From Methylovulum miyakonense HT12 (lineage in GTDB: Bacteria > Pseudomonadota > Gammaproteobacteria > Methylococcales > Methylomonadaceae), in contig NZ_KB913025.1 of assembly GCF_000384075.1 (NCBI RefSeq), positions 1,875,551 to 1,939,550 on the forward strand: a DNA stretch of 64,000 bases. The letters run 5' to 3'. This document shows positions 1-64,000 of this stretch, piece after piece (the first letter of the stretch is position 1; each line of letters begins with the position of its first letter). Below the pieces are notes generated by a model. That model ran no database searches and was not told the DNA's origin. It worked only from the letters and a program-made list of their open reading frames with translations. A program made the position numbers and the translations under genes.

Positions 1-241
1 GGTTCACCTTAATGCTTGCGGGCAAGTCTTTTACGGTCACGGCAATGCTGTCCGGGAACGTGTTTTTTGATGCGGTGAAAGAAAAGCCTGTATTAGGGGC
101 GACTTCGGAGTTCTCGGCAGGGATGAAATCGGTAAATTTGGGTTTGGCACAGGCTTTTGTGCTGCCGCCACTGCCATACGCCCAGCAAGTGCCGCTAACC
201 AACATTAATGCCATAATCCAGGTGCTGTTGTTTCGGTTCAT
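1..241 (-). CDS. secreted protein of unknown function, partial (runs off left edge)
   Basis: An open frame on the minus strand starts at an ATG at 241 and continues past the window edge; only the first 80 residues are visible. The N-terminus is a clear Sec signal peptide: MNRNN, then a hydrophobic stretch ending near SGTCWA, with likely cleavage after AYG or CWA. The mature part reads as an extracellular beta-rich segment (for example CAKPKFTDFIPAE). I do not recognise the family from this fragment. It is transcribed divergently from the polysaccharide operon that begins at 483. A forward ORF over the same bases (12-290) has no such structure and is treated as a shadow. Confidence 0.6.
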   Translation of the reverse strand, partial: MNRNNSTWIMALMLVSGTCWAYGSGGSTKACAKPKFTDFIPAENSEVAPNTGFSFTASKNTFPDSIAVTVKDLPASIKVN

Positions 242-319
242 GGTGATGCCTCGTGTTGTTATTATTGTTATGTCCCAGCTTACAAGTTAACGGGTTTTAG
301 GCCGTTGTCAAAGCCGTAT

Positions 320-338
320 CGGTGGGATCCCATCACCG
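320..338 (-). other. hairpin in the leader of the left-edge secreted gene
   Basis: In the 241-base gap between the divergent genes, the minus strand reads CGGTGATGGGATCCCACCG, a compact stem-loop about 80 bases upstream of the ATG at 241. The first half resembles the GGNGATGG...CC stem of fluoride riboswitches. The second conserved part of that RNA (GAUGRCUCCUAC) is not seen, so only a structured leader is claimed. Confidence 0.3.
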
Positions 339-412
339 GTGTCACCCAGGTTTAGCAGGCTCAGGCTATTCAAAACCCGTATTTCATGGGTTGTTATGCC
401 ATTTATAGATGA

Positions 413-444
413 TTCCAACAAGTTAAAGAAGTCATAGCTATAAT
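413..444 (+). promoter_or_regulatory. possible sigma-70 promoter of the polysaccharide operon
   Basis: A perfect TATAAT is at 439-444, about 38 bases before the start codon of the first glycosyltransferase. The -35 region is weak (TTCCAA at 413-418, 20-base spacer). The gene has a strong ribosome site (GGAGG) at about 474-478. The call rests on the -10 box alone. Confidence 0.35.
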
Positions 445-482
445 GATAGCAACAAATAACTTAAAAAATTGGCGGAGGATTT

Positions 483-1667
483 ATGTTTGGGGCGCTCATC
501 TTATTGATACAAGTGGCGGTGCTGTTGTTGACGTTGCCCGGTACTTTGGAATTGTTGGCCTTGACGTTGGCGGCCGCCTTCTTAAAAAAGCGCTTGCAAG
601 TGTCCCGCATCCATCCTGAAGTTTCACTGCCCAGGTTGGCCGTTGTCATGCCGGCGCATAATGAGGCCAGCGGCATTGGTGCTTGTGTGGCCAATTTGAA
701 CGCCAGCCTCAAACAGGCCATAGGCTGTGAACTGATCGTCATCGCCGATAATTGCCAGGATGACACCGCCGCCATCGCTGCCGAAGCTGGGGCACGGGTT
801 TTGGTCCGGCAGAATGAGGGGCGACGGGGCAAAGGTTACGCGTTGGATTATGCCTTTAAGACGCTGTTACCCGAAGGTTTTGATGGCTTTATCGTGGTTG
901 ACGCGGACAGCCGTGTCGATACTGGAATGGTCAGTGAATTCCAACATGCTTTCGCGCAAGGTTTGGACGCACTGCAATGCCGCTACCGTATCGCCAATCC
1001 GGAAGCGTCACGCCGTGCCCGGTTGCTGTATATCGCGTGGTTGGCTTTTAATGAATTGCGTTTGCTAGGGCGTGAAAAGCTCAATGTGTCGGTAGGCATC
1101 TTGGGCAATGGTTTTGCCCTGAGCCGGGCGGTATTGGAAGCCGTGCCTTATGAAGCGGGGTCAATTGCGGAAGACATGGAATACCACCTGCGTCTGGTCG
1201 CGGCGGGTTTTCAGGTGCATTTTCTCGATACGGTGGCCGTCCTCTCTGATGCACCCAATCAGGGCGATAATGCCGCCGTGCAGCGCAGCCGTTGGGAAGG
1301 CGGGCGGTTCCGGTTGATGGCCGAGCATATCCCTGCCTTATTTTTTAGCGTGTTGCGTGGCCGTATACGGATGCTTGAGCCTTTGGCCGAGTTGCTGTTG
1401 TTGCCGCTGGCTTACCATGTGTTATTGCTATTGATGACCTTGTTAATGCCGTGGGCTTTTTTGCAATATTATGCGATTGCCGGATTATTACTGGTGATGG
1501 CGCATGTTTTGCTGGCAATTAAGGGTGCTGGCGACGGGCTTACCAATATTAAAGCGCTGGCGGCCGTCCCTTTTTATATCCTGTGGAAACTCACCTTAAT
1601 GCCCAAGTTGTGGCGCAATGCCCGCCATGATGCGCAGTGGCAACGTACAGATAGGGAAAACCTATGA
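483..1667 (+). CDS. membrane-bound GT2 glycosyltransferase with QxxRW motif
   Basis: This 394-residue inverting family 2 transferase probably builds an exopolysaccharide repeat unit or backbone at the inner membrane. Residues 1-33 form a hydrophobic anchor. The GT-A domain follows, with the metal-binding D140-A-D142, the acceptor-site E230/D231 and QRSRW at 267-271. Together these form the D,D,D,QxxRW signature of processive cellulose- and hyaluronan-synthase-like enzymes. Two or three membrane helices close the protein (about 290-375). A GGAGG site lies just before the ATG. It is the first gene of a ten-gene + strand operon and overlaps the next GT2 gene by 4 bases (ATGA). The sugar donor cannot be read from sequence. 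Confidence 0.85.
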   Translation: MFGALILLIQVAVLLLTLPGTLELLALTLAAAFLKKRLQVSRIHPEVSLPRLAVVMPAHNEASGIGACVANLNASLKQAIGCELIVIADNCQDDTAAIAAEAGARVLVRQNEGRRGKGYALDYAFKTLLPEGFDGFIVVDADSRVDTGMVSEFQHAFAQGLDALQCRYRIANPEASRRARLLYIAWLAFNELRLLGREKLNVSVGILGNGFALSRAVLEAVPYEAGSIAEDMEYHLRLVAAGFQVHFLDTVAVLSDAPNQGDNAAVQRSRWEGGRFRLMAEHIPALFFSVLRGRIRMLEPLAELLLLPLAYHVLLLLMTLLMPWAFLQYYAIAGLLLVMAHVLLAIKGAGDGLTNIKALAAVPFYILWKLTLMPKLWRNARHDAQWQRTDRENL

Positions 1668-2629
1668 TTGCTATATCTGTTTTTATCGTTACTTATAACA
1701 GTGCCCCGCTGTTGCGCTCGTGTCTGGACAGCTTGCGGGTTCAGACCTTAAGTGATTTTGAAATTATCGTGGTTGATAACGACTCACGCGATGGCACGGC
1801 GGAAATTGTCCGTACGGAGTACCCCGAAATCCGGTTGTTTGCAAACACCAGCAATCTTGGTTTTGGCCATGCCAATAATCTCGCGTTGACGGTGGCGAAA
1901 GGCAGCTATGTCGTGTTGCTGAACCCTGACGCGGTGATCCCGACGGACACCTTGCAACGGGCCTACAAGCACATGGAAAAAAATCTCGAAGTCGGCATGG
2001 GGGGCGGTTTGTTGCAAGGCCCGCGTGGCGAATGGCAACCCTCGGCCCGGCAGTTCCCGTCATTGTTAAATGAAGCCTTGGTGTTGTCCGGATTGGCGGA
2101 CCGTTTCCCGAAATCCCGATTTTTTGGGCGGTTTGACCGCTCTTGGGCGGATCCGCAACAAGAAACCGTCGTGGATTGGGTGCCCGGGGCGTTTGCGATT
2201 GTGCGCCGCAGTTTGCTGACGGAAATCAGGCTTTTCGACGCGCGTTTTTTTCTGTATTACGAAGAAGTTGATTTGTGCCGGCGCATCTATGAAGCAGGTT
2301 TCCAAGTGTATTATTGGCCGGACATGGTGATCACCCATATTGGCGGCGCGTCATCGGAAACGGTGGATGAAATGGCCTTTTCCAGTTCCGGCAAACAACT
2401 GACGCTATGGCGTATGCGTAGCCAACTGTTGTACTACCGCAAATGGCATGGCCTTCTTTATAGCCGATTGGTCAAGGGCTTGGAGCAAACTTGGCATAAA
2501 CTTAGGGCTTGGCGCAATGCCAAACGCGCGCCTGATAAAGCGGCCGAATCAAGGCATATCGTGCAACTTTGGGAGCAAGCCTGGCAAGAAACGGAAGGCG
2601 GGCTGGTTTCCCCTCCCCAACCTTGGTGA
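1664..2629 (+). CDS. GT2 glycosyltransferase, rhamnosyltransferase-like
   Basis: A soluble 321-residue GT2 enzyme of the RfbN/WbbL type, which adds a deoxysugar (often rhamnose) to a lipid-linked glycan. The N-terminus has the classic ISVFIVTYNSAPLLRSCLDSL nucleotide-sugar fold, followed by VVDNDSRDGT and the metal site in LLNPDAVIP. A hallmark of the subfamily is the FFLYYEEVDLCRR segment (about residues 190-202), where EEVD supplies the base region. The basic C-terminal tail may bind membrane. The start ATG overlaps the stop of the upstream transferase, indicating translational coupling. Rhamnose specificity is family inference only. Confidence 0.85.
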   Translation: MIAISVFIVTYNSAPLLRSCLDSLRVQTLSDFEIIVVDNDSRDGTAEIVRTEYPEIRLFANTSNLGFGHANNLALTVAKGSYVVLLNPDAVIPTDTLQRAYKHMEKNLEVGMGGGLLQGPRGEWQPSARQFPSLLNEALVLSGLADRFPKSRFFGRFDRSWADPQQETVVDWVPGAFAIVRRSLLTEIRLFDARFFLYYEEVDLCRRIYEAGFQVYYWPDMVITHIGGASSETVDEMAFSSSGKQLTLWRMRSQLLYYRKWHGLLYSRLVKGLEQTWHKLRAWRNAKRAPDKAAESRHIVQLWEQAWQETEGGLVSPPQPW

Positions 2630-2634
2630 AGCAG

Positions 2635-3144
2635 ATGTTTGCAAATATCCGTGAAGATTGGCGGACTTACGAAGGCGACTTAAGCCGCCAAGGCCTTTGG
2701 GTCATGTTGGTGTACCGTTTTGGGCGCTGGCGTTATGGCGTCCGGCAACGTTGGTTACGGTTGCCGCTATCTATTTTATATAAGATATTGAAATTACTGT
2801 CACAAATTTTGACAGGCATAGATTTGCCCTGTGAAGCGCAAGTGGGGCGGCGGCTGGTCATCGAACATTTTGGGGGCATTATCATCAGCGGCGACACCGT
2901 ATTGGGCGATGATGTGGTGATCCGTAACGGCGTGACCATCGGCCTTAAGCACACGGGGATTGCAGGTGCGCCCGTCATCGGGAACCGTGTGGACATCGGT
3001 GCGGGTGCTAAAATTTTAGGCGCCATCACTATTGGCGATGATGTCGCCATTGGGGCGAATGCGGTGGTGTTGCAGGATGTTCCGGCGAATTCATTGGCGG
3101 TCGGTGTGCCCGCCGTGATAAAACCACGTAAACAGCCTGGGTGA
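2635..3144 (+). CDS. serine O-acetyltransferase-like hexapeptide acyltransferase
   Basis: This 169-residue protein has the CysE/serine acetyltransferase layout: a helical N-terminal part beginning MFANIREDWRTY, then a left-handed beta-helix of hexapeptide repeats with GADV/IGDDVVIRNGVTIG-type turns and a catalytic His in the LVIEHFGGI segment. In polysaccharide operons such proteins usually acetylate a sugar rather than serine, and that is the likelier job here. The frame is open further upstream (ATG at 2569), but that extension lies inside the preceding gene. The ATG at 2635, six bases after the previous stop, starts the conserved part. Confidence 0.75.
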   Translation: MFANIREDWRTYEGDLSRQGLWVMLVYRFGRWRYGVRQRWLRLPLSILYKILKLLSQILTGIDLPCEAQVGRRLVIEHFGGIIISGDTVLGDDVVIRNGVTIGLKHTGIAGAPVIGNRVDIGAGAKILGAITIGDDVAIGANAVVLQDVPANSLAVGVPAVIKPRKQPG

Positions 3145-3155
3145 TAGGATTCCCC

Positions 3156-4364
3156 ATGATGCGTTTGTTCGATGTGTTGAGCAGTGGCCTGTTGTTAATA
3201 GTGCTGTCGCCGTTATTGCTGTACCGCGCCGTGCTGGCGTATAGGCAAACCCAAACGGTTTTTAACCGCGAGCCCCAACTCGGTTACCGGCAACACCCGT
3301 TTGACCGTTTAAGTTTCGCGGGTGAAGCAGGCGGAAAAGGCTTGGCGGTCTTGCTGAATGTCTTGCGCGGCGATCTGGCCTGGGCGGGAGTCCGGGCTTT
3401 GGCGGCCAGTGAAGCCGCAAAGCTTCCTGTTGATGCCAGCCAGTATTTTGCCTGCCGGCCTGGGGTGGTGTCCGCGTATAGCCTCAAGCAAAAAATTGGC
3501 TTGGCTTATGATGACGAATTCGCCACTAATCTGACGTTTTTTGTCAGCCTTTCTGCCAAAAATTATTTTGGCCTGTGCCTGCGTGCCGCCATTGGTTTGT
3601 TATTAGGCGGGAGCAAGCCTAGGCCCACCCCGCCCATGCTGCATTTTTGGGGCGTCAATATCGTCAACACCACCATGGCGGAAGCCTTGGATTGGATAGA
3701 TATGCGCGTCCGCAACCGGCAAAAAACCTTGCTCGCCTTCGTCAACCCGGCTTGCCTGAACATCGCCTACACCCACGATGCTTACCGCCAAATCCTACAA
3801 GACGCTGACCGGGTCTTGCCGGACGGTATCGGCATTAAAATCGGCTGCCGTTTGCTTAACCAAAACCTGTTGGCCAACGTCAACGGTACGGATTTGTTTC
3901 CTCGCTTGTGCGGGCGTGCGGCGGAAGGGGGCTATAGCGTGTTTTTACTGGGCGGTTTGCCAGGCGTTGCCGGACAGGCTGCGGCAGCGATGCAACAACG
4001 CTTCCCCCATTTGCAAATTGCTGGGGTTCAAGACGGTTATTTTACCGATGGGCAAGAGCCGCAGGTTATTGATACCATCAACCGTTCTGGCGCGTCAGTG
4101 TTGTTGGTGGGTTTCGGCGTGCCCAAGCAGGAATTATGGCTGGCCCGCCATAGAAGCCAGTTAAGCCCGGCCGTCTGTATGGGGATTGGCGGTTTGTTTG
4201 ATTATTATTCCGGCCGTATCCCCCGTGCCCCCGTGTGGTTACGGGAAATCGGTATGGAATGGTCGTGGCGCTTGATCCAGGAGCCTGGGCGTATGTGGCG
4301 GCGCTATTTGATAGGCAACCCTGTGTTTCTCTATCGCGTTTGGCGGCAACGCCAGCAAGGATAA
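3156..4364 (+). CDS. TagA/WecG-family glycosyltransferase fused to a degenerate sugar-phosphotransferase domain
   Basis: A 402-residue two-part protein. Residues about 165-400 are a GT26 (WecG/TagA/CpsF) domain, which transfers a sugar such as ManNAc to a lipid-linked intermediate; visible marks are FVNPACLNIAY, RVLPDGIGI, GFGVPKQELW and GIGGLFDYYSG. Residues 1-160 resemble a polyprenyl-phosphate sugar phosphotransferase: the membrane hairpin MRLFDVLSSGLLLIVLSP and the echo NVLRGDLAWAG (68-78) of NVLKGDMSLVG. The KFRSM segment and the catalytic Asp-Glu before LPQL are missing. That domain is therefore probably inactive and may anchor or pair with the intact enzyme encoded next. The ATG at 3156 with AGGA upstream is preferred over the GTG at 3141. 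Confidence 0.8.
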   Translation: MMRLFDVLSSGLLLIVLSPLLLYRAVLAYRQTQTVFNREPQLGYRQHPFDRLSFAGEAGGKGLAVLLNVLRGDLAWAGVRALAASEAAKLPVDASQYFACRPGVVSAYSLKQKIGLAYDDEFATNLTFFVSLSAKNYFGLCLRAAIGLLLGGSKPRPTPPMLHFWGVNIVNTTMAEALDWIDMRVRNRQKTLLAFVNPACLNIAYTHDAYRQILQDADRVLPDGIGIKIGCRLLNQNLLANVNGTDLFPRLCGRAAEGGYSVFLLGGLPGVAGQAAAAMQQRFPHLQIAGVQDGYFTDGQEPQVIDTINRSGASVLLVGFGVPKQELWLARHRSQLSPAVCMGIGGLFDYYSGRIPRAPVWLREIGMEWSWRLIQEPGRMWRRYLIGNPVFLYRVWRQRQQG

Positions 4365-4367
4365 TCT

Positions 4368-5090
4368 ATGAATGACGAGGAATTGCGCAACGAATTGCTG
4401 CGCCGCTACAGCCGCTTGCCTTACCTGAAAGGCCGGATTTCCCTGCGCATGCAGTTTAAACGTTGGTTATGGCGCGGTGTCATCGGCGGCACTTATTTTG
4501 TCAAACGCCTGATCGACATCATTGCGTCCCTCATTTTGATGTTCCTACTCACGCCGCTGTTTCTGGTGATTATGGCGTTGATCTACAAAAGCTCGCCCGG
4601 GCCGGTGTTTTATAAACAAACCCGTGTCGGCCGTTGGGGCAAGTTGTTCACGATGTGGAAATTCCGTTCCATGTATCTGGATGCCGGCGAACGCCTGAAA
4701 GAAATCATGGCGCAAAATGAAATGACGGGCGGGGTGATTTTCAAGATGAAAAACGACCCGCGCATTTTTCCGGTCGGCAAGTTCATCCGCAAAGCCTCGA
4801 TTGATGAATTGCCGCAACTGTGGAATGTGCTGAAAGGCGACATGTCCTTGGTCGGCCCCCGCCCCGCCTTGCCGTCCGAAGTCAACCAATACTCCTTGGA
4901 AGACCGGCGACGGCTCGAAGTGATCCCGGGCATCACTTGCATTTGGCAGGTTTCGGGGCGTTCCAATATCCCGTTCCCGCAGCAAGTGCAGCTCGATGTG
5001 CAGTACATCCAATCGCAGTCGGTCTGGATGGACATTAAATTGTTGCTGCAAACCATTCCCGCCGTATTGTTGAGCAGGGGGGCGTACTGA
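4368..5090 (+). CDS. polyprenyl-phosphate sugar-1-phosphate transferase (initiating enzyme)
   Basis: This 240-residue enzyme moves a sugar 1-phosphate from a nucleotide sugar to undecaprenyl phosphate, starting the repeat unit at the inner membrane. It is the short monotopic form, with one reentrant helix (KRLIDIIASLILMFLLTP) and no WcaJ-type N-terminal membrane bundle. All signature blocks are intact: VFYKQTRVGRWGKLF, WKFRSM, the catalytic D146-E147 in SIDELPQLWNVLKGDMSLVG, PRP, and PGITCIWQVSGRSN. The gene begins 4 bases after the preceding stop, and its stop overlaps the next start (TGATG). It is the only complete initiating transferase in the locus. Confidence 0.92.
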   Translation: MNDEELRNELLRRYSRLPYLKGRISLRMQFKRWLWRGVIGGTYFVKRLIDIIASLILMFLLTPLFLVIMALIYKSSPGPVFYKQTRVGRWGKLFTMWKFRSMYLDAGERLKEIMAQNEMTGGVIFKMKNDPRIFPVGKFIRKASIDELPQLWNVLKGDMSLVGPRPALPSEVNQYSLEDRRRLEVIPGITCIWQVSGRSNIPFPQQVQLDVQYIQSQSVWMDIKLLLQTIPAVLLSRGAY

Positions 5091-6529
5091 TGGACGCCAT
5101 CATTTTAGCCGACCGGAAAGGCCAGGAATTGCTGCCGCTGACCGGCAGCACCTGCGTCCCCCTCTTGCCGTTGGCAGGCAAATCCGTCCTGGAACATACG
5201 CTGGAAGCCTTGGTGCAAGCGGGTTTACGGCAAGCGCATATCGTTGTGTCACCGCACGCCGAAGCCGTCAAAGAAGCCTTTGGCTCAGGCGAACGCTGGG
5301 GCATGCGCCTGACCTACAGTACCAGCCGCGGCGAAGAATCGCCGTCGCAAGTGTTGGCGGGTTTGCAAAATCCGCCTTCCGTGCCGTTTTTAATATTGCG
5401 TGGCGATGTCGTGCGTAGCGGATTGATAAACTCGTTTTTGGCACAAGCGGAAACGCTTGACGTGCCGGGCGTGCAGGCCCGGTTCAGTGGTGAAAATGCT
5501 TTTGTGATGCTGTGCCGCGACCTCCGTCATGCGGCCTTCGATAACCTGGGTTGGGTGGAAACACGCCAGCCTTCAGCCCAAATTGATTTGGAAGGTGCCG
5601 TCGCCAAACTCGACTCCCTGAAAAATTTCCACCAAGCTAATTTAGATGCCGCCGCAGGGAGGATTTCCCTGCTGTTGCCGGGGCTGCAAACTGCTTTAGG
5701 CATGACCCAAGGCCGCAACTCCGAGGCGTATCCGCAAAATGTCAAACAAGGCGTTGCCTTGATTGGCGCCTACTGTAGCCTGCACCCTTCCGTGGAATTT
5801 AACGGGGAGGTGGTGATAGGCGATAACGTGATCATCGACCGCCGGGCCAGTATTGAAAACACCGTGATCCTGCCGCACAGCTATATCGGTGAACTGGTCG
5901 AATTGCGCAATGCGATTGTGCGCGGCAATGAGCTGATCCGCGTGGATAACGGGGCGGTTTTAAAAATCACCGATACTTTTTTGCTTGCCGATTTGACGGT
6001 TAGCCCCATCAACAAAGGCCTGGGTGAGGTTTATAACCGCCTGGCCGGATTAGTGCTGCTGCTGCTTAGCCTGCCGTTGTGGGGGTTGGCAGGCTTGCTG
6101 GTGCTGCTGCAAAGGCCCGTGGCGCCCTTTTCCAAACAGCTATTGCGCGGCAACAAAATTAAACTGGACGATTTTGGCCTGCCGCAACGGGCGGAATTTA
6201 CCGCTTGGGCCTGCAATGTCAGCGTCCCTGTATTGCGTTATTTGCCGCGCGTGCTCGCGGTTGTCGGCGGTGATTTGCGTTTGGTCGGGGCGTTACCGGT
6301 GACTGTCGAAGCCGCTTTGCAACGCACTGAAGAGTGGGAGAAATTCGCCGATCAAGCCCCGGCCGGTTTGCTGGGGCCGACGCAATTGGCCATCCCGGCC
6401 GATGCGCCTGATGAAGAAAAACTAATGAGCGATTCATTTTATTGGGCGAATTTCAGCATCCGGCATGATTTCCGCTATCTGATACAAGCTTGGCAGGCGC
6501 TGTTCTCCCGCAAAGCTTGGTTTTCCTGA
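5090..6529 (+). CDS. NDP-sugar pyrophosphorylase-like protein with hexapeptide and degenerate sugar-transferase domains
   Basis: A 479-residue mosaic. Residues 1-230 have the fold of sugar-1-phosphate nucleotidyltransferases (MDAIILADRKG..LPL..VPLLPLAGKSVLEH). The GGxGTRL nucleotide loop and the PKP lysine are replaced (ADRKGQEL, TCVP), so catalysis is doubtful. Residues about 235-300 are hexapeptide repeats ([19 protein letters not shown]). Residues about 310-479 match a sugar phosphotransferase: hydrophobic helix about 320-343, and LPRVLAVVGGDLRLVG at 385-400 aligning with LPQLxNVLxGDMSLVG, but without the Asp-Glu pair. A regulatory or scaffolding role beside the intact transferase is inference. 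The start overlaps the upstream stop by one base. Confidence 0.75.
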   Translation: MDAIILADRKGQELLPLTGSTCVPLLPLAGKSVLEHTLEALVQAGLRQAHIVVSPHAEAVKEAFGSGERWGMRLTYSTSRGEESPSQVLAGLQNPPSVPFLILRGDVVRSGLINSFLAQAETLDVPGVQARFSGENAFVMLCRDLRHAAFDNLGWVETRQPSAQIDLEGAVAKLDSLKNFHQANLDAAAGRISLLLPGLQTALGMTQGRNSEAYPQNVKQGVALIGAYCSLHPSVEFNGEVVIGDNVIIDRRASIENTVILPHSYIGELVELRNAIVRGNELIRVDNGAVLKITDTFLLADLTVSPINKGLGEVYNRLAGLVLLLLSLPLWGLAGLLVLLQRPVAPFSKQLLRGNKIKLDDFGLPQRAEFTAWACNVSVPVLRYLPRVLAVVGGDLRLVGALPVTVEAALQRTEEWEKFADQAPAGLLGPTQLAIPADAPDEEKLMSDSFYWANFSIRHDFRYLIQAWQALFSRKAWFS

Positions 6530-6548
6530 ACGGGAAGGGGCGTTCAGG

Positions 6549-7037
6549 ATGCTTGCGGCAGCTAACGTGGCGGATTCCGTCACACTAAAAATAGCCAGCA
6601 CTGCCCAACAGGTTTCACTGTTAAGCGAAGCCCTCCATGCGCTTTGCCTGTACGCGACCGGCAATGAAAAATGTGCGCTTGATGTGCAGTGCGCAACGGT
6701 TGAGGCCTTGAATAATGTGGTTATCCATGCTTACCATAACCAACCCGGGCATGAGATCACCGTGTGCTGGTATCGGCAAGATAGGCAATTACGGATTGAG
6801 ATCATCGACAACGGTGATTCAATGGCGGCCCTGCCCGAACCAGTTTTGCCCGATTTCGAGGCGGAAGGCGGGCGGGGCTGGTGGATCATCAATGCCAGCG
6901 TCGACAGCTATTTTTACAAAATTATTGAGGGCGTCGAACGGGAGCGCGTATTGTTTCCTGGAGAAAATCATGAAAGCGTCGCCACGGCTAAACCCAATGC
7001 GCACCGTAATATCCTGACCTTGCTTAAACAGTTTTAA
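6549..7037 (+). CDS. RsbW-like anti-sigma/switch ATPase (HATPase_c_2)
   Basis: A 162-residue single-domain GHKL ATPase of the RsbW/SpoIIAB type. Such proteins bind and phosphorylate a STAS partner and release or hold a target protein. The N-box is VEALNNVVIHAYHN (about 56-69), the D-box is IEIIDNGDSM, and a glycine-rich GGRGWWIINASVD lies around 110-123. The gene sits between the polysaccharide enzymes and a STAS gene (33 bases downstream), the classic kinase-substrate pairing. No sigma factor lies nearby, so the controlled target may be an enzyme or transporter rather than transcription. Confidence 0.82.
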   Translation: MLAAANVADSVTLKIASTAQQVSLLSEALHALCLYATGNEKCALDVQCATVEALNNVVIHAYHNQPGHEITVCWYRQDRQLRIEIIDNGDSMAALPEPVLPDFEAEGGRGWWIINASVDSYFYKIIEGVERERVLFPGENHESVATAKPNAHRNILTLLKQF

Positions 7038-7069
7038 AGCAACCAACTATTTTATAGGAGCCCTTTACT

Positions 7070-7408
7070 ATGGTTATGAACGAACAAAAACATGGCGACA
7101 TTGACATCGTGGCGTTATCAGGCCGTTTTGTCATGGCCGACGCACCGGAAGTGCGCGAGCGCTTGAAAGCCTTAATTGATGATGGTCAAGGCAAGCTGGT
7201 CATTGACATGGATCAGGTGTCTTTTATTGATTCCAGTGCCTGCGCGGTGCTTATTTCGGCGTTTAAGGCCATGCAATTAAAGCCGGGGCGTTTGGTTTTA
7301 GTCACCAGCCCCGTGGTGCAGGCGTTGATCGAGTTGACCCGTTTGCATACCATTTTTGAAATATTGCCGGCCCGGCCAGCGGCTTTAGAGGCATTCGGGG
7401 CCCCGTGA
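7070..7408 (+). CDS. STAS-domain anti-sigma factor antagonist
   Basis: A 112-residue stand-alone STAS protein of the SpoIIAA/RsbV type, the likely substrate of the ATPase just upstream. The phospho-site is in SFIDSSACAVLISA, with D54 followed by S55 and S56. In this family the serine after Asp is phosphorylated by the RsbW partner and dephosphorylated by a PP2C such as the one encoded at 10755-11966. Start choice: an AGGAG at 7056-7060 is 9 bases before the ATG at 7070; an alternative ATG is two codons later. Confidence 0.88.
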   Translation: MVMNEQKHGDIDIVALSGRFVMADAPEVRERLKALIDDGQGKLVIDMDQVSFIDSSACAVLISAFKAMQLKPGRLVLVTSPVVQALIELTRLHTIFEILPARPAALEAFGAP

Positions 7409-7448
7409 GGCATTGGCCCATGCCGGCCATCCGTAACCAGGAAAACGC

Positions 7449-10400
7449 ATGAGCCGTTCAAAACCTGTTTGTGTGCTGTTAGTGGAAGACACCCCGGAAG
7501 ATGCCCAGCGCATGCACATTTGTTTGCGGCAATTTAAGGAAATACCGTTTGAGGTCATCAGGGCGGGGGGGCCGGAAGAAGCCCCCCAAAGAACCGTGGA
7601 TTCGCGGGCTAGGGATATGCGCTTCGAAGTCACTTGGGTGGTGTCCTTAGCCCAGGCCTTGGAAAAAATAGCCGAATTCCATTTCGATATTGTCCTTTTG
7701 GATTTGTCGTTGCCGGATGCGCAAGGCTTGCCGGCCATACGCTCAATTAAACAAGCCATTGGTTCGGTGCCCATTGTCGTGCTGGCCGATGATGAGGATC
7801 TCCATTTTACCCAAACCGCCGTAAAAGCGGGCGCTAAGGGGCACATTGCCAAGGATGAGGCCGGCTATGAAAGTTTGGTGCGGACCATGCGCTATGTTTT
7901 GCACCGGGCCGACGTGGAAACCCGCAACCAGTTATTGGTCGCCGCTTTAGAGGCCACCTCCAACGCCATTATCATCACCGACCGTGAAGACCGCATTGAG
8001 TGGATAAACCCGGCGTTCACCACACTGACGGGGTACAGTTTCCAAGAAGCCTTGGGGCGCAAGCCCACCGACCTTTTAAAGTCAGGCGTCCATGACCAGG
8101 CATTTTATGGGCTAATGTCGCAAACGCTCATGAATGGCGAGCATTGGCAAGGTGAAATAGTCAACAAACACAAGGACGGCAGTTTTTACAACGCGGATGT
8201 CGGTATTTCCCCTGTCCGCAATAAAGATGGCTCGTTTTCCGGTTACGTCCAAATCCAGCGCGATATTACCGATAGCGTGGTGTTATTGAACGTGTCCGAA
8301 GTGCTGCAACAATCCGTCCCGCTGGACGCCCGCCTCAAACAAGTGCTGGACATCCTGTTTAGCCTAAAATCGTCCGGTTTAAAACAGAAAGGCGGGGTGT
8401 TTTTACGCAATAATGATGACGGCGGCTTGAGCTTGTTCGTGCTAAGCGGGGCTTTAAGTGAGGAATACATCGGCCAGGAAAGCAATATCCATAACCCGGC
8501 TTCCTTGGCAGGAAGGGTGTTGGCCTCAGGTGAAATAGAGGTCGCTGATGATTGCTATTGCCCCGCAAGCCATGACCATGACTTGCTCGATATGCAGGCG
8601 CACGGCCATTATCTTGTGCCGTTGGCGTCAGGCGGCAGTGTGCTGGGTGTGTTGTTCTTGTGTACCGACCCTTATCCGTTGCAAACCGAGGGCCGCCTTG
8701 CCATGCTGAAGTCGGTAGGCGAAATGGTCGCTTTGGCGGTGCGCCAAGAAGAAGCCAAAACCGCGTTGGAAACCGCCCGTGATTTGGCGATGCAGGCTTC
8801 ATTGGTGAAAAGCGAGTTTTTGGCCAATATGAGCCACGAGATACGCACACCGATGAATGGTGTGCTGGGCATGTTGGACTTGCTGCGCGACACCAAATTG
8901 ACGTCCACGCAACTGGACTGGGTTGAGACCGCGCATAGTTCGGCGGAAGCCCTGCTGGACATCATCAATGATATTCTCGATTTTTCCAAGCTGGAAGCCG
9001 GAAAATTCGCCGTTGAGCAAGTCGATTTTAACTTGGTGGATTTGGTTGACGATATTTGCGCCTTGCTGGCGGTCCGCGCTTATGCGAAAGGCCTGGAGTT
9101 AAACTGTTCCTTGCCCGTGCCTATGCCCCTACGCTGGCGGGGCGACCCTATGCGTATCCGCCAAGTGCTGACCAATTTGATCGGCAATGCCGTAAAATTT
9201 ACCGAACGTGGCGAAATTTTTGTCAACGTCACCCGCTCGCCCCTCACCGCAAACCAGGACGAACTGCGTTTTGAAGTCCACGATACCGGCATCGGCATTT
9301 CCCAAGACACCCAGCGGCAGTTATTCAAACCTTTCTCGCAAGCTGAAAGCGCCACCTCACGCCGCTTTGGCGGGTCTGGCCTAGGGCTTTCCATCAGCAA
9401 GAGATTGGTCGAGCTGATGGGGGGGCGTATTGGTATGGAAAGCGCCTTAGGGGCGGGCACTTGCTTTTGGTTTGTCCTGCCGCTGGAATACACCGAATCC
9501 CTCGAGCCCATAGAGCTTAGCTGCGACCTTGCCGACAAACGCACCTTGGTGGTTGATGATAATGCGACTAACCGTAATATCCTGACCAACTATCTGAGCA
9601 GTTGGGGGCTGGCGGTCACTGAAGTGGATAATGGCAGTGCCGCCCTGATGCAGTTGCAGACGTCGGCGCTGCATGGCGTGATCTATGATTTAATTTTGCT
9701 GGATGTGCAAATGCCCATCATGGATGGTTTGACACTGGCAAAATGTTTGGCGCAAATCCCCACCTTGGCCAAAATCCCGATTGTATTAATTTCCTCGGGT
9801 GACCTGTTTGACCTTGATGATTATCAAAACACCGCGATTGTGCAACGCCTGTTAAAGCCCGTCCGGCAATCGCAGCTATTTGATGTGGTTGTCCATGCCT
9901 TAAAGTGTGTGGAGGCACTGGCGAAACCCGTCGGGCCACCAATCCAGTTGCCCAGTTATCATGGCAAAAAAGTATTGGTGGTTGAAGATAACAAGATCAA
10001 CCAAAAGGTCATTATTGCCAAGCTTAACACCTTCGGCATTGTCCCCGACGTTGCCGAGAATGGCCAAATCGCCCTGAATAAGGCCGGGCAAAACAGTTAC
10101 GATTTAATCTTAATGGATTGCCAAATGCCGGTTATGGATGGCTATGCCGCGACCCGTGAACTGCGCTTGCTGGAAAGGCGCGAGGCAATGCCCCGCCAAA
10201 CCGTGATTGCGCTTACGGCAAACGCCTTGGAAGGTGAGCGGGAAAAATGTTTGGTTGCCGGCATGGATGATTATTTGGCCAAACCGATTGTTTCCGGACA
10301 GTTAATGGATGTGCTGGCGAGATGGTTAGGCGCACAAGCCAGCGGCGATGCCGCCCCTTACGATGAAAAGGCCGTGGGTGATAAGGGCGTGCCAGTTTGG

Positions 10401-10742
10401 AATAAAAGCCAGGCCCTTAAGCAATTGGATGGCGATGAAGGCTTGTTGTACGACATGATAGGCCTGTTTCTAACCGAAGCCCCCAAGCAACTGCGTGAGT
10501 TAAGCAGGGCGCAGGCTGAAGGTGACCATCTGGCGGTGGCAAATGCCGCACACGCGATAAAAGGCACTTTAATGCATTTTTGCGCCGATGCCGCCAAAGA
10601 GTGTGCGGGTTTCCTAGAAAAAACGGCGCGTGGCGACCAAACCGCCAATACCCAAAAACTGACGGATGCGCTGGCCAAAGCCGTGGCCGATTTAACCGGC
10701 CAGCTGCGGCAAGTCAAAAATGCCCGGCCTCCTTGCCAGTAA
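7449..10742 (+). CDS. hybrid sensor histidine kinase (REC-PAS-GAF-HisKA-HATPase-REC-REC-HPt)
   Basis: A soluble 1097-residue phosphorelay protein with no membrane segment. Order seen: N-terminal receiver (phospho-Asp D85 in LLDLSLPD), PAS about 160-275 (WINPAFTTLTGYSFQEALG), GAF about 280-440, HisKA with H463 in NMSHEIRTPMNG, GHKL ATPase (NLIGNAVKFTERG, DTGIGIS, FGGSGLGLSI), receiver 2 (D752 in LLDVQMPIMDG), receiver 3 (D890 in LMDCQMPVMDG) and an HPt domain with H1035 in AHAIKGT. The first receiver carries an insertion of about 25 residues after its first helix. It lies between the STAS gene and a receiver-phosphatase gene, 13 bases from the latter, so phosphate probably flows to that output. 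The signal sensed by the PAS/GAF part is unknown. Confidence 0.92.
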   Translation: MSRSKPVCVLLVEDTPEDAQRMHICLRQFKEIPFEVIRAGGPEEAPQRTVDSRARDMRFEVTWVVSLAQALEKIAEFHFDIVLLDLSLPDAQGLPAIRSIKQAIGSVPIVVLADDEDLHFTQTAVKAGAKGHIAKDEAGYESLVRTMRYVLHRADVETRNQLLVAALEATSNAIIITDREDRIEWINPAFTTLTGYSFQEALGRKPTDLLKSGVHDQAFYGLMSQTLMNGEHWQGEIVNKHKDGSFYNADVGISPVRNKDGSFSGYVQIQRDITDSVVLLNVSEVLQQSVPLDARLKQVLDILFSLKSSGLKQKGGVFLRNNDDGGLSLFVLSGALSEEYIGQESNIHNPASLAGRVLASGEIEVADDCYCPASHDHDLLDMQAHGHYLVPLASGGSVLGVLFLCTDPYPLQTEGRLAMLKSVGEMVALAVRQEEAKTALETARDLAMQASLVKSEFLANMSHEIRTPMNGVLGMLDLLRDTKLTSTQLDWVETAHSSAEALLDIINDILDFSKLEAGKFAVEQVDFNLVDLVDDICALLAVRAYAKGLELNCSLPVPMPLRWRGDPMRIRQVLTNLIGNAVKFTERGEIFVNVTRSPLTANQDELRFEVHDTGIGISQDTQRQLFKPFSQAESATSRRFGGSGLGLSISKRLVELMGGRIGMESALGAGTCFWFVLPLEYTESLEPIELSCDLADKRTLVVDDNATNRNILTNYLSSWGLAVTEVDNGSAALMQLQTSALHGVIYDLILLDVQMPIMDGLTLAKCLAQIPTLAKIPIVLISSGDLFDLDDYQNTAIVQRLLKPVRQSQLFDVVVHALKCVEALAKPVGPPIQLPSYHGKKVLVVEDNKINQKVIIAKLNTFGIVPDVAENGQIALNKAGQNSYDLILMDCQMPVMDGYAATRELRLLERREAMPRQTVIALTANALEGEREKCLVAGMDDYLAKPIVSGQLMDVLARWLGAQASGDAAPYDEKAVGDKGVPVWNKSQALKQLDGDEGLLYDMIGLFLTEAPKQLRELSRAQAEGDHLAVANAAHAIKGTLMHFCADAAKECAGFLEKTARGDQTANTQKLTDALAKAVADLTGQLRQVKNARPPCQ

Positions 10743-10754
10743 ACGGTTTGCCGG

Positions 10755-11966
10755 ATGATGCGTATCCTGATCGTTGAAGATAATTTGCTCACCCGCCTGA
10801 TGATGGAGCGCAGCCTAAAGAAATGGGGCTACGAAGTGGTGGCGGTCGACAATATTGACGCGGCGATCAGGATTATTTTGGAAGACAAAATCCAATTTGT
10901 CATCACGGACTGGATTATGCCCGGCGGCAACGGCATAGAGCTTTGCCAGCAGGTACGCGCTTTAAATTTGCCCTGCTACACCTATATCATCTTGGTGACG
11001 TATCTTGATGATGCCCAATCCATAGTCCAAGGCATGGATGCGGGCGCCGATGATTTCATACGTAAGCCTATCCAGCTTGATGAATTGCTCGCCCGCATAC
11101 GCGCCGGGCAACGGGTCTTGGATTTGGAGAGAAAGCTGCAAGAGAACAACCTGCGCTTGACCGAAACCAGCGACAAACTGCTAGCCGCCCATGAGCTCAT
11201 CAACCGTGACCTGAAAATGGCCGCCACCATGCAGCGCAGCCTGTTGCCCAGCGCGGCGGCGCAAGGCCAGGGCGCAACAATTGATTGGCTGTTCCATCCT
11301 TCGACGTATTTGTCCGGTGACATTTTCAATTTTTTCCCGCTGGATGAGCATCATGTCGCCTTTTATATTTTAGACGTGGCCGGACATGGCATAGCCGCCG
11401 CCATGCAGTCGTTCACCCTAAGCCGGATACTGTCGCCAGACACCAATACCGGGCATTTGACATACAGCGTGCCGGAAGACCCCGGCACTTTGCTGGTCAG
11501 GCCCGCACATTCCGTGGTCGCTAACCTGAACCAGCAATTTCAGACCAATACCGCCAACATACTTTATTTTACGATGGTTTACGGCGTGATTGACACGCTC
11601 GCCCAGACCATCGAATTATGCCAGGCCGGGCATCCCCATCCTTTGTATCTGCAAGCGCACAAACCCGCAGAATTTATAATCAATGGCGGCCTTCCGGTAG
11701 GCATTATCGGGCAAGCCAGTTATGGCTCCTTGCTGCTCAATTACCATTCCGGTGACCGCCTGTTTTTATATTCCGATGGCATTACCGAATGCGAATCACC
11801 CACGGGGGAAATGTTCGGAATTGAACGCTTGCGCCTGTTTGTTGAGCAAACCCGTGAACTGGCAATGCGTGACGTCATCCGTGAGCTGGATGGGCAAATC
11901 CGTTCATGGCGGGGAGGCGATGGTTTTGAAGATGACATCTCCATGCTGATTTTGGAAATCAATTAG
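10755..11966 (+). CDS. response regulator with PP2C (SpoIIE/RsbU-type) phosphatase output
   Basis: A 403-residue protein: receiver domain 1-120 (acidic pocket ED, phospho-Asp D52 in VITDWIMPGGNG, Lys in DDFIRKPI), a coiled linker about 120-155, and a SpoIIE-type PP2C domain about 165-403 (MAATMQRSLLPS, SGDIFNFF, LDVAGHGIAAAMQSF, GHPHPLYL, LFLYSDGITE, DDISMLIL). It should dephosphorylate the STAS protein encoded 3.3 kb upstream when its receiver is phosphorylated by the hybrid kinase. This would link the phosphorelay to the partner switch. It is the last gene of the operon. Confidence 0.92.
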   Translation: MMRILIVEDNLLTRLMMERSLKKWGYEVVAVDNIDAAIRIILEDKIQFVITDWIMPGGNGIELCQQVRALNLPCYTYIILVTYLDDAQSIVQGMDAGADDFIRKPIQLDELLARIRAGQRVLDLERKLQENNLRLTETSDKLLAAHELINRDLKMAATMQRSLLPSAAAQGQGATIDWLFHPSTYLSGDIFNFFPLDEHHVAFYILDVAGHGIAAAMQSFTLSRILSPDTNTGHLTYSVPEDPGTLLVRPAHSVVANLNQQFQTNTANILYFTMVYGVIDTLAQTIELCQAGHPHPLYLQAHKPAEFIINGGLPVGIIGQASYGSLLLNYHSGDRLFLYSDGITECESPTGEMFGIERLRLFVEQTRELAMRDVIRELDGQIRSWRGGDGFEDDISMLILEIN

Positions 11967-12518
11967 CCAACAGGGGGCGTTGTCTCCATTCCTAACCACA
12001 AAAACCACGAAAAGCGGGGGCATGGACGGTGTGGCGTAGCGGTAGGCCGAACGCCGGCCCGCAAATTAATCGGAACATGCCGGGACGGGTTGCAACCCTT
12101 TCCTGCAAGGCATAGCGGAAGCCTTAAAATAACAGGCGCATCAATCCCCGATTGTTAAGCCACTGTTTCTAAGCCCAGCATTTATCCCCCTCCCCGTCAA
12201 TAAGGGAAAAACGCCGCATTTCACAAGACGCAAAAAATAAGTCCATTTTTTTTCAAAAGTGTGAAAAGTTACCTCGTATTTTAGTCTGGAATTGCTAGAC
12301 TTCTTCTTACGTCTTTAATCATTGGCATAAGCCATTGCTACCCGCTTTATTCAAACCGGATATGCCCTTACTTAGATCCCATGACAATGCGGCAAGATCC
12401 GGTTTACCCTTAAGCAGCCCAAAGGGCCACCGCCCCCAGTTAATGAATATCCCTGTAGTAACCACTGACAATTTGTCCATCCCATCCGTCCGCTATTGAT
12501 ATTGATAAGGAGCCATCC
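11967..12518. other. intergenic region upstream of the collagen-like gene
   Basis: About 550 bases without a convincing coding frame. The 3' part (about 12235-12320) is AT-richer and probably holds the promoter of the collagen-like gene, but I see no confident -35/-10 pair. AAGGAG precedes the ATG at 12519. No repeat or RNA gene is recognised. Confidence 0.5.
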
Positions 12519-14330
12519 ATGAACTTCCGTTTAAAACCTTTTTACCTATCCGGCCTATGCGCCTTGCTGTCGCCCCCCTTGTTGGCGGTGGAAGTGCCTA
12601 TCCGTGCCGACTCGTACATTTCAACGGAAGCAGGGTCCATCAATTCGAATTTTGGGCATGCCGCCACACTTGCCGCCAATAGCTCCACCAAAAAAGCTTT
12701 GCTGAAATTCAAATCTTTGGCGAGTTACCTTCCCGCCAGCGTGACGTCTTCCGCCGATATAGAGAAAGCCACCCTGCACATTTGGATCAGGAGCAACAGC
12801 GACAATGGTTTGCTGACCATTAGCCGTAACTCCAGTGCCTGGCAAGAATTGGCGGTTACTGGAGCGACCGCCCCGTCTGTCGGCCCGACCCCCATACCTT
12901 TCACGCCCGCTACCAATGCCCCCGGCAATTTTTGGTATGAGGTGGATGTCACCGACATCATCAAAACGTGGGTGGACAACGTAAGCGATCCCCGCTCAAT
13001 CATGCTCGAAACCACGGCGGGTGAAGTGGTCATTGACAGCAAGGAGAACACCGACACTAGCCATGCCGCCCATCTGGATATAACCTTAGTGGGTGGAACC
13101 GGCCCGCAAGGCCCGCAAGGTGCTGCTGGTGTACAAGGCTTCCAAGGGCCGCAAGGCGCGCAAGGCTTCCAGGGCCCGCAGGGTTTCCAAGGTGCGGATG
13201 GCGCGCAAGGCTTCCAGGGGCCGCAAGGTCTGCAAGGCGCTGACGGCGCGCAAGGCTTCCAGGGGCCGCAAGGTCTGCAAGGTGCGGACGGCGCGCAAGG
13301 CTTCCAGGGGCCGCAAGGTTTCCAAGGTGCTGACGGCGCGCAAGGCTTCCAGGGGCCGCAAGGTCTGCAAGGCGCTGACGGCGCGCAAGGCTTCCAGGGG
13401 CCGCAAGGTCTGCAAGGTGCGGACGGCGCGCAAGGCTTCCAGGGGCCGCAAGGTTTCCAAGGTGCTGACGGCGCGCAAGGCTTCCAGGGGCCGCAAGGTC
13501 TGCAAGGCGCTGACGGCGCGCAAGGCTTCCAGGGGCCGCAAGGTCTGCAAGGCGCGGACGGCGCGCAAGGCTTCCAGGGCCCGCAAGGTTTCCAAGGCCC
13601 GCAGGGCGCTGATGGAACGAATGGAACTAACGGGTCTGATGGCTCACAAGGCCCGCAAGGCGCTGCCGGCCCGAATACCTTATCAGGGACGACGGCTACC
13701 GGCTTTAACGCCTTGTTAAAAGGGAATGGCGCAAATGTCGCGGCAGCAACCGCAGGTACCGACTACCTAACGCCAACAGGCAACGGCGGCAGCTTGACTG
13801 GCCTGAACGCCAGCAACATCAGCTCCGGCACTTTGGATGCGGCACGGCTGTCCGCTTCCGGTGTGACGGCTGGCGCCTACACGAACGCCAACATTACGGT
13901 CGATGCGAAAGGCCGGGTGACTCTCGCAGCAAATGGGACTGCATCTAGCACCCCTACACTGAGTTTTTTTGCAAATATTGGCACGCAAACCAACTATGCC
14001 ACCACAATGAATGGAGGGGTCATCAGTGCATCCAACGCCTTCCTAAGCTCTGGTTCACCAGATAATTTTGAAGTGCTCATGCCTGTGGGTTGCACAACGT
14101 CCAATTTAAAAGGATTCACCAAGGGCGCATTAACAAATACGGTCTTCACATTGTTTGTGAATGGCTCTGCGTCCTCAACTCAATGTACTTTCACCAACGC
14201 GGCTGCCGATCAAAGCTGCACGGCTACCTCCGGTACGACCCTTAATTCGAGTGACAGAATATTCTGGCGCGCCAGCGGAACCGCACCGGCAGCATCTGTC
14301 CGTGTGCTGATCTCATTCCAATGTTCCTAA
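12519..14330 (+). CDS. secreted collagen-like GPQG-repeat protein with DNRLRE-type N-terminal domain
   Basis: This 603-residue protein has a Sec signal peptide (cleavage near LLAVEVP). A DNRLRE/CBM96-like beta-sandwich spans about 24-195 (RADSYISTE.. and [13 protein letters not shown]). A collagen-like Gly-X-Y block spans about 197-385, dominated by [13 protein letters not shown](L/F)Q. A phage-tail-fibre-like linker follows ([31 protein letters not shown]), then a C-terminal beta domain of about 120 residues with three or four cysteines. Gly-X-Y tracts of this type form triple helices, so a trimeric surface fibre is likely. Downstream lie tail-collar proteins and modification enzymes. Both antisense and +1 frames are open through the repeat only because its period is a multiple of three. 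Confidence 0.85.
13191..13595 (+). repeat. nine 45-bp tandem repeats arranged as three 135-bp higher-order units
   Basis: Nine consecutive 45-bp units encode [13 protein letters not shown](L/F)Q. The final codon choice runs L,L,F three times, giving a 135-bp super-repeat. Units 4-6 and 7-9 are almost identical even at silent sites, which indicates recent block duplication. The period keeps the frame, so length can vary without truncating the protein. Confidence 0.95.
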
Positions 14331-14446
14331 AGCCTTTGGCCTTAAGGGGCAGGGCATAAGCAATCATGCCCTACAATCCCGATGGACGGGCTTGGCCGTA
14401 TTCGTCAAGGGAAGAGCCTGCCAGATTGCTTACAAAACCACTTCAA

Positions 14447-14478
14447 GAACTTGCCGCAAGCCGCCGGGCGGCAAGTTC
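14447..14478. other. strong inverted repeat between the collagen-like and first tail-collar gene
   Basis: GAACTTGCCGC (14447-14457) and its exact complement GCGGCAAGTTC (14468-14478) form an 11-bp stem with a 10-base loop, 49 bases before the first tail-collar ATG. No T-tract follows, so it is not a standard terminator; an RNA-processing or partial-termination hairpin is possible. Confidence 0.5.
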
Positions 14479-14526
14479 ACCTAAAACCCTTTTCCGGTGG
14501 CGCAACCCACTTATGAGGAAGCCATT

Positions 14527-15033
14527 ATGCTAAATCCTTTTATCGGCCAAATCAGTCTTTTCTCCGGTAATTTCGCACCGAAGGGCTGGATGCTTTGTGC
14601 CGGGCAATTGCTGGGCATCGCCCAAAACCAAGCCCTTTTTTCCATTCTTGGCACCACCTATGGCGGGAATGGCATCCAAACTTTTGCTTTGCCCGATTTG
14701 CGCGGGCGTGCCGTGTTGGGTAACGGGTCGGGATATGTGGAAGGCGAAGCAAGCGGAAGCGAGCATGTCACGATATTAATTTCTAGTTTACCCCCCCATA
14801 CCCATGCATTGTCCGGCACAGACGCCGCCGCGTCGTCAACTTCCGCCGACGCCAGTGCGTTTGGTGCGAACTCAGGCGCCAATCTTTATGCCACGGGAGG
14901 CATCCCCAATACGACTATGGCGCCTGGCTCGGTTGGCACGGCGGGGGGAAGCCAACCGGTCAGCATCCGCAACCCCTACTTGGCGCTGAGCTACATTATT
15001 GCCGTCAGAGGCATATTCCCTTCGCGTAACTGA
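14527..15033 (+). CDS. phage tail-collar (MdpB-like) protein, copy 1
   Basis: A 168-residue Tail Collar domain protein, the family of phage short-tail-fibre tips and of cyanobacterial microcystin-dependent protein MdpB. Family marks: FIGQISLFSGNFAPKGWMLC at the start, TTYGGNGIQTFALPDLRGR, LPPHTHAL, and the closing NPYLALSYIIAVRGIFPSRN. It lacks a signal peptide. The ATG at 14527 follows GAGGA; the upstream ATG at 14497 adds ten unconserved residues. The variable segment about 95-140 (Ala/Ser/Thr rich) differs most among the three copies. No phage structural gene lies nearby, so a bacterial function is likelier than a prophage remnant. Confidence 0.85.
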   Translation: MLNPFIGQISLFSGNFAPKGWMLCAGQLLGIAQNQALFSILGTTYGGNGIQTFALPDLRGRAVLGNGSGYVEGEASGSEHVTILISSLPPHTHALSGTDAAASSTSADASAFGANSGANLYATGGIPNTTMAPGSVGTAGGSQPVSIRNPYLALSYIIAVRGIFPSRN

Positions 15034-15073
15034 AACGTTGCCACCACCCACACCATCACATACGAGGATTCTT

Positions 15074-15595
15074 ATGAGCCAACCTTTTATCGGCCAAATC
15101 AGTATCTTTGCAGGAAATTTCGCCCCTAGGGGCTGGGCTTTCTGCCAAGGGCAACTATTGCCCATTTCACAATACACCGCCCTCTTTTCTATACTGGGCA
15201 CGATGTACGGCGGCAATGGCACAACGAATTTCGGATTGCCCAACTTACAAGGCAGTGTCGCCATCGGCATGGGGCAAGGCCCTGGGTTATCGGATTATGT
15301 TGAAGGCCAAGTTGGCGGGTCATCTAATGTCACCCTGCTAACCAGCAATATACCCTCACATAACCATCCGTTGCAGGCCGGTGCCAATCCCGCCGACTCG
15401 GATACTCCTGAAGGCACTTTGTTAGGCAGCGAAGCGAATGTGGGAATGTATGCGCCAGGAGTTGTCCCTAACCAAGCCATGGGCAACAATGCGATCGGGA
15501 TAACAGGGTCAGGTTTCCCGCTTGGTATTATGAACCCTTTCCTGAGCATCAATTATATTATTGCTTTGCAAGGTGTTTTCCCTGCACGCAACTAA
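15074..15595 (+). CDS. phage tail-collar (MdpB-like) protein, copy 2
   Basis: A 173-residue paralogue of the preceding gene with the same framework: QPFIGQISIFAGNFAPRGW, TMYGGNGTTNFGLPNLQG, IPSHNHPL, and NPFLSINYIIALQGVFPARN at the end. In this copy the collar HTH motif is HNH. The ATG at 15074 follows a TACGAGGA block that recurs before all three copies (TATGAGGA before copy 1). This suggests that the unit duplicated with its ribosome site. The 5' extension of the frame back to 14999 lies within the previous gene's end and spacer and is not conserved. Confidence 0.85.
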   Translation: MSQPFIGQISIFAGNFAPRGWAFCQGQLLPISQYTALFSILGTMYGGNGTTNFGLPNLQGSVAIGMGQGPGLSDYVEGQVGGSSNVTLLTSNIPSHNHPLQAGANPADSDTPEGTLLGSEANVGMYAPGVVPNQAMGNNAIGITGSGFPLGIMNPFLSINYIIALQGVFPARN

Positions 15596-15632
15596 CCCTG
15601 CCAATACCAACCCAACCTACGAGGAACTTATC

Positions 15633-16154
15633 ATGGCTGAACCTTACGTCGGCGAAATCATCATTTTTGGTGGCACTTATGCCCCTAGAGGCTGGGCGTT
15701 CTGCGACGGACGCCTGTTGTCCATTTCAGAATATGACGTGCTTTTTGCCATTATCGGCACAACCTATGGTGGTGACGGCCAAAACACTTTCGCCTTGCCC
15801 GATTTGCGTGGACGGGTCCCTATTGGCGCAGGCCAAGGGCCAGGGCTGTCTAACCAAGTTATAGGCGAAAGAGCCGGTGTTGAGAGTGTGACGCTCACCA
15901 CAAGCCAAATGCCAATACACAACCATACGTTGCTAGCCACAACCGTGCCGGCAACTTCGGAATCCCCCAACAATGCTATCTTTGCCCAGAGCTCAGATGT
16001 CATTTATACGACAGACCAGACAATAGGCCCCTCTGTGGCTAATGGCTCTATCGGGACATCAAACGGCGGCAACATACCCGTGGACATCATGAACCCTTAT
16101 TTGGCGGTAAACTACATTATTTCCCTATACGGAGTATTCCCCAGCCGGAATTGA
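15633..16154 (+). CDS. phage tail-collar (MdpB-like) protein, copy 3
   Basis: A 173-residue third paralogue: EPYVGEIIIFGGTYAPRGWA, TTYGGDGQNTFALPDLRGR, MPIHNHTL, and a terminal NPYLAVNYIISLYGVFPSRN. It is more acidic at the N-terminus than copies 1 and 2. The ATG at 15633 is preceded by TACGAGGA. Three similar but clearly diverged copies in a row suggest subunits of a hetero-oligomer or a set of ligands with different tips, rather than simple redundancy; that is inference. Confidence 0.85.
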   Translation: MAEPYVGEIIIFGGTYAPRGWAFCDGRLLSISEYDVLFAIIGTTYGGDGQNTFALPDLRGRVPIGAGQGPGLSNQVIGERAGVESVTLTTSQMPIHNHTLLATTVPATSESPNNAIFAQSSDVIYTTDQTIGPSVANGSIGTSNGGNIPVDIMNPYLAVNYIISLYGVFPSRN

Positions 16155-16164
16155 TCCTGGCCAT

Positions 16165-16201
16165 TTGCCCAATCTGAGGATATTCTCCGTAGATTGGGCA
16201 A
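16165..16201. other. inverted repeat after the tail-collar triplet
   Basis: TTGCCCAATCT (16165-16175) pairs perfectly with AGATTGGGCAA (16191-16201), an 11-bp stem 11 bases after the third tail-collar stop. There is no T-tract. It may attenuate transcription or protect the 3' end between the collar genes and the downstream enzymes. Confidence 0.45.
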
Positions 16202-16236
16202 TAACTTACAAAAACTTGACTATTTGGCTTTTTATT

Positions 16237-16551
16237 ATGCTTGACACTGTTTGCGCCCAAAACTTCAATCCTCATATCGGTAAGGCTTGCCGGCTCTCCC
16301 ATCCTGATGGCTTAAGTTTCGACCTGGTAATCGACTCGGTCACCGAAACCCCCAAATTACAACGTCCACAAGATATCCGTACCCCATTTTCCGTGCTACT
16401 CACAGGGGATTTGACAGCAAGCTTCCATTTAGGGACTTTTACTATCGAAGTCGATGGGGCAACCTTTTTGAGCGATGTTTATATTGAACGGGTTGCACCG
16501 CCTTGGGGGCTCGAGCCGGACAAAGCGTTTTACCAGATCATTTTCAATTGA
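16237..16551 (+). CDS. DUF6916-like protein
   Basis: A 104-residue protein that resembles the DUF6916 family often placed next to tail-collar genes. The pattern is a lipocalin-like or small beta-barrel alternation: FNPHIGKACRLSHPDG, FSVLLTGDL, LGTFTIEVDGATFLSDVYIERV and a final YQIIFN. No catalytic motif or signal peptide is seen. The ATG at 16237 starts the conserved part; an upstream ATG at 16165 would run through the inverted repeat. Position directly after the three collar genes suggests a role in their assembly or export, which is inference from context. Confidence 0.65.
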   Translation: MLDTVCAQNFNPHIGKACRLSHPDGLSFDLVIDSVTETPKLQRPQDIRTPFSVLLTGDLTASFHLGTFTIEVDGATFLSDVYIERVAPPWGLEPDKAFYQIIFN

Positions 16552-16619
16552 AATTGCCCGACAAACAGGGATAGCTAGGGACTCGCAGCCTACCCTTTGC
16601 TACGGCCTTCATCACGCGT

Positions 16620-17099
16620 ATGGACTTCCTACTTTCAGACATAAGCCTTCATCCAGAGACGGCGGCGGACGACGCTTTCCTGCGCAACCTCCACGCTTCG
16701 GGCCGGATAGCCGGACTCGCCGTAGCCCCTTGGACAAACGGACAAAAAGCGGCTTTCATCAACCAACAATTTGATTTACAACGCCACCACTACCGCACCT
16801 ATTACCCTACTGCCGACTTTCTTATCGTCAAGCTGGCAAACCAGCCGGTCGGACGCTTCTATCTGCACCGGGGCGAAATGGCTTGGCTATTGATTGACAT
16901 CGCTTTATTGCCTGAATGTCAAGGGCACGGGATAGGTGGTTTGCTGCTAAAAAACATGCTGGCTGACGCGGCCACGCTAAATAAGCCGGTACGTTTACAT
17001 GTGGGGCAATCCAACCGTGCGCAAGAGCTTTATCTTAGGCTGGGTTTTACTGTCATTGAAGATAAGGGGATACGCTGCCTAATGGAATGGCGGCCTTGA
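16620..17099 (+). CDS. GNAT-family N-acetyltransferase
   Basis: A 159-residue GNAT enzyme that transfers acetyl from acetyl-CoA to an unknown amine. The acyl-CoA loop is seen as IALLPECQGHGIGGLLLKNML (Q/R-x-x-G-x-G/A type, about 100-120), and the C-terminal strand motif is NRAQELYLRLGFTVIEDKG. A membrane segment is absent. There is no good ribosome site before the ATG at 16620, so the exact start is uncertain. It lies 28 bases before the hydroxylase gene and probably shares its transcript. Modification of a collar or collagen-like protein is possible but not shown by sequence. Confidence 0.8.
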   Translation: MDFLLSDISLHPETAADDAFLRNLHASGRIAGLAVAPWTNGQKAAFINQQFDLQRHHYRTYYPTADFLIVKLANQPVGRFYLHRGEMAWLLIDIALLPECQGHGIGGLLLKNMLADAATLNKPVRLHVGQSNRAQELYLRLGFTVIEDKGIRCLMEWRP

Positions 17100-17127
17100 G
17101 CGGCAAAACTTTACAGCAGGCTACCGA

Positions 17128-17925
17128 ATGAACATGACCCCAATAGCGACCCCCCTGCGTTTACCGCTCGGTTTCGATGCGCAAAAACTGCAAGCAGATT
17201 TGGCAACCGTTGCTAAGGCAGACTGGCAAGCGCACTTTAATAACGCGATTTATCAAGGCGATTGGAGCGGGGTGGCATTACGCGCCGTACCGGGCAGCCA
17301 CAACGCAATTTATTCCGACCCGACCGCCGATAACTGGCAAGACACGTTATTGCTGGGTCGCTGTGCCCATTTCCAAGCAGCCTTAAACCAATTTGCTTGC
17401 CCCTTATTGTCGGTGCGCCTGTTGCGGCTAGCCCCTGGTGCGATTATCAAGGAACACCGCGACTATGGTTTAGGGCTGGATGTTGGTGAAGTGCGCCTGC
17501 ATCTGGTGGTGTCCACCAATCCTGGGGTGGAATGCCGTATTGATGGGGTGCCTTACCACTGGGCGGCGGGGGAATGTTGGTATGCCGATTTTGGCTTGCC
17601 GCATTTCTTCGCCAATCGCGGCGACACCGAGCGCGTCCATTTGGTGTTGGATTGCCGGGTCAATGATTGGTTATTGGAGATTTTGAAGGCTGGGGAGACG
17701 GTTCCGGCAAACATGGCCGCACCCGCCAACATAGAATGGTTGTTTCACCAGGTACAAAACGACCCGGATTTCCATGGACATCTGTTTGCCCTCACTGATC
17801 CAGATGAATTTGTCGCCACCTTAACAGCGTTCGCCCATAGTTTCGGGCGCACGCTCAACACCCATGAATTGCGGGATATGATGCGGCAAAACCAACGCGG
17901 CTGGATTGAAAGGGATTTGCCATGA
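17128..17925 (+). CDS. aspartyl/asparaginyl beta-hydroxylase family protein
   Basis: A 265-residue Fe(II)/2-oxoglutarate dioxygenase of the Asp/Asn beta-hydroxylase family. The jelly-roll core spans about 85-190: IIKEHRDYGLG gives the first iron ligand (His of HRD), VRLHLVVSTNPG the 2-oxoglutarate-facing strand, and TERVHLVLDCRVND the second His and the Arg that binds the cosubstrate. Both eukaryotic and bacterial members hydroxylate Asp/Asn residues in proteins or free amino acids. It overlaps the sulfotransferase gene by 4 bases (ATGA), so the two are coupled. The collagen-like and collar proteins encoded upstream are candidate substrates. Confidence 0.85.
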   Translation: MNMTPIATPLRLPLGFDAQKLQADLATVAKADWQAHFNNAIYQGDWSGVALRAVPGSHNAIYSDPTADNWQDTLLLGRCAHFQAALNQFACPLLSVRLLRLAPGAIIKEHRDYGLGLDVGEVRLHLVVSTNPGVECRIDGVPYHWAAGECWYADFGLPHFFANRGDTERVHLVLDCRVNDWLLEILKAGETVPANMAAPANIEWLFHQVQNDPDFHGHLFALTDPDEFVATLTAFAHSFGRTLNTHELRDMMRQNQRGWIERDLP

Positions 17926-18890
17926 TAACGGATGACCCATTGGACGCTTGGGTTCCCTTATATTTGCAGCGGGGCTATGTCCATTGGGGCTATATGGGTC
18001 AGGAACGCTTCACCGACCCCTTCTGCCAAGACACTTTGCAAACCTTGGCACGGCGGCCTTTCAACCAATTGTTCCGGCAACGCACGGGCTTGGATGTGCT
18101 GGCGCAACGTGCCGGTTCCCATCCAGGTTTGCCGTTACGCGGCATCGTTTTCCATCTCAGCCGTTGTGGCTCGACCTTGACCGCCCAAGCCTTAACCGCC
18201 TTGCCTGACAGCGTGGTGCTGTCCGAACCTCCGGCGCTGGACACTTTGCTGCAATGGCTGGTCGCGTCACCTGGCTATGGCCTTGATGCAGGCGGCGCGG
18301 TGCTACGTGGCCTTGTCGCCGCACTAGGCCAGCCGCGCCGCGCACATGACCAGCGGCTGTTCATAAAAACCGACTGTTGGCATATTTGCCATATTGACCG
18401 TATCCTGGGCGCCTTTCCTGGGGTGCCGTGGCTGTTTCTGTACCGCAATCCATTGGAAGTGCTGGTGTCGCAATCACGCATCCCCGCCTTGTACATGATC
18501 CCCGGTTTTTTAGCCAAGCACGGCTGGTGCCCGCCTGAGGCATTGCTGACCCGGCCATTGGAACATGGCGCGTGGGTGCTGGCGCATATCCTGGAAACCG
18601 CCGCCCGCGCCATCCGGCAATACCCTGGCGGGATGCTGGTCAATTACACGGAATTGCCCGATGCCATCGGCAGCCGTATCAACGCCCATTTCAAGCTCAA
18701 CTTGACTGCCGCCGATAGCGGCGCCATAGGCCTTGCTACAGCCCGTGATGCCAAAAATCCCCAACGCGTTTTCCAGTCAGATACCGCTGAAAAGCAGGCC
18801 AGTGCCGATGCCGCCTTGCAAGCCATGGCGGCACGTTGGCTAGATGCGCCTTACGCCGAACTGGAACGGCTGCGCGGCCCGTTTTGTTAG
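17922..18890 (+). CDS. PAPS-dependent sulfotransferase family protein
   Basis: A 322-residue cytosolic sulfotransferase. The 5'-phosphosulfate loop is FHLSRCGSTLTAQAL (about 67-81), and the 3'-phosphate-binding strand is WLFLYRNPLEVLVSQSR (about 169-185). It ends without a membrane anchor. Related bacterial proteins sulfate glycans, lipids or peptides. Coupled translation with the upstream hydroxylase argues for two steps on one substrate. No PAPS synthesis genes are in the window. The substrate is unknown. Confidence 0.82.
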   Translation: MITDDPLDAWVPLYLQRGYVHWGYMGQERFTDPFCQDTLQTLARRPFNQLFRQRTGLDVLAQRAGSHPGLPLRGIVFHLSRCGSTLTAQALTALPDSVVLSEPPALDTLLQWLVASPGYGLDAGGAVLRGLVAALGQPRRAHDQRLFIKTDCWHICHIDRILGAFPGVPWLFLYRNPLEVLVSQSRIPALYMIPGFLAKHGWCPPEALLTRPLEHGAWVLAHILETAARAIRQYPGGMLVNYTELPDAIGSRINAHFKLNLTAADSGAIGLATARDAKNPQRVFQSDTAEKQASADAALQAMAARWLDAPYAELERLRGPFC

Positions 18891-19016
18891 GGGCCAAATA
18901 CTTGGTAGACTGGGCAAAAATAGCTGGCGGCAGTCGTCCGCCCTGCTGATGAATTGCCAAGGGACATGGACGGCTCTTGGGCATCTCCGTAATCCCCACT
19001 ACGAAACACTGGACAC

Positions 19017-20228
19017 ATGAGCAACAAACTCCCTACCGTCTGCATCTTTGGGGCAACTGGCCTGGAATTGCGTTCCGCCCCTGTGGAAACCGCCAACGAA
19101 ACCACGGCCTTAAGTTGCCATTGTTTCAGCGATGACAGCCAACTGGAAAAAGTCCTCATCGAACATGCGCCGCACGTCATTGTCAGTTTTGGCGATCTAC
19201 ACGCTTTCCCCAAACTGATGGCCGCGCCGTTTGAAATCCGCCGCCGCTGGCTGCATTACCCCGATACCCATGATCTGGCGAAAGTGGGTAGCCAGGCTTT
19301 TTATTGCTACCTGTCCATGTGCTTGGACAAACGCGACGAACAGCCTTTGGTCTCGGTGTTCACGCCCACTTACAAAACGGGGCCACGTTTCGAACGGGCG
19401 TTCCGTTCCTTGCTGGGGCAAACTTACCCCAATTGGGAATGGATCGTCGTTGATGACAGCGACGATGACGGCGAGACTTACCGTATGGTCCAAACCTACG
19501 CCGCCCAAGACCACCGCATCCGCCCGTTCAAACCTGACCAACATTCCGGCATTATCGGCGAGGTCAAATACATGGCCTGCGCCCTGTCCCGAGGTGATTT
19601 GCTGGTCGAGCTAGACCATGATGACGAGCTGACGCCAAGCATTTTGCAAGCCCTAGTCACGGCTTACCGCAACCATCCTGACGCGGGCTTTTTTTACTCG
19701 GATTTCAGTGAAGTTGATAGCCAATTAAAGCCATTGGTTTACGGCGAAGGTTGGGGGTTTGGTTATGGCAGCTACCGGGACGAATGGTACCGCGGGCATT
19801 GCTTGAAAGTTGTCAACGCCCCGAACATCAACCCGAAAACCATCCGCCACCTGGTCGCCGCGCCCAACCATGTCCGCGCCTGGACCCGTGATTGTTATAC
19901 GGCAATCGGTGGCCATAACCGTTTCCTGCATGTCGCCGACGATTTTGAGTTGCTGGTCCGCACCTTCCTGCATACGGCCATGGTGAGGGTTCCGGTGCTG
20001 GGGTATTTGCAATATATCGAAGGCGGGGCCAACACGCAGCGGGTCAGGAACCAGGACATCCAGCGCCATGTCCGCTACGTGCGCTGGAAATATGACCGGC
20101 GCATCCATGAACGCTTCTTGGCCTTAGGGCTTAACGACTGGGTTTGGGTTGAGGAAGGGGGCTATTCCGATCTGGACCGGCCTAATCCGCAGGAAGAGCC
20201 AGTGGCTTCCGTCATTGCCAAGATTTAA
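19017..20228 (+). CDS. GT2 glycosyltransferase with N-terminal extension
   Basis: A 403-residue protein. Residues 1-110 are a separate unrecognised domain (IFGATGLELRSAP..) that resembles a Rossmann-like or GT-accessory fold. A GT-A family 2 domain runs about 111-340 (PLVSVFTPTYKTGPRFERAF, WEWIVVDDSDDD, LVELDHDDELTP with the metal-binding Asp pair). It has no membrane helix. It follows the sulfotransferase by 126 bases in the same direction. In this cluster it could glycosylate a surface fibre protein or a polysaccharide; the donor and acceptor are not evident. Confidence 0.8.
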   Translation: MSNKLPTVCIFGATGLELRSAPVETANETTALSCHCFSDDSQLEKVLIEHAPHVIVSFGDLHAFPKLMAAPFEIRRRWLHYPDTHDLAKVGSQAFYCYLSMCLDKRDEQPLVSVFTPTYKTGPRFERAFRSLLGQTYPNWEWIVVDDSDDDGETYRMVQTYAAQDHRIRPFKPDQHSGIIGEVKYMACALSRGDLLVELDHDDELTPSILQALVTAYRNHPDAGFFYSDFSEVDSQLKPLVYGEGWGFGYGSYRDEWYRGHCLKVVNAPNINPKTIRHLVAAPNHVRAWTRDCYTAIGGHNRFLHVADDFELLVRTFLHTAMVRVPVLGYLQYIEGGANTQRVRNQDIQRHVRYVRWKYDRRIHERFLALGLNDWVWVEEGGYSDLDRPNPQEEPVASVIAKI

Positions 20229-20396
20229 AAAGGCTATGGTTTTAATGTATACCCGCCGCCAACGTTTTCCGGTATTTTAAAAATCAAACGGGAGCACAAA
20301 CCTAGTGCTCAGCCAATGCTGAGTTGCCAGACTTATTTTCGTAGGAGCGGGCGGTTGCTAGCCTGATTGCTGCGGATGTTGGCAAGCCATAAAAAA

Positions 20397-20414
20397 GGCG
20401 GACAACCGTCCGCC
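20397..20414 (-). terminator. intrinsic terminator best read on the minus strand
   Basis: A perfect stem, GGCGGAC / GTCCGCC with loop AACC, is preceded on the + strand by six A residues, so on the minus strand it is followed by TTTTTT. Both neighbouring genes are on the + strand, so it may mainly block antisense transcription, or terminate the collar cluster weakly. Confidence 0.6.
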
Positions 20415-20550
20415 CGGGTTTAGATTGGCCCGACAAAAAATCAATGACGGGCACTAGGTCTGCATTTCACGCCCCGCCTAAAAACCTGCGCGCCATTAAA
20501 TTCAACCGCTCCCCATAAGCTCCCCAATTTCGCACGGAAACCACACGGAT

Positions 20551-20567
20551 TGCACTTTTTTAGTGCA
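20551..20567. promoter_or_regulatory. NtrC-type enhancer site upstream of nirB
   Basis: TGCACTTTTTTAGTGCA is a 17-bp palindrome with the GCAC-N9-GTGC spacing of NtrC sites (consensus TGCACC-N5-GGTGCA). Its centre is about 120 bases upstream of the -24 element at 20678, a normal enhancer distance. Nitrogen limitation would therefore switch on the operon. One site only is seen; NtrC often binds pairs. Confidence 0.65.
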
Positions 20568-20677
20568 AAAATCCGAATCCGGCATACCAGCATCCACTTC
20601 TTCCTTCGGATTACGCTAACCTTAAAGCCATTGTTTACAAAGGCTTTGGTATTGCCCGTCTGTATTCGAAAGGGTCA

Positions 20678-20691
20678 GGCACGGCAATTGC
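20678..20691 (+). promoter_or_regulatory. sigma-54 (-24/-12) promoter of the nirB operon
   Basis: GGCACGGCAATTGC matches the sigma-54 consensus (TGGCACG-N4-TTGCA), with the invariant GG and GC exactly ten bases apart. Transcription would start near 20703, immediately before the two hairpins at 20707-20747. Together with the upstream NtrC-type palindrome this gives nitrogen control. Confidence 0.75.
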
Positions 20692-20706
20692 TATATCGTT
20701 TGCAAA

Positions 20707-20747
20707 CTCCAAAGCAGGAGCCATCAATTACGGTTCGAAGTTGAACC
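20707..20747 (+). promoter_or_regulatory. two-hairpin leader element, ANTAR (NasR/NasT)-type antitermination target
   Basis: Hairpin 1 is CTCC-AAAGCA-GGAG (20707-20720), with a six-base loop having A at position 1 and G at position 4, the signature of RNA bound by ANTAR proteins. Hairpin 2 is GGTTC-GAAGTT-GAACC (20732-20747), also a hexaloop with G4 but G instead of A at position 1. They lie between the inferred transcription start and a strong terminator, the arrangement of the Klebsiella nasF leader. No ANTAR gene is in the window. Confidence 0.6.
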
Positions 20748-20756
20748 AACCAGACA

Positions 20757-20809
20757 AAGGTGTCTTTTGCGCGTAAGCCAAGCTTATGCGCGAAGACACC
20801 TTTTTTTTT
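20757..20809 (+). terminator. leader terminator (attenuator) before nirB
   Basis: AAGGTGTCTT...GCGC.TAAG pairs with CTTA.GCGC..AAGACACCTT and is followed by nine T residues (20801-20809). This very strong intrinsic terminator lies 32 bases before the nirB ATG. In normal growth it would stop transcripts from the sigma-54 promoter, so an antitermination factor is needed for expression. Confidence 0.85.
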
Positions 20810-20840
20810 GCCCGAATTTGTTAAACCCATCGAGGTTGTT

Positions 20841-23369
20841 ATGAAACAAACATTAGTGGTCATCGGTAACGGTATGGTCGGCCAAAATTTTCTGGCGGGG
20901 CTGGTTGCCGCTGCGAACGGCCAATATAACATTGTGACTTTTTGCGAAGAACCGCGCCCGGCATACGACCGTGTGCATTTGTCGGAATTTTTCTCCGGCA
21001 AAACCGCCGAGGACTTATCGCTCGTTGAAGATGGCTTTTTTGCAAATCACGGCATCACGATCCATCTGGGCGACCGCGCCGTGACGATAGACCGCGAAGC
21101 GAAAACCGTCACTTCGGCAAAGGGTGTGGCGGTGCAATATGACAAACTGGTGCTGGCGACCGGATCCTACCCATTCGTGCCGCCCGTGCCTGGGCATGAG
21201 CGCAAAAACTGCTTGGTTTACCGCACCATAGAAGACTTGGAAGCGATGACGGCGGCGGCAAAAACCGGCAAAATCGGCACGGTGGTCGGCGGCGGCCTGC
21301 TGGGTTTGGAAGCGGCTAAGGCGCTGAAAGATTTGGGTTTGGAAACGCACGTTGTCGAATTCGCCCCGCGTCTGATGGCGGTGCAGATTGACGAAGCGGG
21401 CGGCGCGGTGCTGCGGCGCAAAATCGAAGCCTTGGGCGTGACCGTGCATACCAACAAAAATACCAGCCAAATCGTGGACGGCGACACTTGCGTCAACAAA
21501 ATGTGTTTTGCCGATGGCGAGGAATTGGAAACCGATGTCGTGTTGTTTTCGGCAGGTATCCGTCCGCGTGACGATATTGCCCGTAGCTGTGGTTTGGAAA
21601 TCGGCCAACGCGGCGGCATCGTCATCAACAACCAATGCCAAACCTCTGACCCGGACATTTACGCCATCGGCGAATGCGCCTTGTGGAACGGCATGATTTT
21701 CGGGCTAGTCGCGCCCGGCTATGCGATGGCGCGTACCGTCATCGCCGGGTTGACGGGCGGCGAAGCCAGCTTCACGGGCGCGGACATGAGCACCAAGCTG
21801 AAACTGATGGGCGTGGACGTCGCCAGTATCGGCGATGCACACGCCCGTACCCAAGGTGCGATGGTTTTCACTTATCAAAACGGCGCGAGCGAGGTGTACA
21901 AGCGTTTGGTTGTCAGCGAAGACAACAAACGTTTGCTGGGTGCGGTGCTGGTCGGTGACGCCAACGAATACGGCACGCTATTGCAGTATTGCCAAAACGG
22001 TATCGAATTACCAGAGAACCCCGATTCGCTGATCTTGCCGCGTCTGTCCGGTGAACCGGCTGGCTTGGGGCCGGATGCTCTACCCGCCACCGCTCAGATC
22101 TGTTCCTGTTACGAGGTCAGCAAAGGCGCCATTTGTTCGGCGATTGAGGCGGGCTGCACCACAGTGAACGCCCTGAAAGCCGAAACCAAAGCCGGAACGG
22201 GCTGCGGCGGTTGTGTGCCCTTGCTCAAATCGGTGTTGAACTGCGAGCTTGCCAAACACGGCTACGAAGTCAACACCGACCTCTGCGAGCATTTCGCCTA
22301 CACGCGCCAGGATTTGTACAACCTCGTCCGCATCGGCGAAATCAGGACTTTTGACGAATTGCTGGCAAAGCATGGCAAAGGCCACGGCTGCGAGATTTGC
22401 AAACCTGCGGTCGGCTCGATTTTGGCCTCGCATTGGAACGATTACATCCTCAAGCAAGAGCATTTGGGCTTGCAGGACACCAACGACACTTTCCTGGCCA
22501 ACATGCAAAAGGACGGCACTTACTCGGTCGTGCCGCGCATCCCGGGCGGCGAAATCAGCCCCGACATGCTGATTGCGATGGGCCAAGTGGGCAAAAAATA
22601 CCATCTCTACACCAAAATCACGGGCGGCCAGCGCATTGATTTGTTCGGTGCGAGATTGGAGCAATTGCCCGCGATCTGGAAAGAGCTGATAGCCGCCGGG
22701 TTTGAAACCGGCCACGCGTACGGCAAATCCTTGCGCACCGTGAAATCCTGTGTCGGCAGCACTTGGTGCCGCTACGGCGTTGATGATTCGGTCGGCCTCG
22801 CGATAGAGTTGGAAAACCGTTACAAAGGCTTGCGTTCCCCGCACAAAATCAAGTTCGCCGTATCCGGCTGCACCCGTGAATGCGCGGAGGCGCAAGGCAA
22901 GGATGTCGGGGTGATCGCCACCGAAAACGGCTGGAGCTTGTACGTCTGCGGCAATGGCGGCATGAAACCCCGCCATGCGGATTTGTTCGCGACGGGCTTG
23001 GACAAGGAAACTTTAATCAAATACATCGACCGCTTCCTGATTTTTTATGTCCGCACCGCCGACCGCCTGCAACGCACCTCGGTATGGATGGAAAACATGG
23101 AAGGCGGTTTGGATTATCTCAAATCAGTCGTGATAGCTGACAAACTGGGGTTGTGCGACGAACTGGAGCAACAAATGGCCCGTGTCGTCGACACCTACCA
23201 ATGTGAATGGAAGACCACGATAGAAAACGAAGACAAGCTGAAACGCTTCCGCCACTTTATCAACAGCGACCAAGCCGACGACAATGTGGTGTTCGTTGAG
23301 GAGCGCGGGCAGATCCGCCCAGCTAATGCCGACGAGCGCAAACACTTTAAGCTCGTGGAGGTGGCGTGA
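20841..23369 (+). CDS. nirB: assimilatory nitrite reductase (NADH), large subunit
   Basis: An 842-residue cytoplasmic enzyme that reduces nitrite to ammonium with NAD(P)H through FAD, an iron-sulfur centre and siroheme. Order: FAD/NAD domains from VVIGNGMVGQ (about 1-400), a BFD-type [2Fe-2S] segment (ICSCYEVSKGAIC..GCGGCVP, about 420-465), a second CxxC-like stretch (HGCEICKPAVGS), a ferredoxin-like half-domain, and the siroheme/[4Fe-4S] region with four cysteines (SCVGSTWCRYG and SGCTRECAEAQG, about 640-685). The ATG at 20841 follows CGAGG; the longer open frame back to 20760 would translate through the terminator and is rejected. Regulation: NtrC site, sigma-54 promoter and antiterminator leader directly upstream. 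Confidence 0.96.
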   Translation: MKQTLVVIGNGMVGQNFLAGLVAAANGQYNIVTFCEEPRPAYDRVHLSEFFSGKTAEDLSLVEDGFFANHGITIHLGDRAVTIDREAKTVTSAKGVAVQYDKLVLATGSYPFVPPVPGHERKNCLVYRTIEDLEAMTAAAKTGKIGTVVGGGLLGLEAAKALKDLGLETHVVEFAPRLMAVQIDEAGGAVLRRKIEALGVTVHTNKNTSQIVDGDTCVNKMCFADGEELETDVVLFSAGIRPRDDIARSCGLEIGQRGGIVINNQCQTSDPDIYAIGECALWNGMIFGLVAPGYAMARTVIAGLTGGEASFTGADMSTKLKLMGVDVASIGDAHARTQGAMVFTYQNGASEVYKRLVVSEDNKRLLGAVLVGDANEYGTLLQYCQNGIELPENPDSLILPRLSGEPAGLGPDALPATAQICSCYEVSKGAICSAIEAGCTTVNALKAETKAGTGCGGCVPLLKSVLNCELAKHGYEVNTDLCEHFAYTRQDLYNLVRIGEIRTFDELLAKHGKGHGCEICKPAVGSILASHWNDYILKQEHLGLQDTNDTFLANMQKDGTYSVVPRIPGGEISPDMLIAMGQVGKKYHLYTKITGGQRIDLFGARLEQLPAIWKELIAAGFETGHAYGKSLRTVKSCVGSTWCRYGVDDSVGLAIELENRYKGLRSPHKIKFAVSGCTRECAEAQGKDVGVIATENGWSLYVCGNGGMKPRHADLFATGLDKETLIKYIDRFLIFYVRTADRLQRTSVWMENMEGGLDYLKSVVIADKLGLCDELEQQMARVVDTYQCEWKTTIENEDKLKRFRHFINSDQADDNVVFVEERGQIRPANADERKHFKLVEVA

Positions 23370-23707
23370 TGGTTTGGTTTGATGCCTGCGCAGTGGAAGA
23401 CCTGCAACCTAATTCCGGCGTGTGCGTACTGGTTCAAGGCCAGCAAGTCGCCCTGTTTTACATGCCCGCCACCGGGTCTGTGTATGCGGTGCAAAACTTC
23501 GACCCTTTCGGGCAGGCCAATGTGCTGTCGCGCGGGCTGATTGGCGATATTGGCGGGCAAGCCATGGTCGCATCGCCTTTGTATAAGCAGCATTTTAATT
23601 TGGAAACCGGTGTTTGCCTGGAAGACGGCACGGTGCAAATACGCGTTTATCCCGTGCGGATAGACAACCATCGGGTCTATGTCGGCATCACGGGGCAAGC
23701 ATCATGA
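23369..23707 (+). CDS. nirD: nitrite reductase small subunit, Rieske-like
   Basis: A 112-residue partner of NirB. The fold is a Rieske ferredoxin (AVQNFDPFGQANVLSRGLIGD, VASPLYKQHFNLETGVCLED), but the cysteine-histidine cluster ligands are absent, as in enterobacterial NirD. The ATG at 23369 shares a base with the nirB stop (TGATG) and sits 6 bases after GGAGGTG; a GTG at 23366 is an alternative. Its own stop overlaps the next gene by 4 bases, so the operon is tightly coupled. Confidence 0.93.
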   Translation: MVWFDACAVEDLQPNSGVCVLVQGQQVALFYMPATGSVYAVQNFDPFGQANVLSRGLIGDIGGQAMVASPLYKQHFNLETGVCLEDGTVQIRVYPVRIDNHRVYVGITGQAS

Positions 23708-24627
23708 AATATCACTATTACATCGCCGATGTCTTTACGCGGCAGATATTTAGCGGTGCGCAAATAGCGGTTTTCCCTTATGCGGATGCCTTGAGCCGGC
23801 AGCAAATGCAGAAGATTGCCTGCGAGCTGAATTTGTCAGAAACCGTGTTCGTCAAGAAACGCGACAAGCTCACGGGCAAACGGGTGATGCGGGTGTTCTC
23901 GCCGCAACGGGAAATTGATTTTGCCGGGCATCCGATAATCGCCACGGCGTATGTGTTGGCGGACATCGGTGACATTGAACTGACGGGCGCAGTCACCCCC
24001 TTGGTGTTCGAGCAAAATGCCGGGGATGTCGAAGTGAACATTTCCGCCCAAGACGGCAAACCGACATTGGTGCAATTTACCCGCAAGCTAGCGCCAGTTG
24101 TTGACCGCTTCGCGCCGACCACGGAAGAGCTGGCGGGTTTTTTATCGCTACAGCCATCCGAGTTTGACACCAAAAAATACTCGGCGCGGCTGGTGTCCTG
24201 CGGTTTCCCGTATTTGATCGTCCCCGTGTTCAATTACGAAACCGTCAGGAAAGCGCGGTTTAATTACCTCACATGGAGCCAATCCAGCGCACCGCAAACC
24301 GCCGCCCAAGAAATTTTGCTGTTCTCGCCCAAAACCCTACATCCAGATGCTAATTTCCACACCCGTCTGCTCGGTTCGCGTATCGGCATCCACGAAGACC
24401 CGCCCGTCGGTAGCGCCATGCCCGCGTTTGCGGCTTATTTGTGTTCTTTCGATTTCATGCAGAAAGGGACTTACACCTTTTCTGTAGACCGTGGCGAAGA
24501 CAAAAACCGCCGTAGTGTCCTGCATTTGGAAATGGACCATAAGCGCTTGGAGAACCTGACGATCCGGGTCGGCGGTGAAGCGGTGCTGGTGGCGGAAGGG
24601 ATGATGACCATCCCTGACTTGGACTGA
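23704..24627 (+). CDS. PhzF-family isomerase/epimerase-like protein
   Basis: A 307-residue protein of the PhzF family (diaminopimelate-epimerase-like fold). Features: YYIADVFTRQIFSGAQIAVFP at the N-terminus, the catalytic-site Glu in LNLSETVFV, DFAGHPIIATAYVL, and the second-domain mirror motif HEDPPVGSAMPAFAAYL. It overlaps nirD by 4 bases (ATGA) and precedes the FAD reductase by 11 bases, so it is a full member of the nitrite operon. No phenazine genes are present. A role in repairing or recycling a by-product (for example hydrated NADH or a damaged metabolite) is speculation; the family contains many uncharacterised members. Confidence 0.85.
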   Translation: MKYHYYIADVFTRQIFSGAQIAVFPYADALSRQQMQKIACELNLSETVFVKKRDKLTGKRVMRVFSPQREIDFAGHPIIATAYVLADIGDIELTGAVTPLVFEQNAGDVEVNISAQDGKPTLVQFTRKLAPVVDRFAPTTEELAGFLSLQPSEFDTKKYSARLVSCGFPYLIVPVFNYETVRKARFNYLTWSQSSAPQTAAQEILLFSPKTLHPDANFHTRLLGSRIGIHEDPPVGSAMPAFAAYLCSFDFMQKGTYTFSVDRGEDKNRRSVLHLEMDHKRLENLTIRVGGEAVLVAEGMMTIPDLD

Positions 24628-24638
24628 AGGGAACTGAC

Positions 24639-25853
24639 GTGAAAAAACGCTTGGTCGTCATCGGTAACGGCATGGCGGGGATACGCACCGTGGAAGAGTT
24701 GCTCGCCGCCGCGCCGGACAAATACAACATCACAGTCTTCGGTGCCGAACCCCACGGCAATTACAACCGTATCTTGCTGTCATCGGTGCTGTGCGGCGAA
24801 AAAAAACTCGCCGACATCGTCATCAATGACCGCGAATGGTACGCCGACAATGGCATTTGCCTACATGCCGGGGAGCATAAAGCCGTGGTGCGCATAGACC
24901 GCACCCGCAAACAAGTCCACGCTCAAGACGGCACGGTCGCCGCCTATGACCGCCTATTGATCGCCACCGGATCGAACGCCGTCAGACCGGACATCCCCGG
25001 CAACGGTTTGGATGGCGTGGTCAGTTTCCGTGACATTGTTGATGTTGAAACCATGCTGGCCTATAGCCGAAGCCATAATAAGGCCGTGGTGTTGGGCGGC
25101 GGCTTGCTGGGTCTCGAAGCGGCCAACGGCCTGGCGCAACGCGGCATGGACGTGACCGTGATCCATAACAATGGCATCCTGCTCAATCGGCAACTGGACA
25201 AACCCGCCGCCAAGCTCTTGCAAGCGGCTTTGGAACAACGCGGCATCCAGTTCAAAATGGCGGCCAAAACCCAAGCTTTATTGGGCGATGACAACGGGCA
25301 TGTCCGTTCCGTGACCTTTGCCGACGGTAGCCAATTACCCTGCGATTTGTTCGTCACCACCGTCGGCGTGCGCCCCAACATTGCGCTGGCGCAAGCATCC
25401 GGCCTGTATTGTGAACGCGGCATCGTCGTCAACGACACCTTGCAAAGCTACGATCCCAGCATTTACGCGGTCGGCGAATGCATCCAGCACCGCGGCGACA
25501 CGTTTGGTTTGGTCGCCCCCTTGTTTGAACAGGCGAAAGTTTGCGCCAACCATCTCAGCGCCCACGGCGTGGCGCAATACATCACCCTGCCCACGTCCAC
25601 CAAGTTAAAAGTGACAGGCATCAATTTATTTTCAGTGGGTGATTTTTTGGGTGATGCGCACAGTGAAACCATCCATTTCACCGACGCGGCCTTGGGGATT
25701 TATAAAAAGCTGGTGATTAAGGCGGGCAAGTTGGTTGGCGCGGTTTTGTATGGCGATACGGCGGATGGGTCTTGGTATCAGGAGTTGTTGGAAAAAGGTG
25801 AGGATATTGCCGGGATGCGGGAAGGGATGATTTTTGGGAAAAACCAGATATAA
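24639..25853 (+). CDS. FAD-dependent NAD(P)H oxidoreductase, probable nitrate reductase electron-transfer subunit
   Basis: A 404-residue flavoprotein homologous to the N-terminal half of NirB and to NasB/rubredoxin-reductase-like proteins. FAD-binding LVVIGNGMAGIRTVEELL at 4-21, NAD-binding VVLGGGLLGLEAANGL at about 148-163, and the FAD C-motif SIYAVGECIQHRG near 275-287 are intact. It lacks any iron-sulfur cysteine cluster. NasA here carries a C-terminal BFD [2Fe-2S] segment, which would accept electrons from this reductase. The gene ends directly against an inverted repeat that begins the ccdAB region. Confidence 0.85.
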   Translation: MKKRLVVIGNGMAGIRTVEELLAAAPDKYNITVFGAEPHGNYNRILLSSVLCGEKKLADIVINDREWYADNGICLHAGEHKAVVRIDRTRKQVHAQDGTVAAYDRLLIATGSNAVRPDIPGNGLDGVVSFRDIVDVETMLAYSRSHNKAVVLGGGLLGLEAANGLAQRGMDVTVIHNNGILLNRQLDKPAAKLLQAALEQRGIQFKMAAKTQALLGDDNGHVRSVTFADGSQLPCDLFVTTVGVRPNIALAQASGLYCERGIVVNDTLQSYDPSIYAVGECIQHRGDTFGLVAPLFEQAKVCANHLSAHGVAQYITLPTSTKLKVTGINLFSVGDFLGDAHSETIHFTDAALGIYKKLVIKAGKLVGAVLYGDTADGSWYQELLEKGEDIAGMREGMIFGKNQI

Positions 25854-25881
25854 TTATGCGCATAAATAACCCGCATAATTA
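25851..25881. promoter_or_regulatory. inverted repeat, probable ccdAB operator
   Basis: TAATTATGC (25851-25859) and GCATAATTA (25873-25881) are exact complements, with a small ATGCGCAT palindrome inside. The repeat begins at the stop codon of the upstream reductase and ends 18 bases before ccdA. Autoregulation by the CcdA/CcdB complex is the family norm, so this is the likely operator. Confidence 0.5.
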
Positions 25882-25899
25882 ACTCACAGGAAATTCACC

Positions 25900-26145
25900 A
25901 TGCAAGCCTTATATGATTTATCCGCCACTAAAAAACCCACTAATGTCACCGTCAACAGCGATTTGCTAAAAAAAGCCAAAGAACTGGACATTAATCTGTC
26001 CGCCGCACTGGAGCAAAAACTGGTCGAGCTGGTCCGGCAAAAACAAGGTGCCGCATGGCTTGCCGAGAACCAAGCAGCAATCACTGAATACAACCGTTAC
26101 GTTGAGGAACATGGCACGTTCGCCGATGATTTGCGGAGTTTCTGA
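25900..26145 (+). CDS. ccdA: CcdA-type antitoxin
   Basis: An 81-residue antitoxin. The N-terminus has a ribbon-helix-helix DNA-binding pattern (NVTVNSDLLKKAKELDINLSAALEQKL). The flexible C-terminal tail (WLAENQAAITEYNRYVEEHGTF..LRSF) is the segment that wraps CcdB in known pairs. The gene has an AGGAAA site 9 bases upstream and overlaps ccdB by one base. It should neutralise the toxin and repress its own promoter. It lies inside the nitrate assimilation cluster, an unusual place. Confidence 0.9.
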   Translation: MQALYDLSATKKPTNVTVNSDLLKKAKELDINLSAALEQKLVELVRQKQGAAWLAENQAAITEYNRYVEEHGTFADDLRSF

Positions 26146-26459
26146 TGCCTCAATTCGACTTGCACGAAAACCGCAATCCCAAAACCAAGGGCTTGGTTCC
26201 TTACTTGTTAGATGTGCAAAGCGATTTGCTGGGCGATCTGGCAAGCACCGTGGTTATCCCACTATGTCCAGCCGGAATACCGACACGCGGCATGACGCGG
26301 CTTACGCCTTGTTTGGAAATTGACGGGGAAAGTTACTTGCTGCTTACCCCGCAGCTTGCTGGTATACCGAGAAAGGAATTGGGCAAAGCTATTGGTAATC
26401 TTGGCAGCTATCGGGATGAAATTGTTGGTGCGGTGGATTTTTTGTTGGTGGGGTTTTGA
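26145..26459 (+). CDS. ccdB: CcdB-type toxin (DNA gyrase poison)
   Basis: A 104-residue CcdB family toxin: MPQFDLHENRNPKTKGLVPYLLDVQSD with an SH3-like beta core, and PLCPAGIPTRGMTRLTP. The family inhibits gyrase subunit A through the C-terminal helix. In the F-plasmid protein the last residues are Trp-Gly-Ile; here the end is LLVGF, so the tryptophan position holds Val. Chromosomal homologues also vary here, so toxicity cannot be judged from sequence. Start overlaps the ccdA stop (TGATG). Confidence 0.88.
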   Translation: MPQFDLHENRNPKTKGLVPYLLDVQSDLLGDLASTVVIPLCPAGIPTRGMTRLTPCLEIDGESYLLLTPQLAGIPRKELGKAIGNLGSYRDEIVGAVDFLLVGF

Positions 26460-26646
26460 TGCGGTTGGCTGACCGCCGGGATACGCGGAGCATTGTTTAG
26501 CTTTAATTATTTTGAACCCTGTTAGCTGTTTACGCTGACTCCCAAAATCCGGTTTTGAAACCCAAGTATCAGAAGCCCTAGCTTCGATCTGAGAAGCAAA
26601 CAGTAAGTTAAGATCAATTAATTGACTTTAATTGACAAAAAATTAT

Positions 26647-26674
26647 CATTAAGATAAATCAATTGATCTTAATG
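26647..26674. promoter_or_regulatory. palindromic site upstream of the DUF4143-type ATPase gene
   Basis: CATTAAGAT (26647-26655) and ATCTTAATG (26666-26674) form an inverted repeat ending 8 bases before the ATG. Further TTAATTGA/AAGATCAATT copies lie just upstream (26610-26640). This AT-rich patch looks like a promoter-operator region of a regulated or foreign gene; the protein that binds is unknown. Confidence 0.45.
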
Positions 26675-26682
26675 GAAGAAAA

Positions 26683-28104
26683 ATGCTAACCATCTCGCAA
26701 ACAGAAATAAAAAACCGCCTGCATTTTGATAATCCTTGGTGGGAAACAGGCGGTATAGAAAAGCGTTATCAAGATTACCCACGACGCTTTTACTTCGAGT
26801 CCTTTTTTAAGCTAGTTAAGGAATCGTCCATCAACCGGGCTGCTGTGCTGATGGGGCCAAGGCGGGTGGGCAAAACGGTGATGATTTACCACACAGTAGA
26901 CGGATTGCTCAACGGAGGGGTTGCGCCCACGCAAATTTTATATGTGTCATTGGAAACCCCTTTATACACGGGGCTTTCTTTGGAAAAAATCGTCAATCTG
27001 TTCCAAAGTGAATTCGGACATAAAAGGGATGGCAACTTATTCATCATCTTTGATGAAATACAGTATCTGGCAGGTTGGGAAGTGCATTTAAAATCGCTGG
27101 TCGATTCGTACCCGGCTTATAAATTCATCGCCACAGGCTCGGCAGCCGCCGCGTTGAAACTCAAAAGCCGTGAATCAGGAGCAGGGCGTTTTACCGATTT
27201 TTTATTGCCGCCGCTAACATTTGCAGAGTATCTGGCGTTTATTGACAAAACTGATGAATTAATCACCCCTTCTACTCAACAAGGTTTCTGGAATACCAAA
27301 AATATCATCGAATTGAATAAAGAATTTATTAATTACTTAAATTTTGGCGGTTACCCTGAAGCGGTGTTTTCAAACCTCATCCAACATGACAGTGCCAGAT
27401 ACATCAAAAGTGACATCATTGACAAAGTGTTGCTGAGGGACTTACCTAGCCTCTATGGAATCAGCGATGTTCAAGAGTTGAACAAATTGTTTACCACTAT
27501 CGCGTACAACACGGGCAATGAAATTACCTTAGACAACTTATCGAAATCATCCGGTGTATCTAAGAATACGATAAAAAAATATATCGAATATTTGGAAGCG
27601 GCATTCTTGATAAAAATAGTCAACCGTGTTGATTTTTCATCAAAAACATTTAAGCGGGCAACCACATTTAAAGTGTATTTGACTAATCCATCAATGCGGG
27701 CGGCATTGTTTGGTCCGGTTGATGACGGACATCAAGCAATGGGCGCATTGACAGAGACCGCCATTTTTAGCCAATGGTCTCATAGTGACAATATTGATAA
27801 CTTACATTATGCCCGATGGAACACAGGTGAAGTGGATATTGTTTGGCTTGATTTTGCCACACTAAAATCAGTTTGGTGTGTGGAAGTGAAATGGTCAGAC
27901 CAGCCTTGTTCGGATTCAAGGCTGTTAAAAGGTGTTATAAGTTATGCAAAGAACAATGGAATAAATGAGCTTCTTGTGACCACAAAAACGATTTCAAAAA
28001 TTGGAGTATTTGATGATGTGGAAATCCAATTTCAGCCCAGCGCGGCTTACGCCTATACATTAGGTGCCAATATTTTGCCAGCGCGGCTTACGCCTATACA
28101 GTAG
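26683..28104 (+). CDS. AAA ATPase with DUF4143 C-terminal domain (C-terminus frameshifted)
   Basis: A 473-residue protein of the AAA_14/DUF4143 family. Walker A is GPRRVGKT at 58-65, Walker B is LFIIFDEIQYL near 124, and the sensor region is FIATGSAAAALK. The C-terminal part has a winged-helix stretch (LDNLSKSSGVSKNTIKKYIEYLE) and a PD-(D/E)xK-like segment (GEVDIVWL..CVEVKWSD). Function of the family is largely unknown; some members accompany mobile or defence genes. Base composition is AT-richer than the nitrate genes. A 41-bp tandem duplication at the 3' end shifts the frame: the present stop at 28104 replaces a 26-codon tail that remains open to 28199. Confidence 0.85.
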   Translation: MLTISQTEIKNRLHFDNPWWETGGIEKRYQDYPRRFYFESFFKLVKESSINRAAVLMGPRRVGKTVMIYHTVDGLLNGGVAPTQILYVSLETPLYTGLSLEKIVNLFQSEFGHKRDGNLFIIFDEIQYLAGWEVHLKSLVDSYPAYKFIATGSAAAALKLKSRESGAGRFTDFLLPPLTFAEYLAFIDKTDELITPSTQQGFWNTKNIIELNKEFINYLNFGGYPEAVFSNLIQHDSARYIKSDIIDKVLLRDLPSLYGISDVQELNKLFTTIAYNTGNEITLDNLSKSSGVSKNTIKKYIEYLEAAFLIKIVNRVDFSSKTFKRATTFKVYLTNPSMRAALFGPVDDGHQAMGALTETAIFSQWSHSDNIDNLHYARWNTGEVDIVWLDFATLKSVWCVEVKWSDQPCSDSRLLKGVISYAKNNGINELLVTTKTISKIGVFDDVEIQFQPSAAYAYTLGANILPARLTPIQ

Positions 28105-28118
28105 GGGCCAATATTTTG
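28037..28118 (+). repeat. 41-bp tandem duplication at the ATPase 3' end
   Basis: The block 28037-28077 is repeated at 28078-28118 with two T/G differences. Since 41 is not a multiple of three, reading enters the second copy out of frame and stops at 28104. In the original frame the second copy continues into NVEALEQRVVKLL... and ends at 28199. Confidence 0.93.
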
Positions 28119-28247
28119 AATGTAGAGGCACTTGAACAGAGAGTGGTAAAACTTCTGCCCAATAACGAAACCTTACTCAAAATAGCTCATTCTGCGTGAC
28201 AACAATGAAAACGACCCAATCAACACACCAATTCTCGGAGCATCACC

Positions 28248-28523
28248 ATGTCCCTACTCGCCATCAAAGGAATTTACGAAAATGGTCACATCACCTTGGA
28301 AGAAAATGTAACAACCGACCAAGCCGTTGCGGTAGCTGTCACCTTTTTAACTGAAAAACCCGCCAAAATTGTTGCCAAAACCAGCTGGGAATCGTGGTTT
28401 GCTTCTATGAGCCAATTTTCTGACGATTTTATGTCCGATGGACGCGAGCAACCCCAAGCGCAGGAACAGGATTGGAGTACGGTAGGATGGGCTGACGCAA
28501 GGAAGCCCATCATCGACTGCTAG
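28248..28523 (+). CDS. small antitoxin-like protein with 3' end overwritten by a palindromic element
   Basis: A 91-residue protein. The N-terminus (LAIKGIYENGHITLEEN) resembles the beta-barrel start of DUF104/AF2212- or DUF2281-type antitoxins. The middle (SMSQFSDDFMSDGREQPQAQEQ) matches the tail often seen in such small proteins. The last 14 or so residues (GWADARKPIIDC) are translated from the palindromic repeat that begins at 28482, so the native C-terminus was probably lost. No toxin gene follows. Ribosome site GGAG is about 9 bases before the ATG. Family assignment is tentative. Confidence 0.6.
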   Translation: MSLLAIKGIYENGHITLEENVTTDQAVAVAVTFLTEKPAKIVAKTSWESWFASMSQFSDDFMSDGREQPQAQEQDWSTVGWADARKPIIDC

Positions 28524-28573
28524 GATTGATGGGCTTCGTACCTTTTATGCCCTTTGGGTACAGCCCATCCTAC
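28482..28573. mobile_element. 92-bp palindromic MITE-like element, copy 1
   Basis: Perfect 13-bp terminal inverted repeats, GTAGGATGGGCTG and CAGCCCATCCTAC, enclose inner arms (AAGCCCATCA / TTGATGGGCTT). It has no coding capacity of its own. It overlaps the 3' end of the small gene at 28248 and ends 58 bases before nasA. Its reverse complement shares order and wording with the element inside nasA (GTAGGnTG..CCC..GGCATAAA.GGT..GAA.CCC), so the two are one family. Target duplications are not obvious. Confidence 0.8.
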
Positions 28574-28631
28574 GATACTTGGAAATGAGCATGGCTTCTG
28601 AAACAAAGCCCCAACCAATAAAACCCCACCT

Positions 28632-31367
28632 ATGACCCAAACCATCCAAACCACTTGCCCTTACTGCGGCGTAGGCTGCGGCGTTACCGCCACGGTCGGT
28701 GCCGAAAACCGCCAAGTCCAGATTAAAGGCGACAAAACCCATCCCGCCAATTTTGGCAGGTTATGTTCCAAGGGTTCGGCGTTGGGCGAGACGGTTGAGT
28801 TACAAGGCCGTTTGCTGGAACCGCATATCCACGGCCAACCAGCCAGTTGGGAAGACGCGCTGGATTTGGTCGCCAACACCTTGCTGGACACGATGGCCTC
28901 ACACGGCAAGGATAGCGTCGCCATTTACGGTTCGGGGCAGTTGTTGACGGAAGATTATTACGTCGCCAACAAGCTGATGAAGGGCTTTATCGGCAACGCC
29001 AATATCGACACCAACAGCCGTTTGTGCATGTCGTCGTCGGTGGCGGGGCATAAACGTGCGTTTGGGGCGGATGCCGTACCCGGCTGTTATGAAGATTATG
29101 AATTGGCGGATTTGATCGTCCTGATCGGCTCGAACACCGCGTGGTGCCATCCGGTCAGTTTCCAGCGCATCCGCGCCGCCAAGGAAGCCAACCCCAACTT
29201 GAAAATCGTCGTCATCGACCCGCGCCGCACCTCCACTTGCGATATTGCCGATTTGCATTTGCCGTTGGCGGCGGGCAGTGACACGATTTTGTTTAATGGC
29301 TTGTTGAATTATTTGGTAGGTTGCACCCTTGGAGGCATAAAGGGTGAGTGTGCGAACCCCGACAATAATACGTCCTCTGTTGGGGTTCGCACACTCACCC
29401 CAACCTACATTGACTCCGACTTCATCGACAACCACACCGAAGGCTTTGAAGCCGCCCTCATCGCAGCAAGCCTAGCGGGCGATGTGCAACAAGTCGCCGA
29501 ATACTGCCGACTCTCCGCCACCGATGTGCAGCAATTTTACGACTGGTTCACCAGCACCGAAAAAGCCATGAGCTTGTACAGCCAAGGCGTCAACCAATCG
29601 ACCAGCGGTACAGATAAGGTGAACAGCATCATCAACTGCCATTTGGCGACCGGGCGCATCGGCAAACCGGGCATGGGGCCGTTTTCCCTGACCGGGCAGC
29701 CTAACGCCATGGGCGGGCGTGAAGTCGGCGGCTTATCGCACCAACTGGCGGCGCACATGGATTTCGCCACCCCAGGCGATATTGACCGCGTGGCGCGTTT
29801 TTGGCAAACCGGCAATATCCCGGAACAAGGCGGCTTGCCGGCTGTGGCTTTGTTTGATGCGGTTTATGAGGGCAAGGTCAAAGCCGTGTGGATTATGGGC
29901 ACCAATCCGGTGGTCAGCTTGCCCAATGCCGACAAGGTCAAACAAGCCCTGCAAAACTGTGATTTTGTCGTGGTGTCCGATTGCATCGCCAACACCGACA
30001 CCGCCGCCTTCGCGCATGTGCTGTTGCCCGCGCAAGGCTGGAGCGAGAAAAACGGCACGGTGACCAACTCCGAACGGCGCATTTCCCGCCAACGCAGCCT
30101 GTTCAATGGTGCGGGCAACGCCAAGCCCGATTGGTGGATCATCTGCCAAGTCGCCCGGCGCATGGGCTATGCCGAGGCGTTCGCGTTCCAACATCCGGTG
30201 GAGATTTTCCGCGAGCACGCGGCTTTGTCCGGTTTTGAAAATAATGGCGGCCGCGATTTTGACATTTCCGCCTTTGCCGACCTTAGCCTGGCCGGATACG
30301 ACAGTTTCCAACCCGTGCAATGGCCTGTGAATGCGCAACACCCGCACGGCACGGCGCGGCTGTTTAGCGATGGACGCTATTTCACCCCCTCCGGCAAAGC
30401 CCAATTTATCGCCATCACCCCCAGGCCGCCCGTCAACCTGCCGGACGCCGATTATCCGCTGATTTTGAACACCGGGCGTTTGCGCGACCAATGGCACACC
30501 ATGACCCGCACCGCCCTCGCCAGCAAACTCAACCAGCATAAGCCGGAGCCGTTTGTGGAAGTGCATCCTGACGATGCGGCCGCCTACCAATTGCCACAAA
30601 ACAGTTTGGCAAGCCTCGAAACCCGCTGGGGCAGTATGACGGCGCGGGTGCAAATCACCGACAGCCAAATACGTGGCAATGTGTTCGTGCCGATGCACTG
30701 GACAGGGCAATACGCCAGCGACGGGCGTATGGGCGCGTTAGTGAACCCGGTGGTCGACCCGGTTTCCAAACAGCCGGAATGCAAGCACACGCCCGTGCGC
30801 ATCAGGCCTTGCCCTATGGCTTGGTACGGGTTCATTTTGTCGCGGCGGGAACTGGCGATCACTGGCTCTGATTATTGGGTGAAGGTCAAAGGCGAGCAGT
30901 TTTACCGCTACGAATTGGCAGGCCGGCAATTGCCGGAAACCTGGCAGGATTGGGCAACAACCCAACTGGGTGATGGCGGGGAAGTGCAATGGCAGGAATA
31001 CCAAGATAGCCACAACGGCAACTACCGTGCCGCCCGCTTTAATGACGGGCATTTGGACAGCATTGTGTTTATCGCTTCCCATATCAACCTGCCCGAACGC
31101 AATTGGCTGGCCAGCCTGTTTGCGAAGGATGGCTTGGGCCAACAAGAACGGCTCGCGCTGCTGACCGGAAAACCGCCGATAGGCGTTGCCGATGTCGGCG
31201 CGATAGTCTGCGCCTGTTTTAATGTCGGGGAAAAAACAATTTGTGATGCGATAAAGGAATTGGCCTTGAAAACCCCACAGGAGGTTGGCAAGTGTTTAAA
31301 GGCGGGGACGAATTGCGGCTCTTGTGTGCCGGAGATCAAGGCGCTATTGGCGGGGCTAAACACATAA
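28632..31367 (+). CDS. nasA: assimilatory nitrate reductase catalytic subunit
   Basis: A 911-residue molybdopterin enzyme that reduces nitrate to nitrite in the cytoplasm. The N-terminal [4Fe-4S] motif is CPYCGVGCGV..LCSKGSALG (residues 9-52). Molybdenum-domain marks are NSRLCMSSS, GSNTAWCHPV, VNQSTSGTDK, TGQPNAMGGREVG, WIMGTNPVVS and the dinucleotide region NTGRLRDQWHTMTRT. The C-terminus adds a BFD-type [2Fe-2S] segment (CACFNVGEKTICDAI..GTNCGSCVPEI). Residues 229-259 come from an inserted palindromic element and split the normal NYL...IDSDFI join. No good ribosome site is seen before the ATG. Cofactor supply is plausible from moaCDE at 51.6-52.9 kb. Confidence 0.95.
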   Translation: MTQTIQTTCPYCGVGCGVTATVGAENRQVQIKGDKTHPANFGRLCSKGSALGETVELQGRLLEPHIHGQPASWEDALDLVANTLLDTMASHGKDSVAIYGSGQLLTEDYYVANKLMKGFIGNANIDTNSRLCMSSSVAGHKRAFGADAVPGCYEDYELADLIVLIGSNTAWCHPVSFQRIRAAKEANPNLKIVVIDPRRTSTCDIADLHLPLAAGSDTILFNGLLNYLVGCTLGGIKGECANPDNNTSSVGVRTLTPTYIDSDFIDNHTEGFEAALIAASLAGDVQQVAEYCRLSATDVQQFYDWFTSTEKAMSLYSQGVNQSTSGTDKVNSIINCHLATGRIGKPGMGPFSLTGQPNAMGGREVGGLSHQLAAHMDFATPGDIDRVARFWQTGNIPEQGGLPAVALFDAVYEGKVKAVWIMGTNPVVSLPNADKVKQALQNCDFVVVSDCIANTDTAAFAHVLLPAQGWSEKNGTVTNSERRISRQRSLFNGAGNAKPDWWIICQVARRMGYAEAFAFQHPVEIFREHAALSGFENNGGRDFDISAFADLSLAGYDSFQPVQWPVNAQHPHGTARLFSDGRYFTPSGKAQFIAITPRPPVNLPDADYPLILNTGRLRDQWHTMTRTALASKLNQHKPEPFVEVHPDDAAAYQLPQNSLASLETRWGSMTARVQITDSQIRGNVFVPMHWTGQYASDGRMGALVNPVVDPVSKQPECKHTPVRIRPCPMAWYGFILSRRELAITGSDYWVKVKGEQFYRYELAGRQLPETWQDWATTQLGDGGEVQWQEYQDSHNGNYRAARFNDGHLDSIVFIASHINLPERNWLASLFAKDGLGQQERLALLTGKPPIGVADVGAIVCACFNVGEKTICDAIKELALKTPQEVGKCLKAGTNCGSCVPEIKALLAGLNT
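29316..29408. mobile_element. 93-bp palindromic element inserted in frame in nasA, copy 2
   Basis: Ends are GTAGGTTG and CAACCTAC. Inside is a perfect 19-bp stem, GGGTGAGTGTGCGAACCCC at 29342-29360 against GGGGTTCGCACACTCACCC at 29382-29400, with a 21-base loop. Length 93 equals 31 codons, starts on a codon boundary and has no stop in the sense frame, so nasA stays open. The encoded stretch is unlike any NasA sequence I know at this place. Confidence 0.88.
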
Positions 31368-31412
31368 CCGTTTCCTTACGGCAGAGCTAGGGCATTGGGG
31401 CGGGATGCCTTT

Positions 31413-33386
31413 TCAGTGTTTTTTGAGCGGGTTTTCTTGTGTGAATTCCTTAACGCTTTTTCCTAACAGCCTTAAATCTTCATCATGGCTAGCCCTGCCA
31501 TATCGCAAGCGGATAAAAATATCCGTGATGTGTTGGGCGGGTTGGGCAAGTTGGGGCAGGGTGGCTTTTATGCGTTCGGCGAAAGCCGTTTCGCCTTCGC
31601 TTGGGTTCCGGATGAGCCCGTGCTTGGCGAGGTGGCGGCAGAACCGCTGGTAATGCCGCAAAGCTTGGTCGGTGGTTTTGGGTTTTTGATAGAGCAGGAA
31701 AAAACTGAGTATTGCGCTAATGCCGCTGAGGATGGCTATCATCCAGTACATCATGGTTTTGATGTCGCCGATTCCGAAGTTTGCCAGGAATTTTTGCTGG
31801 TTGCTGCGGTTGTAGTTGATGACCCAGCGTTGCCAGTTGTAATCGACATTGCTCCACAACTGCCGCGCTTGTGTTAACCAGGCAAAGGCATTCTGATTGC
31901 CTCCTTCAGTAGCAAATTGGATGGTTTCGCCAGTCGCCAAAGCGTCAACATTAATGTTTTTCTCGATGCGTTCAGGGGCGACGGCGGCGGTCGGGTCGAT
32001 GCGCATCCAACCTTTGCCTTCCAGCCACACTTCCGTCCACGCATGGGCATCGTATTGGTGGATTTCCAGAAACTGGCCGACAGGGTTGAATTCCCCGCCT
32101 TGATAGCCTGTCACGACACGGGCGGGGATATGTGCAACCCGCATCAGGTAAACGAAAGCGGATGCGTAATGGCTACAAAAACCGTAGCGGGTTTTGAACA
32201 AAAACGTTTCTATGGGTTTATCTTCCATCACTGGCGGGGTTAGTGTGTAATGGAAGTCTTCGGTGCGGAAATGGCTTAGCAGGGCTTTGATGAATTGTTC
32301 GGGCGGTTGGTCGAAACCGTGCAATTGGGTGACCAAGGCGTTTATTTCAGCGGACGGTGTGTCCGGCAATTGCGTCGCGTCTTTGTATTCGACACGGGTG
32401 ATGTAGCCCGTATTGTAATGCGGAAACGACGTGATTTTATATTCCGAGCGTTTATCGGGGTTGGCGGAAGTGATTAATTGGTAATTGGCGTTGCGTTCCA
32501 GTGGTTCGGTAAATTCAATGGGCAAATCAAGCGCGAACACCCAATTTTTATTCTGCGGTTCCATCAATAAGGTGTATTGATAAGGCGTCCCGGTGGTCAC
32601 GGGTTTATCCATGTACGCTTCAAGGCCATGGTGCGGCGATGGGATCCAGCGTTTGCCATCCGTTTGCGTCAACACGGGCCCGCGCCAATAGCGTTGTGCG
32701 GGTGGCGGCATCGCCCCGGTAAATTTCACGCGGAAAGCCAGTTCCGTGGATACGCCGAGTTCGGAAATGGAGCCGGGTTCCATGCTGTCGCTCAAGCCCA
32801 TGCGGGCTTGTTGGCGGTCATTGAGCAGCATCCAGCGTGGGGCTTCGACACGGGGAAACAGGATGAATAAGACAATGGCTAAGGGTAAGGCTTGCAGGAT
32901 TATGGTGCTTGCGGTTTTTAATGCCAGCCAAGGTTCAGGGTTGCGGCTGTTGATGCTGACCAGTGTGGCGATCAGGGTGCAGCACACCATCAAAATATAG
33001 CCCGCCATCAACAGGCTTTGTTCGTATAAAAACTGTGATGCGGCGACGATAAACGCCAGAAAAGTGATCAGGTACAGGTCGCGCTCGGTTTTGATTTCCA
33101 TCAGTTTCAAGCCCAGCGCGATAATGAACAGGTGCGTCCCCGCATCACGCCCGAAAATGCCCTGGTGCTGCAAATAAATCAAACTTAGCCCGATGATGGT
33201 CAACAGAAACACCAGCCAGCGGTTCGGCAGCCAGGCAGGTTTCCATAAACCTGCCAAGCGCCAACCTAACAGCAGGTAAAAAAAGCCGAAAATACTGATG
33301 GGCAGATGGTAGAAATGCGGAAGGACAATCAGCGCGATGGACGTGAGTAAAAAAATCAGCACGTTTTGGTTGGGGCTTGCTGTCAT
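31413..33386 (-). CDS. TgpA-type transglutaminase-like membrane protein (DUF3488/DUF4129)
   Basis: A 657-residue inner-membrane protein. Six or more helices fill about 8-190. A periplasmic transglutaminase core follows with the catalytic Cys in RYGFCSHYASAFVYLMR, His in YDAHAWTEVW and Asp in MRIDPTAA. Another helix (about 555-575) and a cytoplasmic DUF4129-like tail complete it. Family members such as Pseudomonas TgpA are needed for viability and act on the envelope. It is third in the order MoxR ATPase, DUF58, transglutaminase. The ATG at 33386 is chosen; the frame extends to a TTG at 33449, which lacks a ribosome site. Confidence 0.88.
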   Translation of the reverse strand: MTASPNQNVLIFLLTSIALIVLPHFYHLPISIFGFFYLLLGWRLAGLWKPAWLPNRWLVFLLTIIGLSLIYLQHQGIFGRDAGTHLFIIALGLKLMEIKTERDLYLITFLAFIVAASQFLYEQSLLMAGYILMVCCTLIATLVSINSRNPEPWLALKTASTIILQALPLAIVLFILFPRVEAPRWMLLNDRQQARMGLSDSMEPGSISELGVSTELAFRVKFTGAMPPPAQRYWRGPVLTQTDGKRWIPSPHHGLEAYMDKPVTTGTPYQYTLLMEPQNKNWVFALDLPIEFTEPLERNANYQLITSANPDKRSEYKITSFPHYNTGYITRVEYKDATQLPDTPSAEINALVTQLHGFDQPPEQFIKALLSHFRTEDFHYTLTPPVMEDKPIETFLFKTRYGFCSHYASAFVYLMRVAHIPARVVTGYQGGEFNPVGQFLEIHQYDAHAWTEVWLEGKGWMRIDPTAAVAPERIEKNINVDALATGETIQFATEGGNQNAFAWLTQARQLWSNVDYNWQRWVINYNRSNQQKFLANFGIGDIKTMMYWMIAILSGISAILSFFLLYQKPKTTDQALRHYQRFCRHLAKHGLIRNPSEGETAFAERIKATLPQLAQPAQHITDIFIRLRYGRASHDEDLRLLGKSVKEFTQENPLKKH

Positions 33387-33499
33387 TGCGGGGTCTTTGG
33401 GGTTGTAGGTGTAAGTATTTGGTTGGCCATTGTGTTTGCTAACCCGCAAGTTTGGGCATGGGAACAGCTAAAAATAGGCGGCGCCATAAAGGCAAAGGG

Positions 33500-34441
33500 T
33501 TAAAACAACGCCAACGCTTCCAAGCATTTTTGCGTATGCGCCACCCCGCTGTCTGGCGGCAATCTCAATCCAGGCAAGATAAAGCCATAACTCAGCCCGG
33601 CCTGATCCGCTTCAATGACCCAGCGGCACAACTGGCTTAGGCGGGCTTCCGTGTCATTGCCACTGGTTTGCCCGTAATCTAACCAGATTTGTGCGGAATT
33701 GCCACCGCCGTATTGTTTGCTGTACAGCCCCAGACCTTTTGCATAGGCCTTCCAGTGGATATGCTTGATGGGGTCGCCCGGCTGATATTCCTGCATGCCA
33801 TAAAAATCATCCGCGCCTTTTTTGCTAAAGCCTTGCTGGATTTCACCCGCTGAAGACTCAGGGAAGGGGCTGCTTTGCGTGGCGGGTTTGGGATAAACCA
33901 GCACCTTCAGGTTAAAGCGTATGGGTGACCAAGCGCGGAACAAACCCAAAGGATAAGAGCTGGCAATGGTCACTTTTCCGGCCTCATGCCAACCGCGCTT
34001 GTGTGTTGCCGAATACAGGGTGACCGTGGTTTTGCTTTGTGCGGCCAGGGTCAGGCTTTCGGTGCTTTCAAGGGTGATCTGTAAATGCTGGCGCGGGGTG
34101 CTGTTGGGGTTGTCGAGATGAATATCAAAGCCTGCGGCAGTCCCTGCAAATACGGGTTTGCTTTGGCCTGGTTGGACAATCAGCCCGCTCAACGACTTAA
34201 AGCTGTGCGTAATGGTGATAAAAAAAATACTGGCGATCAGGAAGGTCAATAAATACGCCAGGTTGTTGTTATAAACGAAGGCGATCAGAAACAATAAGAT
34301 GATAAGGACGGCAAAACCAAGGCCGCGCTGGGTCGGCAGAATAAAAATGCGCCGGTGTGTCAAGGGCATCGGTTGGTTTTCGGTGGCTTTTTCCCCGGCA
34401 AAAAAACGGTGGGCTTTGACGCGCTCGGTTAGGCTGGTCAA
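33500..34441 (-). CDS. DUF58 domain protein
   Basis: A 313-residue membrane protein. Two helices (RGLGFAVLIILLFLIAFVY and LLTFLIASIFFITI) come first. A beta-rich DUF58 region follows with the signature DDFYGMQEYQPGDPIKHIHWKAYAKG, then a von Willebrand-A-like remainder. DUF58 proteins pair with MoxR ATPases as chaperone-type partners in envelope processes. The proposed start is a TTG at 34441 overlapping the MoxR stop (TTGA), with AAGGTGG about 7 bases upstream; the first ATG (34369) would remove the basic N-terminal stretch common in the family. Start is uncertain, family is clear. Confidence 0.83.
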   Translation of the reverse strand: MTSLTERVKAHRFFAGEKATENQPMPLTHRRIFILPTQRGLGFAVLIILLFLIAFVYNNNLAYLLTFLIASIFFITITHSFKSLSGLIVQPGQSKPVFAGTAAGFDIHLDNPNSTPRQHLQITLESTESLTLAAQSKTTVTLYSATHKRGWHEAGKVTIASSYPLGLFRAWSPIRFNLKVLVYPKPATQSSPFPESSAGEIQQGFSKKGADDFYGMQEYQPGDPIKHIHWKAYAKGLGLYSKQYGGGNSAQIWLDYGQTSGNDTEARLSQLCRWVIEADQAGLSYGFILPGLRLPPDSGVAHTQKCLEALALF

Positions 34442-35343
34442 TGGATGGCCACCTTTTCTAATAGCGGTGCGACGATGGCTTCGGAGTGGTTGTTGCCTGC
34501 CCGCAAACGGTGTCCGGCAACGGCGGCAAGAACGGCTTGCACATCTTCCGGGATAACGGCGTCGCGTTGGTTGATATAAGCCCAGGCTTTGGCGGCACGT
34601 AATAAGGCCAGGCCGCCTCTTGGCGATAGGCCATAAGTGTATTCGGGCGATGTGCGGGTATAGCTGATCAGGGCTTGGCAATAATCCAGCAAGGCAGGCG
34701 AGACATGGATGTTGGTCACGGCTTGTTGGATGGCATGCAGTTGTTGCGGCGGCAATTGCACATCCAGCGATTCCAGCAAATGCTGGCGGTTTTGCCCGGC
34801 CAGTAAAGCGCGTTCGGCGGCATAGTCGGGATAACCCAATTCAATGCGCATCAAAAAACGGTCAAGCTGGGATTCCGGCAGGGGAAAAGTGCCGATCTGG
34901 TGCGACGGGTTTTGGGTGGCGATAACGAAAAATGGATTGGGCAAAGGATAGGTTTTGCCTTCCACCGTCACTTGTTGCTCTTCCATGGCCTCCAGCAAGG
35001 CGCTTTGGGCTTTGGGCGTGGCGCGGTTGACTTCATCGGCCAAGACCATTTGGTTAAAAACGGGGCCCGGATGGAATTTGAAGCTGTTGTTGGCGCTATC
35101 AAACACGGACGTGCCGAGGATGTCGGCAGGCAATATGTCGCTAGTGAATTGGATGCGTTGATAATGCAAGCCCAGCAGTTTTGCTAAGGTGTGCGCCAAG
35201 GTGGTTTTGCCCACACCAGGAATATCTTCAATCAGCAAATGTCCGCGTGCCAATAGGCAGCAGACCGCCAAGCGGATCTTATGGTCTTTGCCGAGGATGA
35301 TCTGGTTTGCTGAAGCTAGGAGTTGGTTGATGGCGTTGTGCAT
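34438..35343 (-). CDS. MoxR-family AAA ATPase
   Basis: A 301-residue cytoplasmic AAA+ protein. Walker A is IEDIPGVGKTTLAHTLAK (about 38-55), Walker B is VLADEVNRATPKAQSALLEAMEEQQVT, sensor 1 is FFVIATQNPSHQIGTFPLPESQLDRF, and the C-terminal lid carries TYGLSPRGGLALLRAAKAWA. It leads the operon with DUF58 and the transglutaminase, the standard MoxR-DUF58-TgpA arrangement, and probably acts as a chaperone for their assembly. MoxR is named for methanol dehydrogenase maturation, but this general subfamily is widespread and not specific to methanol oxidation. Confidence 0.93.
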   Translation of the reverse strand: MHNAINQLLASANQIILGKDHKIRLAVCCLLARGHLLIEDIPGVGKTTLAHTLAKLLGLHYQRIQFTSDILPADILGTSVFDSANNSFKFHPGPVFNQMVLADEVNRATPKAQSALLEAMEEQQVTVEGKTYPLPNPFFVIATQNPSHQIGTFPLPESQLDRFLMRIELGYPDYAAERALLAGQNRQHLLESLDVQLPPQQLHAIQQAVTNIHVSPALLDYCQALISYTRTSPEYTYGLSPRGGLALLRAAKAWAYINQRDAVIPEDVQAVLAAVAGHRLRAGNNHSEAIVAPLLEKVAIH

Positions 35344-35496
35344 GGAGGTCTAATTTTATTCGGGCGTATCAGGAAAATTGGATGGCCTTGGCTAAGGGGA
35401 TGGGTTGCTAAAAAGCTTAGCCGGGCATCTGGGGGCTGTCAATGTGGCCGTTTGCCGGAGGGGGCTAGCGCAAACCAGCAGGCATGCTCAGGCCTA

Positions 35497-35841
35497 TTAA
35501 TCCCATTCCAATATTTTCCACATGTTGACATGGCTGCCCCTGTCCGGGTCGCTATTACGGGCATCAAACAAGCCATCGCCATTGGTGTCGAGGAAGTAAT
35601 ACGCCGGGCCAATGTCAGGGACGATTTTGACCATGTAAATCCGCCCACCCCGGCGATATTCCTGGATGATTTTTTTGCCGCTACGCAAAATGGTGATTTC
35701 CGGTTCCATATTTTCGCCATTTTGCACTTGTTCGGGAGGTTCCGGGACGTCCGGAAGGTTTTCAAGCTTGGGCGGGGCTTCATCCACAGCCAGCGTGGAT
35801 AAAGGGAAAGTCATAAGAATCATCAGTATAAGACGGCGCAT
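35497..35841 (-). CDS. secreted DUF2782 protein
   Basis: A 114-residue periplasmic protein. It has a signal peptide (MRRLILMILMTFPLSTLAVDEA), a Pro/Glu-rich stretch, and the conserved DUF2782 core (EITILRSGKKIIQEYRRGGRIYMVKIVPDIGPAYYFLDTNGDG). The Asp-rich DTNGDGLFD resembles a calcium loop. The function of the family is unknown; in many gammaproteobacteria it lies next to polA. The ATG at 35841 with GGAGG 8 bases upstream is preferred over the ATG at 35856. Confidence 0.82.
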   Translation of the reverse strand: MRRLILMILMTFPLSTLAVDEAPPKLENLPDVPEPPEQVQNGENMEPEITILRSGKKIIQEYRRGGRIYMVKIVPDIGPAYYFLDTNGDGLFDARNSDPDRGSHVNMWKILEWD

Positions 35842-36114
35842 TAGGCTGGCCTCCAAGAAGGTTAAAACAAAGGCTATCTTATTACAGTTTTTGCTTATGC
35901 GCTGGATTACCGTTGTAATAAAAAGGCGGTGATAATCGCAGGAAATTTGGCATGCCCCAAGGGTAAGTCTTGGTAAGCGGGTTAAGGATGTGCTTATACG
36001 GAGGCTTGGCTATCCGGCTCCCACGATTAGCCGGCAGTATTGATGCTTAGGGAGGCGGGGCAAGGCATGGCCTCGGGTTTTAGCCAAAGCCATGCCATGA
36101 GTTGGTCGTTAGGG
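35842..36114. other. intergenic region
   Basis: About 270 bases between two minus-strand genes. No RNA gene, repeat or convincing terminator is recognised; the promoter of the DUF2782 gene should lie in the AT-rich part near 35870-35930. Confidence 0.4.
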
Positions 36115-37119
36115 TTAGCCCAATACGAGCAAACCGTATTTTGCCTGTGGTTTCTGGTTGGTGGCGCCATCGCTATGGAGTTGCCTGAAAATGTCATTTT
36201 TGGCTTCCAGCCAATCCAGCAATTCATAACCAGGGGAAAAATTGCGTTTTTCAGCACGGTAATAAGCCGCTTCGGCAATCATGTATTCTAACTCGGCAGG
36301 GATGGGGTGCCCTTTAGATGTTGGCGTTGGTAAGTTAAAGCCCAGTTTTAGCAAATTGATCAGCTCCTGTGGTGAGTTGCCGTTAATGCCGATTGCCAAT
36401 GGTTTGCGTTCATTCAGTGTGCCGAACACCCTATCCCAAATGGAAAACACCGCGCCGTAATTGCTGTCATGCTCATGACGTTCGGTGGAGTGGTGGGCCC
36501 GGTGTAAAAAAGGCACAATAAGCGCTTTACTAAGCAGTTTTTCGCCGGCAAAAGCAATATTGGTGTGGTGGAACAACGTAAATAGCATGACCACTATCTC
36601 GTTGACTAGCATCATAAGCTGGTCAACGCCAAGTAAAACGACGTATGCGGCTTTCAACAGGTTGGTGACCAACAGTTCCAGCATGTGGATCCTAAACGCT
36701 GTCGATGTGTTTAAATAAGGGTCATTGTGATGCACCCGATGGAACAGCCATAGGGCATCAAAACGATGGCACAGCCTGTGCCAAACATATAACAATAAAT
36801 CCAACGCCAACAACGAAACGAAAAACTGGTAGGCAGGGTTTTCTATTGAATGCAACAGGCCTTGTTGGGCGTGTTGTTGGGCGAGCAGGAATAACGCCGA
36901 TACTGACAAGATTGACATCAGCGTGTTATTGACGGCAAATAGGCTGATGTTCGTCATCAATGATTTGCGCAGCAGGCGTTCAGGCCACTTTTTATGTGGG
37001 AAGAGACGTTCTAGCCAGGAAAAAAGGCCGAAAAAAACCAGCAGGATGGCAAAGGCGCCTTCGGCTGACAAAGCGGTAGGCCAGTTATAATCGTCCAAGA
37101 AAGTCATTAAATCTAACAT
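36115..37119 (-). CDS. sterol desaturase / fatty acid hydroxylase family membrane protein
   Basis: A 334-residue integral membrane di-iron enzyme. The histidine clusters are HRLCH, HRVHH and HRAHH with a further HHTN, spaced over about 125-230 among four or five helices (LLVFFGLFSWLERLF; FVSLLALDLLLYVWH; LLVTNLLKAAYVVLLG). Family members hydroxylate or desaturate sterols, carotenoids or fatty acids using oxygen. Methanotrophs with sterols or modified hopanoids often carry several such genes; the substrate here is unknown. The ATG at 37119 has GGAGG about 8 bases upstream; upstream ATGs (37152, 37134) are less likely. Confidence 0.85.
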   Translation of the reverse strand: MLDLMTFLDDYNWPTALSAEGAFAILLVFFGLFSWLERLFPHKKWPERLLRKSLMTNISLFAVNNTLMSILSVSALFLLAQQHAQQGLLHSIENPAYQFFVSLLALDLLLYVWHRLCHRFDALWLFHRVHHNDPYLNTSTAFRIHMLELLVTNLLKAAYVVLLGVDQLMMLVNEIVVMLFTLFHHTNIAFAGEKLLSKALIVPFLHRAHHSTERHEHDSNYGAVFSIWDRVFGTLNERKPLAIGINGNSPQELINLLKLGFNLPTPTSKGHPIPAELEYMIAEAAYYRAEKRNFSPGYELLDWLEAKNDIFRQLHSDGATNQKPQAKYGLLVLG

Positions 37120-37555
37120 TGGCATTTCCTCCATTAAGACGGATGCGGTCATTCAAGACAGGGGCAGCATAAAAGGATCGGGTGACAGGCGTATGACGCA
37201 GGCAGCAAGCCGTGTACGTCGGGCAAGCCATCCTGATTGGTGTGCTTGAATGAAGTGTTTGGTTTTAATGCAGCAAAGGATATGCCATAGCTTGGGATTT
37301 GCCTTGTTTATATGGCTTTTCCAAGGAAATGGCTTGATTTATCTAAGGTTTTTCTTAGCCTTAGGGCTTATGCCGTTAATAAAAGGATGGGTGGAAGCGA
37401 CGGAAGTGTATCAATGAGGTGCAATTATGCGTCAAATTGTAACAAATTATTTTAATATAGTTGTAATTGTTTACTAATTAAATACATATTATTGTTTTAA
37501 AGTAACGCCAGTATCCGTCCATCAGCAGCTAACGGACAGGGCATCAACACCGGGT
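37120..37555. other. intergenic region, AT-rich
   Basis: About 435 bases without a gene. The stretch 37430-37505 is strongly AT-rich (ATTAAATACATATTATTG) and probably contains the promoter of the desaturase-like gene. No repeat or structured RNA is recognised. Confidence 0.4.
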
Positions 37556-38068
37556 TCATAGGCAATCGCCATATTGCATGATCAACAAACGGCAATCGAA
37601 CAGGGTGCTAGGCAATTGGCTGCTGATGAAAAAACGCAATGCCAGTTCCAAGAACAGGAACATGGTTAGGGTGCGTGCCGCCGCGCCGTTGATTTTGTAG
37701 CGGGTATGGGTTGAGCAACGCCAAACCGACACCGTCCACCAGATAATCGGTAAGAACACCATGCCATGCACGGTTTTCCAACTGGCTATGGTGTACGTCA
37801 CATTGGCGATCCGGTAATCGGCGTAAAACAGGACGGCATTAATGAACAGGAAAAATGGCCAGAACGCCCGCCATAATGCCAATTCGCCAAGCCAAGCCGA
37901 TTGCAAAAACTTATACCAGTCTTTTTTTGCCCGGTCTTGCAAGGTTTGTTGTGGTTCGGGCGTGTAAACGTACACCAAACCAAAAATGGCGCAGAGAAAC
38001 ACCGCCAATTCAAACACATTGAAAAGATGCGTATAAGTAAAAATAATCGGTAAGGTCGTTGTGAACAT
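37556..38068 (-). CDS. small multi-spanning membrane protein, unknown function
   Basis: A 170-residue protein with four or five predicted helices (FELAVFLCAIFGLVYVY; LALWRAFWPFFLFINAVLFYA; MVFLPIIWWTVSVW; TMFLFLELALRFFIS). No family is recognised and no catalytic motif is seen. The ATG at 38068 has GGAGGA 9 bases upstream; ATGs at 38116 and 38077 lack correct spacing. It lies in the same direction as the desaturase-like gene, 436 bases upstream of it, and back to back with the phosphorylase gene (54 bases between starts). Confidence 0.65.
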   Translation of the reverse strand: MFTTTLPIIFTYTHLFNVFELAVFLCAIFGLVYVYTPEPQQTLQDRAKKDWYKFLQSAWLGELALWRAFWPFFLFINAVLFYADYRIANVTYTIASWKTVHGMVFLPIIWWTVSVWRCSTHTRYKINGAAARTLTMFLFLELALRFFISSQLPSTLFDCRLLIMQYGDCL

Positions 38069-38121
38069 TTTTGCCATTCCTCCAGGATGGTTAACCTCAT
38101 GGCCAACAAACACCACATCAC

Positions 38122-38934
38122 ATGCAGCAACCCATTTTTATATACACGGCTTTGCCTTGTGAAGCCCAGCCACTGATCGGGCATTTCCGCCTGAAAAAAG
38201 ACTTGCGTGTCCAAGCCTTTGCCGTTTTCAGACGTGAAAACATCTGCCTTACTGTAACCGGAATCGGCAAAAGCGCAATGGCGGCGGGCATTGCCTACAC
38301 CCAGGCCTTGTTTGCGGAACCGGCTTATCCCGTGATGCTGAATGCCGGTATAGCAGGGCACAAGTATCATCCTTTGGGCAGCGTGTTTTTGGCCAATAAA
38401 ATCACCGATGCCGATAGCCAGAAATGCCACTATCCGCCGATAGTCTTCAAACCGCCCTGTGCGGCCACCAGCATCCAGACCTACGCGAAGCCGCAGTTGG
38501 CCTATCGCCATGACGAACTGTGCGATATGGAGGCGTCCGCGTTTTATGAAACCGCCGCGCGTTTTACCACCGGCGAACTGATACAGGCTTTAAAGGTCGT
38601 TTCCGACAACGAAAACCATTCGGCTGCGCAAGTCACCGCGCAAGCCGCCAGCGAAATGCTGGCCGCCCATATCGGGGTTATTGTGCAAGTGCTAGGGCAA
38701 GTGGATAAATTGTCCGCATCCTTGGCGGTCACTGGGCCGCAAGGGCTAAATGAGTTATTAGGCCGCTACCACTTCAGCGTTAACGGACAACAGCAGTTAA
38801 AAAATAAACTGGCGCGTTGGGAATTGTTGGGGGGCGGCCCATCCGTTTTTGAAGCTATGGACGGGGTGAGGGACGGGAAAGGGGTTTTGAAACGGTTGGA
38901 GGAAAAGATCCGGGAGCTTGAGTTTTATTTGTAA
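38122..38934 (+). CDS. nucleoside phosphorylase-superfamily protein
   Basis: A 270-residue protein of the PNP/UDP phosphorylase and MTA/SAH nucleosidase fold. Marks: FIYTALPCEAQPLI, the glycine-rich TVTGIGKSAMAAGIAYTQALF (about 44-64), LNAGIAGHK, and the purine/ribose site CDMEASAFYETAARF (about 134-148) followed by LKVVSDN. Such enzymes cleave N-glycosidic bonds. The C-terminal 60 residues (from GPQGLNELL) form an extra helical tail. It could be an HpnG-like or an SPL-associated phosphorylase; the substrate cannot be chosen. Confidence 0.78.
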   Translation: MQQPIFIYTALPCEAQPLIGHFRLKKDLRVQAFAVFRRENICLTVTGIGKSAMAAGIAYTQALFAEPAYPVMLNAGIAGHKYHPLGSVFLANKITDADSQKCHYPPIVFKPPCAATSIQTYAKPQLAYRHDELCDMEASAFYETAARFTTGELIQALKVVSDNENHSAAQVTAQAASEMLAAHIGVIVQVLGQVDKLSASLAVTGPQGLNELLGRYHFSVNGQQQLKNKLARWELLGGGPSVFEAMDGVRDGKGVLKRLEEKIRELEFYL

Positions 38935-38990
38935 ACTTTTAAAGTTAAGGGTGTGCTTTAAAAGCGTTGTGCGTAGTTTTTAAGTAATTG

Positions 38991-39014
38991 ACGTTACGCA
39001 GTAACGTGGTTTTT
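38991..39014 (+). terminator. intrinsic terminator after the phosphorylase gene
   Basis: ACGTTAC-GCA-GTAACGT followed by GGTTTTT, 56 bases after the stop at 38934. A good 7-bp stem with a short T-run on the + strand. Confidence 0.7.
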
Positions 39015-39262
39015 ATCCCGTTTGCCGCGTCGAGCACCGCAGTATTTGACGGGAATAGCCCGAATACCCATAGGGCATAAAGGGGTGCGGCAAGGATGCC
39101 GCACGGAGGCAGATGGGCAGGAAGCCCATTCTGCCTCCCCCCGACAAATGCGAGGAGCGCAAGACATCAGCGGCAACCGGGCCGCCTTTTCTTTGGATAC
39201 TTTCTTTTGGCGGAGCAAAAGAAAGTATCTCGCTTTCGGGTGCGAGAACCCGATTAAATAAA
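39015..39262. repeat. dispersed non-coding repeat with strong hairpins
   Basis: This block contains phrases I recognise from a repeat found many times in gammaproteobacterial genomes (TAGCCCGAATACCCATAGGG; GGCCGCCTTTTCTTTGGATA). It holds a perfect 13-bp stem, GATACTTTCTTTT (39196-39208) with AAAAGAAAGTATC (39217-39229), and a smaller GGTGCGGCA/TGCCGCAC hairpin near 39084. ORFs on both strands (39022-39261 +, 38994-39218 -) are by-products. The ends are approximate because only one copy is in the window. Confidence 0.65.
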
Positions 39263-39357
39263 CCGTCGCAATAGCGACTCTTCATATTTACTTCGAACCG
39301 CAGAAAATATCTGCGTAACATCAGTAAGTAAGGTCTAAAGGGCTGCCGGATAAAGCC

Positions 39358-39394
39358 ACATCCCCTTCCCAACAAGGCAAGTGGGTAAGGATGT
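39358..39394 (+). other. hairpin in the leader of the MgtA-like ATPase gene
   Basis: ACATCCCCTTCCCA pairs with TGGGTAAGGATGT across a 10-base loop, with small bulges, about 80 bases before the ATG at 39473. Mg2+ transporter genes often have regulated leaders, but no mgtL-like peptide or known Mg2+ riboswitch is recognised. Confidence 0.35.
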
Positions 39395-39472
39395 TTATAA
39401 AATCAACTATGGGCACCTAATGGATGGCACAGGAACGGTGATGGCCAATCGCTAAACTAAATAAGGGCAACA

Positions 39473-42013
39473 ATGAATCTCCAGACAGATAAATCCACAA
39501 GCCCCAAGCCTTTTTGGCACCAGCCCATTAAGGAATGCCTCGCACAGCTTAACAGCACAGGGCAGGGCTTATCGCAGCGTGAAGCCATTGCACGCTTAAA
39601 ACGCGATGGCGCTAACCGGCTGAACGGCAAAAAACAAACGGGTTCTTGGGGCTTGCTGCTGGCGCAGTTTAAAAGCTCCATCATTCTGCTATTGTTGTTT
39701 GCGACGGGCATTTCGTTTTATTTGCATGACCATGTCGATGCCAGCATTATCCTGACGATAGTCCTGATCAGCGGTTTGCTGGGTTTTTGGCAGGAAAAAG
39801 GCGCGGCCGATGCGGTGGAACAATTGCTCGCGATTGTCGAGATCAAAGTCGCGGTGATGCGGGACGGGGTGGAAACGGAATTGCCCGCCGACGAGTTGGT
39901 GGTCGGCGATGTGATTGTGCTCAATGCGGGCGATATTGTGCCGGCGGATTGCTTGTTGTTGAAAACGGCCAATTTGTTTGTCGATGAGGCCGCGTTGACT
40001 GGCGAAAGTTATCCGGCGGAAAAAATCCCTGGGGTGTTGGCAGCCGATACGCCATTGGCGCAACGCAACAATGCGGTGTGGATGGGGACACATGTCGAGA
40101 GCGGCAGCGCGGATGCCTTGGTTGCCGCAACCGGACAGGCCACCGAATTTGGCAAGCTTTCAGGGCGGCTCAAACTTAAGGCGCCGGAAACCGAATTTGA
40201 ACGCGGCGTCAGGCGCTTTGGTTATTTGCTGATGGAAGTGACCCTGATACTGGTGATGATCATTTTCGCCGTCAACGTCTATTTGCATAAGCCGGTGATG
40301 GATTCCTTCCTGTTTGCGCTGGCCTTGGCGGTGGGGCTGACGCCGCAACTGTTGCCCGCCATCATCAGCGTCAATCTCGCCCACGGGGCCAGGCGTATGG
40401 CGGCGCAGAAAGTCATCGTCAAGCAATTGGCTTCCATCGAAAACCTGGGCAGCATGAATGTGTTGTGTTCGGACAAAACCGGGACATTGACCGAAGGCAA
40501 AGTGCAGGTGCAGGGGGCTTTCGATGTGCTAGGCAACAGCTCTGAACGCATTTGCCGTTATATGTACCTGAACGCCGTTTATGAAGCTGGCTTTAACAAT
40601 CCCATTGACACGGCCATCAGGGAATATAAAAGCTTTGACCTAGGCAACAGCCGGAAATTGGACGAAATCCCTTACGATTTTTACCGCAAGCGCTTGAGCA
40701 TGCTGGTGGTAGATCAAGGAACGACATTGTTGATCAGCAAAGGCGCCTTAACTAATATCCTCGCCGTGTGCAGCCACTTGGAAAACCCCGACGGCAGCCT
40801 GGTGGCGATTGCCGATGTGCAAGACAGTATCCAGCAAAAATTCCAGGATTATAGCCGCCAGGGTTTGCGCACCTTGGGGTTGGCTTATAAACCCATGGAC
40901 GCTTTGCAAACGGGCATAGGCAACCACGACGAAACCGGCTTGCGCTTTTTAGGTTTCCTGACGTTTTTCGATCCGCCGAAAGCCGATTGCCTCGAGACTA
41001 TCGGGCAATTGCGGCAGCTGGGTGTGACGCTGAAAATCATCACGGGCGACAACTGGCTGGTGGCGGAAACTGTCAGCAAACAATTGGGGCTGGGTGGCAG
41101 CCACATCCTTACCGGCCCGGAAATTGCCCAAATGAGCGGGCCGGCCTTGATGAGCCGCGTCGCCGAAGTCAATCTATTCGCCGAAATCGAACCCAACCAG
41201 AAAGAGCGCATCATCATCGCGCTGAAAAAAGCGGGCTTCGTCGTGGGTTACATGGGTGATGGCATCAACGATGTGTCGGCCTTACATGCCGCCGATGTCG
41301 GCATTTCGGTCGATAGCGCCGCCGATGTCGCCAAGGACACGGCACAAATCGTGTTGTTGGAAAAGAACCTGCAAGTGTTGGTCGGCGGTGTCAAGGAAGG
41401 CCGCATCACCTTCGCCAACACCTTAAAATATGTGTTCATGGCGACCAGCTCCAATTTCGGCAATATGTTCAGCATGGCGGGCGCGTCGCTGTTTTTGCCG
41501 TTCCTGCCGCTGTTGCCCAAGCAGATTTTGCTGACCAATTTGTTGACCGATTTCCCTGAAATGACTATCGCCTCCGATAATCTTGATGAGGAAATGGTCT
41601 CGCAGCCGCGCCGCTGGGATATCGCCTTCATCCGCAAGTTTATGGTCACCTTTGGGATTGTCAGCTCGGTCTTTGATTATATGACCTTTGGCTTGCTGTT
41701 GTGGTTGGACGTGCCAATCGAGCAGTTCCGCACGGGCTGGTTTTTGGAGTCGGTGGTGTCCGCCGCGCTGATCGTGTTTGTCGTGCGCAGCCGCAAGCCG
41801 TTTTTCAAAAGCAGGCCCGGAAAATATTTATGGGTGGCGACGCTGGCGGTCGTCGCCTTGACCTTGGCTTTGCCGTACACGCCACTGGCAACGTTAATAG
41901 GGTTCCAGCCCTTGTCCCCCACGCTTTTGGGCTTGCTGGGCCTGATCGTAGCGTCCTATATCGCCACGGCGGAAATTGCCAAACATATTTTTTACCGCTT
42001 GGTGCGGGTATAG
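39473..42013 (+). CDS. mgtA: magnesium-translocating P-type ATPase (MgtA/MgtB type)
   Basis: An 846-residue P3B ATPase, a little shorter than enterobacterial MgtA (about 900) at the N-terminus. It imports Mg2+ across the inner membrane. Phosphorylation site DKTGTLTEGKV (about D335), TGES actuator loop (DEAALTGESYPAEK), nucleotide site ISKGALTN, and hinge GDGINDVSALHAADVGISVDSAADVAKD are all intact. The subfamily signature LTPQLLPAIISVNLAHGARRMA precedes the phosphorylation site. Ten helices are expected. Upstream lies a hairpin leader and a dispersed repeat, downstream a cytochrome gene after 80 bases. Confidence 0.9.
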   Translation: MNLQTDKSTSPKPFWHQPIKECLAQLNSTGQGLSQREAIARLKRDGANRLNGKKQTGSWGLLLAQFKSSIILLLLFATGISFYLHDHVDASIILTIVLISGLLGFWQEKGAADAVEQLLAIVEIKVAVMRDGVETELPADELVVGDVIVLNAGDIVPADCLLLKTANLFVDEAALTGESYPAEKIPGVLAADTPLAQRNNAVWMGTHVESGSADALVAATGQATEFGKLSGRLKLKAPETEFERGVRRFGYLLMEVTLILVMIIFAVNVYLHKPVMDSFLFALALAVGLTPQLLPAIISVNLAHGARRMAAQKVIVKQLASIENLGSMNVLCSDKTGTLTEGKVQVQGAFDVLGNSSERICRYMYLNAVYEAGFNNPIDTAIREYKSFDLGNSRKLDEIPYDFYRKRLSMLVVDQGTTLLISKGALTNILAVCSHLENPDGSLVAIADVQDSIQQKFQDYSRQGLRTLGLAYKPMDALQTGIGNHDETGLRFLGFLTFFDPPKADCLETIGQLRQLGVTLKIITGDNWLVAETVSKQLGLGGSHILTGPEIAQMSGPALMSRVAEVNLFAEIEPNQKERIIIALKKAGFVVGYMGDGINDVSALHAADVGISVDSAADVAKDTAQIVLLEKNLQVLVGGVKEGRITFANTLKYVFMATSSNFGNMFSMAGASLFLPFLPLLPKQILLTNLLTDFPEMTIASDNLDEEMVSQPRRWDIAFIRKFMVTFGIVSSVFDYMTFGLLLWLDVPIEQFRTGWFLESVVSAALIVFVVRSRKPFFKSRPGKYLWVATLAVVALTLALPYTPLATLIGFQPLSPTLLGLLGLIVASYIATAEIAKHIFYRLVRV

Positions 42014-42092
42014 TAAGCAAAAAACTTACTTATCTTATGGAAATGGTTCCGTTGGAAATTGCTTTAAACACATTCTTATATGAGGGTTGACT

Positions 42093-42656
42093 ATGAACAT
42101 ACCGACATTAACTAAAGTTTGGGATTTGCCTTTAAGGGTTTTTCACTGGTTGCTGGTCATCGGCTTTTTTGTCGCTTACCTGACCGAAGATGAATTGCTG
42201 GATATCCATGTCTGGGCCGGCTATCTGGTGTTTGGCCTGCTCGTGTTCCGTCTGGTTTGGGGATTTATCGGTAACCGATACGCCCGGTTCGCCAGTTTTT
42301 TATGCAGCCCGATGGCATCCATCGCCTATATTAAAGACGTGGTGGCCTTAAAGCCTAAGCGTTATTTGGGGCACAACCCTGCGGGTGCGGCAATGATTGT
42401 GTTGTTGCTGGCCAGTTTGCTTATGACCGTTTTGACCGGGTTTGCCGTGTACGGGGCCGACCAAGGCGCGGGGCCATTAGCCTCCATAGGCCCCGCGAAT
42501 GAAGACCTTTGGGAAGAATTGCATGAGCTGTTTGCCAATTTGACGGTGGTCTTGGTCGTCTTGCATATTGCCGGGGTCGCCGTTGAAAGTTTTATACATA
42601 AGGAAAACCTGGCAAAAGCCATGGTGCATGGCAGTAAAAGAACATTAGACGAATAG
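42093..42656 (+). CDS. cytochrome b561-type di-haem membrane protein
   Basis: A 187-residue protein with four helices of the Ni/Fe-hydrogenase b-type/cytochrome b561 family (PLRVFHWLLVIGFFVAYL; HVWAGYLVFGLLVFRLVWGFIG; MIVLLLASLLMTVLTGFAVYG; LHELFANLTVVLVVLHIAGV). Histidines in RVFHW, DIHVWAG, ELHELFAN and VLHIAG are placed as axial ligands in the family. It would pass electrons between the quinone pool and a partner oxidoreductase. The ATG at 42093 follows GAGGG; a TTG at 42087 is less likely. It lies 5 bases before the P1B ATPase start, so both are probably co-transcribed. Confidence 0.85.
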   Translation: MNIPTLTKVWDLPLRVFHWLLVIGFFVAYLTEDELLDIHVWAGYLVFGLLVFRLVWGFIGNRYARFASFLCSPMASIAYIKDVVALKPKRYLGHNPAGAAMIVLLLASLLMTVLTGFAVYGADQGAGPLASIGPANEDLWEELHELFANLTVVLVVLHIAGVAVESFIHKENLAKAMVHGSKRTLDE

Positions 42657-42661
42657 CCGCC

Positions 42662-44611
42662 ATGAACGCATCAAAATCCTCATCGTTACCTTCTTCCCGG
42701 CTTGAAAAGGACATTGTCATTTTAAGCCTGTTAGGTATCGCCACTTACCTGCTGCTCCGGTATGGTGTTGATATTAAGCAGCAAACCTATACCTGGGTGG
42801 AGCATGCTTCATTTTTGGTGGATGCGGTGGAAATCCATCAAGGGGGCTTCGGCTTGTCCGTCACCTTGCTTGAATTGCCTTTGCTTGCGGTTTTGCTATT
42901 GGGCGGTGTCCCCCAGATTTACCAGCTGGCCAGCAAGCTTTTGCAAGGCAATATGGGCGCTGATTTGTTGGCCGGGGTCGCCATCGTCACGGCCATGGCC
43001 TTGCATGAATATTTGGCAGGGGCGTTGGTGGTGCTGATGCTGTCGGGTGGCTCGGTGCTGGAGGCTTATGCGGTGCGCAAGGCCTCGTCGGTACTGGAAG
43101 CATTGGCCAACCGGATGCCGTCCATCGCGCATCGGAAAGCCGACGGTTTGCTGGTGGACATTGCCACCGACCAGGTCGTCATCGGCGACACTTTGTCGGT
43201 GTTGCCGCACGAGATTTGTCCGGTGGATGGCACGGTGCTGGAAGGGGCCAGCACCATGGACGAATCGTTCCTGACCGGGGAGCCATATCTGATGTCGAAA
43301 ATCAGTGGTTCGAGGGTGTTGTCCGGTGCCATTAACGGTGATTCTTTGTTGGTGATCCGCGCCGACAAGCTGGTGGTCGATTCCCGTTACGCCAAAATCA
43401 TGGCCGTCATGCGCGAATCCGACCAACACCGCCCCAATCTCCGCCGGTTAGGCGACCAATTGGGCGCGTGGTATACGCCGCTGGCGGTTTTTCTGGCATT
43501 GGCCGCTTGGGGTTATAGCGGCGAAGTCATCCGTTTTTTGGCGGTGTTGGTCATTGCCACGCCTTGCCCCTTGCTGATCGGTATCCCGGTGACCATTATC
43601 AGCTCGATTTCCTTGGCGGCGCGGCGGGAAATCATCATCAAAAATCCGGCGATCCTGGAAACCATTGGCACTTGCCGTACCGCCATTTTTGATAAAACGG
43701 GCACGCTCACCTATGGGCGGCCTGCGTTGACGGCGGTGGTGGCCAGCAAAAACCATAACCAACAAGACGTGTTGGCCTTGGTCGCCAGTTTGGAACGCTA
43801 TTCCAAGCATCCTTTGGCGGGCAGCATCCTCAAGGCCGCCGAAGCGGCCAGCTTGGCCTTGCTCAAGGTGACGGACATCTGCGAATTGCCTGGTGCGGGC
43901 CTGCAAGGCACGGTCAGCGGCCAGCAGGTGCAAGTCACGAGCCGCAAAAACTTTAGCGGACAGCATCCCGACTTGCTCGCCGAGTTGCCTGCGCCCGGCG
44001 GCGGTTTGGAATGTGTCATCTTGCTTGACGGGCAATACGCGGCGACTTTCCAGTTCCGTGATGAAGTGCGTAGCGACAGTTCATCGTTCATCAACCATTT
44101 GCAACCCAACCACTTGTTTGACAAAGTGATGCTGGTGTCCGGCGATAGGGAATCCGAAGTGCGCTATTTGGCCCAAAAAGTCGGTATCAAGCACGTTTAT
44201 TTCAGCCAAAGCCCTGAGCAAAAACTGGCCTTGGTCCGTGAGGAAACGCAAAAGGCCAAGACCGTGTTTCTGGGTGACGGCATCAATGACGCGCCCGCGC
44301 TGACCGCCGCGACCATCGGCATCGCCTTCGGGCAAAACAGTGACATCACGGGCGAAGCGGCGGATGCGGTGATCATGGACAGTTCTTTGCTCAAAGTGGA
44401 TGAGCTGTTCCACATCGGCGCGAGGATGCGCAAAATTGCCTTGCAAAGCGCGGTGGGTGGCATGGCCTTGAGCCTAGTCGGCATGGTGTTTGCCGGGTTG
44501 GGCTACCTGAGCCCGGTCACGGGCGCGGTGGCGCAAGAAATTATTGATGTTTTGGCCGTCTTGAATGCCTTGCGGGCGGCGCTGCCACCTAAGACATTGT
44601 CCGATTATTAA
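42662..44611 (+). CDS. P1B-type metal-translocating ATPase without metal-binding N-domain
   Basis: A 649-residue heavy-metal P-type ATPase. The membrane metal motif is TPCPLLIGIP (about 300-309), phosphorylation site IFDKTGTLTYG, HP motif YSKHPLAGSI, and hinge FLGDGINDAPALTAATIGIAFG. The actuator loop is MDESFLTGEPYLMSK. No N-terminal HMA domain (CxxC) or His-rich tail is present. The TPCP motif, rather than CPC or SPC, points to the less studied P1B subgroups; the metal cannot be fixed. Placement with a b561 cytochrome suggests metal supply to or export from a redox system. Confidence 0.85.
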   Translation: MNASKSSSLPSSRLEKDIVILSLLGIATYLLLRYGVDIKQQTYTWVEHASFLVDAVEIHQGGFGLSVTLLELPLLAVLLLGGVPQIYQLASKLLQGNMGADLLAGVAIVTAMALHEYLAGALVVLMLSGGSVLEAYAVRKASSVLEALANRMPSIAHRKADGLLVDIATDQVVIGDTLSVLPHEICPVDGTVLEGASTMDESFLTGEPYLMSKISGSRVLSGAINGDSLLVIRADKLVVDSRYAKIMAVMRESDQHRPNLRRLGDQLGAWYTPLAVFLALAAWGYSGEVIRFLAVLVIATPCPLLIGIPVTIISSISLAARREIIIKNPAILETIGTCRTAIFDKTGTLTYGRPALTAVVASKNHNQQDVLALVASLERYSKHPLAGSILKAAEAASLALLKVTDICELPGAGLQGTVSGQQVQVTSRKNFSGQHPDLLAELPAPGGGLECVILLDGQYAATFQFRDEVRSDSSSFINHLQPNHLFDKVMLVSGDRESEVRYLAQKVGIKHVYFSQSPEQKLALVREETQKAKTVFLGDGINDAPALTAATIGIAFGQNSDITGEAADAVIMDSSLLKVDELFHIGARMRKIALQSAVGGMALSLVGMVFAGLGYLSPVTGAVAQEIIDVLAVLNALRAALPPKTLSDY

Positions 44612-44716
44612 TGGGCCGATGCTTGGAAAATTAACGGACGGCATGCTTCCAACAAAAAGTTGTTTATAACAGCCCAGTGGCGATTGGCATCAGGTAATTT
44701 TTATAGGGATAAGGCG

Positions 44717-44968
44717 ATGGCCCACTTAATCGGCAGAAGAAAATTTTTACAATTCGTGAGTGTAGGCGGAGGCGTGGCCTTTGTCTCTGGCTTAGGGATT
44801 GGCGTGTTTGCCGGGTTCGGTGGCTGGGATGCCGCCGGAGCAAAATGGTTTGGCTATCCTACCGTCTGGATCAATCGCCTGAATGCCCCGCTTGAAGAGT
44901 TGGGTGTCAGTGCCGATAAGGCAGGCAACGATTTACGTGTTTTACAACGTTTTGTGGAGAGTTATTAG
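44717..44968 (+). CDS. small Tat-signal protein
   Basis: An 83-residue protein starting MAHLIGRRKFLQFVSVGGGVAF, a twin-arginine export signal (RRKFLQF) followed by a hydrophobic stretch. The remaining 50 residues (WFGYPTVWINRLNAPLEELGVSADKAG..) have no cofactor motif. It could be a membrane-held accessory subunit of the neighbouring redox/metal genes. AAGG lies just upstream of the ATG at 44717; the frame is open to 44660 but the Tat motif fixes this start. Confidence 0.65.
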   Translation: MAHLIGRRKFLQFVSVGGGVAFVSGLGIGVFAGFGGWDAAGAKWFGYPTVWINRLNAPLEELGVSADKAGNDLRVLQRFVESY

Positions 44969-44995
44969 GGTCAAATCATATTTATGGGGAATTAG

Positions 44996-45319
44996 GTGAG
45001 TTACTTTTATTTGTTCTGCACCATTGTCTTGGAGTCAATCGGCGTCGCTTTGCTGAATAAATCAGACGGGGTTGGACATTGGCAATATCTGCTTGGCGGA
45101 TTGCTTTTTTTCAACATCGCGATGGTTGCTTTTGCAATGGCGTTAAAAGGTATGGATATGACTATTGCCAATACCACATGGGCGGGGGCCGGAATTTTGA
45201 TTGTCGCCATGTTGGGGTACTGGCTTTTCCAGGAGCGCTATCAATTCATGCAATATGTCTATATTGGCTTTGTTTTGGTCGGGATTATCGGCTTGAATGT
45301 GTCTGGTGTTGGTAAATAA
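44996..45319 (+). CDS. SMR-family small multidrug transporter (EmrE-like)
   Basis: A 107-residue four-helix protein of the small multidrug resistance family. The essential membrane glutamate is E13 in FCTIVLESIGVALLNKS, equivalent to EmrE Glu14. The second and fourth helices (LLFFNIAMVAFAMALK; YVYIGFVLVGIIGLNVSG) and the WAGAGILIVAMLGYWLFQERY segment fit the family. It works as an antiparallel dimer exchanging protons for cations or guanidinium-like substrates. It starts with GTG and has a short spacer from the Tat-signal gene. Confidence 0.82.
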   Translation: MSYFYLFCTIVLESIGVALLNKSDGVGHWQYLLGGLLFFNIAMVAFAMALKGMDMTIANTTWAGAGILIVAMLGYWLFQERYQFMQYVYIGFVLVGIIGLNVSGVGK

Positions 45320-45327
45320 ATGTCCTT

Positions 45328-45700
45328 ATGGAAACCACGCAATCAATTTGTGGGACGTGCCTGGTGTTGATTAAACGCGCCTACTTCCTGGCGTTCCTTG
45401 CCATGATGGCTATTGCTGGCAACTCCTTGCTGTGCCGTTTAGCGCTGAAACACGCGGTCATGGATGCGGCGAGTTTTACGACGGCCCGGATCATGGCCAG
45501 TGCGCTGATGCTTATATCCATTTGCCTACCGCGCTTGGGGCGTTATTGCTGTTTGGCACCGTAACAGGCCACCAGGCTGGGTTACGGGCTATGGCATGGC
45601 GAACGCTTGAGCCGAAAGCAAGCCGTGGCGATTATCTGTTCCATTTTGCCGCACAGCCGTTGCCTAGTGCAGTAATGGGGCGGGGTAAGGCACATGATTA
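45328..45700 (+). pseudogene. decayed EamA/DMT-family transporter
   Basis: The first part (about 45370-45535) reads as the start of a DMT transporter (AYFLAFLAMMAIAGNSLLCRLAL..ITTARIMASALML). The frame then breaks: GALLLFGTV continues in a second frame (about 45537-45570) and GYGLWHGERLSRKQAVAII in a third (about 45580-45640). A full protein has ten helices and about 300 residues; only three or so remain, spread over three frames, and the rest is missing. Confidence 0.75.
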
Positions 45701-45834
45701 GATAGCGGGCTGTAACTTACGATATACTCTGGTTATGGCTAAGGGTAGGCCGTTTTTTTACAAAACGGTTATGCAAACGCAGCAGCCCTAAGCAAACCCA
45801 ATGTGATCATCCGTCTTTTTTAACCAGATTAAGT

Positions 45835-47208
45835 ATGACTGATTTTATTCCCCCTTTTCCAATCCGGCACCAGAAAACGCTGGGGGCGCTTGATACGCTA
45901 AAATACGCCCGCCGTGACCTGCTGTCTATCTGGACGGAAGATTCGTTCAACCGGCAGTTTATGTCCATCAAGATCATTAACCGTTCTATCTTTATTGCCA
46001 ACCATCCTGATATTGTCCGTCATGTGTTTTTAACGAACCATGCCAATTATGAAAAAAAGAGCCCGTTGATGCGCAAGGCGCTGGAACCGTTGTTGGGTGA
46101 TGGCCTGTTTATCAGTGACGGTGACACTTGGCAGAAACACAGGAGCCTGGAGACCCCGCTTTTCAGTGCCGAACAAGTCGCCAAATACAGCGAAGTCATG
46201 ATCAAGGCCACGGAAGAGCGGGTAAGGTCATGGGCTAATTTTAAGCAAGGCGAAATCATCCAGGTTTTGCCGGAAATGGGGCAGTTAACGGCTGAGATTA
46301 TTTGCCGTACCCTATTTGGCAACCAGCTCGGTGCAGGGCAGGCGGCGCAAGTGGTGCAAAGTTTTGCGGAGTATCAGGCGGCAATTGAACAAATGGATGT
46401 GAACACGTTTTTTGGTTTGCCCAGCTGGATTCCAGGCTTAGGCAGGGGGCGGGCGGCTAAAGCCGCCAAGGCCGCCAAAGCCATCCACGATATCGTCGAC
46501 AAGGTCATTGCCGAAGGCATTAAAAGCGACAATAAAGATACCCTGCTGGGGCAGTTTTTACGCATACAGGATAAAAAAGAGGCCCAGGCCGCCTTGACCA
46601 AAAAACAAATCCGTAATGAATTGATCGTGCTGTTTATGGCGGGCCATGAGACCACCGCCAACACCTTGGCATGGGCGTGGTATTTGATTTCCCAATGCCC
46701 TGACGTCGAGCGGCGTTTGCACCAGGAAATCGACACGGTTTTGGCTTCCGGTTCGCCGACATTCGCCGATTTCTCTAAGTTAAGCTATACCCGCGCCGTG
46801 CTCGAAGAAACCATGCGCCTGTACCCTCCCGTGCCTATCTTGTCACGCGAAGCCAGTGATGATGACATTATCCGTAAACGCCATATCCCCGCCGGTTCTA
46901 TCATGTTGGTGGTGCCCTGGCTGTTGCACCGGCATAAGGCTTATTGGGACAAGCCCGACCATTTCATCCCCGAACGTTTTCTGGATGATGCGCCGGTAAA
47001 ACCCGATAAGTTTATCTACATCCCTTTTAGCGTAGGCCCTAGGGTGTGTGTGGCAAAGTTTTTCGGGCTGGTGGAAACGACGTTGTGCTTGGCTATCTTG
47101 GCGAAACATTTCCGTTTGCAGGTACCGGAAGGGCATCAAGTGACCCATGAATGCCGTCTGACGTTGCGCCCTAAAGATAATTTGCCGATGCGCATCACCA
47201 GCCGATGA
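45835..47208 (+). CDS. cytochrome P450
   Basis: A 457-residue soluble P450 monooxygenase. The I-helix oxygen site is FMAGHETTANTLAWAW (about 262-277), the K-helix ExxR is EETMR followed by LYPPVP, and the haem cysteine lies in PFSVGPRVCVAKFFGLVE (about 402-419). The usual FxxGxRxC pattern is kept, with Ser-Val for two glycine-side positions. No redox partner gene adjoins. It overlaps the acyltransferase gene by 4 bases (ATGA), so the two may act on one lipid. Lipid or fatty acid hydroxylation is inference from this pairing. Confidence 0.92.
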   Translation: MTDFIPPFPIRHQKTLGALDTLKYARRDLLSIWTEDSFNRQFMSIKIINRSIFIANHPDIVRHVFLTNHANYEKKSPLMRKALEPLLGDGLFISDGDTWQKHRSLETPLFSAEQVAKYSEVMIKATEERVRSWANFKQGEIIQVLPEMGQLTAEIICRTLFGNQLGAGQAAQVVQSFAEYQAAIEQMDVNTFFGLPSWIPGLGRGRAAKAAKAAKAIHDIVDKVIAEGIKSDNKDTLLGQFLRIQDKKEAQAALTKKQIRNELIVLFMAGHETTANTLAWAWYLISQCPDVERRLHQEIDTVLASGSPTFADFSKLSYTRAVLEETMRLYPPVPILSREASDDDIIRKRHIPAGSIMLVVPWLLHRHKAYWDKPDHFIPERFLDDAPVKPDKFIYIPFSVGPRVCVAKFFGLVETTLCLAILAKHFRLQVPEGHQVTHECRLTLRPKDNLPMRITSR

Positions 47209-48137
47209 GAACGAATTTTTTACGGTTTTTCAATGATAAGGCCTGGCGCAAACAGTGGCTGCGCTACTGGCTCAGCGACCCGTTTTGGGGGGGGCTGGAC
47301 TATTTCAGCCATTATGTCTTGCGTTATCTGCCAGTCAGCGTAAACGCCAGCGTCGGCGCATTTTTGGGGCCGTTGGCGGCAAAATACCGCTTTAAAATCC
47401 CGGATGGACGCGCCAGGGATAATTTGGCGATCCTGCGCCCCGATTTGGGGGTGGCCGAGCGGGAAAAGATGCTCACCCGGATGTGGCAAAACATAGGCCA
47501 ATCCATGTCCGAGTATTCTTTGCTGGATAAGATTTATGCCCAAAATAGGGTTTCGATAATTAATGGCGACTATTTGCAGCCGTTCATAGGCCACAAACAA
47601 GCCGTCATTTTTGTTTTTGCCCATACGGGCAATTGGGAAATTTGCGGGAACTATGTGATCGGTTACGGCTTTGATGTCATGGGCTTGTATAAGCCGGTAA
47701 GGAACCGCTTTGCCAGCAGGATCGCCGACGCCGCCCGTGAACGCATGGGTGGCGCCATCAAGCTCATTATCAGCGGGCCCTCCTCTATGCGCCTGATTTG
47801 CAAGCATCTGGCCGATAAGGGCGCATTGTGGATAGCCATTGATGAAGTGAAAAAAAACCAAGTCAATGTCCCCAGTTTCGGGAGGAAACCACAAACCGGA
47901 CACAGCAACCTATCCTTTGCCGTGCGTTTGGCCCAGCGTTATAACGCCGCCATTATCCCTGTCTGGACACGCCGGGAAGCTCCATCACGCTATTCCATCA
48001 GGTTGGGCCCGCCAATGGCTGTCGCTGCCGGGGATGATGCTTTTGAGGAAGCGTTTGCCAATCTTGACCATCAGCTGGAAACCTGGCTTATGGCTAATCT
48101 TGAGCAATGGTATATGCTGCATTCGTTTCGCTTATAG
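47205..48137 (+). CDS. LpxL/HtrB-type lipid acyltransferase
   Basis: A 310-residue membrane-associated acyltransferase of the lauroyl/myristoyl lipid A family. The catalytic H-x4-E is HTGNWE in FVFAHTGNWEICGNY (about residue 136), and WIAIDEVKKNQVNVPSFGRK holds the substrate-side block. The N-terminus lacks the usual long helix but has a hydrophobic stretch (YFSHYVLRYLPVSV). It would acylate lipid A or another lipid at the inner face of the membrane. Coupled translation with the P450 gene suggests a joint pathway. Confidence 0.85.
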   Translation: MRTNFLRFFNDKAWRKQWLRYWLSDPFWGGLDYFSHYVLRYLPVSVNASVGAFLGPLAAKYRFKIPDGRARDNLAILRPDLGVAEREKMLTRMWQNIGQSMSEYSLLDKIYAQNRVSIINGDYLQPFIGHKQAVIFVFAHTGNWEICGNYVIGYGFDVMGLYKPVRNRFASRIADAARERMGGAIKLIISGPSSMRLICKHLADKGALWIAIDEVKKNQVNVPSFGRKPQTGHSNLSFAVRLAQRYNAAIIPVWTRREAPSRYSIRLGPPMAVAAGDDAFEEAFANLDHQLETWLMANLEQWYMLHSFRL

Positions 48138-48451
48138 GGCATTACCAACCCTAAAAACGTAAAGGCCGTACTTGGAACATCTGGTTGGCGTTGGCATCCA
48201 GCCTTGCCGTCTTGGCATGTTTTGTAGCCATACCCATGCTATGGTTCCGATGGGCATTTATATTTCTCCCCGTTTCAGTTGTCCGTGCTCCGGGTGATTC
48301 CAAGGCCGGCATTCCCTGTACTGTTGCATCAGCGTGACAACGCTTTCATCCTGGATACCTGGGCTTTGGTAAGCCATAGGCAAAACTGCTAGACTGGCGG
48401 CCACCTTATCAACCGATCCTTTGGTTATGAATCCAGCACAAATTAAATGCC
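48138..48451. other. intergenic region
   Basis: About 310 bases between the acyltransferase and a weak ORF. No clear gene, RNA or repeat is recognised; partial pairing around 48160-48210 is not convincing as a terminator. Confidence 0.35.
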
Positions 48452-48781
48452 TTGCGGTCTGCCGTTTTTGCCGTCATCGGTTTCGGGCCGGTTTCCCCCG
48501 GCTGTTTGATCGGTATGGCTGTCGTGGCGATGAGGCCGCGTTGGTTTTGGGAGTTGGTGACGGATATGTATGCCGATCTGCCTGAACCGTTACCGGACTG
48601 CCCGGCCAAGACCGAAGGGCAAACCAAACAAACGCGGATAAAGTGTTTCCTGTGTTTATTGGGATTGTTCATCCTCGACATCGCGCCGGTTCCTGTAACG
48701 CCAGTCATCGCTTCTGGCATCATCTTGCTCAGGCCAACGGCATTTTATCGGTTAGTTTCGGGCGTTTATGGCGGCAATTAA
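48452..48781 (+). CDS. possible small membrane protein, start uncertain or frameshifted
   Basis: An open frame of about 109 residues with two hydrophobic segments (SAVFAVIGFGPVSPGCLIGMAVVAM; CFLCLLGLFILDIAPVPVTPVIASGIILL) and a polar middle. It begins with TTG in this frame. An ATG at 48427 starts a short peptide (MNPAQIKC) that would join this frame with a one-base shift near 48450, so a damaged or misread N-terminus is possible. No family is recognised. Confidence 0.4.
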   Translation: MRSAVFAVIGFGPVSPGCLIGMAVVAMRPRWFWELVTDMYADLPEPLPDCPAKTEGQTKQTRIKCFLCLLGLFILDIAPVPVTPVIASGIILLRPTAFYRLVSGVYGGN

Positions 48782-49188
48782 AATCGCGTGGAACGGTTAG
48801 AAGCCTACCGGTACGAAAAATAATGCTGAGGTTATTGAGTTTTATCAGCTCAAATGGACAGCCTTCTTATCAGCGTTGACCAACCTATTTCATTCCCGCC
48901 GCCGAAAGAAATCTTTTTGCCCACAAGAACTAATGAGGTTTAGGTTAAAATTTAATTATTACCAGACGAAAGCGGCCGTTGGCAATTGTGGGGAGTGGTT
49001 GGACGGTAACGGCTAGGAGCAGAGATGGGGTGGATTCTAATGAATGGCTGGTTAATACTTTATAACTATCGTTTCTAAGCGGCATACAACCAATTACACC
49101 ATCCTTTAGCCAAAGTTGCCTTGGAGTTTTGTCAATAATTAACTGTACGCTTAAGAGGAAAGGCCGGAAAGGCTAATATAAAACCTTA
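48782..49188. other. intergenic region at the left side of the AT-rich block
   Basis: About 400 bases with no supported gene. Base composition falls toward AT from about 48900, marking the left side of the likely island. No integrase, insertion sequence or tRNA is seen here. Confidence 0.4.
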
Positions 49189-49635
49189 TTATTTCTTGGC
49201 GCGGCGAAATATCTTTACCGCGACACCATATATTGGGCCAGAGATTGTATCTAGCGCTTCATGCTCAATATCATGATCCTGGCCAAGCTTGCTTGTCCAC
49301 GCTCCACTTTCAAGCTGACGCGCCATATGCGTTGGTTTCCCATCATTATTAGCATAAAGCACTACCTTTTCAAACCCCGGTTCTTGAAGACTGTTATCAC
49401 TAATCTCATATCCAAAAGTTGCAAAGACAGCAATAAAGTTTTCTATTGTCTCAGTTCGCGGAAACCCTGGCGGCCAATATGCCATCGGATGCGGGGCGGG
49501 CCACCACCAACGCTCATCATCACCTGCTGCCCAAGCAATGCAATTGTATTCGCTTGTCTGCGGACTAGTAACCTTGTGATTGTTTACCTGAAGATTTGGA
49601 AAGTCGTTTTTCAATCGTTGTTCAAGACTGGCCAT
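49189..49635 (-). CDS. DUF7689-like protein, third gene of an AT-rich operon
   Basis: A 148-residue protein. Conserved-looking blocks are SEYNCIAWAAGDDERWWWP (about 28-46), PMAYWPPGFPR, FEKVVLYANNDGKPTHMARQL (about 88-108) and WTSKLGQDHDIEHEALD. The order Cys (in YNCIAWA), His (in PTHMARQ) and Asp (in DHDIEH) resembles a papain/NlpC-like cysteine peptidase arrangement, but this is my reading, not an established activity. It follows the 178-residue gene by 6 bases. The family name is from memory and tentative. Confidence 0.65.
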   Translation of the reverse strand: MASLEQRLKNDFPNLQVNNHKVTSPQTSEYNCIAWAAGDDERWWWPAPHPMAYWPPGFPRTETIENFIAVFATFGYEISDNSLQEPGFEKVVLYANNDGKPTHMARQLESGAWTSKLGQDHDIEHEALDTISGPIYGVAVKIFRRAKK

Positions 49636-49641
49636 ATTCGA

Positions 49642-50178
49642 TCAGATGTAACCCTTTTCTCTGCCCCAGTTCAACCAAGCTTCCGTCATCTTACGTACCC
49701 TGCCAGCATCTTCGTCCGCGACAGGATTTTCCCCTGTTAACGCTTGAAGCGCCCAGAACCAATGACCACCATTTTGCTCCAACTCTTTTAGAATGAATGG
49801 TATTACATCTGGGCCAAGCCCTATTATTCTTTGATAACTTGGATGGAGAATCATGAAATTCCAATCCGATATTATTTGCACAGAATTTTTCCATGCGGAC
49901 GCCAGTTCAGCAAACTGCACACCGATATTTTGTTGCTGAGAAACTGGTTTAGCCTTGCCTACGTATACCTTTACAGTCTGAATACGCCCTATCTTTTTTG
50001 GAAAAAGGTGTGTGAATTGGTTATTAACAGGCGTCCAATTGTGCCAGGAACCCTCTATCATTAAAGGGTTAGGGTCATCAACAATGTTATATCGAGCCGG
50101 ATTTTTATTTGTATCCGTAAACCAGTCTTTGTTGCCACCAAAATATGTCTTATAAGCTTGTTCTGCTGTTGCACTCAT
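49642..50178 (-). CDS. uncharacterised protein with conserved HWFWAL..GENP C-terminus, second gene of the operon
   Basis: A 178-residue protein. The C-terminal third (HPSYQRIIGLGPDVIPFILKEL..GGHWFWALQALTGENPV..WLNWGREKGYI) looks like a short HEAT-like helical repeat motif found in many otherwise unrelated bacterial proteins beside DUF7689-type partners. The N-terminal half is probably a separate unknown domain. Its start overlaps the end of the 228-residue gene by 4 bases, showing coupled translation. No catalytic motif is seen. Confidence 0.65.
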   Translation of the reverse strand: MSATAEQAYKTYFGGNKDWFTDTNKNPARYNIVDDPNPLMIEGSWHNWTPVNNQFTHLFPKKIGRIQTVKVYVGKAKPVSQQQNIGVQFAELASAWKNSVQIISDWNFMILHPSYQRIIGLGPDVIPFILKELEQNGGHWFWALQALTGENPVADEDAGRVRKMTEAWLNWGREKGYI

Positions 50179-50861
50179 TGTTGCACCATTGGAATATAGG
50201 GAACATTAGCATCTTTTAAAAGTTTTTTACTTTGATCAGCCTTGCGTTTTGCGCGTTGTAACATTGCTATCAAATTATCAACATCCTCATTATCAAGATT
50301 AACAAAGAATTCTTTTCCCTCATCGTCGTCCTTAACATATTCGAGTTTTAAAGTTTGGACAATCACGCTCCCAAGAATAGAGTCATCGTCGCCATACCCA
50401 AAAACGGGCCGTATATCTGTTAACACGCGAGCATGTTTAAGAATATTGTCACACTCAAACATCAATCCTGTTGCCTTCGATATCAAACTTATCGAAGGAA
50501 CACTTAATAGTTTCGTGAGCTTATCTCTCAGTAATTTTTTTTCCTCGGCAGTAGGAGCAACAGCCTCTTCATCCTGCACCTCATCTAACGATTCAATAAG
50601 CTCTTCCATAAAATCATCTACGGATTTACCGGAATACGCTAATACTGAATAAACAGACAATAAGAGAGTAACTATTTTGCGTGCGTCCCCCGGAGGAATC
50701 TGTGTTGTATTGTTTAATGCGCGCATCACTGCATCTTGGTGCTTGATTGCGGGCGGAACAGCCTCTAAAACAGAAATGAACTCAGCAATCGCTGAGTCAG
50801 GAAGCTTTGCTATTTCAAGCAACTCTTGTCGGTACTTTTCAGGAATGCGGAAATTGCTCAC
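50175..50861 (-). CDS. uncharacterised acidic helical protein, first gene of the operon
   Basis: A 228-residue cytoplasmic protein. The N-terminal 95 residues are helical (KYRQELLEIAKLPDSAIAEF..), the middle is acidic (SLDEVQDEEAVAPTAEEKK), and the C-terminal half carries TDIRPVFGYGDDDSILGSVIVQTLKLEYV and FFVNLDNEDVDNLIAMLQRAKRKAD. No domain is recognised. AT-rich composition and codon use differ from flanking genes. As the first gene of a three-gene unit it may encode a regulatory or immunity-like partner, which is speculation. Confidence 0.6.
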   Translation of the reverse strand: MSNFRIPEKYRQELLEIAKLPDSAIAEFISVLEAVPPAIKHQDAVMRALNNTTQIPPGDARKIVTLLLSVYSVLAYSGKSVDDFMEELIESLDEVQDEEAVAPTAEEKKLLRDKLTKLLSVPSISLISKATGLMFECDNILKHARVLTDIRPVFGYGDDDSILGSVIVQTLKLEYVKDDDEGKEFFVNLDNEDVDNLIAMLQRAKRKADQSKKLLKDANVPYIPMVQQ

Positions 50862-51650
50862 ATCAGGTCCTTAATATAGTAATAAAAGCATTTCATCAAA
50901 AATAAAGAACATAAAATTTTAGGATGTTTGCATAAAGCATATCAATCTTTATCTAAAGATAGATCAATGGATAAGCATAACATAAGCAATACGAATGAAC
51001 TTCTCGATACAAGCTACTAACTAGAGATAGAAAAACCCACTCTGAATTTATCTTTACAATTACACTCTGCAATCGAATGATTATAGACTACCTAACTGTT
51101 GAAGGCGAGGAGCTAAGTTTATGTCCGCACATATCTACCTAGCTATAATTGCTGCACAGCGTCTACATTACGTCTACACAAAAAGTCTATCACTCAAAAA
51201 AACTGGTAACTATTTGTTTTATATGAAGACAATGATGGGGGTTGAACCCACGACCTTGATTACGAATTATTCTTCATAGCGGTCGATTAAAATTTGCAAT
51301 TCGTCGAAGGCGCTGGTTTATAGCTGAAATCGAATGTCCGTTCCTTGATGCTTAACAGTCATTCGACCAATATAGCAGAACGTCGGAACTGGGTCGGCAA
51401 CCGCTAACGTGACACGAATCCACAGTCACGTGCGTCTGCTCCTGGATAATTATATCCCGGTCGGTTTGATTTTAATGGTCAGCGATATTTGGAATTTAGT
51501 GGTCACTGATGGTTAGAAAATCTGTTCAATTTGGTGAGGATATCCAGTTATGCCATTGGCCGTTTTGGGGCAAATGATAGGCTTTCCCGCTACCACGATT
51601 AAGCTATTTTAGGAAGTGCGGTAGGTTCTGGTTTCATTCGCGAAAGGGGG
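50862..51650. other. AT-rich non-coding stretch with a tRNA 3'-end remnant
   Basis: About 790 bases with no supported gene. 50862-51100 is very AT-rich and holds the operon promoter. 51225-51268 is a tRNA-like 3' end. Around 51470-51530 there are two TGGTCA repeats with spaced similar sequence, perhaps an insertion-sequence end, but no transposase is present. Confidence 0.45.
51225..51268 (-). pseudogene. tRNA 3'-half remnant, possible island attachment site
   Basis: On the minus strand TTCGTAA, AAGGTCGTGGG, TTCAACC and CCCAT appear in order. This is an anticodon-loop end, a variable loop and a proper T-arm (stem GTGGG/CCCAT, loop TTCAACC), followed by seven bases that could be an acceptor strand. 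The sequence before the anticodon loop does not fold as a D-arm or 5' acceptor, so it is not a whole tRNA. Such 3' halves are typical cores left by integrating islands. Confidence 0.5.
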
Positions 51651-52109
51651 TTACTGCGCAGGTTTATAGCCATTGGTGTTTTCTTTAACCCAGCGGCTGT
51701 CTGCGGAAACAAGCCGTTCCTTTTTCCAGAACGGGGCTTTTGATTTTAACGCTTCCATGATGTGGCGGCTGGCATCGAAAGCATCGCCACGGTGTGATGT
51801 CCAAACGGCAACCAGGACAATAGGCTCATTCGGCAAAATATCACCGACACGATGGATCACTAAGGCGTCTATCACCGGCCATTGCCGCGCCGCTTCGCTA
51901 ATGATGATTTCCAGTTGCCGCTCGGTCATGCCGGGATAATGCTCCAGCGTCATGCCCTTGACCGCAGTGCCGTCATTAAAATCACGTAGGGTGCCGATAA
52001 ACACATTGGTCGCGCCGACTTGCCCGTCCAGTATTCCCGTGGTTTGCTGGTAGTTTTGGATTTCTTGCCAAGGGTCAAAGCCACAACCCGTTACGATAAC
52101 CGTCATCAT
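51651..52109 (-). CDS. moaE: molybdopterin synthase catalytic subunit
   Basis: A 152-residue MoaE, which converts cyclic pyranopterin monophosphate to molybdopterin with sulfur from MoaD. Family blocks are GATNVFIGTLRDFNDGTAVKGM, LEHYPGMTERQLE, HRVGDILPNEPIVLVAVWTSHR, and the C-terminal APFWKKERLVSADSRWVKEN with the active-site lysines. Its start overlaps the moaD stop (TGATGATG); the second ATG (52106) has better spacing from GGAGG. The product is needed for NasA. Confidence 0.94.
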   Translation of the reverse strand: MMTVIVTGCGFDPWQEIQNYQQTTGILDGQVGATNVFIGTLRDFNDGTAVKGMTLEHYPGMTERQLEIIISEAARQWPVIDALVIHRVGDILPNEPIVLVAVWTSHRGDAFDASRHIMEALKSKAPFWKKERLVSADSRWVKENTNGYKPAQ

Positions 52110-52342
52110 CAGCCTCCGGTGACAGGCGGAAAAAAGGCCACTTCATCGCCGTCATTGACAAGGCTTTCCAAGTCGGCATAGTCTTTATTGACGGCAACCA
52201 GGATCGGGTTGGGCAGGGTCTGCTGGGGGTTGGCGCACTGCCAAATTTGGCGTACAGTCAACAGGCTTGCCGTTTCAAGAATATCTTCGGAGCGCCCCAG
52301 GTCTTCTTTCAGGCTGGCAAAATAACGTACTTTTATAGACAT
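52109..52342 (-). CDS. moaD: molybdopterin synthase sulfur carrier subunit
   Basis: A 77-residue ubiquitin-fold sulfur carrier ending in VTGG, the diglycine that is thiocarboxylated. Start MSIKVRYFASLKEDLGRSED and late DGDEVAFFPPVTGG are typical. It precedes and is translationally coupled to moaE. It is divergent from moaC, whose start is 90 bases away, so the two promoters share that gap. Confidence 0.93.
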   Translation of the reverse strand: MSIKVRYFASLKEDLGRSEDILETASLLTVRQIWQCANPQQTLPNPILVAVNKDYADLESLVNDGDEVAFFPPVTGG

Positions 52343-52432
52343 ATTGGTTCACACATACAAAAATAAGGATAATGGCTGTCCGGATCAACAGTTCCCGCTA
52401 ATTTTTCAGACCACTAATTTTACCTTCTAATC

Positions 52433-52906
52433 ATGCAGCTCACCCATTTTAATCAGGCAGGCGAAGCGCACATGGTGGATGTTGGCGGCAAAGCCATCAC
52501 CCAGCGCGTGGCCGTCACCGAAGGCTTTATCCAAATGCAGCCGGAAACCCTGAAGCTAATCATTGACGGCGGCCATAAAAAAGGCGATGTGCTGGCGATA
52601 GCCAGGATTGCCGGGATTATGGGCAGCAAAAAAACCGCCGAGCTAATCCCGTTGTGCCATCCCTTGCCGATTACCCATGTGGACATCGCATTTAGCCACG
52701 ACCTGGAAAAAAACCATATCCGTTGCCAAGCCACCGTAAAGACCAATGGCCAGACGGGCGTGGAAATGGAAGCCTTGACCGCCACAACATGCGCTTTATT
52801 GACGATTTATGACATGTGTAAGGCGGTCGACCGTGGTATGTCCATCCAGGCTGTCCAATTGATGGAAAAGGACGGCGGGAAGTCAGGGCATTGGCAACGC
52901 CAATAA
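52433..52906 (+). CDS. moaC: cyclic pyranopterin monophosphate synthase
   Basis: A 157-residue MoaC, which with MoaA turns GTP into cyclic pyranopterin monophosphate. Conserved parts: [72 protein letters not shown], and a final KDGGKSGHW. No moaA lies nearby. With moaD and moaE it completes part of the cofactor route for the nitrate reductase encoded 21 kb away. Confidence 0.95.
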
Positions 52907-53063
52907 CCAGCCATCTACCAAAGCAGGCAATCTACGGCACATAGGCCCTATAGTTTTTATGGCCTGTTAAGCGAACCCGTGTTTACCTCGCCACCTACGT
53001 TTCAATTTGGCTCCCAGGGGCTTTACTATTTGCCACAACATTTAATTTACCAAAGAGACCATT

Positions 53064-54119
53064 ATGCCAATGACTTTAAAAGAACTTGCTGATGCGTGTA
53101 ATGCCCGGATCCAGGGTGGCGACAGTTCAGTGCTGATTGATGCGGTTGCCGATATAGGCTCGGCGGCCACAGGCCAAGTGACGCAATTGATAAGCGGCCG
53201 CTACGCCAAATATATAAAAGGTTCAGCCGCTTCGGCCTGTTTTGTTGCCGAGGATTTCGCCGTTGCCGATGTGCCACAATCCATGGCATTGTTGATTACC
53301 AAAGACCCTGAGCTGAGCTTTATCAAGGCCATTGGGCTATTGCATCCCGAGCGCGCTTATTTGCCCGGGATCGCCCCGCAAGCCGTATTGGAAAATGATG
53401 TCAGCTTGGGCGGCGGTGTCTTTGTCGGCCCTTATGCCGTTATCGGCGGGCAGGCTTGCATTGGCGACGGCACCGCCATTTTGGCGGGAAGCTATATCGG
53501 CAGCCGTGTCAAAATTGGCAAAAACTGCCGGATTTATCCTTACGCGGTGATTTATGATGATGTCGTCATCGGCGATAACGTCATTATCCATTCCGGCGCC
53601 ATCATTGGTGCCGATGGTTTTGGTTATAAATTCAGGGATAACCGGCATGTCAAAGTCCCCCAAGTCGGCAATGTCATCATTGAAGACAATGTCGAAATCG
53701 GGGCCAACACCTGTGTTGACCGCGGGGCTTTGGGCAGCACAACGTTGGGCATGGGTAGCAAAATAGATAACCTGGTGCAAATCGGCCACAACAACAAAAT
53801 AGGCCGCCATGTGATCATGTGCGGCCAAGTCGGTGTGTCGGGTTCCTGCAAGATAGGCGATTACGCCATACTCGCAGGCAGTGCCGGGGTCGCCGACCAT
53901 GTCAATATAGGCCAAGGTGCCGTGGTGATGGCCAGGGCCGGCGTGGCGGGGGATGTGCCGGCAAAAACACAGGTCTTTGGCAGCCCCGCCAAAGACAAGC
54001 GTGTTGCCTACAAGGAACAGGTGGCTCTGGCTAAGTTGCCGGAATTATTGAAAAAAGTGAAATGGCTGGAAGAACGCTTACAGCACCTTGAAAAAAGTGA
54101 CCGTGATGCGGGCTCTTAA
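53064..54119 (+). CDS. lpxD: UDP-3-O-acyl-glucosamine N-acyltransferase
   Basis: A 351-residue LpxD. The N-terminal uridine-binding domain (1-100, [18 protein letters not shown]) is followed by a long left-handed beta-helix of hexapeptide repeats ([34 protein letters not shown], with the catalytic His region at [12 protein letters not shown]). A C-terminal helical extension completes it. It transfers a 3-hydroxyacyl chain in lipid A synthesis. Unusually it stands alone rather than beside bamA, ompH, fabZ or lpxA, so it may be a second copy. Confidence 0.93.
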
Positions 54120-54331
54120 TGCGCCAACAATAAAGCCCAATTGGGTTCAAATTTTGTGGCTCGGTTCTAAAAAACCGGGCTTAATTCAATAATTTATTGA
54201 ATTATAAATAATTATTTCTGAATTAATCATCCTGTAAAACACCAAGTGTAATTAAGCTGTCATGTTCCTTTTCTAAAATGATAGGTGAATAATTCACATT
54301 TTTTTGTTGTATAGCTCATTTCAGTTTAATT
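54120..54331. other. intergenic region, AT-rich
   Basis: About 210 bases. GGTTCtaaaaaACCggg near 54164 is a weak hairpin; no T-run follows. The promoter of the phosphatase gene should be in the AT-rich 54180-54330. Confidence 0.35.
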
Positions 54332-56434
54332 ATGATCGAATTTCCACATAACAAACGCAACACCAATGGTTCCGTTGAGTTTACCGCTCCCAGCGTCCTT
54401 GAATTGACGCTGCCAGTCAAACCTATCATGTTGGATATGATGGTGCTTGATGTGTTGGGTTTGTTTCTGGACAATCCCACCCTGTCTGCGCTACCGGTAT
54501 TGAATGACGATAAGCAATTTTTTGGCATCATTTCACGGCGTAATTACCTGAATCTGATGACCAAAGCGTTTGCGCGTGAACTCTATGCACGGAAAACGCT
54601 TTACACCTTACTGGAAAGCAACGCCGAGATTTTTGTTGCCCCCATGCTTGTGCATACCCATGACCGGATTGACCGGGTCATCGCCGATTTCTTGAACCGC
54701 GACCCCGGCATCCAATACGAAGCGTTGCCTGTCATTGGTGAAACCGAAATCGTCGGGGTGGTGAAAATAGCGGACATGATGCTGAGGATGTCGCAATCAC
54801 AAGGCAACCTGATTGAAACCATGCAACAATTAAGCGCGCGGTTAAATGATGAGGTTGCCAATGCCGCCACCCTGCAACAGAACTTGCTGCGTCCTGCGGA
54901 TATTAGGTTGCCAGGTGTTAGGGGGCTGTCGACCATGATGACATCCAGTGAAGTGGGAGGTGATTTTTATGATTACTATCTCGTTGATAACCGTTGGGTG
55001 GTCATGTTGGTCGGTGATGTCAGCGGTCACGGGATCGCCGCCGGAACCATCGTGTGCGCCGCCAAAGCGGCTGTCAACTTTCTCGAATCGGAACAAGTCA
55101 AAGAGCCACATAAAATCCTCGCCCGGCTGAGCAACATCATTTTTAACACCGCCCACCAATCTTTGTTGATGACGATGTTTGCATTATGCCTGGACACCCA
55201 AACTGGCGAATTGCGTTATGCTAATGCCGGCCATCAATTCGCTTATTTATATCGGGCTATGCTGGGCCGCCTGGACTCATTGGAAATCGGTGGTTTGCCG
55301 TTAGGAAAAAACGCCGATACCGAGTACGATCAGGAAATTACAGAAATGGATTTGGGTGACCGTCTATTTTTATACACGGACAGCATCGTTGAAGAAGAGG
55401 ACTCGAAGAACGAATGTTTTGGTTATGAGCGCCTGGAAGCCTTGTTGGTCAATTATGCCGATAGTGATATGGCGACACTCCATGGCCAAGTCCTGCATGC
55501 CCTGACAAGCTATTTGCAACGCAGTGTTTTTTATGATGACCTGACCCTGTTCTCTATAGACTATCTGGAAAAAACCTACGGCACCACCAGTGCCGAAAGC
55601 GCACCGGCCCCAAAGCCTCATGAACTGGGCCATAAGTTTATATTTGATGCCGATTACCGTTCTGACCCCAGGCTGATTCCCCCAATCATTAACCGGCAAG
55701 AGCTAGTGTTCCTGGCAAAAAACCATTTTTCCGACCTGATCCCCAGTTTGTCCACACAAGGTGTCCGGCGAGTCCTTCAACAAGACCACCCGATCAACCA
55801 GCTGTTGGGTTGGGAAACCTTATTGAACCAGCACCAAAAAAAATGCCCGGATGATTTGGCAATGCTCTTGCGGTATCCTGACCAACGTAGGGAATTTGAG
55901 CTTACCCATACTGAAGATAAGGCCTTTATTATTGCTGAAGTGGATGCTTGGCTACAGGAATTGGGGATCCCTAACCAGGAACGTATTGATGCCGCCGTTT
56001 TTTTGCTGGACGAACTCATTGAAAACGGCCTGTGCGCCGCGCCCCGTGATGCAAAAGGGCGGGCCTTATACCCAAAGGGCACTTCGCGGGAACTGGATGC
56101 GGATGAGAAGTTACGTTTGGATTTGACTATCCAAGGCAGCCTTTTAGGGATTTCATTAACGGACACTTGGGGCACATTGACCCCCAATGTGTTTTTAAAC
56201 CGCCTGACTTGGCATATTGAAGGTTTTGGCCTGGACTCTGGCCTAGGCGGCGGCGGCCTGTACCTCATTTGGCGGATGTCCGATTATTTACAATTGCGGG
56301 TTTTTCCTAACCAGCAAACTCAAGTCTGCGCGTTTTTGGACTTGATCAACCCATTTAACCCGGAATCGGATAAAGGTTTCCAATTCCTTTATCATACTGA
56401 ATTATTAGAGGCTATTAACCATGAACCAGTCTAA
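54332..56434 (+). CDS. CBS pair - PP2C (SpoIIE) phosphatase - RsbW-like ATPase fusion
   Basis: A 700-residue cytoplasmic protein. Two CBS motifs fill about 25-150 (LSALPVLNDDKQFFGIISRRNYL; YEALPVIGETEIVGVVKIAD). A coiled link leads to a SpoIIE-type PP2C domain at about 180-415 (VANAATLQQNLL, SSEVGGDFYDYY, LVGDVSGHGIAAG, NAGHQFAYLY, FLYTDSIVEEED). A C-terminal GHKL ATPase occupies about 480-690 (FLLDELIENGLCAAP, ISLTDTWGTL, GGGGLYLIWRMSDYL). Phosphatase and kinase of a partner switch are thus in one chain, probably acting on the STAS repeats encoded next (14-base overlap). The CBS pair may sense an adenine nucleotide. Confidence 0.88.
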   Translation: MIEFPHNKRNTNGSVEFTAPSVLELTLPVKPIMLDMMVLDVLGLFLDNPTLSALPVLNDDKQFFGIISRRNYLNLMTKAFARELYARKTLYTLLESNAEIFVAPMLVHTHDRIDRVIADFLNRDPGIQYEALPVIGETEIVGVVKIADMMLRMSQSQGNLIETMQQLSARLNDEVANAATLQQNLLRPADIRLPGVRGLSTMMTSSEVGGDFYDYYLVDNRWVVMLVGDVSGHGIAAGTIVCAAKAAVNFLESEQVKEPHKILARLSNIIFNTAHQSLLMTMFALCLDTQTGELRYANAGHQFAYLYRAMLGRLDSLEIGGLPLGKNADTEYDQEITEMDLGDRLFLYTDSIVEEEDSKNECFGYERLEALLVNYADSDMATLHGQVLHALTSYLQRSVFYDDLTLFSIDYLEKTYGTTSAESAPAPKPHELGHKFIFDADYRSDPRLIPPIINRQELVFLAKNHFSDLIPSLSTQGVRRVLQQDHPINQLLGWETLLNQHQKKCPDDLAMLLRYPDQRREFELTHTEDKAFIIAEVDAWLQELGIPNQERIDAAVFLLDELIENGLCAAPRDAKGRALYPKGTSRELDADEKLRLDLTIQGSLLGISLTDTWGTLTPNVFLNRLTWHIEGFGLDSGLGGGGLYLIWRMSDYLQLRVFPNQQTQVCAFLDLINPFNPESDKGFQFLYHTELLEAINHEPV

Positions 56435-57998
56435 GTTAAAAATTCAGCCGCAACCATCGCCTGAGAAACTGGCGCAGCAATTCTTCCTTATTGGTACAGT
56501 GGATGTTGAAGCGGTCGACACCTTAAAAACCCTATATATTTTGCCTCCAAACTGTTCGGTCGAGCTGGACTTTTCCCAAGTCGACCGGGTCAATTCGATG
56601 GGTTTGGCACAGCTCCTTAAACTGTTCGAACTTTGGCAAAACCGTAGCAACCAGATCCGCATCACCCATGTCAACCGGATGATTGGCATACTTTTCAAAA
56701 TGACGGGGTTAACCCGTTTTTTGGTGGAAGAACTGGCCCATGAAGCCGCCTCGTCATCCATCCAAACAGCCTCTGCCGCGCCAGTCCAGGCCATCCATTC
56801 CAGCCCCGTCATAGCCAATACCGCGGTCTCGGAAAGCCTGGAAATTCGGCCGCAGCCTTCCGGAAGCTCCCTAAACCAGCAGTTTTTTTTAAATGGTATG
56901 ATTGATGTCAATGCAGTCCATGCCTTGGAAACCTTGTATGTCGTGCCGGCAAACAGTTCCGTCACGCTCGATTTTACGCAGGTCCAACGCGTCAATTCCA
57001 TGGGGTTGGCGCAATTGCTCAAGCTCTTCCAACATTGGCAAGAATGCCATATTTCTGTCCGCGTGACCAACACTAACCGTATGATCGGTGTGTTGTTCAA
57101 AATGACTGGCTTGACCCGTTTCCTTTCCGATGAGCAAACGCCGGCGGATTCGAAGCCTAACGCCGCCGTAGGCAATACCACCCCGACAGCCGCTTCCCTA
57201 GCGCCAAAGGCCGTCAATAAGCCAATCTCCGCGGGCATCCAAAACAACGGGGACAAGCTTAGCCTCTGGGTCAGTGCGCAAAGCAGCCAACAAATGAATG
57301 GCTGGTATTTTTTCAATACCTATTTGCAACGCCATTTAGGGCGGGAAGTCCATCTCGAACTCAGCCACGGCGCGATGATTGAGCGGCGGAAAAAAATTGA
57401 AGAAACCAATATTGTTTTTACCAAGCCGTTTGAAGCCACCCACCTTATGCTGGAGCACGGCTATAAACCTTTGCTAAGGCCGATTGACCAAACCGATGAA
57501 GTCACCCTGCTAGTCCGTAACGATGACAGCCGGCTGGATCTAAAAGAGTTTAAAGGCGGCAAAATTGTCACCGCCGCCCAAGACAACTTTGTTTATCTGC
57601 TTGGCCGGTTTTTATTGGAAGAAAGTGAAAGCTCTTTGGCGGATATGGAATATGTGTTTTCCGGCCATGACATTAAAGCGTTGCAAATGTTATTGAAAGG
57701 CTCGGCTGATATTTTGTTTATGCTTAGTGACACTTACAAAGGCCTGTCCAGTTTGACCCGGAAAATGCTCCGTGAAATAGACCAAAGTGAAACCGCCTTT
57801 GCCTTCCATATGTTTTGTGTCGCGCCCGACTACGCTGAAATCGGGGATGTTTTGGCGGAAGTCTTGTTGGATATGAACCAAGATAGCCAAGGGCGGCAAG
57901 TCTTGGCTGATTTGGGGGTGCCCGGTTGGATCAAGCCCACCCAAGATGAGTGTGAAATGCTGGCCATGTTATTCAACCGATATGCCCCTACCCATTAA
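56421..57998 (+). CDS. tandem STAS - PhnD-like binding-protein fusion
   Basis: A 525-residue protein. Two STAS repeats, about 10-105 and 140-237, are close copies: both contain DRVNSMGLAQLLKLF or QRVNSMGLAQLLKLF, with S59 and S193 at the phosphorylatable position (Asn-Ser in place of Asp-Ser), and RMIGxLFKMTGLTRFL. The C-terminal 245 residues resemble a PhnD/phosphate-type periplasmic binding protein (LSLWVSAQSSQQMNGWYFFNTYLQRHLGREV; FKGGKIVTAAQDNFVYLL). No signal peptide is present, so the binding domain should be cytoplasmic. It overlaps the upstream switch enzyme gene by 14 bases. Confidence 0.82.
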   Translation: MNQSKLKIQPQPSPEKLAQQFFLIGTVDVEAVDTLKTLYILPPNCSVELDFSQVDRVNSMGLAQLLKLFELWQNRSNQIRITHVNRMIGILFKMTGLTRFLVEELAHEAASSSIQTASAAPVQAIHSSPVIANTAVSESLEIRPQPSGSSLNQQFFLNGMIDVNAVHALETLYVVPANSSVTLDFTQVQRVNSMGLAQLLKLFQHWQECHISVRVTNTNRMIGVLFKMTGLTRFLSDEQTPADSKPNAAVGNTTPTAASLAPKAVNKPISAGIQNNGDKLSLWVSAQSSQQMNGWYFFNTYLQRHLGREVHLELSHGAMIERRKKIEETNIVFTKPFEATHLMLEHGYKPLLRPIDQTDEVTLLVRNDDSRLDLKEFKGGKIVTAAQDNFVYLLGRFLLEESESSLADMEYVFSGHDIKALQMLLKGSADILFMLSDTYKGLSSLTRKMLREIDQSETAFAFHMFCVAPDYAEIGDVLAEVLLDMNQDSQGRQVLADLGVPGWIKPTQDECEMLAMLFNRYAPTH

Positions 57999-58040
57999 TA
58001 CTCCCCCCCTCTCATGTAACAAAACAATTCCCCATCTTGT

Positions 58041-58072
58041 CCCTGGCACGGCCTGTGCCGGGGAGTTTTTAT
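58041..58072 (+). terminator. intrinsic terminator after the STAS-PhnD gene
   Basis: CCCTGGCAC and GTGCCGGGG pair across GGCCT and are followed by AGTTTTTATT, 43 bases after the stop at 57998. Confidence 0.75.
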
Positions 58073-58277
58073 TCCCCCTCCCATTTCGGGCTAGGCTTGG
58101 AAGTAGGCATTCCGGCTTAGCTTCCTGGCAACCTTAACAAAAGGCCTTGGTGCTTTACTGGTTTTACTAATTCCAGTAGTATTGATGCTCTGTTTCGCAG
58201 GCTTTTCCTGAACGCTCACTCCCTTTAACCATCAATTACAAGTTTTTGAATTATTTCAATAACTCATTATAGAATTC

Positions 58278-59942
58278 ATGTCCACAAACGATACCCCATT
58301 GCCAGCCAATTTTATCCGCCAGATTATTGCCAACGATCTAAACACTAACAAACACAATGGCCGGGTCGCCACCCGTTTTCCGCCAGAACCCAATGGTTAC
58401 CTGCATATTGGCCATGCCAAATCCATTTGCCTGAATTTTGGTATGGCGCTTGAAAACAACGGCACTTGCAACTTGCGTTTCGATGACACTAATCCAGAAA
58501 AGGAAAGCGACGAATATGTCCAATCCATCATGCGTGATGTGCAATGGTTGGGTTTCAGTTGGAGCGAGCTGCGCCATGCGTCGGATTATTTTGAGCAACT
58601 CTATGATTACGCGATACAGCTGGTTGAACGAGGTTTGGCGTATGTCGATAGCCTGTCCGCCGAAGAAATCCGTGCTTACCGGGGCACGCTCACCGAAGCG
58701 GGTAAAGAAAGCCCTGACCGCAACCGTCCGATTGCTGAAAATTTGAATTTGTTCAGGCGCATGCGGGCAGGTGAATTTGACGAGGGGCAATATGTGTTAC
58801 GGGCTAAAATTGACATGGCTTCGCCCAATATCAATATGCGCGACCCGGCGATATACCGTATCCGGCGCGTCCACCACCAACGCACTGGCGATGCGTGGTG
58901 CATTTATCCGATGTACGATTACACGCACTGCATTTCCGATGCGCTGGAAAATATCACCCATTCCCTTTGTACGCTAGAGTTTGAAGACCATCGCCCTTTG
59001 TATGACTGGGTGCTTGACCAACTGCAAACACCCAGCCATCCGCAACAAATCGAATTCGCCCGCTTACAGCTCGAATACACCATTGTCAGCAAGCGTAAGC
59101 TGAATTTATTGGTCACCGAAAAACATGTCAATGGTTGGGACGACCCGCGTATGCCGACATTGGCGGGCTTGCGCCGGGCCGGGGTGACCCCGAAGGCGAT
59201 CCGCGATTTTTGTGAGCGTATCGGCCTGACCAAACAGAATTCCTGGATCGAAATGGGGGTATTGGAATACTGCATCCGTGAAGATTTGAACGAAAATGCC
59301 TTGCGGGTCATGGCTGTTTTGGAACCATTGCGGGTTGTCATCACTAACTATCCTGATGGCCAGGTCGAAAACCTGGAAGTTAGTAACCATCCGCAACGGC
59401 CCGAGCTAGGCAAGCGCACCGTGCCGTTTTCTAAAGTGATTTTGATTGAGCAAGATGACTTTTCTGAAAACCCGCCGCCCAAGTACAAGCGTCTGGTCGT
59501 CAGTGAAGAAGTGCGCTTACGGGGTTCTTATGTTATCCGTTGCGATTCCGTGATTAAAAACGAAGCAGGGGAGGTCATTGAAATCCACTGTAGCTATGAT
59601 CCGGGCACTTTAGGCAAAAACCCCGAAGGCCGTAAAGTGAAAGGCGTCATCCACTGGGTGTCCGAAGCCCATGCGCTACCCGCTGAAGTACGTTTGTATA
59701 ACCGCTTGTTTACCGTACCGCAGCCTGATAATGAAGCCAATTTTTTGGACGCGTTAAACCCCCATTCCTTGGAAACCCTGACCGCTTGCCGTGTTGAAGC
59801 CAGTTTGGCACAGGCAACGACCGTCCAACGTTACCAGTTTGAACGCACTGGCTATTTTTGCCTTGATGCTGTTGATGGCATAAATGGGGGGCTAGTATTC
59901 AACCGTACCGTCACTTTACGCGACGGTTGGGTAAAAGACTGA
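58278..59942 (+). CDS. glnS: glutaminyl-tRNA synthetase
   Basis: A 554-residue class I synthetase that charges tRNA-Gln. The HIGH site is [15 protein letters not shown] (about 34-48), the KMSKS equivalent is VVSKRKL (about 268), and the anticodon-binding beta barrels fill the C-terminal half ([16 protein letters not shown].., [13 protein letters not shown]-type region). Length matches the family. GlnS is typical of gamma- and some betaproteobacteria. No insertion or odd residue is seen. The frame starts at the ATG at 58278. Confidence 0.97.
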
Positions 59943-59983
59943 ATAGGCCGCAAACGATTTAATTTTTATTTTTGGAGTAATTG

Positions 59984-60340
59984 ATGAAACTAATTTTGAA
60001 AACAACCTTGATATTAACGCTGCTGATATCATACAACGCCAGCGCTTCCAGTTATCCGGCCCGGTTAGGCGGGAAAATTGGCAATGGCATTGCTAATAGT
60101 GTGACGGGCATTGCGGAAATCCCCAAAACCATCATGATCGCCAACCGCAAAGAGGGTGTCGCTTATGCGGCGACTGCGGGATTGGTTACGGGGCTTGTGC
60201 ATATGATGGGACGCACATTGAGCGGGGCTTATGATTTGGCCACGTTTATTATCCCGACCAAGCCGATTGTGACGCCGGATTATATCTGGCAGGATTTTGA
60301 TACGGAAACTTCTTACCGGTCAACGTGGCAATTCCGTTAA
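59984..60340 (+). CDS. TIGR04073 exosortase-system-associated protein
   Basis: A 118-residue secreted protein. It has a signal peptide (MKLILKTTLILTLLISYNASA) and the family pattern GKIGNGIANSVTGIAEIPKTI..GVAYAATAGLVTGLVHMMGRTLSGAYDLATFIIPT. The family occurs in genomes with exosortase/PEP-CTERM systems; its job is unknown. GGAG lies 8 bases before the ATG at 59984. No exosortase lies in the window. Confidence 0.83.
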   Translation: MKLILKTTLILTLLISYNASASSYPARLGGKIGNGIANSVTGIAEIPKTIMIANRKEGVAYAATAGLVTGLVHMMGRTLSGAYDLATFIIPTKPIVTPDYIWQDFDTETSYRSTWQFR

Positions 60341-60346
60341 AAAGGT

Positions 60347-60382
60347 AAGCGGGCGCGATTTTATGGGCCGCGCCCGCTTTTT
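60347..60382. terminator. bidirectional terminator between convergent genes
   Basis: AAGCGGGCGCG (60347-60357) pairs with CGCGCCCGCTT (60369-60379), an 11-bp stem followed on + by TTT and on - by ACCTTTTT. It separates the TIGR04073 gene from the convergent membrane protein gene. Confidence 0.85.
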
Positions 60383-60387
60383 ACGGT

Positions 60388-61056
60388 TTAGTCGTCGCTA
60401 CCGAAAATGCCCAGTATTTGCAACAAGCTCAGGAATAAGTTGTAAATGGAAACATATAAGTCAACAGTCGCCATAATATAATTGGTTTGGCCGCCGTTGA
60501 CCATCAGGCTGGTTTGGAACAGGATCATGCCTGACATCAGCAGGATGAACATCGCCGAAACCGCCAATGACAAAGCGGGGATGGCGAAAACAATGGCCCC
60601 GATACCGGCCAAAAACGCCACCAGTATGCCCACCATCAAAAAACCGCCCATAAAGCTGAAATCCTTGCGGGTTGTCAGCGCATAGCCGGACAGCCCCAAG
60701 AAAATGGCGCCCGTGCCACCCAAGGCCATCATGATCAGTTCATGGCCATTCGTAAAGGCTTTGATGTACATGGACAGGATAGGCCCCAACGTCAGCCCCA
60801 TAAATCCGGTCAACGCAAACACCAACACAATGCCCACCGCGCTGTTACGGAATTTAGTGATGGCAAACAGCAGGCCATAAAAACCGACCAGCGTCAAAAT
60901 CATCCCCGGATGGGGAAGGTTCAGATACATGGATGCGCCAGCGGTCATGGCACTGAACAGCAAAGTCATCGACAACAACAAATAAGTGTTTCTTAACAGT
61001 TTGTTGGTTGCCAAAACGCCTGCTTCTGGGCGCGATAACACGGTATCTACTTTCAT
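60388..61056 (-). CDS. Bax inhibitor-1 family membrane protein (YccA-like)
   Basis: A 222-residue inner-membrane protein with seven predicted helices. Family marks are NKLLRNTYLLLSMTLLFSA at the start, GLYYAITKFRNS-like stretches, GPILSMYIKAF, and the C-terminal YVSIYNLFLSLLQILGIFGSDD with the acidic end that acts as a pH sensor in relatives. YccA-type proteins modulate FtsH protease and calcium leak. It is monocistronic; a long AT-rich leader lies upstream (61057-61130). Confidence 0.92.
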   Translation of the reverse strand: MKVDTVLSRPEAGVLATNKLLRNTYLLLSMTLLFSAMTAGASMYLNLPHPGMILTLVGFYGLLFAITKFRNSAVGIVLVFALTGFMGLTLGPILSMYIKAFTNGHELIMMALGGTGAIFLGLSGYALTTRKDFSFMGGFLMVGILVAFLAGIGAIVFAIPALSLAVSAMFILLMSGMILFQTSLMVNGGQTNYIMATVDLYVSIYNLFLSLLQILGIFGSDD

Positions 61057-61200
61057 AATGATAGTCTCCTAAGGTAATTGACGGTGTAAAGGACTCTTGG
61101 ATATTACTAGAGTTTCACCAATCTAGTAAGAAAATTAAACGCCACTGGCCGTAAACAGGCCGGTTGCCCCTGTGAAAGCCGGTCCAGTCCTGCGGTTATT

Positions 61201-61749
61201 TTATTCATGTTGGTGGCATGCCGCCAGCAATGCCTGCATTTTTTCCAATCCCAGTTGGCGGGTCAAGCCGATATTGCGTTGGGGGATCCCTTCCACGTCA
61301 GGGTGGTTGCTGACGGCAAAATCTATACTGCTTTCCCTTAAAAGGTGCAACATCGGATAGGGTGAGCGGTTGGTGTAATTGGCCGGATCGTCGGGCTCCG
61401 CCCCGGCAAAACAATAATCGGGATGGAAGCTGGCGATCTGGTAAACCCCTTCGTAACCTTGGGCAAGCAATAACGATTCGGCAAGGTCGAGAAAATCCAG
61501 ATACCCGTCAAAGGCGGTGAAGCCGTGGCGGTATATTAAAAGCGTTGTGGTGATGCTGCCGTCGTTATCCAAGCGGGCGCACTCTGCGATCAAGTTGAGC
61601 AGGCATTTTTCGATGCCGGTCTCCGCCTCTTCGTAATAGCGGATGCTGTTGCGCTCTAGTTCCCGTTTGGCAAACGGGCATAAGGAATAGCCGATGATGA
61701 TGGTTTGCAGCCAAGCACGGGTGGCGGAGATAGCGGGTGAATGGTTCAT
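61201..61749 (-). CDS. DUF1415 protein
   Basis: A 182-residue conserved protein of unknown function. Conserved blocks are LCPFAKRELERNSIRYY, YRHGFTAFDGYLDFLDLAE, IASFHPDYCFAGAEPDDPANYTNRSPYPMLHLLRE and DIPQRNIG-like end. CPFA near the N-terminus and the FHP..CFAG cysteine could be redox active or bind metal, but no activity is established. It is divergent from fnr with about 120 bases between starts. Confidence 0.88.
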   Translation of the reverse strand: MNHSPAISATRAWLQTIIIGYSLCPFAKRELERNSIRYYEEAETGIEKCLLNLIAECARLDNDGSITTTLLIYRHGFTAFDGYLDFLDLAESLLLAQGYEGVYQIASFHPDYCFAGAEPDDPANYTNRSPYPMLHLLRESSIDFAVSNHPDVEGIPQRNIGLTRQLGLEKMQALLAACHQHE

Positions 61750-61871
61750 AGTCCGGTATGTTATGGCAAAGGCCTATTTTAGCCTTAACTCGCAGGGGCT
61801 GAACATTTACTTTGTGATGGCCATCTTCTGCTACACTGTCAGCTTTGCCGACAATACGGATAGGTAAACTA

Positions 61872-62606
61872 ATGGGATTTGCCCCGACCAAAGCTTCATG
61901 CCCAGATTGTAGGTTATCAGAGTTATGCTTGCCTTTTGGGTTGCAACGTAATGAAGTCCAGCAGCTTGCGACGATAGTCAAAAACCAGCGGGTATTGCAA
62001 ACCGACGGTTATTTGTATTTGCAAAGTGCCGAATGCCTGCATTTGTATGCGGTCAAGTCCGGGTCGTTCCGCAGTTTTATTTTAAATGCGGACGGGCTTG
62101 AACAAACTATCGGGTTTTATTTGCCTGGCGAAATCATGGGCTTGGATGCTTTGCAATCGGGCCGTTATAGTTGCTCGACAATTGCCTTGGAAACGGGTTC
62201 GGTCTGTGAAGTGCCGCTGTCACGGCTGAATGAGTTGTGCAGTGAAATACCCGGGTTACAGATACAAATGATGCGGATTTTGGGCAAAGAAATCGCTTCC
62301 GACCATGACAAGATTGTCTTATTGGGACACCGCACCGCCAAAGAGCGGGTGGCGACATTTTTACTGATGCTGTCAAGGCGATATGGCGCATTGGGTTTTT
62401 CAGGCACCACCTTCAATTTGAGCATGCGCAGGCAAGATATTGCCAACTTCCTCGGGCTTACGATTGAAACCGTCAGCCGCCAACTTGCGGAACTTAGCAA
62501 GCAAGGCATCATCATCGTGAAACAGCGCGGCGTCGAAATTATCGACTTGCCTTTGTTAACGACCATTGTCGAACCGTGCGTCACGCATCGGCACACAATC
62601 GCCTAA
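61872..62606 (+). CDS. fnr: Fnr-family oxygen-responsive transcription regulator
   Basis: A 244-residue CRP/FNR protein. The N-terminal cysteines C10, C13 and C19 (CPDCRLSELC) and C112 (in GSVCEV) match the four [4Fe-4S] ligands of E. coli FNR, so it should dimerise and bind DNA when oxygen is absent. The helix-turn-helix is RQDIANFLGLTIETVSRQLAELS, whose recognition helix (ETVSRQL) is the FNR type. The ATG at 61872 has AGGT upstream; the frame extends to a TTG at 61845. It may control denitrification or nitrate genes elsewhere; no FNR box was found beside nirB. Confidence 0.94.
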   Translation: MGFAPTKASCPDCRLSELCLPFGLQRNEVQQLATIVKNQRVLQTDGYLYLQSAECLHLYAVKSGSFRSFILNADGLEQTIGFYLPGEIMGLDALQSGRYSCSTIALETGSVCEVPLSRLNELCSEIPGLQIQMMRILGKEIASDHDKIVLLGHRTAKERVATFLLMLSRRYGALGFSGTTFNLSMRRQDIANFLGLTIETVSRQLAELSKQGIIIVKQRGVEIIDLPLLTTIVEPCVTHRHTIA

Positions 62607-62650
62607 ACGAGGGAAGGCGAGGCTTACCTCCCCACGTTTAGACCACTGCT

Positions 62651-62770
62651 TTATTTCGCGATTTGGCTTGAAGCCGCGCTAGCTGGTTTTTCCGGGCCTT
62701 TACCAGATTCGCAAGCGGTCAAAGTGGCTACAGCAATAACTAACAAAACTAAAGAACTGATAACTTTCAT
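62651..62770 (-). CDS. very small lipoprotein
   Basis: A 39-residue peptide, MKVISSLVLLVIAVATLTAC then ESGKGPEKPASAASSQIAK. The lipobox is LTAC with Cys20 as the lipidated residue, leaving a 20-residue mature tail. This is the size and style of entericidin- or Lpp-like small lipoproteins. The ATG at 62770 fits the signal; the frame is open to 62869 but that part does not resemble a leader. Convergent with fnr. Confidence 0.7.
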   Translation of the reverse strand: MKVISSLVLLVIAVATLTACESGKGPEKPASAASSQIAK

Positions 62771-62901
62771 AAATTTTCTCGCAGATGGGTGATGACGACA
62801 GAATAAACCCGTTTTCGGGGTGAGGCTATTGTGCCACCCTCCACACTGGATGGTTTTGACATAGATCAAACCGTCCGCAAATACCGCCCAACACGGGCGG
62901 A

Positions 62902-63672
62902 TTATAAAAACAATTCGACTTCACCCAGAAAGGCTTCAGGTTGCTGCACATGCAGCCAATGTCCGGCATTGGCGATTGCGGTGAAACTGGCTTTTGGAAA
63001 AAGCGCGGAGATTTGCGCCGCTTGCACATAATTGGAATCTGCGCCCGCCAGAAACAATGTCTTGCCCGAATAGGGCTGCAAGTGCTGGGTTTCCGGAAAT
63101 GCGGCGATATTGTCTGCGGTGCGGGAAAATATATCCAAATTAACCCGCCAGCCATACGCCCCGTCTTTGAGGATAAGGTTTTGCAATAAGAACTGCCGGT
63201 AGCTCAAATCCGGTATGTCTCCGGCTAGATGTGTTTCCGCTTGCTTGCGGTTGGTGATTTCAGCAAGGGGCAGGGATTTTAACGCGCTGATCAAAGGCAC
63301 GAAACTATGCGCGTAGCTGACGGGGGCAATATCGACAACGATTAGCTTGTCCACATAATCAGGGAAGTGCAGGGCGAACCACATGGCGATTTTTCCGCCC
63401 ATGCTATGGCCGAGCAAATTGACCATTGACAGGCCTTGCTGGCCGATAAACCGCAACACATCCTCCGCCATCACCGGATAATTCATCACGGGATGATGCA
63501 CGGACATGCCGTGGTTACGCATATCGAGCAAGTAAACCTGATGCTTTTCCGCCAATTTGCCGGCAATCTGCCGCCAATTCCTGGAAGATGCAAAAAAACC
63601 GTGCAGGATAAGCAGTGGCGGTTGCCCGGTAACTTCACCAAAAACTTCAAACGCGAGATCGACGGCGGCCAT
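62902..63672 (-). CDS. alpha/beta hydrolase (YbfF-like esterase)
   Basis: A 256-residue hydrolase. Oxyanion strand PLLILHGFFASSRNW (about 19-33), nucleophile Ser in GHSMGGK (about 88-94), and the catalytic His in NAGHWLHVQQPEAF near the C-terminus (about 238) form the triad. It cleaves ester or thioester bonds of an unknown substrate. The ATG at 63672 overlaps the stop of the upstream DUF445-like gene (TAATG), so they form an operon; the ORF extends 63 bases further upstream but that is the end of the neighbour. Confidence 0.88.
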   Translation of the reverse strand: MAAVDLAFEVFGEVTGQPPLLILHGFFASSRNWRQIAGKLAEKHQVYLLDMRNHGMSVHHPVMNYPVMAEDVLRFIGQQGLSMVNLLGHSMGGKIAMWFALHFPDYVDKLIVVDIAPVSYAHSFVPLISALKSLPLAEITNRKQAETHLAGDIPDLSYRQFLLQNLILKDGAYGWRVNLDIFSRTADNIAAFPETQHLQPYSGKTLFLAGADSNYVQAAQISALFPKASFTAIANAGHWLHVQQPEAFLGEVELFL

Positions 63673-64000
63673 TAGGCGAACCCGAACAATGCGCCTAAGA
63701 CGCCGCCAAACACGCCGCCCCAGACTACCAGCCAACCCAAATGTTCATGGATAATCGCCTCCACCATCTCTTTCACCATTTGTGGCGTCAGTTCAGCCAG
63801 GCGTTTATCTATCACGCTTTCAATTTTTGCCACGATGTCCGTGCTGATTTTATGTGCGTCCAAGCCCTGCTGTAACGCGCCCTTGAACACTTCCGAATGC
63901 ACCATGTCAGTCAAAGTGACACGCATTTTTTCGCTGAACGGTTCTTTTAAGGGGGCCAAAGCTTCAGCACCGCCCATCATCAATAACATGCCGCCAAAAG
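63672..64000 (-). CDS. DUF445 family membrane protein, partial (N-terminus beyond right edge)
   Basis: The last 109 codons of a gene whose start lies outside the window. The segment reads DMVHSEVFKGALQQGLDAHKISTDIV, then AELTPQMVKEMVEAIIHEHLGWLVVWGGVFGGVLGALFGFA, the amphipathic and membrane-spanning end of DUF445/YheB-like proteins. Function unknown. It shares bases with the start of the hydrolase gene. Confidence 0.75.
   Translation of the reverse strand, partial: FGGMLLMMGGAEALAPLKEPFSEKMRVTLTDMVHSEVFKGALQQGLDAHKISTDIVAKIESVIDKRLAELTPQMVKEMVEAIIHEHLGWLVVWGGVFGGVLGALFGFA

Follow-up and report, generated by a model that had tools for sequence, protein, structure and literature searches.

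A REPIN of the GTAG type within the reading frame of a nasA-like gene in Methylovulum miyakonense, and REP sequences at the same loop in related species

The nasA-like gene and its palindromic element

The window, i.e. the whole stretch of 64,000 nt from Methylovulum miyakonense HT12 that was analysed, carries a nasA-like gene with a palindromic element inside its reading frame and another such element upstream (Table 1). All four domains of the nasA product were found with Pfam (Molybdop_Fe4S4, Molybdopterin, Molydop_binding and a C-terminal BFD-like [2Fe-2S] fusion), while its best NCBIfam matches are below the curated cut-offs. The upstream VapB-like ORF gave a weak match below the curated cut-off and no Pfam match.

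Table 1. Coordinates of the features at the nasA locus, as positions in the window
Feature	Position	Strand	Remarks
VapB-like antitoxin ORF	28248..28523	+	last codons and stop inside the REPIN at 28482
Second REPIN, other sub-family	28482..28573	.	GTAGGATGGGCT...; overlaps the upstream ORF at its 3' end
Strict micro-repeat copy	28544..28559	-	ACCCAAAGGGCATAAA, right arm of the REPIN at 28482
nasA-like assimilatory nitrate reductase gene	28632..31367	+	911 aa
REPIN, 93-nt head-to-head GTAG REP pair	29316..29408	.	residues 229-259 of the 911-aa open frame (ORF translation), VGCTLGGIKGECANPDNNTSSVGVRTLTPTY
Left REP, split by the 18-nt insert	29316..29363	+	GTAGGTTG + 18 nt + GGGTGAGTGTGCGAACCCCGAC
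18-nt insert within the left REP	29324..29341	+	CACCCTTGGAGGCATAAA
Spacer (hairpin loop)	29364..29378	.	AATAATACGTCCTCT
Right REP, intact	29379..29408	-	GTAGGTTGGGGTGAGTGTGCGAACCCCAAC; strict match G000:C1:1904929-1904958

Read directly from the sequence, the element within nasA is a 93 nt hairpin of 31 open codons, with the ends GTAGGTTG...CAACCTAC and the reading phase GTA-GGT-TGC... An earlier note, made from the sequence alone, had described its extent, its inverted ends and its stop-free, in-frame placement on codon boundaries, and all of these were confirmed. A repeat search returned two arms of 23 nt each (29342-29364 and 29378-29400) that are 96% complementary. The fold of the element has -32.4 kcal/mol (z -8.77) as DNA and -55.3 (z -8.32) as RNA, none of 200 shuffled sequences being equally stable in either case. 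The stability of the hairpin far exceeds chance.

The right arm has the structure GTAG-GTTGGGGT-loop-ACCCCAAC, with the GTAG tetranucleotide at the foot of the palindrome that marks a REP, and the element as a whole consists of two inverted REPs with GTAG on the outside which form a single hairpin, i.e. it is a REPIN. The upstream element, regarded in the note as a second copy about 740 bases away, does consist of two inverted GTAG REPs but belongs to a different sub-family (stem GATGGGCT, as against GTTGGGGT in the nasA element). Closer copies are found elsewhere: a 30 nt identical REP, for example, is located at genome position 4004836, where the left REP is also present without its interruption. 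The element does not fit a classical MITE: inverted ends are present but no target-site duplication was seen in the flanks of the nasA element (TTATTTG and ATTGAC).

The insertion was not clean, about 15 nt of the native loop being gone. Relatives have five codons between the segments NYL and IDSDFI, which had been supposed to be adjacent normally; the element does encode 31 additional codons but replaces five native residues, so that the net gain is 26 residues. In the AlphaFold model, residues 235-257 are the sole stretch of at least three residues with pLDDT <50, lying between helices 217-233 and 262-268 with high confidence on either side. The loop is length-tolerant and probably disordered, and its low pLDDT may be due in part to the small number of aligned sequences that bear an insert.

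REPs elsewhere in the genome and a second decorated gene

A strict REP pattern has 80 matches in the genome of the window (G000) and none in a reversed-pattern control; the sequence is multicopy, as the note had anticipated, and not a single occurrence. REPs were placed into 66 places, with 4 of 87 (1807129, 1807176, 3139439, 3987799) left out of the placing. Strict +/- pairs occur at 16 of these 66 places, one of them (3682675) being a single palindrome that matches both strands, and 62 of the 66 are outside any long ORF by the placing rule used. Convincing intragenic exceptions are nasA and the gene for pyruvate:ferredoxin oxidoreductase (PFOR), while REP-bearing short ORFs at 857490 and 1368345 are doubtful and were not accepted as decorated genes. 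Under a looser rule (stop-to-stop frame, 110 codons), short frames were flagged around some other REPs.

Five pieces of RAYT genes pass the NF047646 cut-off, and REPs adjoin them; RAYTs of this genome include those at 2058477-2059026 and 2602490-2603069. Near 777400, a RAYT starts 12 nt after the end of a REP that belongs to the nasA sub-family; an IS1595-type transposase gene interrupts the sole RAYT found beside this sub-family in the genome. When 7 of the 16 paired REPIN loci, with the element removed, were compared with the relatives G006 and G019, no clean empty site was found: one locus was occupied in G006 and one in G019, both in the G000 orientation, and the rest were rearranged or one-sided. 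There is therefore no target consensus. A rule with T before and A after the element was discarded, as it held in only 7 of the 16 paired REPINs.

Among the 18 REPINs tested, those that are open at all are open only in the phase GTA-GG., and it is for this reason that the nasA element lies on codon boundaries. This phase rule is a simple guide to further REP-decorated proteins. In PFOR, which was sampled within the genus (one sequence, L347, being unreadable at the site), REPINs are present in G000 and in G002, and G015 is out of frame at this position. In the PFOR tree G002 groups with G013 (97/99), and G000 with G006 and G019 (92/96). The spacers of the two PFOR REPINs can be aligned, which may mean that they share one common origin.

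The nasA loop in related genomes

Our family sample comprised 237 genomes, of which 151 had a NasA match at E <= 1e-60 and 86 had none; two of the 151 (G141 and G168) were left out of the loop reading. The native distance of 27 nt between anchors was found at 139 of 150 family loci (2 of the 139 being REP-derived) and at 79 of 80 named loci, the exception (L105) having 9 nt. No insert as large as that of the window was found at this join among the 80 named loci. The element is absent from most relatives, in line with the check proposed in the note, and the outcome that the note had named as refuting, conservation of the residues in many distant NasA proteins, did not occur.

Comparison with other genomes shows that GTAG elements from several REP families occupy the same join in six other species of the genus (G006, G019, G002, G011, G017 and G013), all of them read as GTA-GG. 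or GTA-GC. Shorter REP-like sequences are present there in two further species of the genus and in a neighbouring genus (G016, G014, G033, G068, G066), and in 6 of the 15 members of the genus the join is free of GTAG and REP-like sequence. One NasA loop thus seems to have been rewritten repeatedly by mobile DNA. All 10 altered loops without an assembly gap have lengths that are multiples of three and contain no stop, a count that overstates the evidence because the altered sequences are related; the G017 element, which contains NN, was left out of it with its length of 74.

The element of the close relative G006 is inverted relative to that of the window, and its frame is still open, so both orientations of the hairpin can be read. 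The reverse complement fits better than the direct sequence (128.5 vs 94.5), the flanks match, and the spacer is the reverse complement of AATAATACGTCCTCT; the 18 nt insert is missing. Such a flip was found at this one gene only, and the two intergenic orthologous pairs that were compared keep their orientation.

Known systems, possible origins and a nested micro-repeat

Rickettsia palindromic elements, taken by the note as the closest parallel, are said to have been described by Ogata et al. in 2000 and 2002 as palindromic mobile repeats that are translated in-frame within conserved proteins. They share with the nasA element that they are in-frame palindromic repeats, but their hosts are different, and the likeness is one of description, not of sequence. 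The parallel does not hold as the closest one, as the nearest known kind is the GTAG REP or REPIN with its RAYT (PMC3733652, PMC3116915); the former paper identifies the intragenic R. conorii repeats of its count as RPE-4 and RPE-6 and groups them with CGTC and not with GTAG REPs.

Di Nocera et al. 2013 (PMC3733652) reports REPs as mostly intergenic and describes GTAG-tagged REPs and REP dimers within ORFs as “REP-decorated proteins”; over half of the intra-ORF inserts are dimers or groups, coding for 20-30 residues, and in recB the REPs found at nearly one position differ between Xanthomonas campestris and X. oryzae. The present case is alike in having GTAG REPs and dimers inside ORFs. That paper mentions neither “methanotroph” nor “Methylobacter”. 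To its findings our data add one join followed through a whole genus, where several REP families and short remnants of REP type occur, together with an orthologous copy in inverted orientation, counts of frame and phase, a model of the fold, and a molybdoenzyme and PFOR as hosts. A REPIN as described by Bertels and Rainey 2011 (PMC3116915) is an inverted pair of REPs that has GTAG at the outer ends and encloses a spacer, RAYTs being present in the genome, and doublet excision was reported there from population sequencing. The window's genome agrees in the inverted GTAG REPs, the spacer, the single hairpin and the RAYT genes, while the nasA copy differs from typical REPINs in lying within a coding sequence and in having an 18 nt insert in one arm. 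According to PMC8266576, GTAG helps to choose cleavage at CT or CA upon recognition by TnpA_REP. Coxiella QMITEs, as described in PMC5896051, are miniature elements fused in-frame into some genes, the shorter ones being REP-like; full-size QMITE2 has terminal inverted repeats and direct repeats of 7-9 bp, unlike the nasA element, where none were seen. REP-decorated proteins have thus been known since 2013, and apparently new are the shared loop, the inversion and the nested 17-18 nt repeat, for which no earlier description was found in the open-licence literature, among the matches listed; none of the titles and abstract beginnings listed dealt with REPs in nasA, with REPs of methanotrophs or with the 17 nt motif.

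We favour, as very probable, the explanation that the 93 nt REPIN came to lie in a tolerant NasA loop that was occupied repeatedly, or whose occupant was replaced, and that probably contains frame-selected filler. The REPIN, a non-autonomous element presumably moved by RAYT (TnpA_REP) transposases, would have landed in the length-tolerant loop between two helices and replaced about 15 nt, surviving because its length is a multiple of three and it is open in the GTA-GG. phase. Different REP families within the genus would have entered the same loop more than once or displaced its occupant, and the flipped hairpin of G006 would probably have arisen when its two arms recombined with each other. 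NasA being under selection, the frame would be kept open and free of stops, and the peptide, if translated, is probably tolerated filler.

The number of occupations could be as low as one, if a single old insertion in the ancestor of the genus and its neighbour genus was retained as a platform and overwritten through gene conversion by other genomic REPINs and shrank or was lost in some lineages, with no repeated targeting. We regard this as a serious possibility that falls somewhat short of even chances. The occupied sites among the loci read are confined to two genera, two g15 genomes have a REP-like loop of native length, and G019, which adjoins G006 in the NasA tree yet carries a different REP family, fits a replacement; near-identical REP ends would favour conversion. 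However, the element-free G001 and G012 of the same genus have loop residues (ALNQDYI) that resemble those of other genera, as though no disruption had ever occurred, G011 retains ALNADYI behind its element, and supported branches of the NasA tree force at least three label changes among loop states. The tree is compatible both with repeated insertion and with one old insertion plus turnover or loss. The 3' flank of G017 is like that of G000, though their NasA proteins are in different clades, and between-species recombination could carry the element. A true hot spot, where RAYT prefers this stretch (a hairpin or GTAG-like target on single-stranded DNA) and REPINs arrive again and again, is rather unlikely. 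It would agree with the different REP families in like phase at one join, with PFOR being struck at one site in members of different PFOR tree groups, and with the presence of TAGG, at the position where the element's GTAGG begins, in 7 of the 13 native PFOR sequences that could be read (counted by eye). Yet the filter of a tolerated loop would by itself concentrate survivors, no target consensus could be extracted, the T...A flanks are no rule, and the alignable PFOR spacers may mean one origin.

A role of the hairpin as a selected functional part (an invertible switch, an element of mRNA stability or pausing, or a protein-interaction loop) is improbable and was rejected: its very stable fold, its being open in both orientations and its repeated presence in one genus would suit such a role, but sequence, length and REP family vary between most species, 6 of 15 genus members have neither GTAG nor REP-like sequence there, and the fold model is least confident in the loop that the hairpin encodes. 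It is highly improbable that the insert inactivates NasA and that the gene is on its way to becoming a pseudogene, as might be supposed for 31 residues within a conserved enzyme. The full 911-aa frame with its four Pfam domains, lengths in multiples of three in the window and in all ten gap-free altered relatives, and high model confidence on either side of the insert led us to reject this explanation, and frame, domains and relatives likewise argue against an annotation artefact.

REPs tend to be regarded as intergenic noise or as hairpins with a regulatory role. In the present case, mobile hairpins appear to have put peptide sequence again and again into one loop of an enzyme of nitrogen assimilation, with the frame kept, other REP families coming in as replacements and one element inverted. 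The series of related genomes lends itself to direct study of where RAYT prefers to insert, how stable REPINs are and how much an enzyme loop tolerates.

The 18 nt insert CACCCTTGGAGGCATAAA falls outside the strict pattern; we read it as a diverged member of a dispersed micro-repeat, TACCCNNNGGGCATAAA. Cyanobacterial small dispersed repeats (SDRs), reportedly described by Elhai et al. in 2008, are very short units sitting inside other repeats. The micro-repeat is likewise a very short dispersed unit, likened by description and not by sequence, and the presence or absence of the unit in the same repeat context, which is said to be a feature of SDRs, is found for the 17-18 nt unit as well. Tentatively, and at chances only just short of even, there would be three nested mobile levels: the unit TACCCNNNGGGCATAAA, precisely entering loops and stems of many unrelated palindromic repeats across the methanotroph family; a divergent copy of it in the REPIN; and the REPIN in-frame in nasA. 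If the unit really moves alone, it would be among the smallest mobile DNA units described, and the nasA loop would document in nature how REPINs are captured, inverted and turned over within an enzyme. The strict copy in the upstream REPIN has an empty counterpart, GTAGGATGGGCTG^AGGTACGAAGCCC, elsewhere. Exact empty counterparts were found for 10 of 63 micro-repeat contexts, in seven different host sequences, and a first version of the test had given 11 of 59 contexts against 0 of 400 random windows.

The in-frame element and its effect on NasA

The earlier note had proposed an in-frame palindromic element within nasA, and the 93 nt in question do form a hairpin far exceeding chance and are read through in an open frame. 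The element is a REPIN, two inverted REPs forming one hairpin, and its right arm consists of an intact GTAG REP (GTAG-GTTGGGGT-loop-ACCCCAAC). The source genome (G000) is a single contig of 4.69 Mb, its nearest named records being Methylobacter, Methylococcaceae and Methylomonas. Several family and PDB matches to NasA are interrupted near residues 229–260; NCBIfam matches to the product lie under the cut-off. We have little doubt about the identity of the element and its in-frame insertion.

Features of the nasA region and micro-repeat copies in the window
Feature	Position	Remark
VapB-like antitoxin ORF	28248-28523	terminates within the upstream REPIN
Upstream REPIN	28482-28573	
Micro-repeat copy	28544-28559	
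nasA-like gene	28632-31367	assimilatory-type nitrate reductase with fused BFD-like [2Fe-2S] domain
REPIN in nasA	29316-29408	residues 229-259
Micro-repeat copy	29324-29341	divergent
Micro-repeat copy	39066-39081	

The VapB-like ORF is not directly followed by a toxin gene, as merely 108 nt separate it from nasA.

NasA matches (E <= 1e-60) occur in 151 of 237 family genomes, and the loop was read at 150 loci from 149 of these. Two conserved anchors are 27 nt apart in 139 of the 150 family loci and in 79 of 80 named loci (9 nt in the other), and this absence of the element from most relatives supports an insertion, as the earlier note had anticipated. The 11 loci with other lengths all belong to the genus of the window or to a neighbouring genus (g15), as do two 27-nt loops that are REP-derived. 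The window's nasA exceeds the norm by 78 nt. The flanking residues had been described as normally adjacent, which is slightly off: the insertion stands, while about 15 nt of native loop that normally lie between them are gone.

All ten gap-free altered loops have lengths divisible by three and lack stops, a set drawn from related rows and thus not ten independent tests. When all three phases of 18 REPINs (both of the window included) were read in each direction, phase GTA-GG. was open in 9 forward and 10 in reverse, and either other phase in none; four have a length divisible by three. Since GTA-GG. is the sole open phase among these, the codon-boundary position reflects what selection would let survive rather than special targeting.

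In an AlphaFold2 model of NasA (50 sequences, mean pLDDT 87.0, pTM 0.88), residues 235–257, between helices 217–233 and 262–268, are the only stretch of at least three residues with pLDDT below 50, so the REPIN peptide is most likely a disordered loop, with the small number of aligned sequences carrying the insert also depressing confidence. At the corresponding position of the alignment, a periplasmic nitrate reductase of solved structure (2jio) also has residues, which are its own. Most likely, the peptide has no function.

Diverse occupants of the nasA loop

Fifteen of 20 sampled genomes of the genus have NasA, and seven of these carry GTAG elements at the join, which differ in REP family as judged by stem.

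Length and occupant of the nasA loop in the genus and in the neighbouring genus (G033, G066, G068)
Genome	Length (nt)	Occupant	Stem
G000	105	GTAG element	GTTGGGGT
G006	87	GTAG element	GTTGGGGT
G019	81	GTAG element	GTACGC
G002	87	GTAG element	GTACGC
G011	96	GTAG element	GTACGC
G013	48	GTAG element	GCAGGC
G017	74, includes assembly gap	GTAG element	GTTGGGAT
G014, G016	33	GCAGG... version	
G066	33	single REP-like sequence	
G033, G068	27	single REP-like sequence	
G001, G003, G008, G012, G015	27	native	
G007	24		

The GTACGC family is multicopy, with 43 copies in G019, 12 in G011 and 2 in G002 (control 0). A REP of this family also lies about 45 nt upstream of a nasA match in another family genome (G102:C1:1241278). 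A 44-row NasA tree requires four changes to account for the seven rows with an element, or at least three when only supported branches are trusted. The occupants may represent separate insertions, or one old insertion may have been followed by replacement and loss. Insertion or replacement probably happened more than once at this loop.

The element of G006, a genome close to the window (96% identity over NasA residues 1–228), is inverted: it scores 128.5 against the window's element as reverse complement vs 94.5 forward, its spacer is an exact reversal, and the flanks of the two elements match. The reading frame stays open in either orientation. In the window's element, the left arm has 18 extra nt that are not found in G006. 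Two intergenic orthologous REPINs, at genome positions 1375927 (vs G019) and 3221289 (vs G006), keep their orientation; flipping is therefore not habitual. The G006 nasA (L129) has two more in-frame inserts, one in which a GGAGSLPAAALPPSLG-like repeat occurs four times over 68 residues, the other a palindrome of 11 residues, GACCTTTCAGGTTTATCAAACCTGAAAGGTC. Unrelated in-frame inserts occur at other positions in the nasA genes of two further family loci (L047:77-2800 and L118), namely a 30-aa palindromic one containing CTGTGGGCGCGAATTTATT... and another containing CCCCTCTCCC...GGGAGAGGG.

REPs, RAYTs and a nested micro-repeat

A strict pattern identified 80 REPs in G000 (36 forward, 44 reverse; none with the pattern read backwards), and seven from another GTAG sub-family bring the total to 87, of which 83 were placed, at 66 places. 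Strict +/- pairs occur at 16 of these, though the one at 3682675 consists of a lone palindrome that matches both strands. In a genome search akin to the one proposed in the earlier note, four of the 66 places fall within ORFs under a mechanical rule, the convincing ones being nasA and the pyruvate:ferredoxin oxidoreductase (PFOR) gene. Five pieces of RAYT (TnpA_REP) genes exceed the cut-off of NF047646 and adjoin REPs; a REP of the nasA sub-family stops 12 nt ahead of the start codon of one RAYT (L023, 777400-778888), which is interrupted by an IS1595-type transposase gene. From knowledge of the family, a RAYT is the likely mover of the element.

On our reading, the extra 18 nt within the left arm of the REPIN in nasA would be a divergent copy of a dispersed 17–18-nt motif, TACCCNNNGGGCATAAA, often found within palindromic repeats; its hosts include several REPs and other palindromes. 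ACCCNNNGGGCATAAA has 24 strict copies in G000 (control 0) and turns up in 89 of the 237 family genomes, with a maximum of 51 copies (G079) and, by eye, many genomes with one; the reversed control gave, also by eye, one match each in 10. For 10 of 63 distinct contexts, which represent seven different hosts by sequence, the two flanks also exist exactly joined elsewhere; the DNA searched yielded no empty site for the other 53. A first version of this test gave 11 of 59 contexts vs 0 of 400 random windows. The removed sequence is 17 or 18 nt, the core being preceded by T in 55 of 63. Flanks able to form a helix of at least 6 pairs accompany 21 of 63 copies vs 76 of 2000 random places.

The kind of element is already known: passages of Di Nocera et al. 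(PMC3733652) describe GTAG REPs in ORFs, often as dimers yielding 20–30 residues, and different REPs at about one site in Xanthomonas recB; parts of other papers define REPINs and report their excision (PMC3116915), describe TnpA_REP cleavage at CT or CA with GTAG playing a role (PMC8266576), and report in-frame MITE insertions in Coxiella (PMC5896051). Among the matches listed by searches of open-licence papers, none described the genus-wide occupied nasA loop, the inverted copy or the nested micro-repeat.

A second gene, PFOR

The PFOR gene of G000 (TIGR02176) carries an in-frame REPIN of the GATGGGCT sub-family, and that of G002 has a REPIN at the identical place, frame and direction. The site has a native length of 162 nt in 12 of 17 readable orthologues and in four paralogues; it measures 165 nt in G010, 163 nt (out of frame) in G015, and is enlarged to 183 nt in G017, 222 nt in G002 and 276 nt in G000. 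The PFOR tree places G002 with G013 (97/99) and G000 with G006 and G019 (92/96); despite this, a common origin of the two elements is possible, as their spacers can be aligned. The G017 site contains GGTTGCACCCTATCGGGCACAAAGGGTG, similar to the left arm of the nasA element. Matches to the PFOR gene of G019 are split, with 111 nt in one open frame between query residues 187 and 200 (C77:11928-12038), which suggests another in-frame insert.
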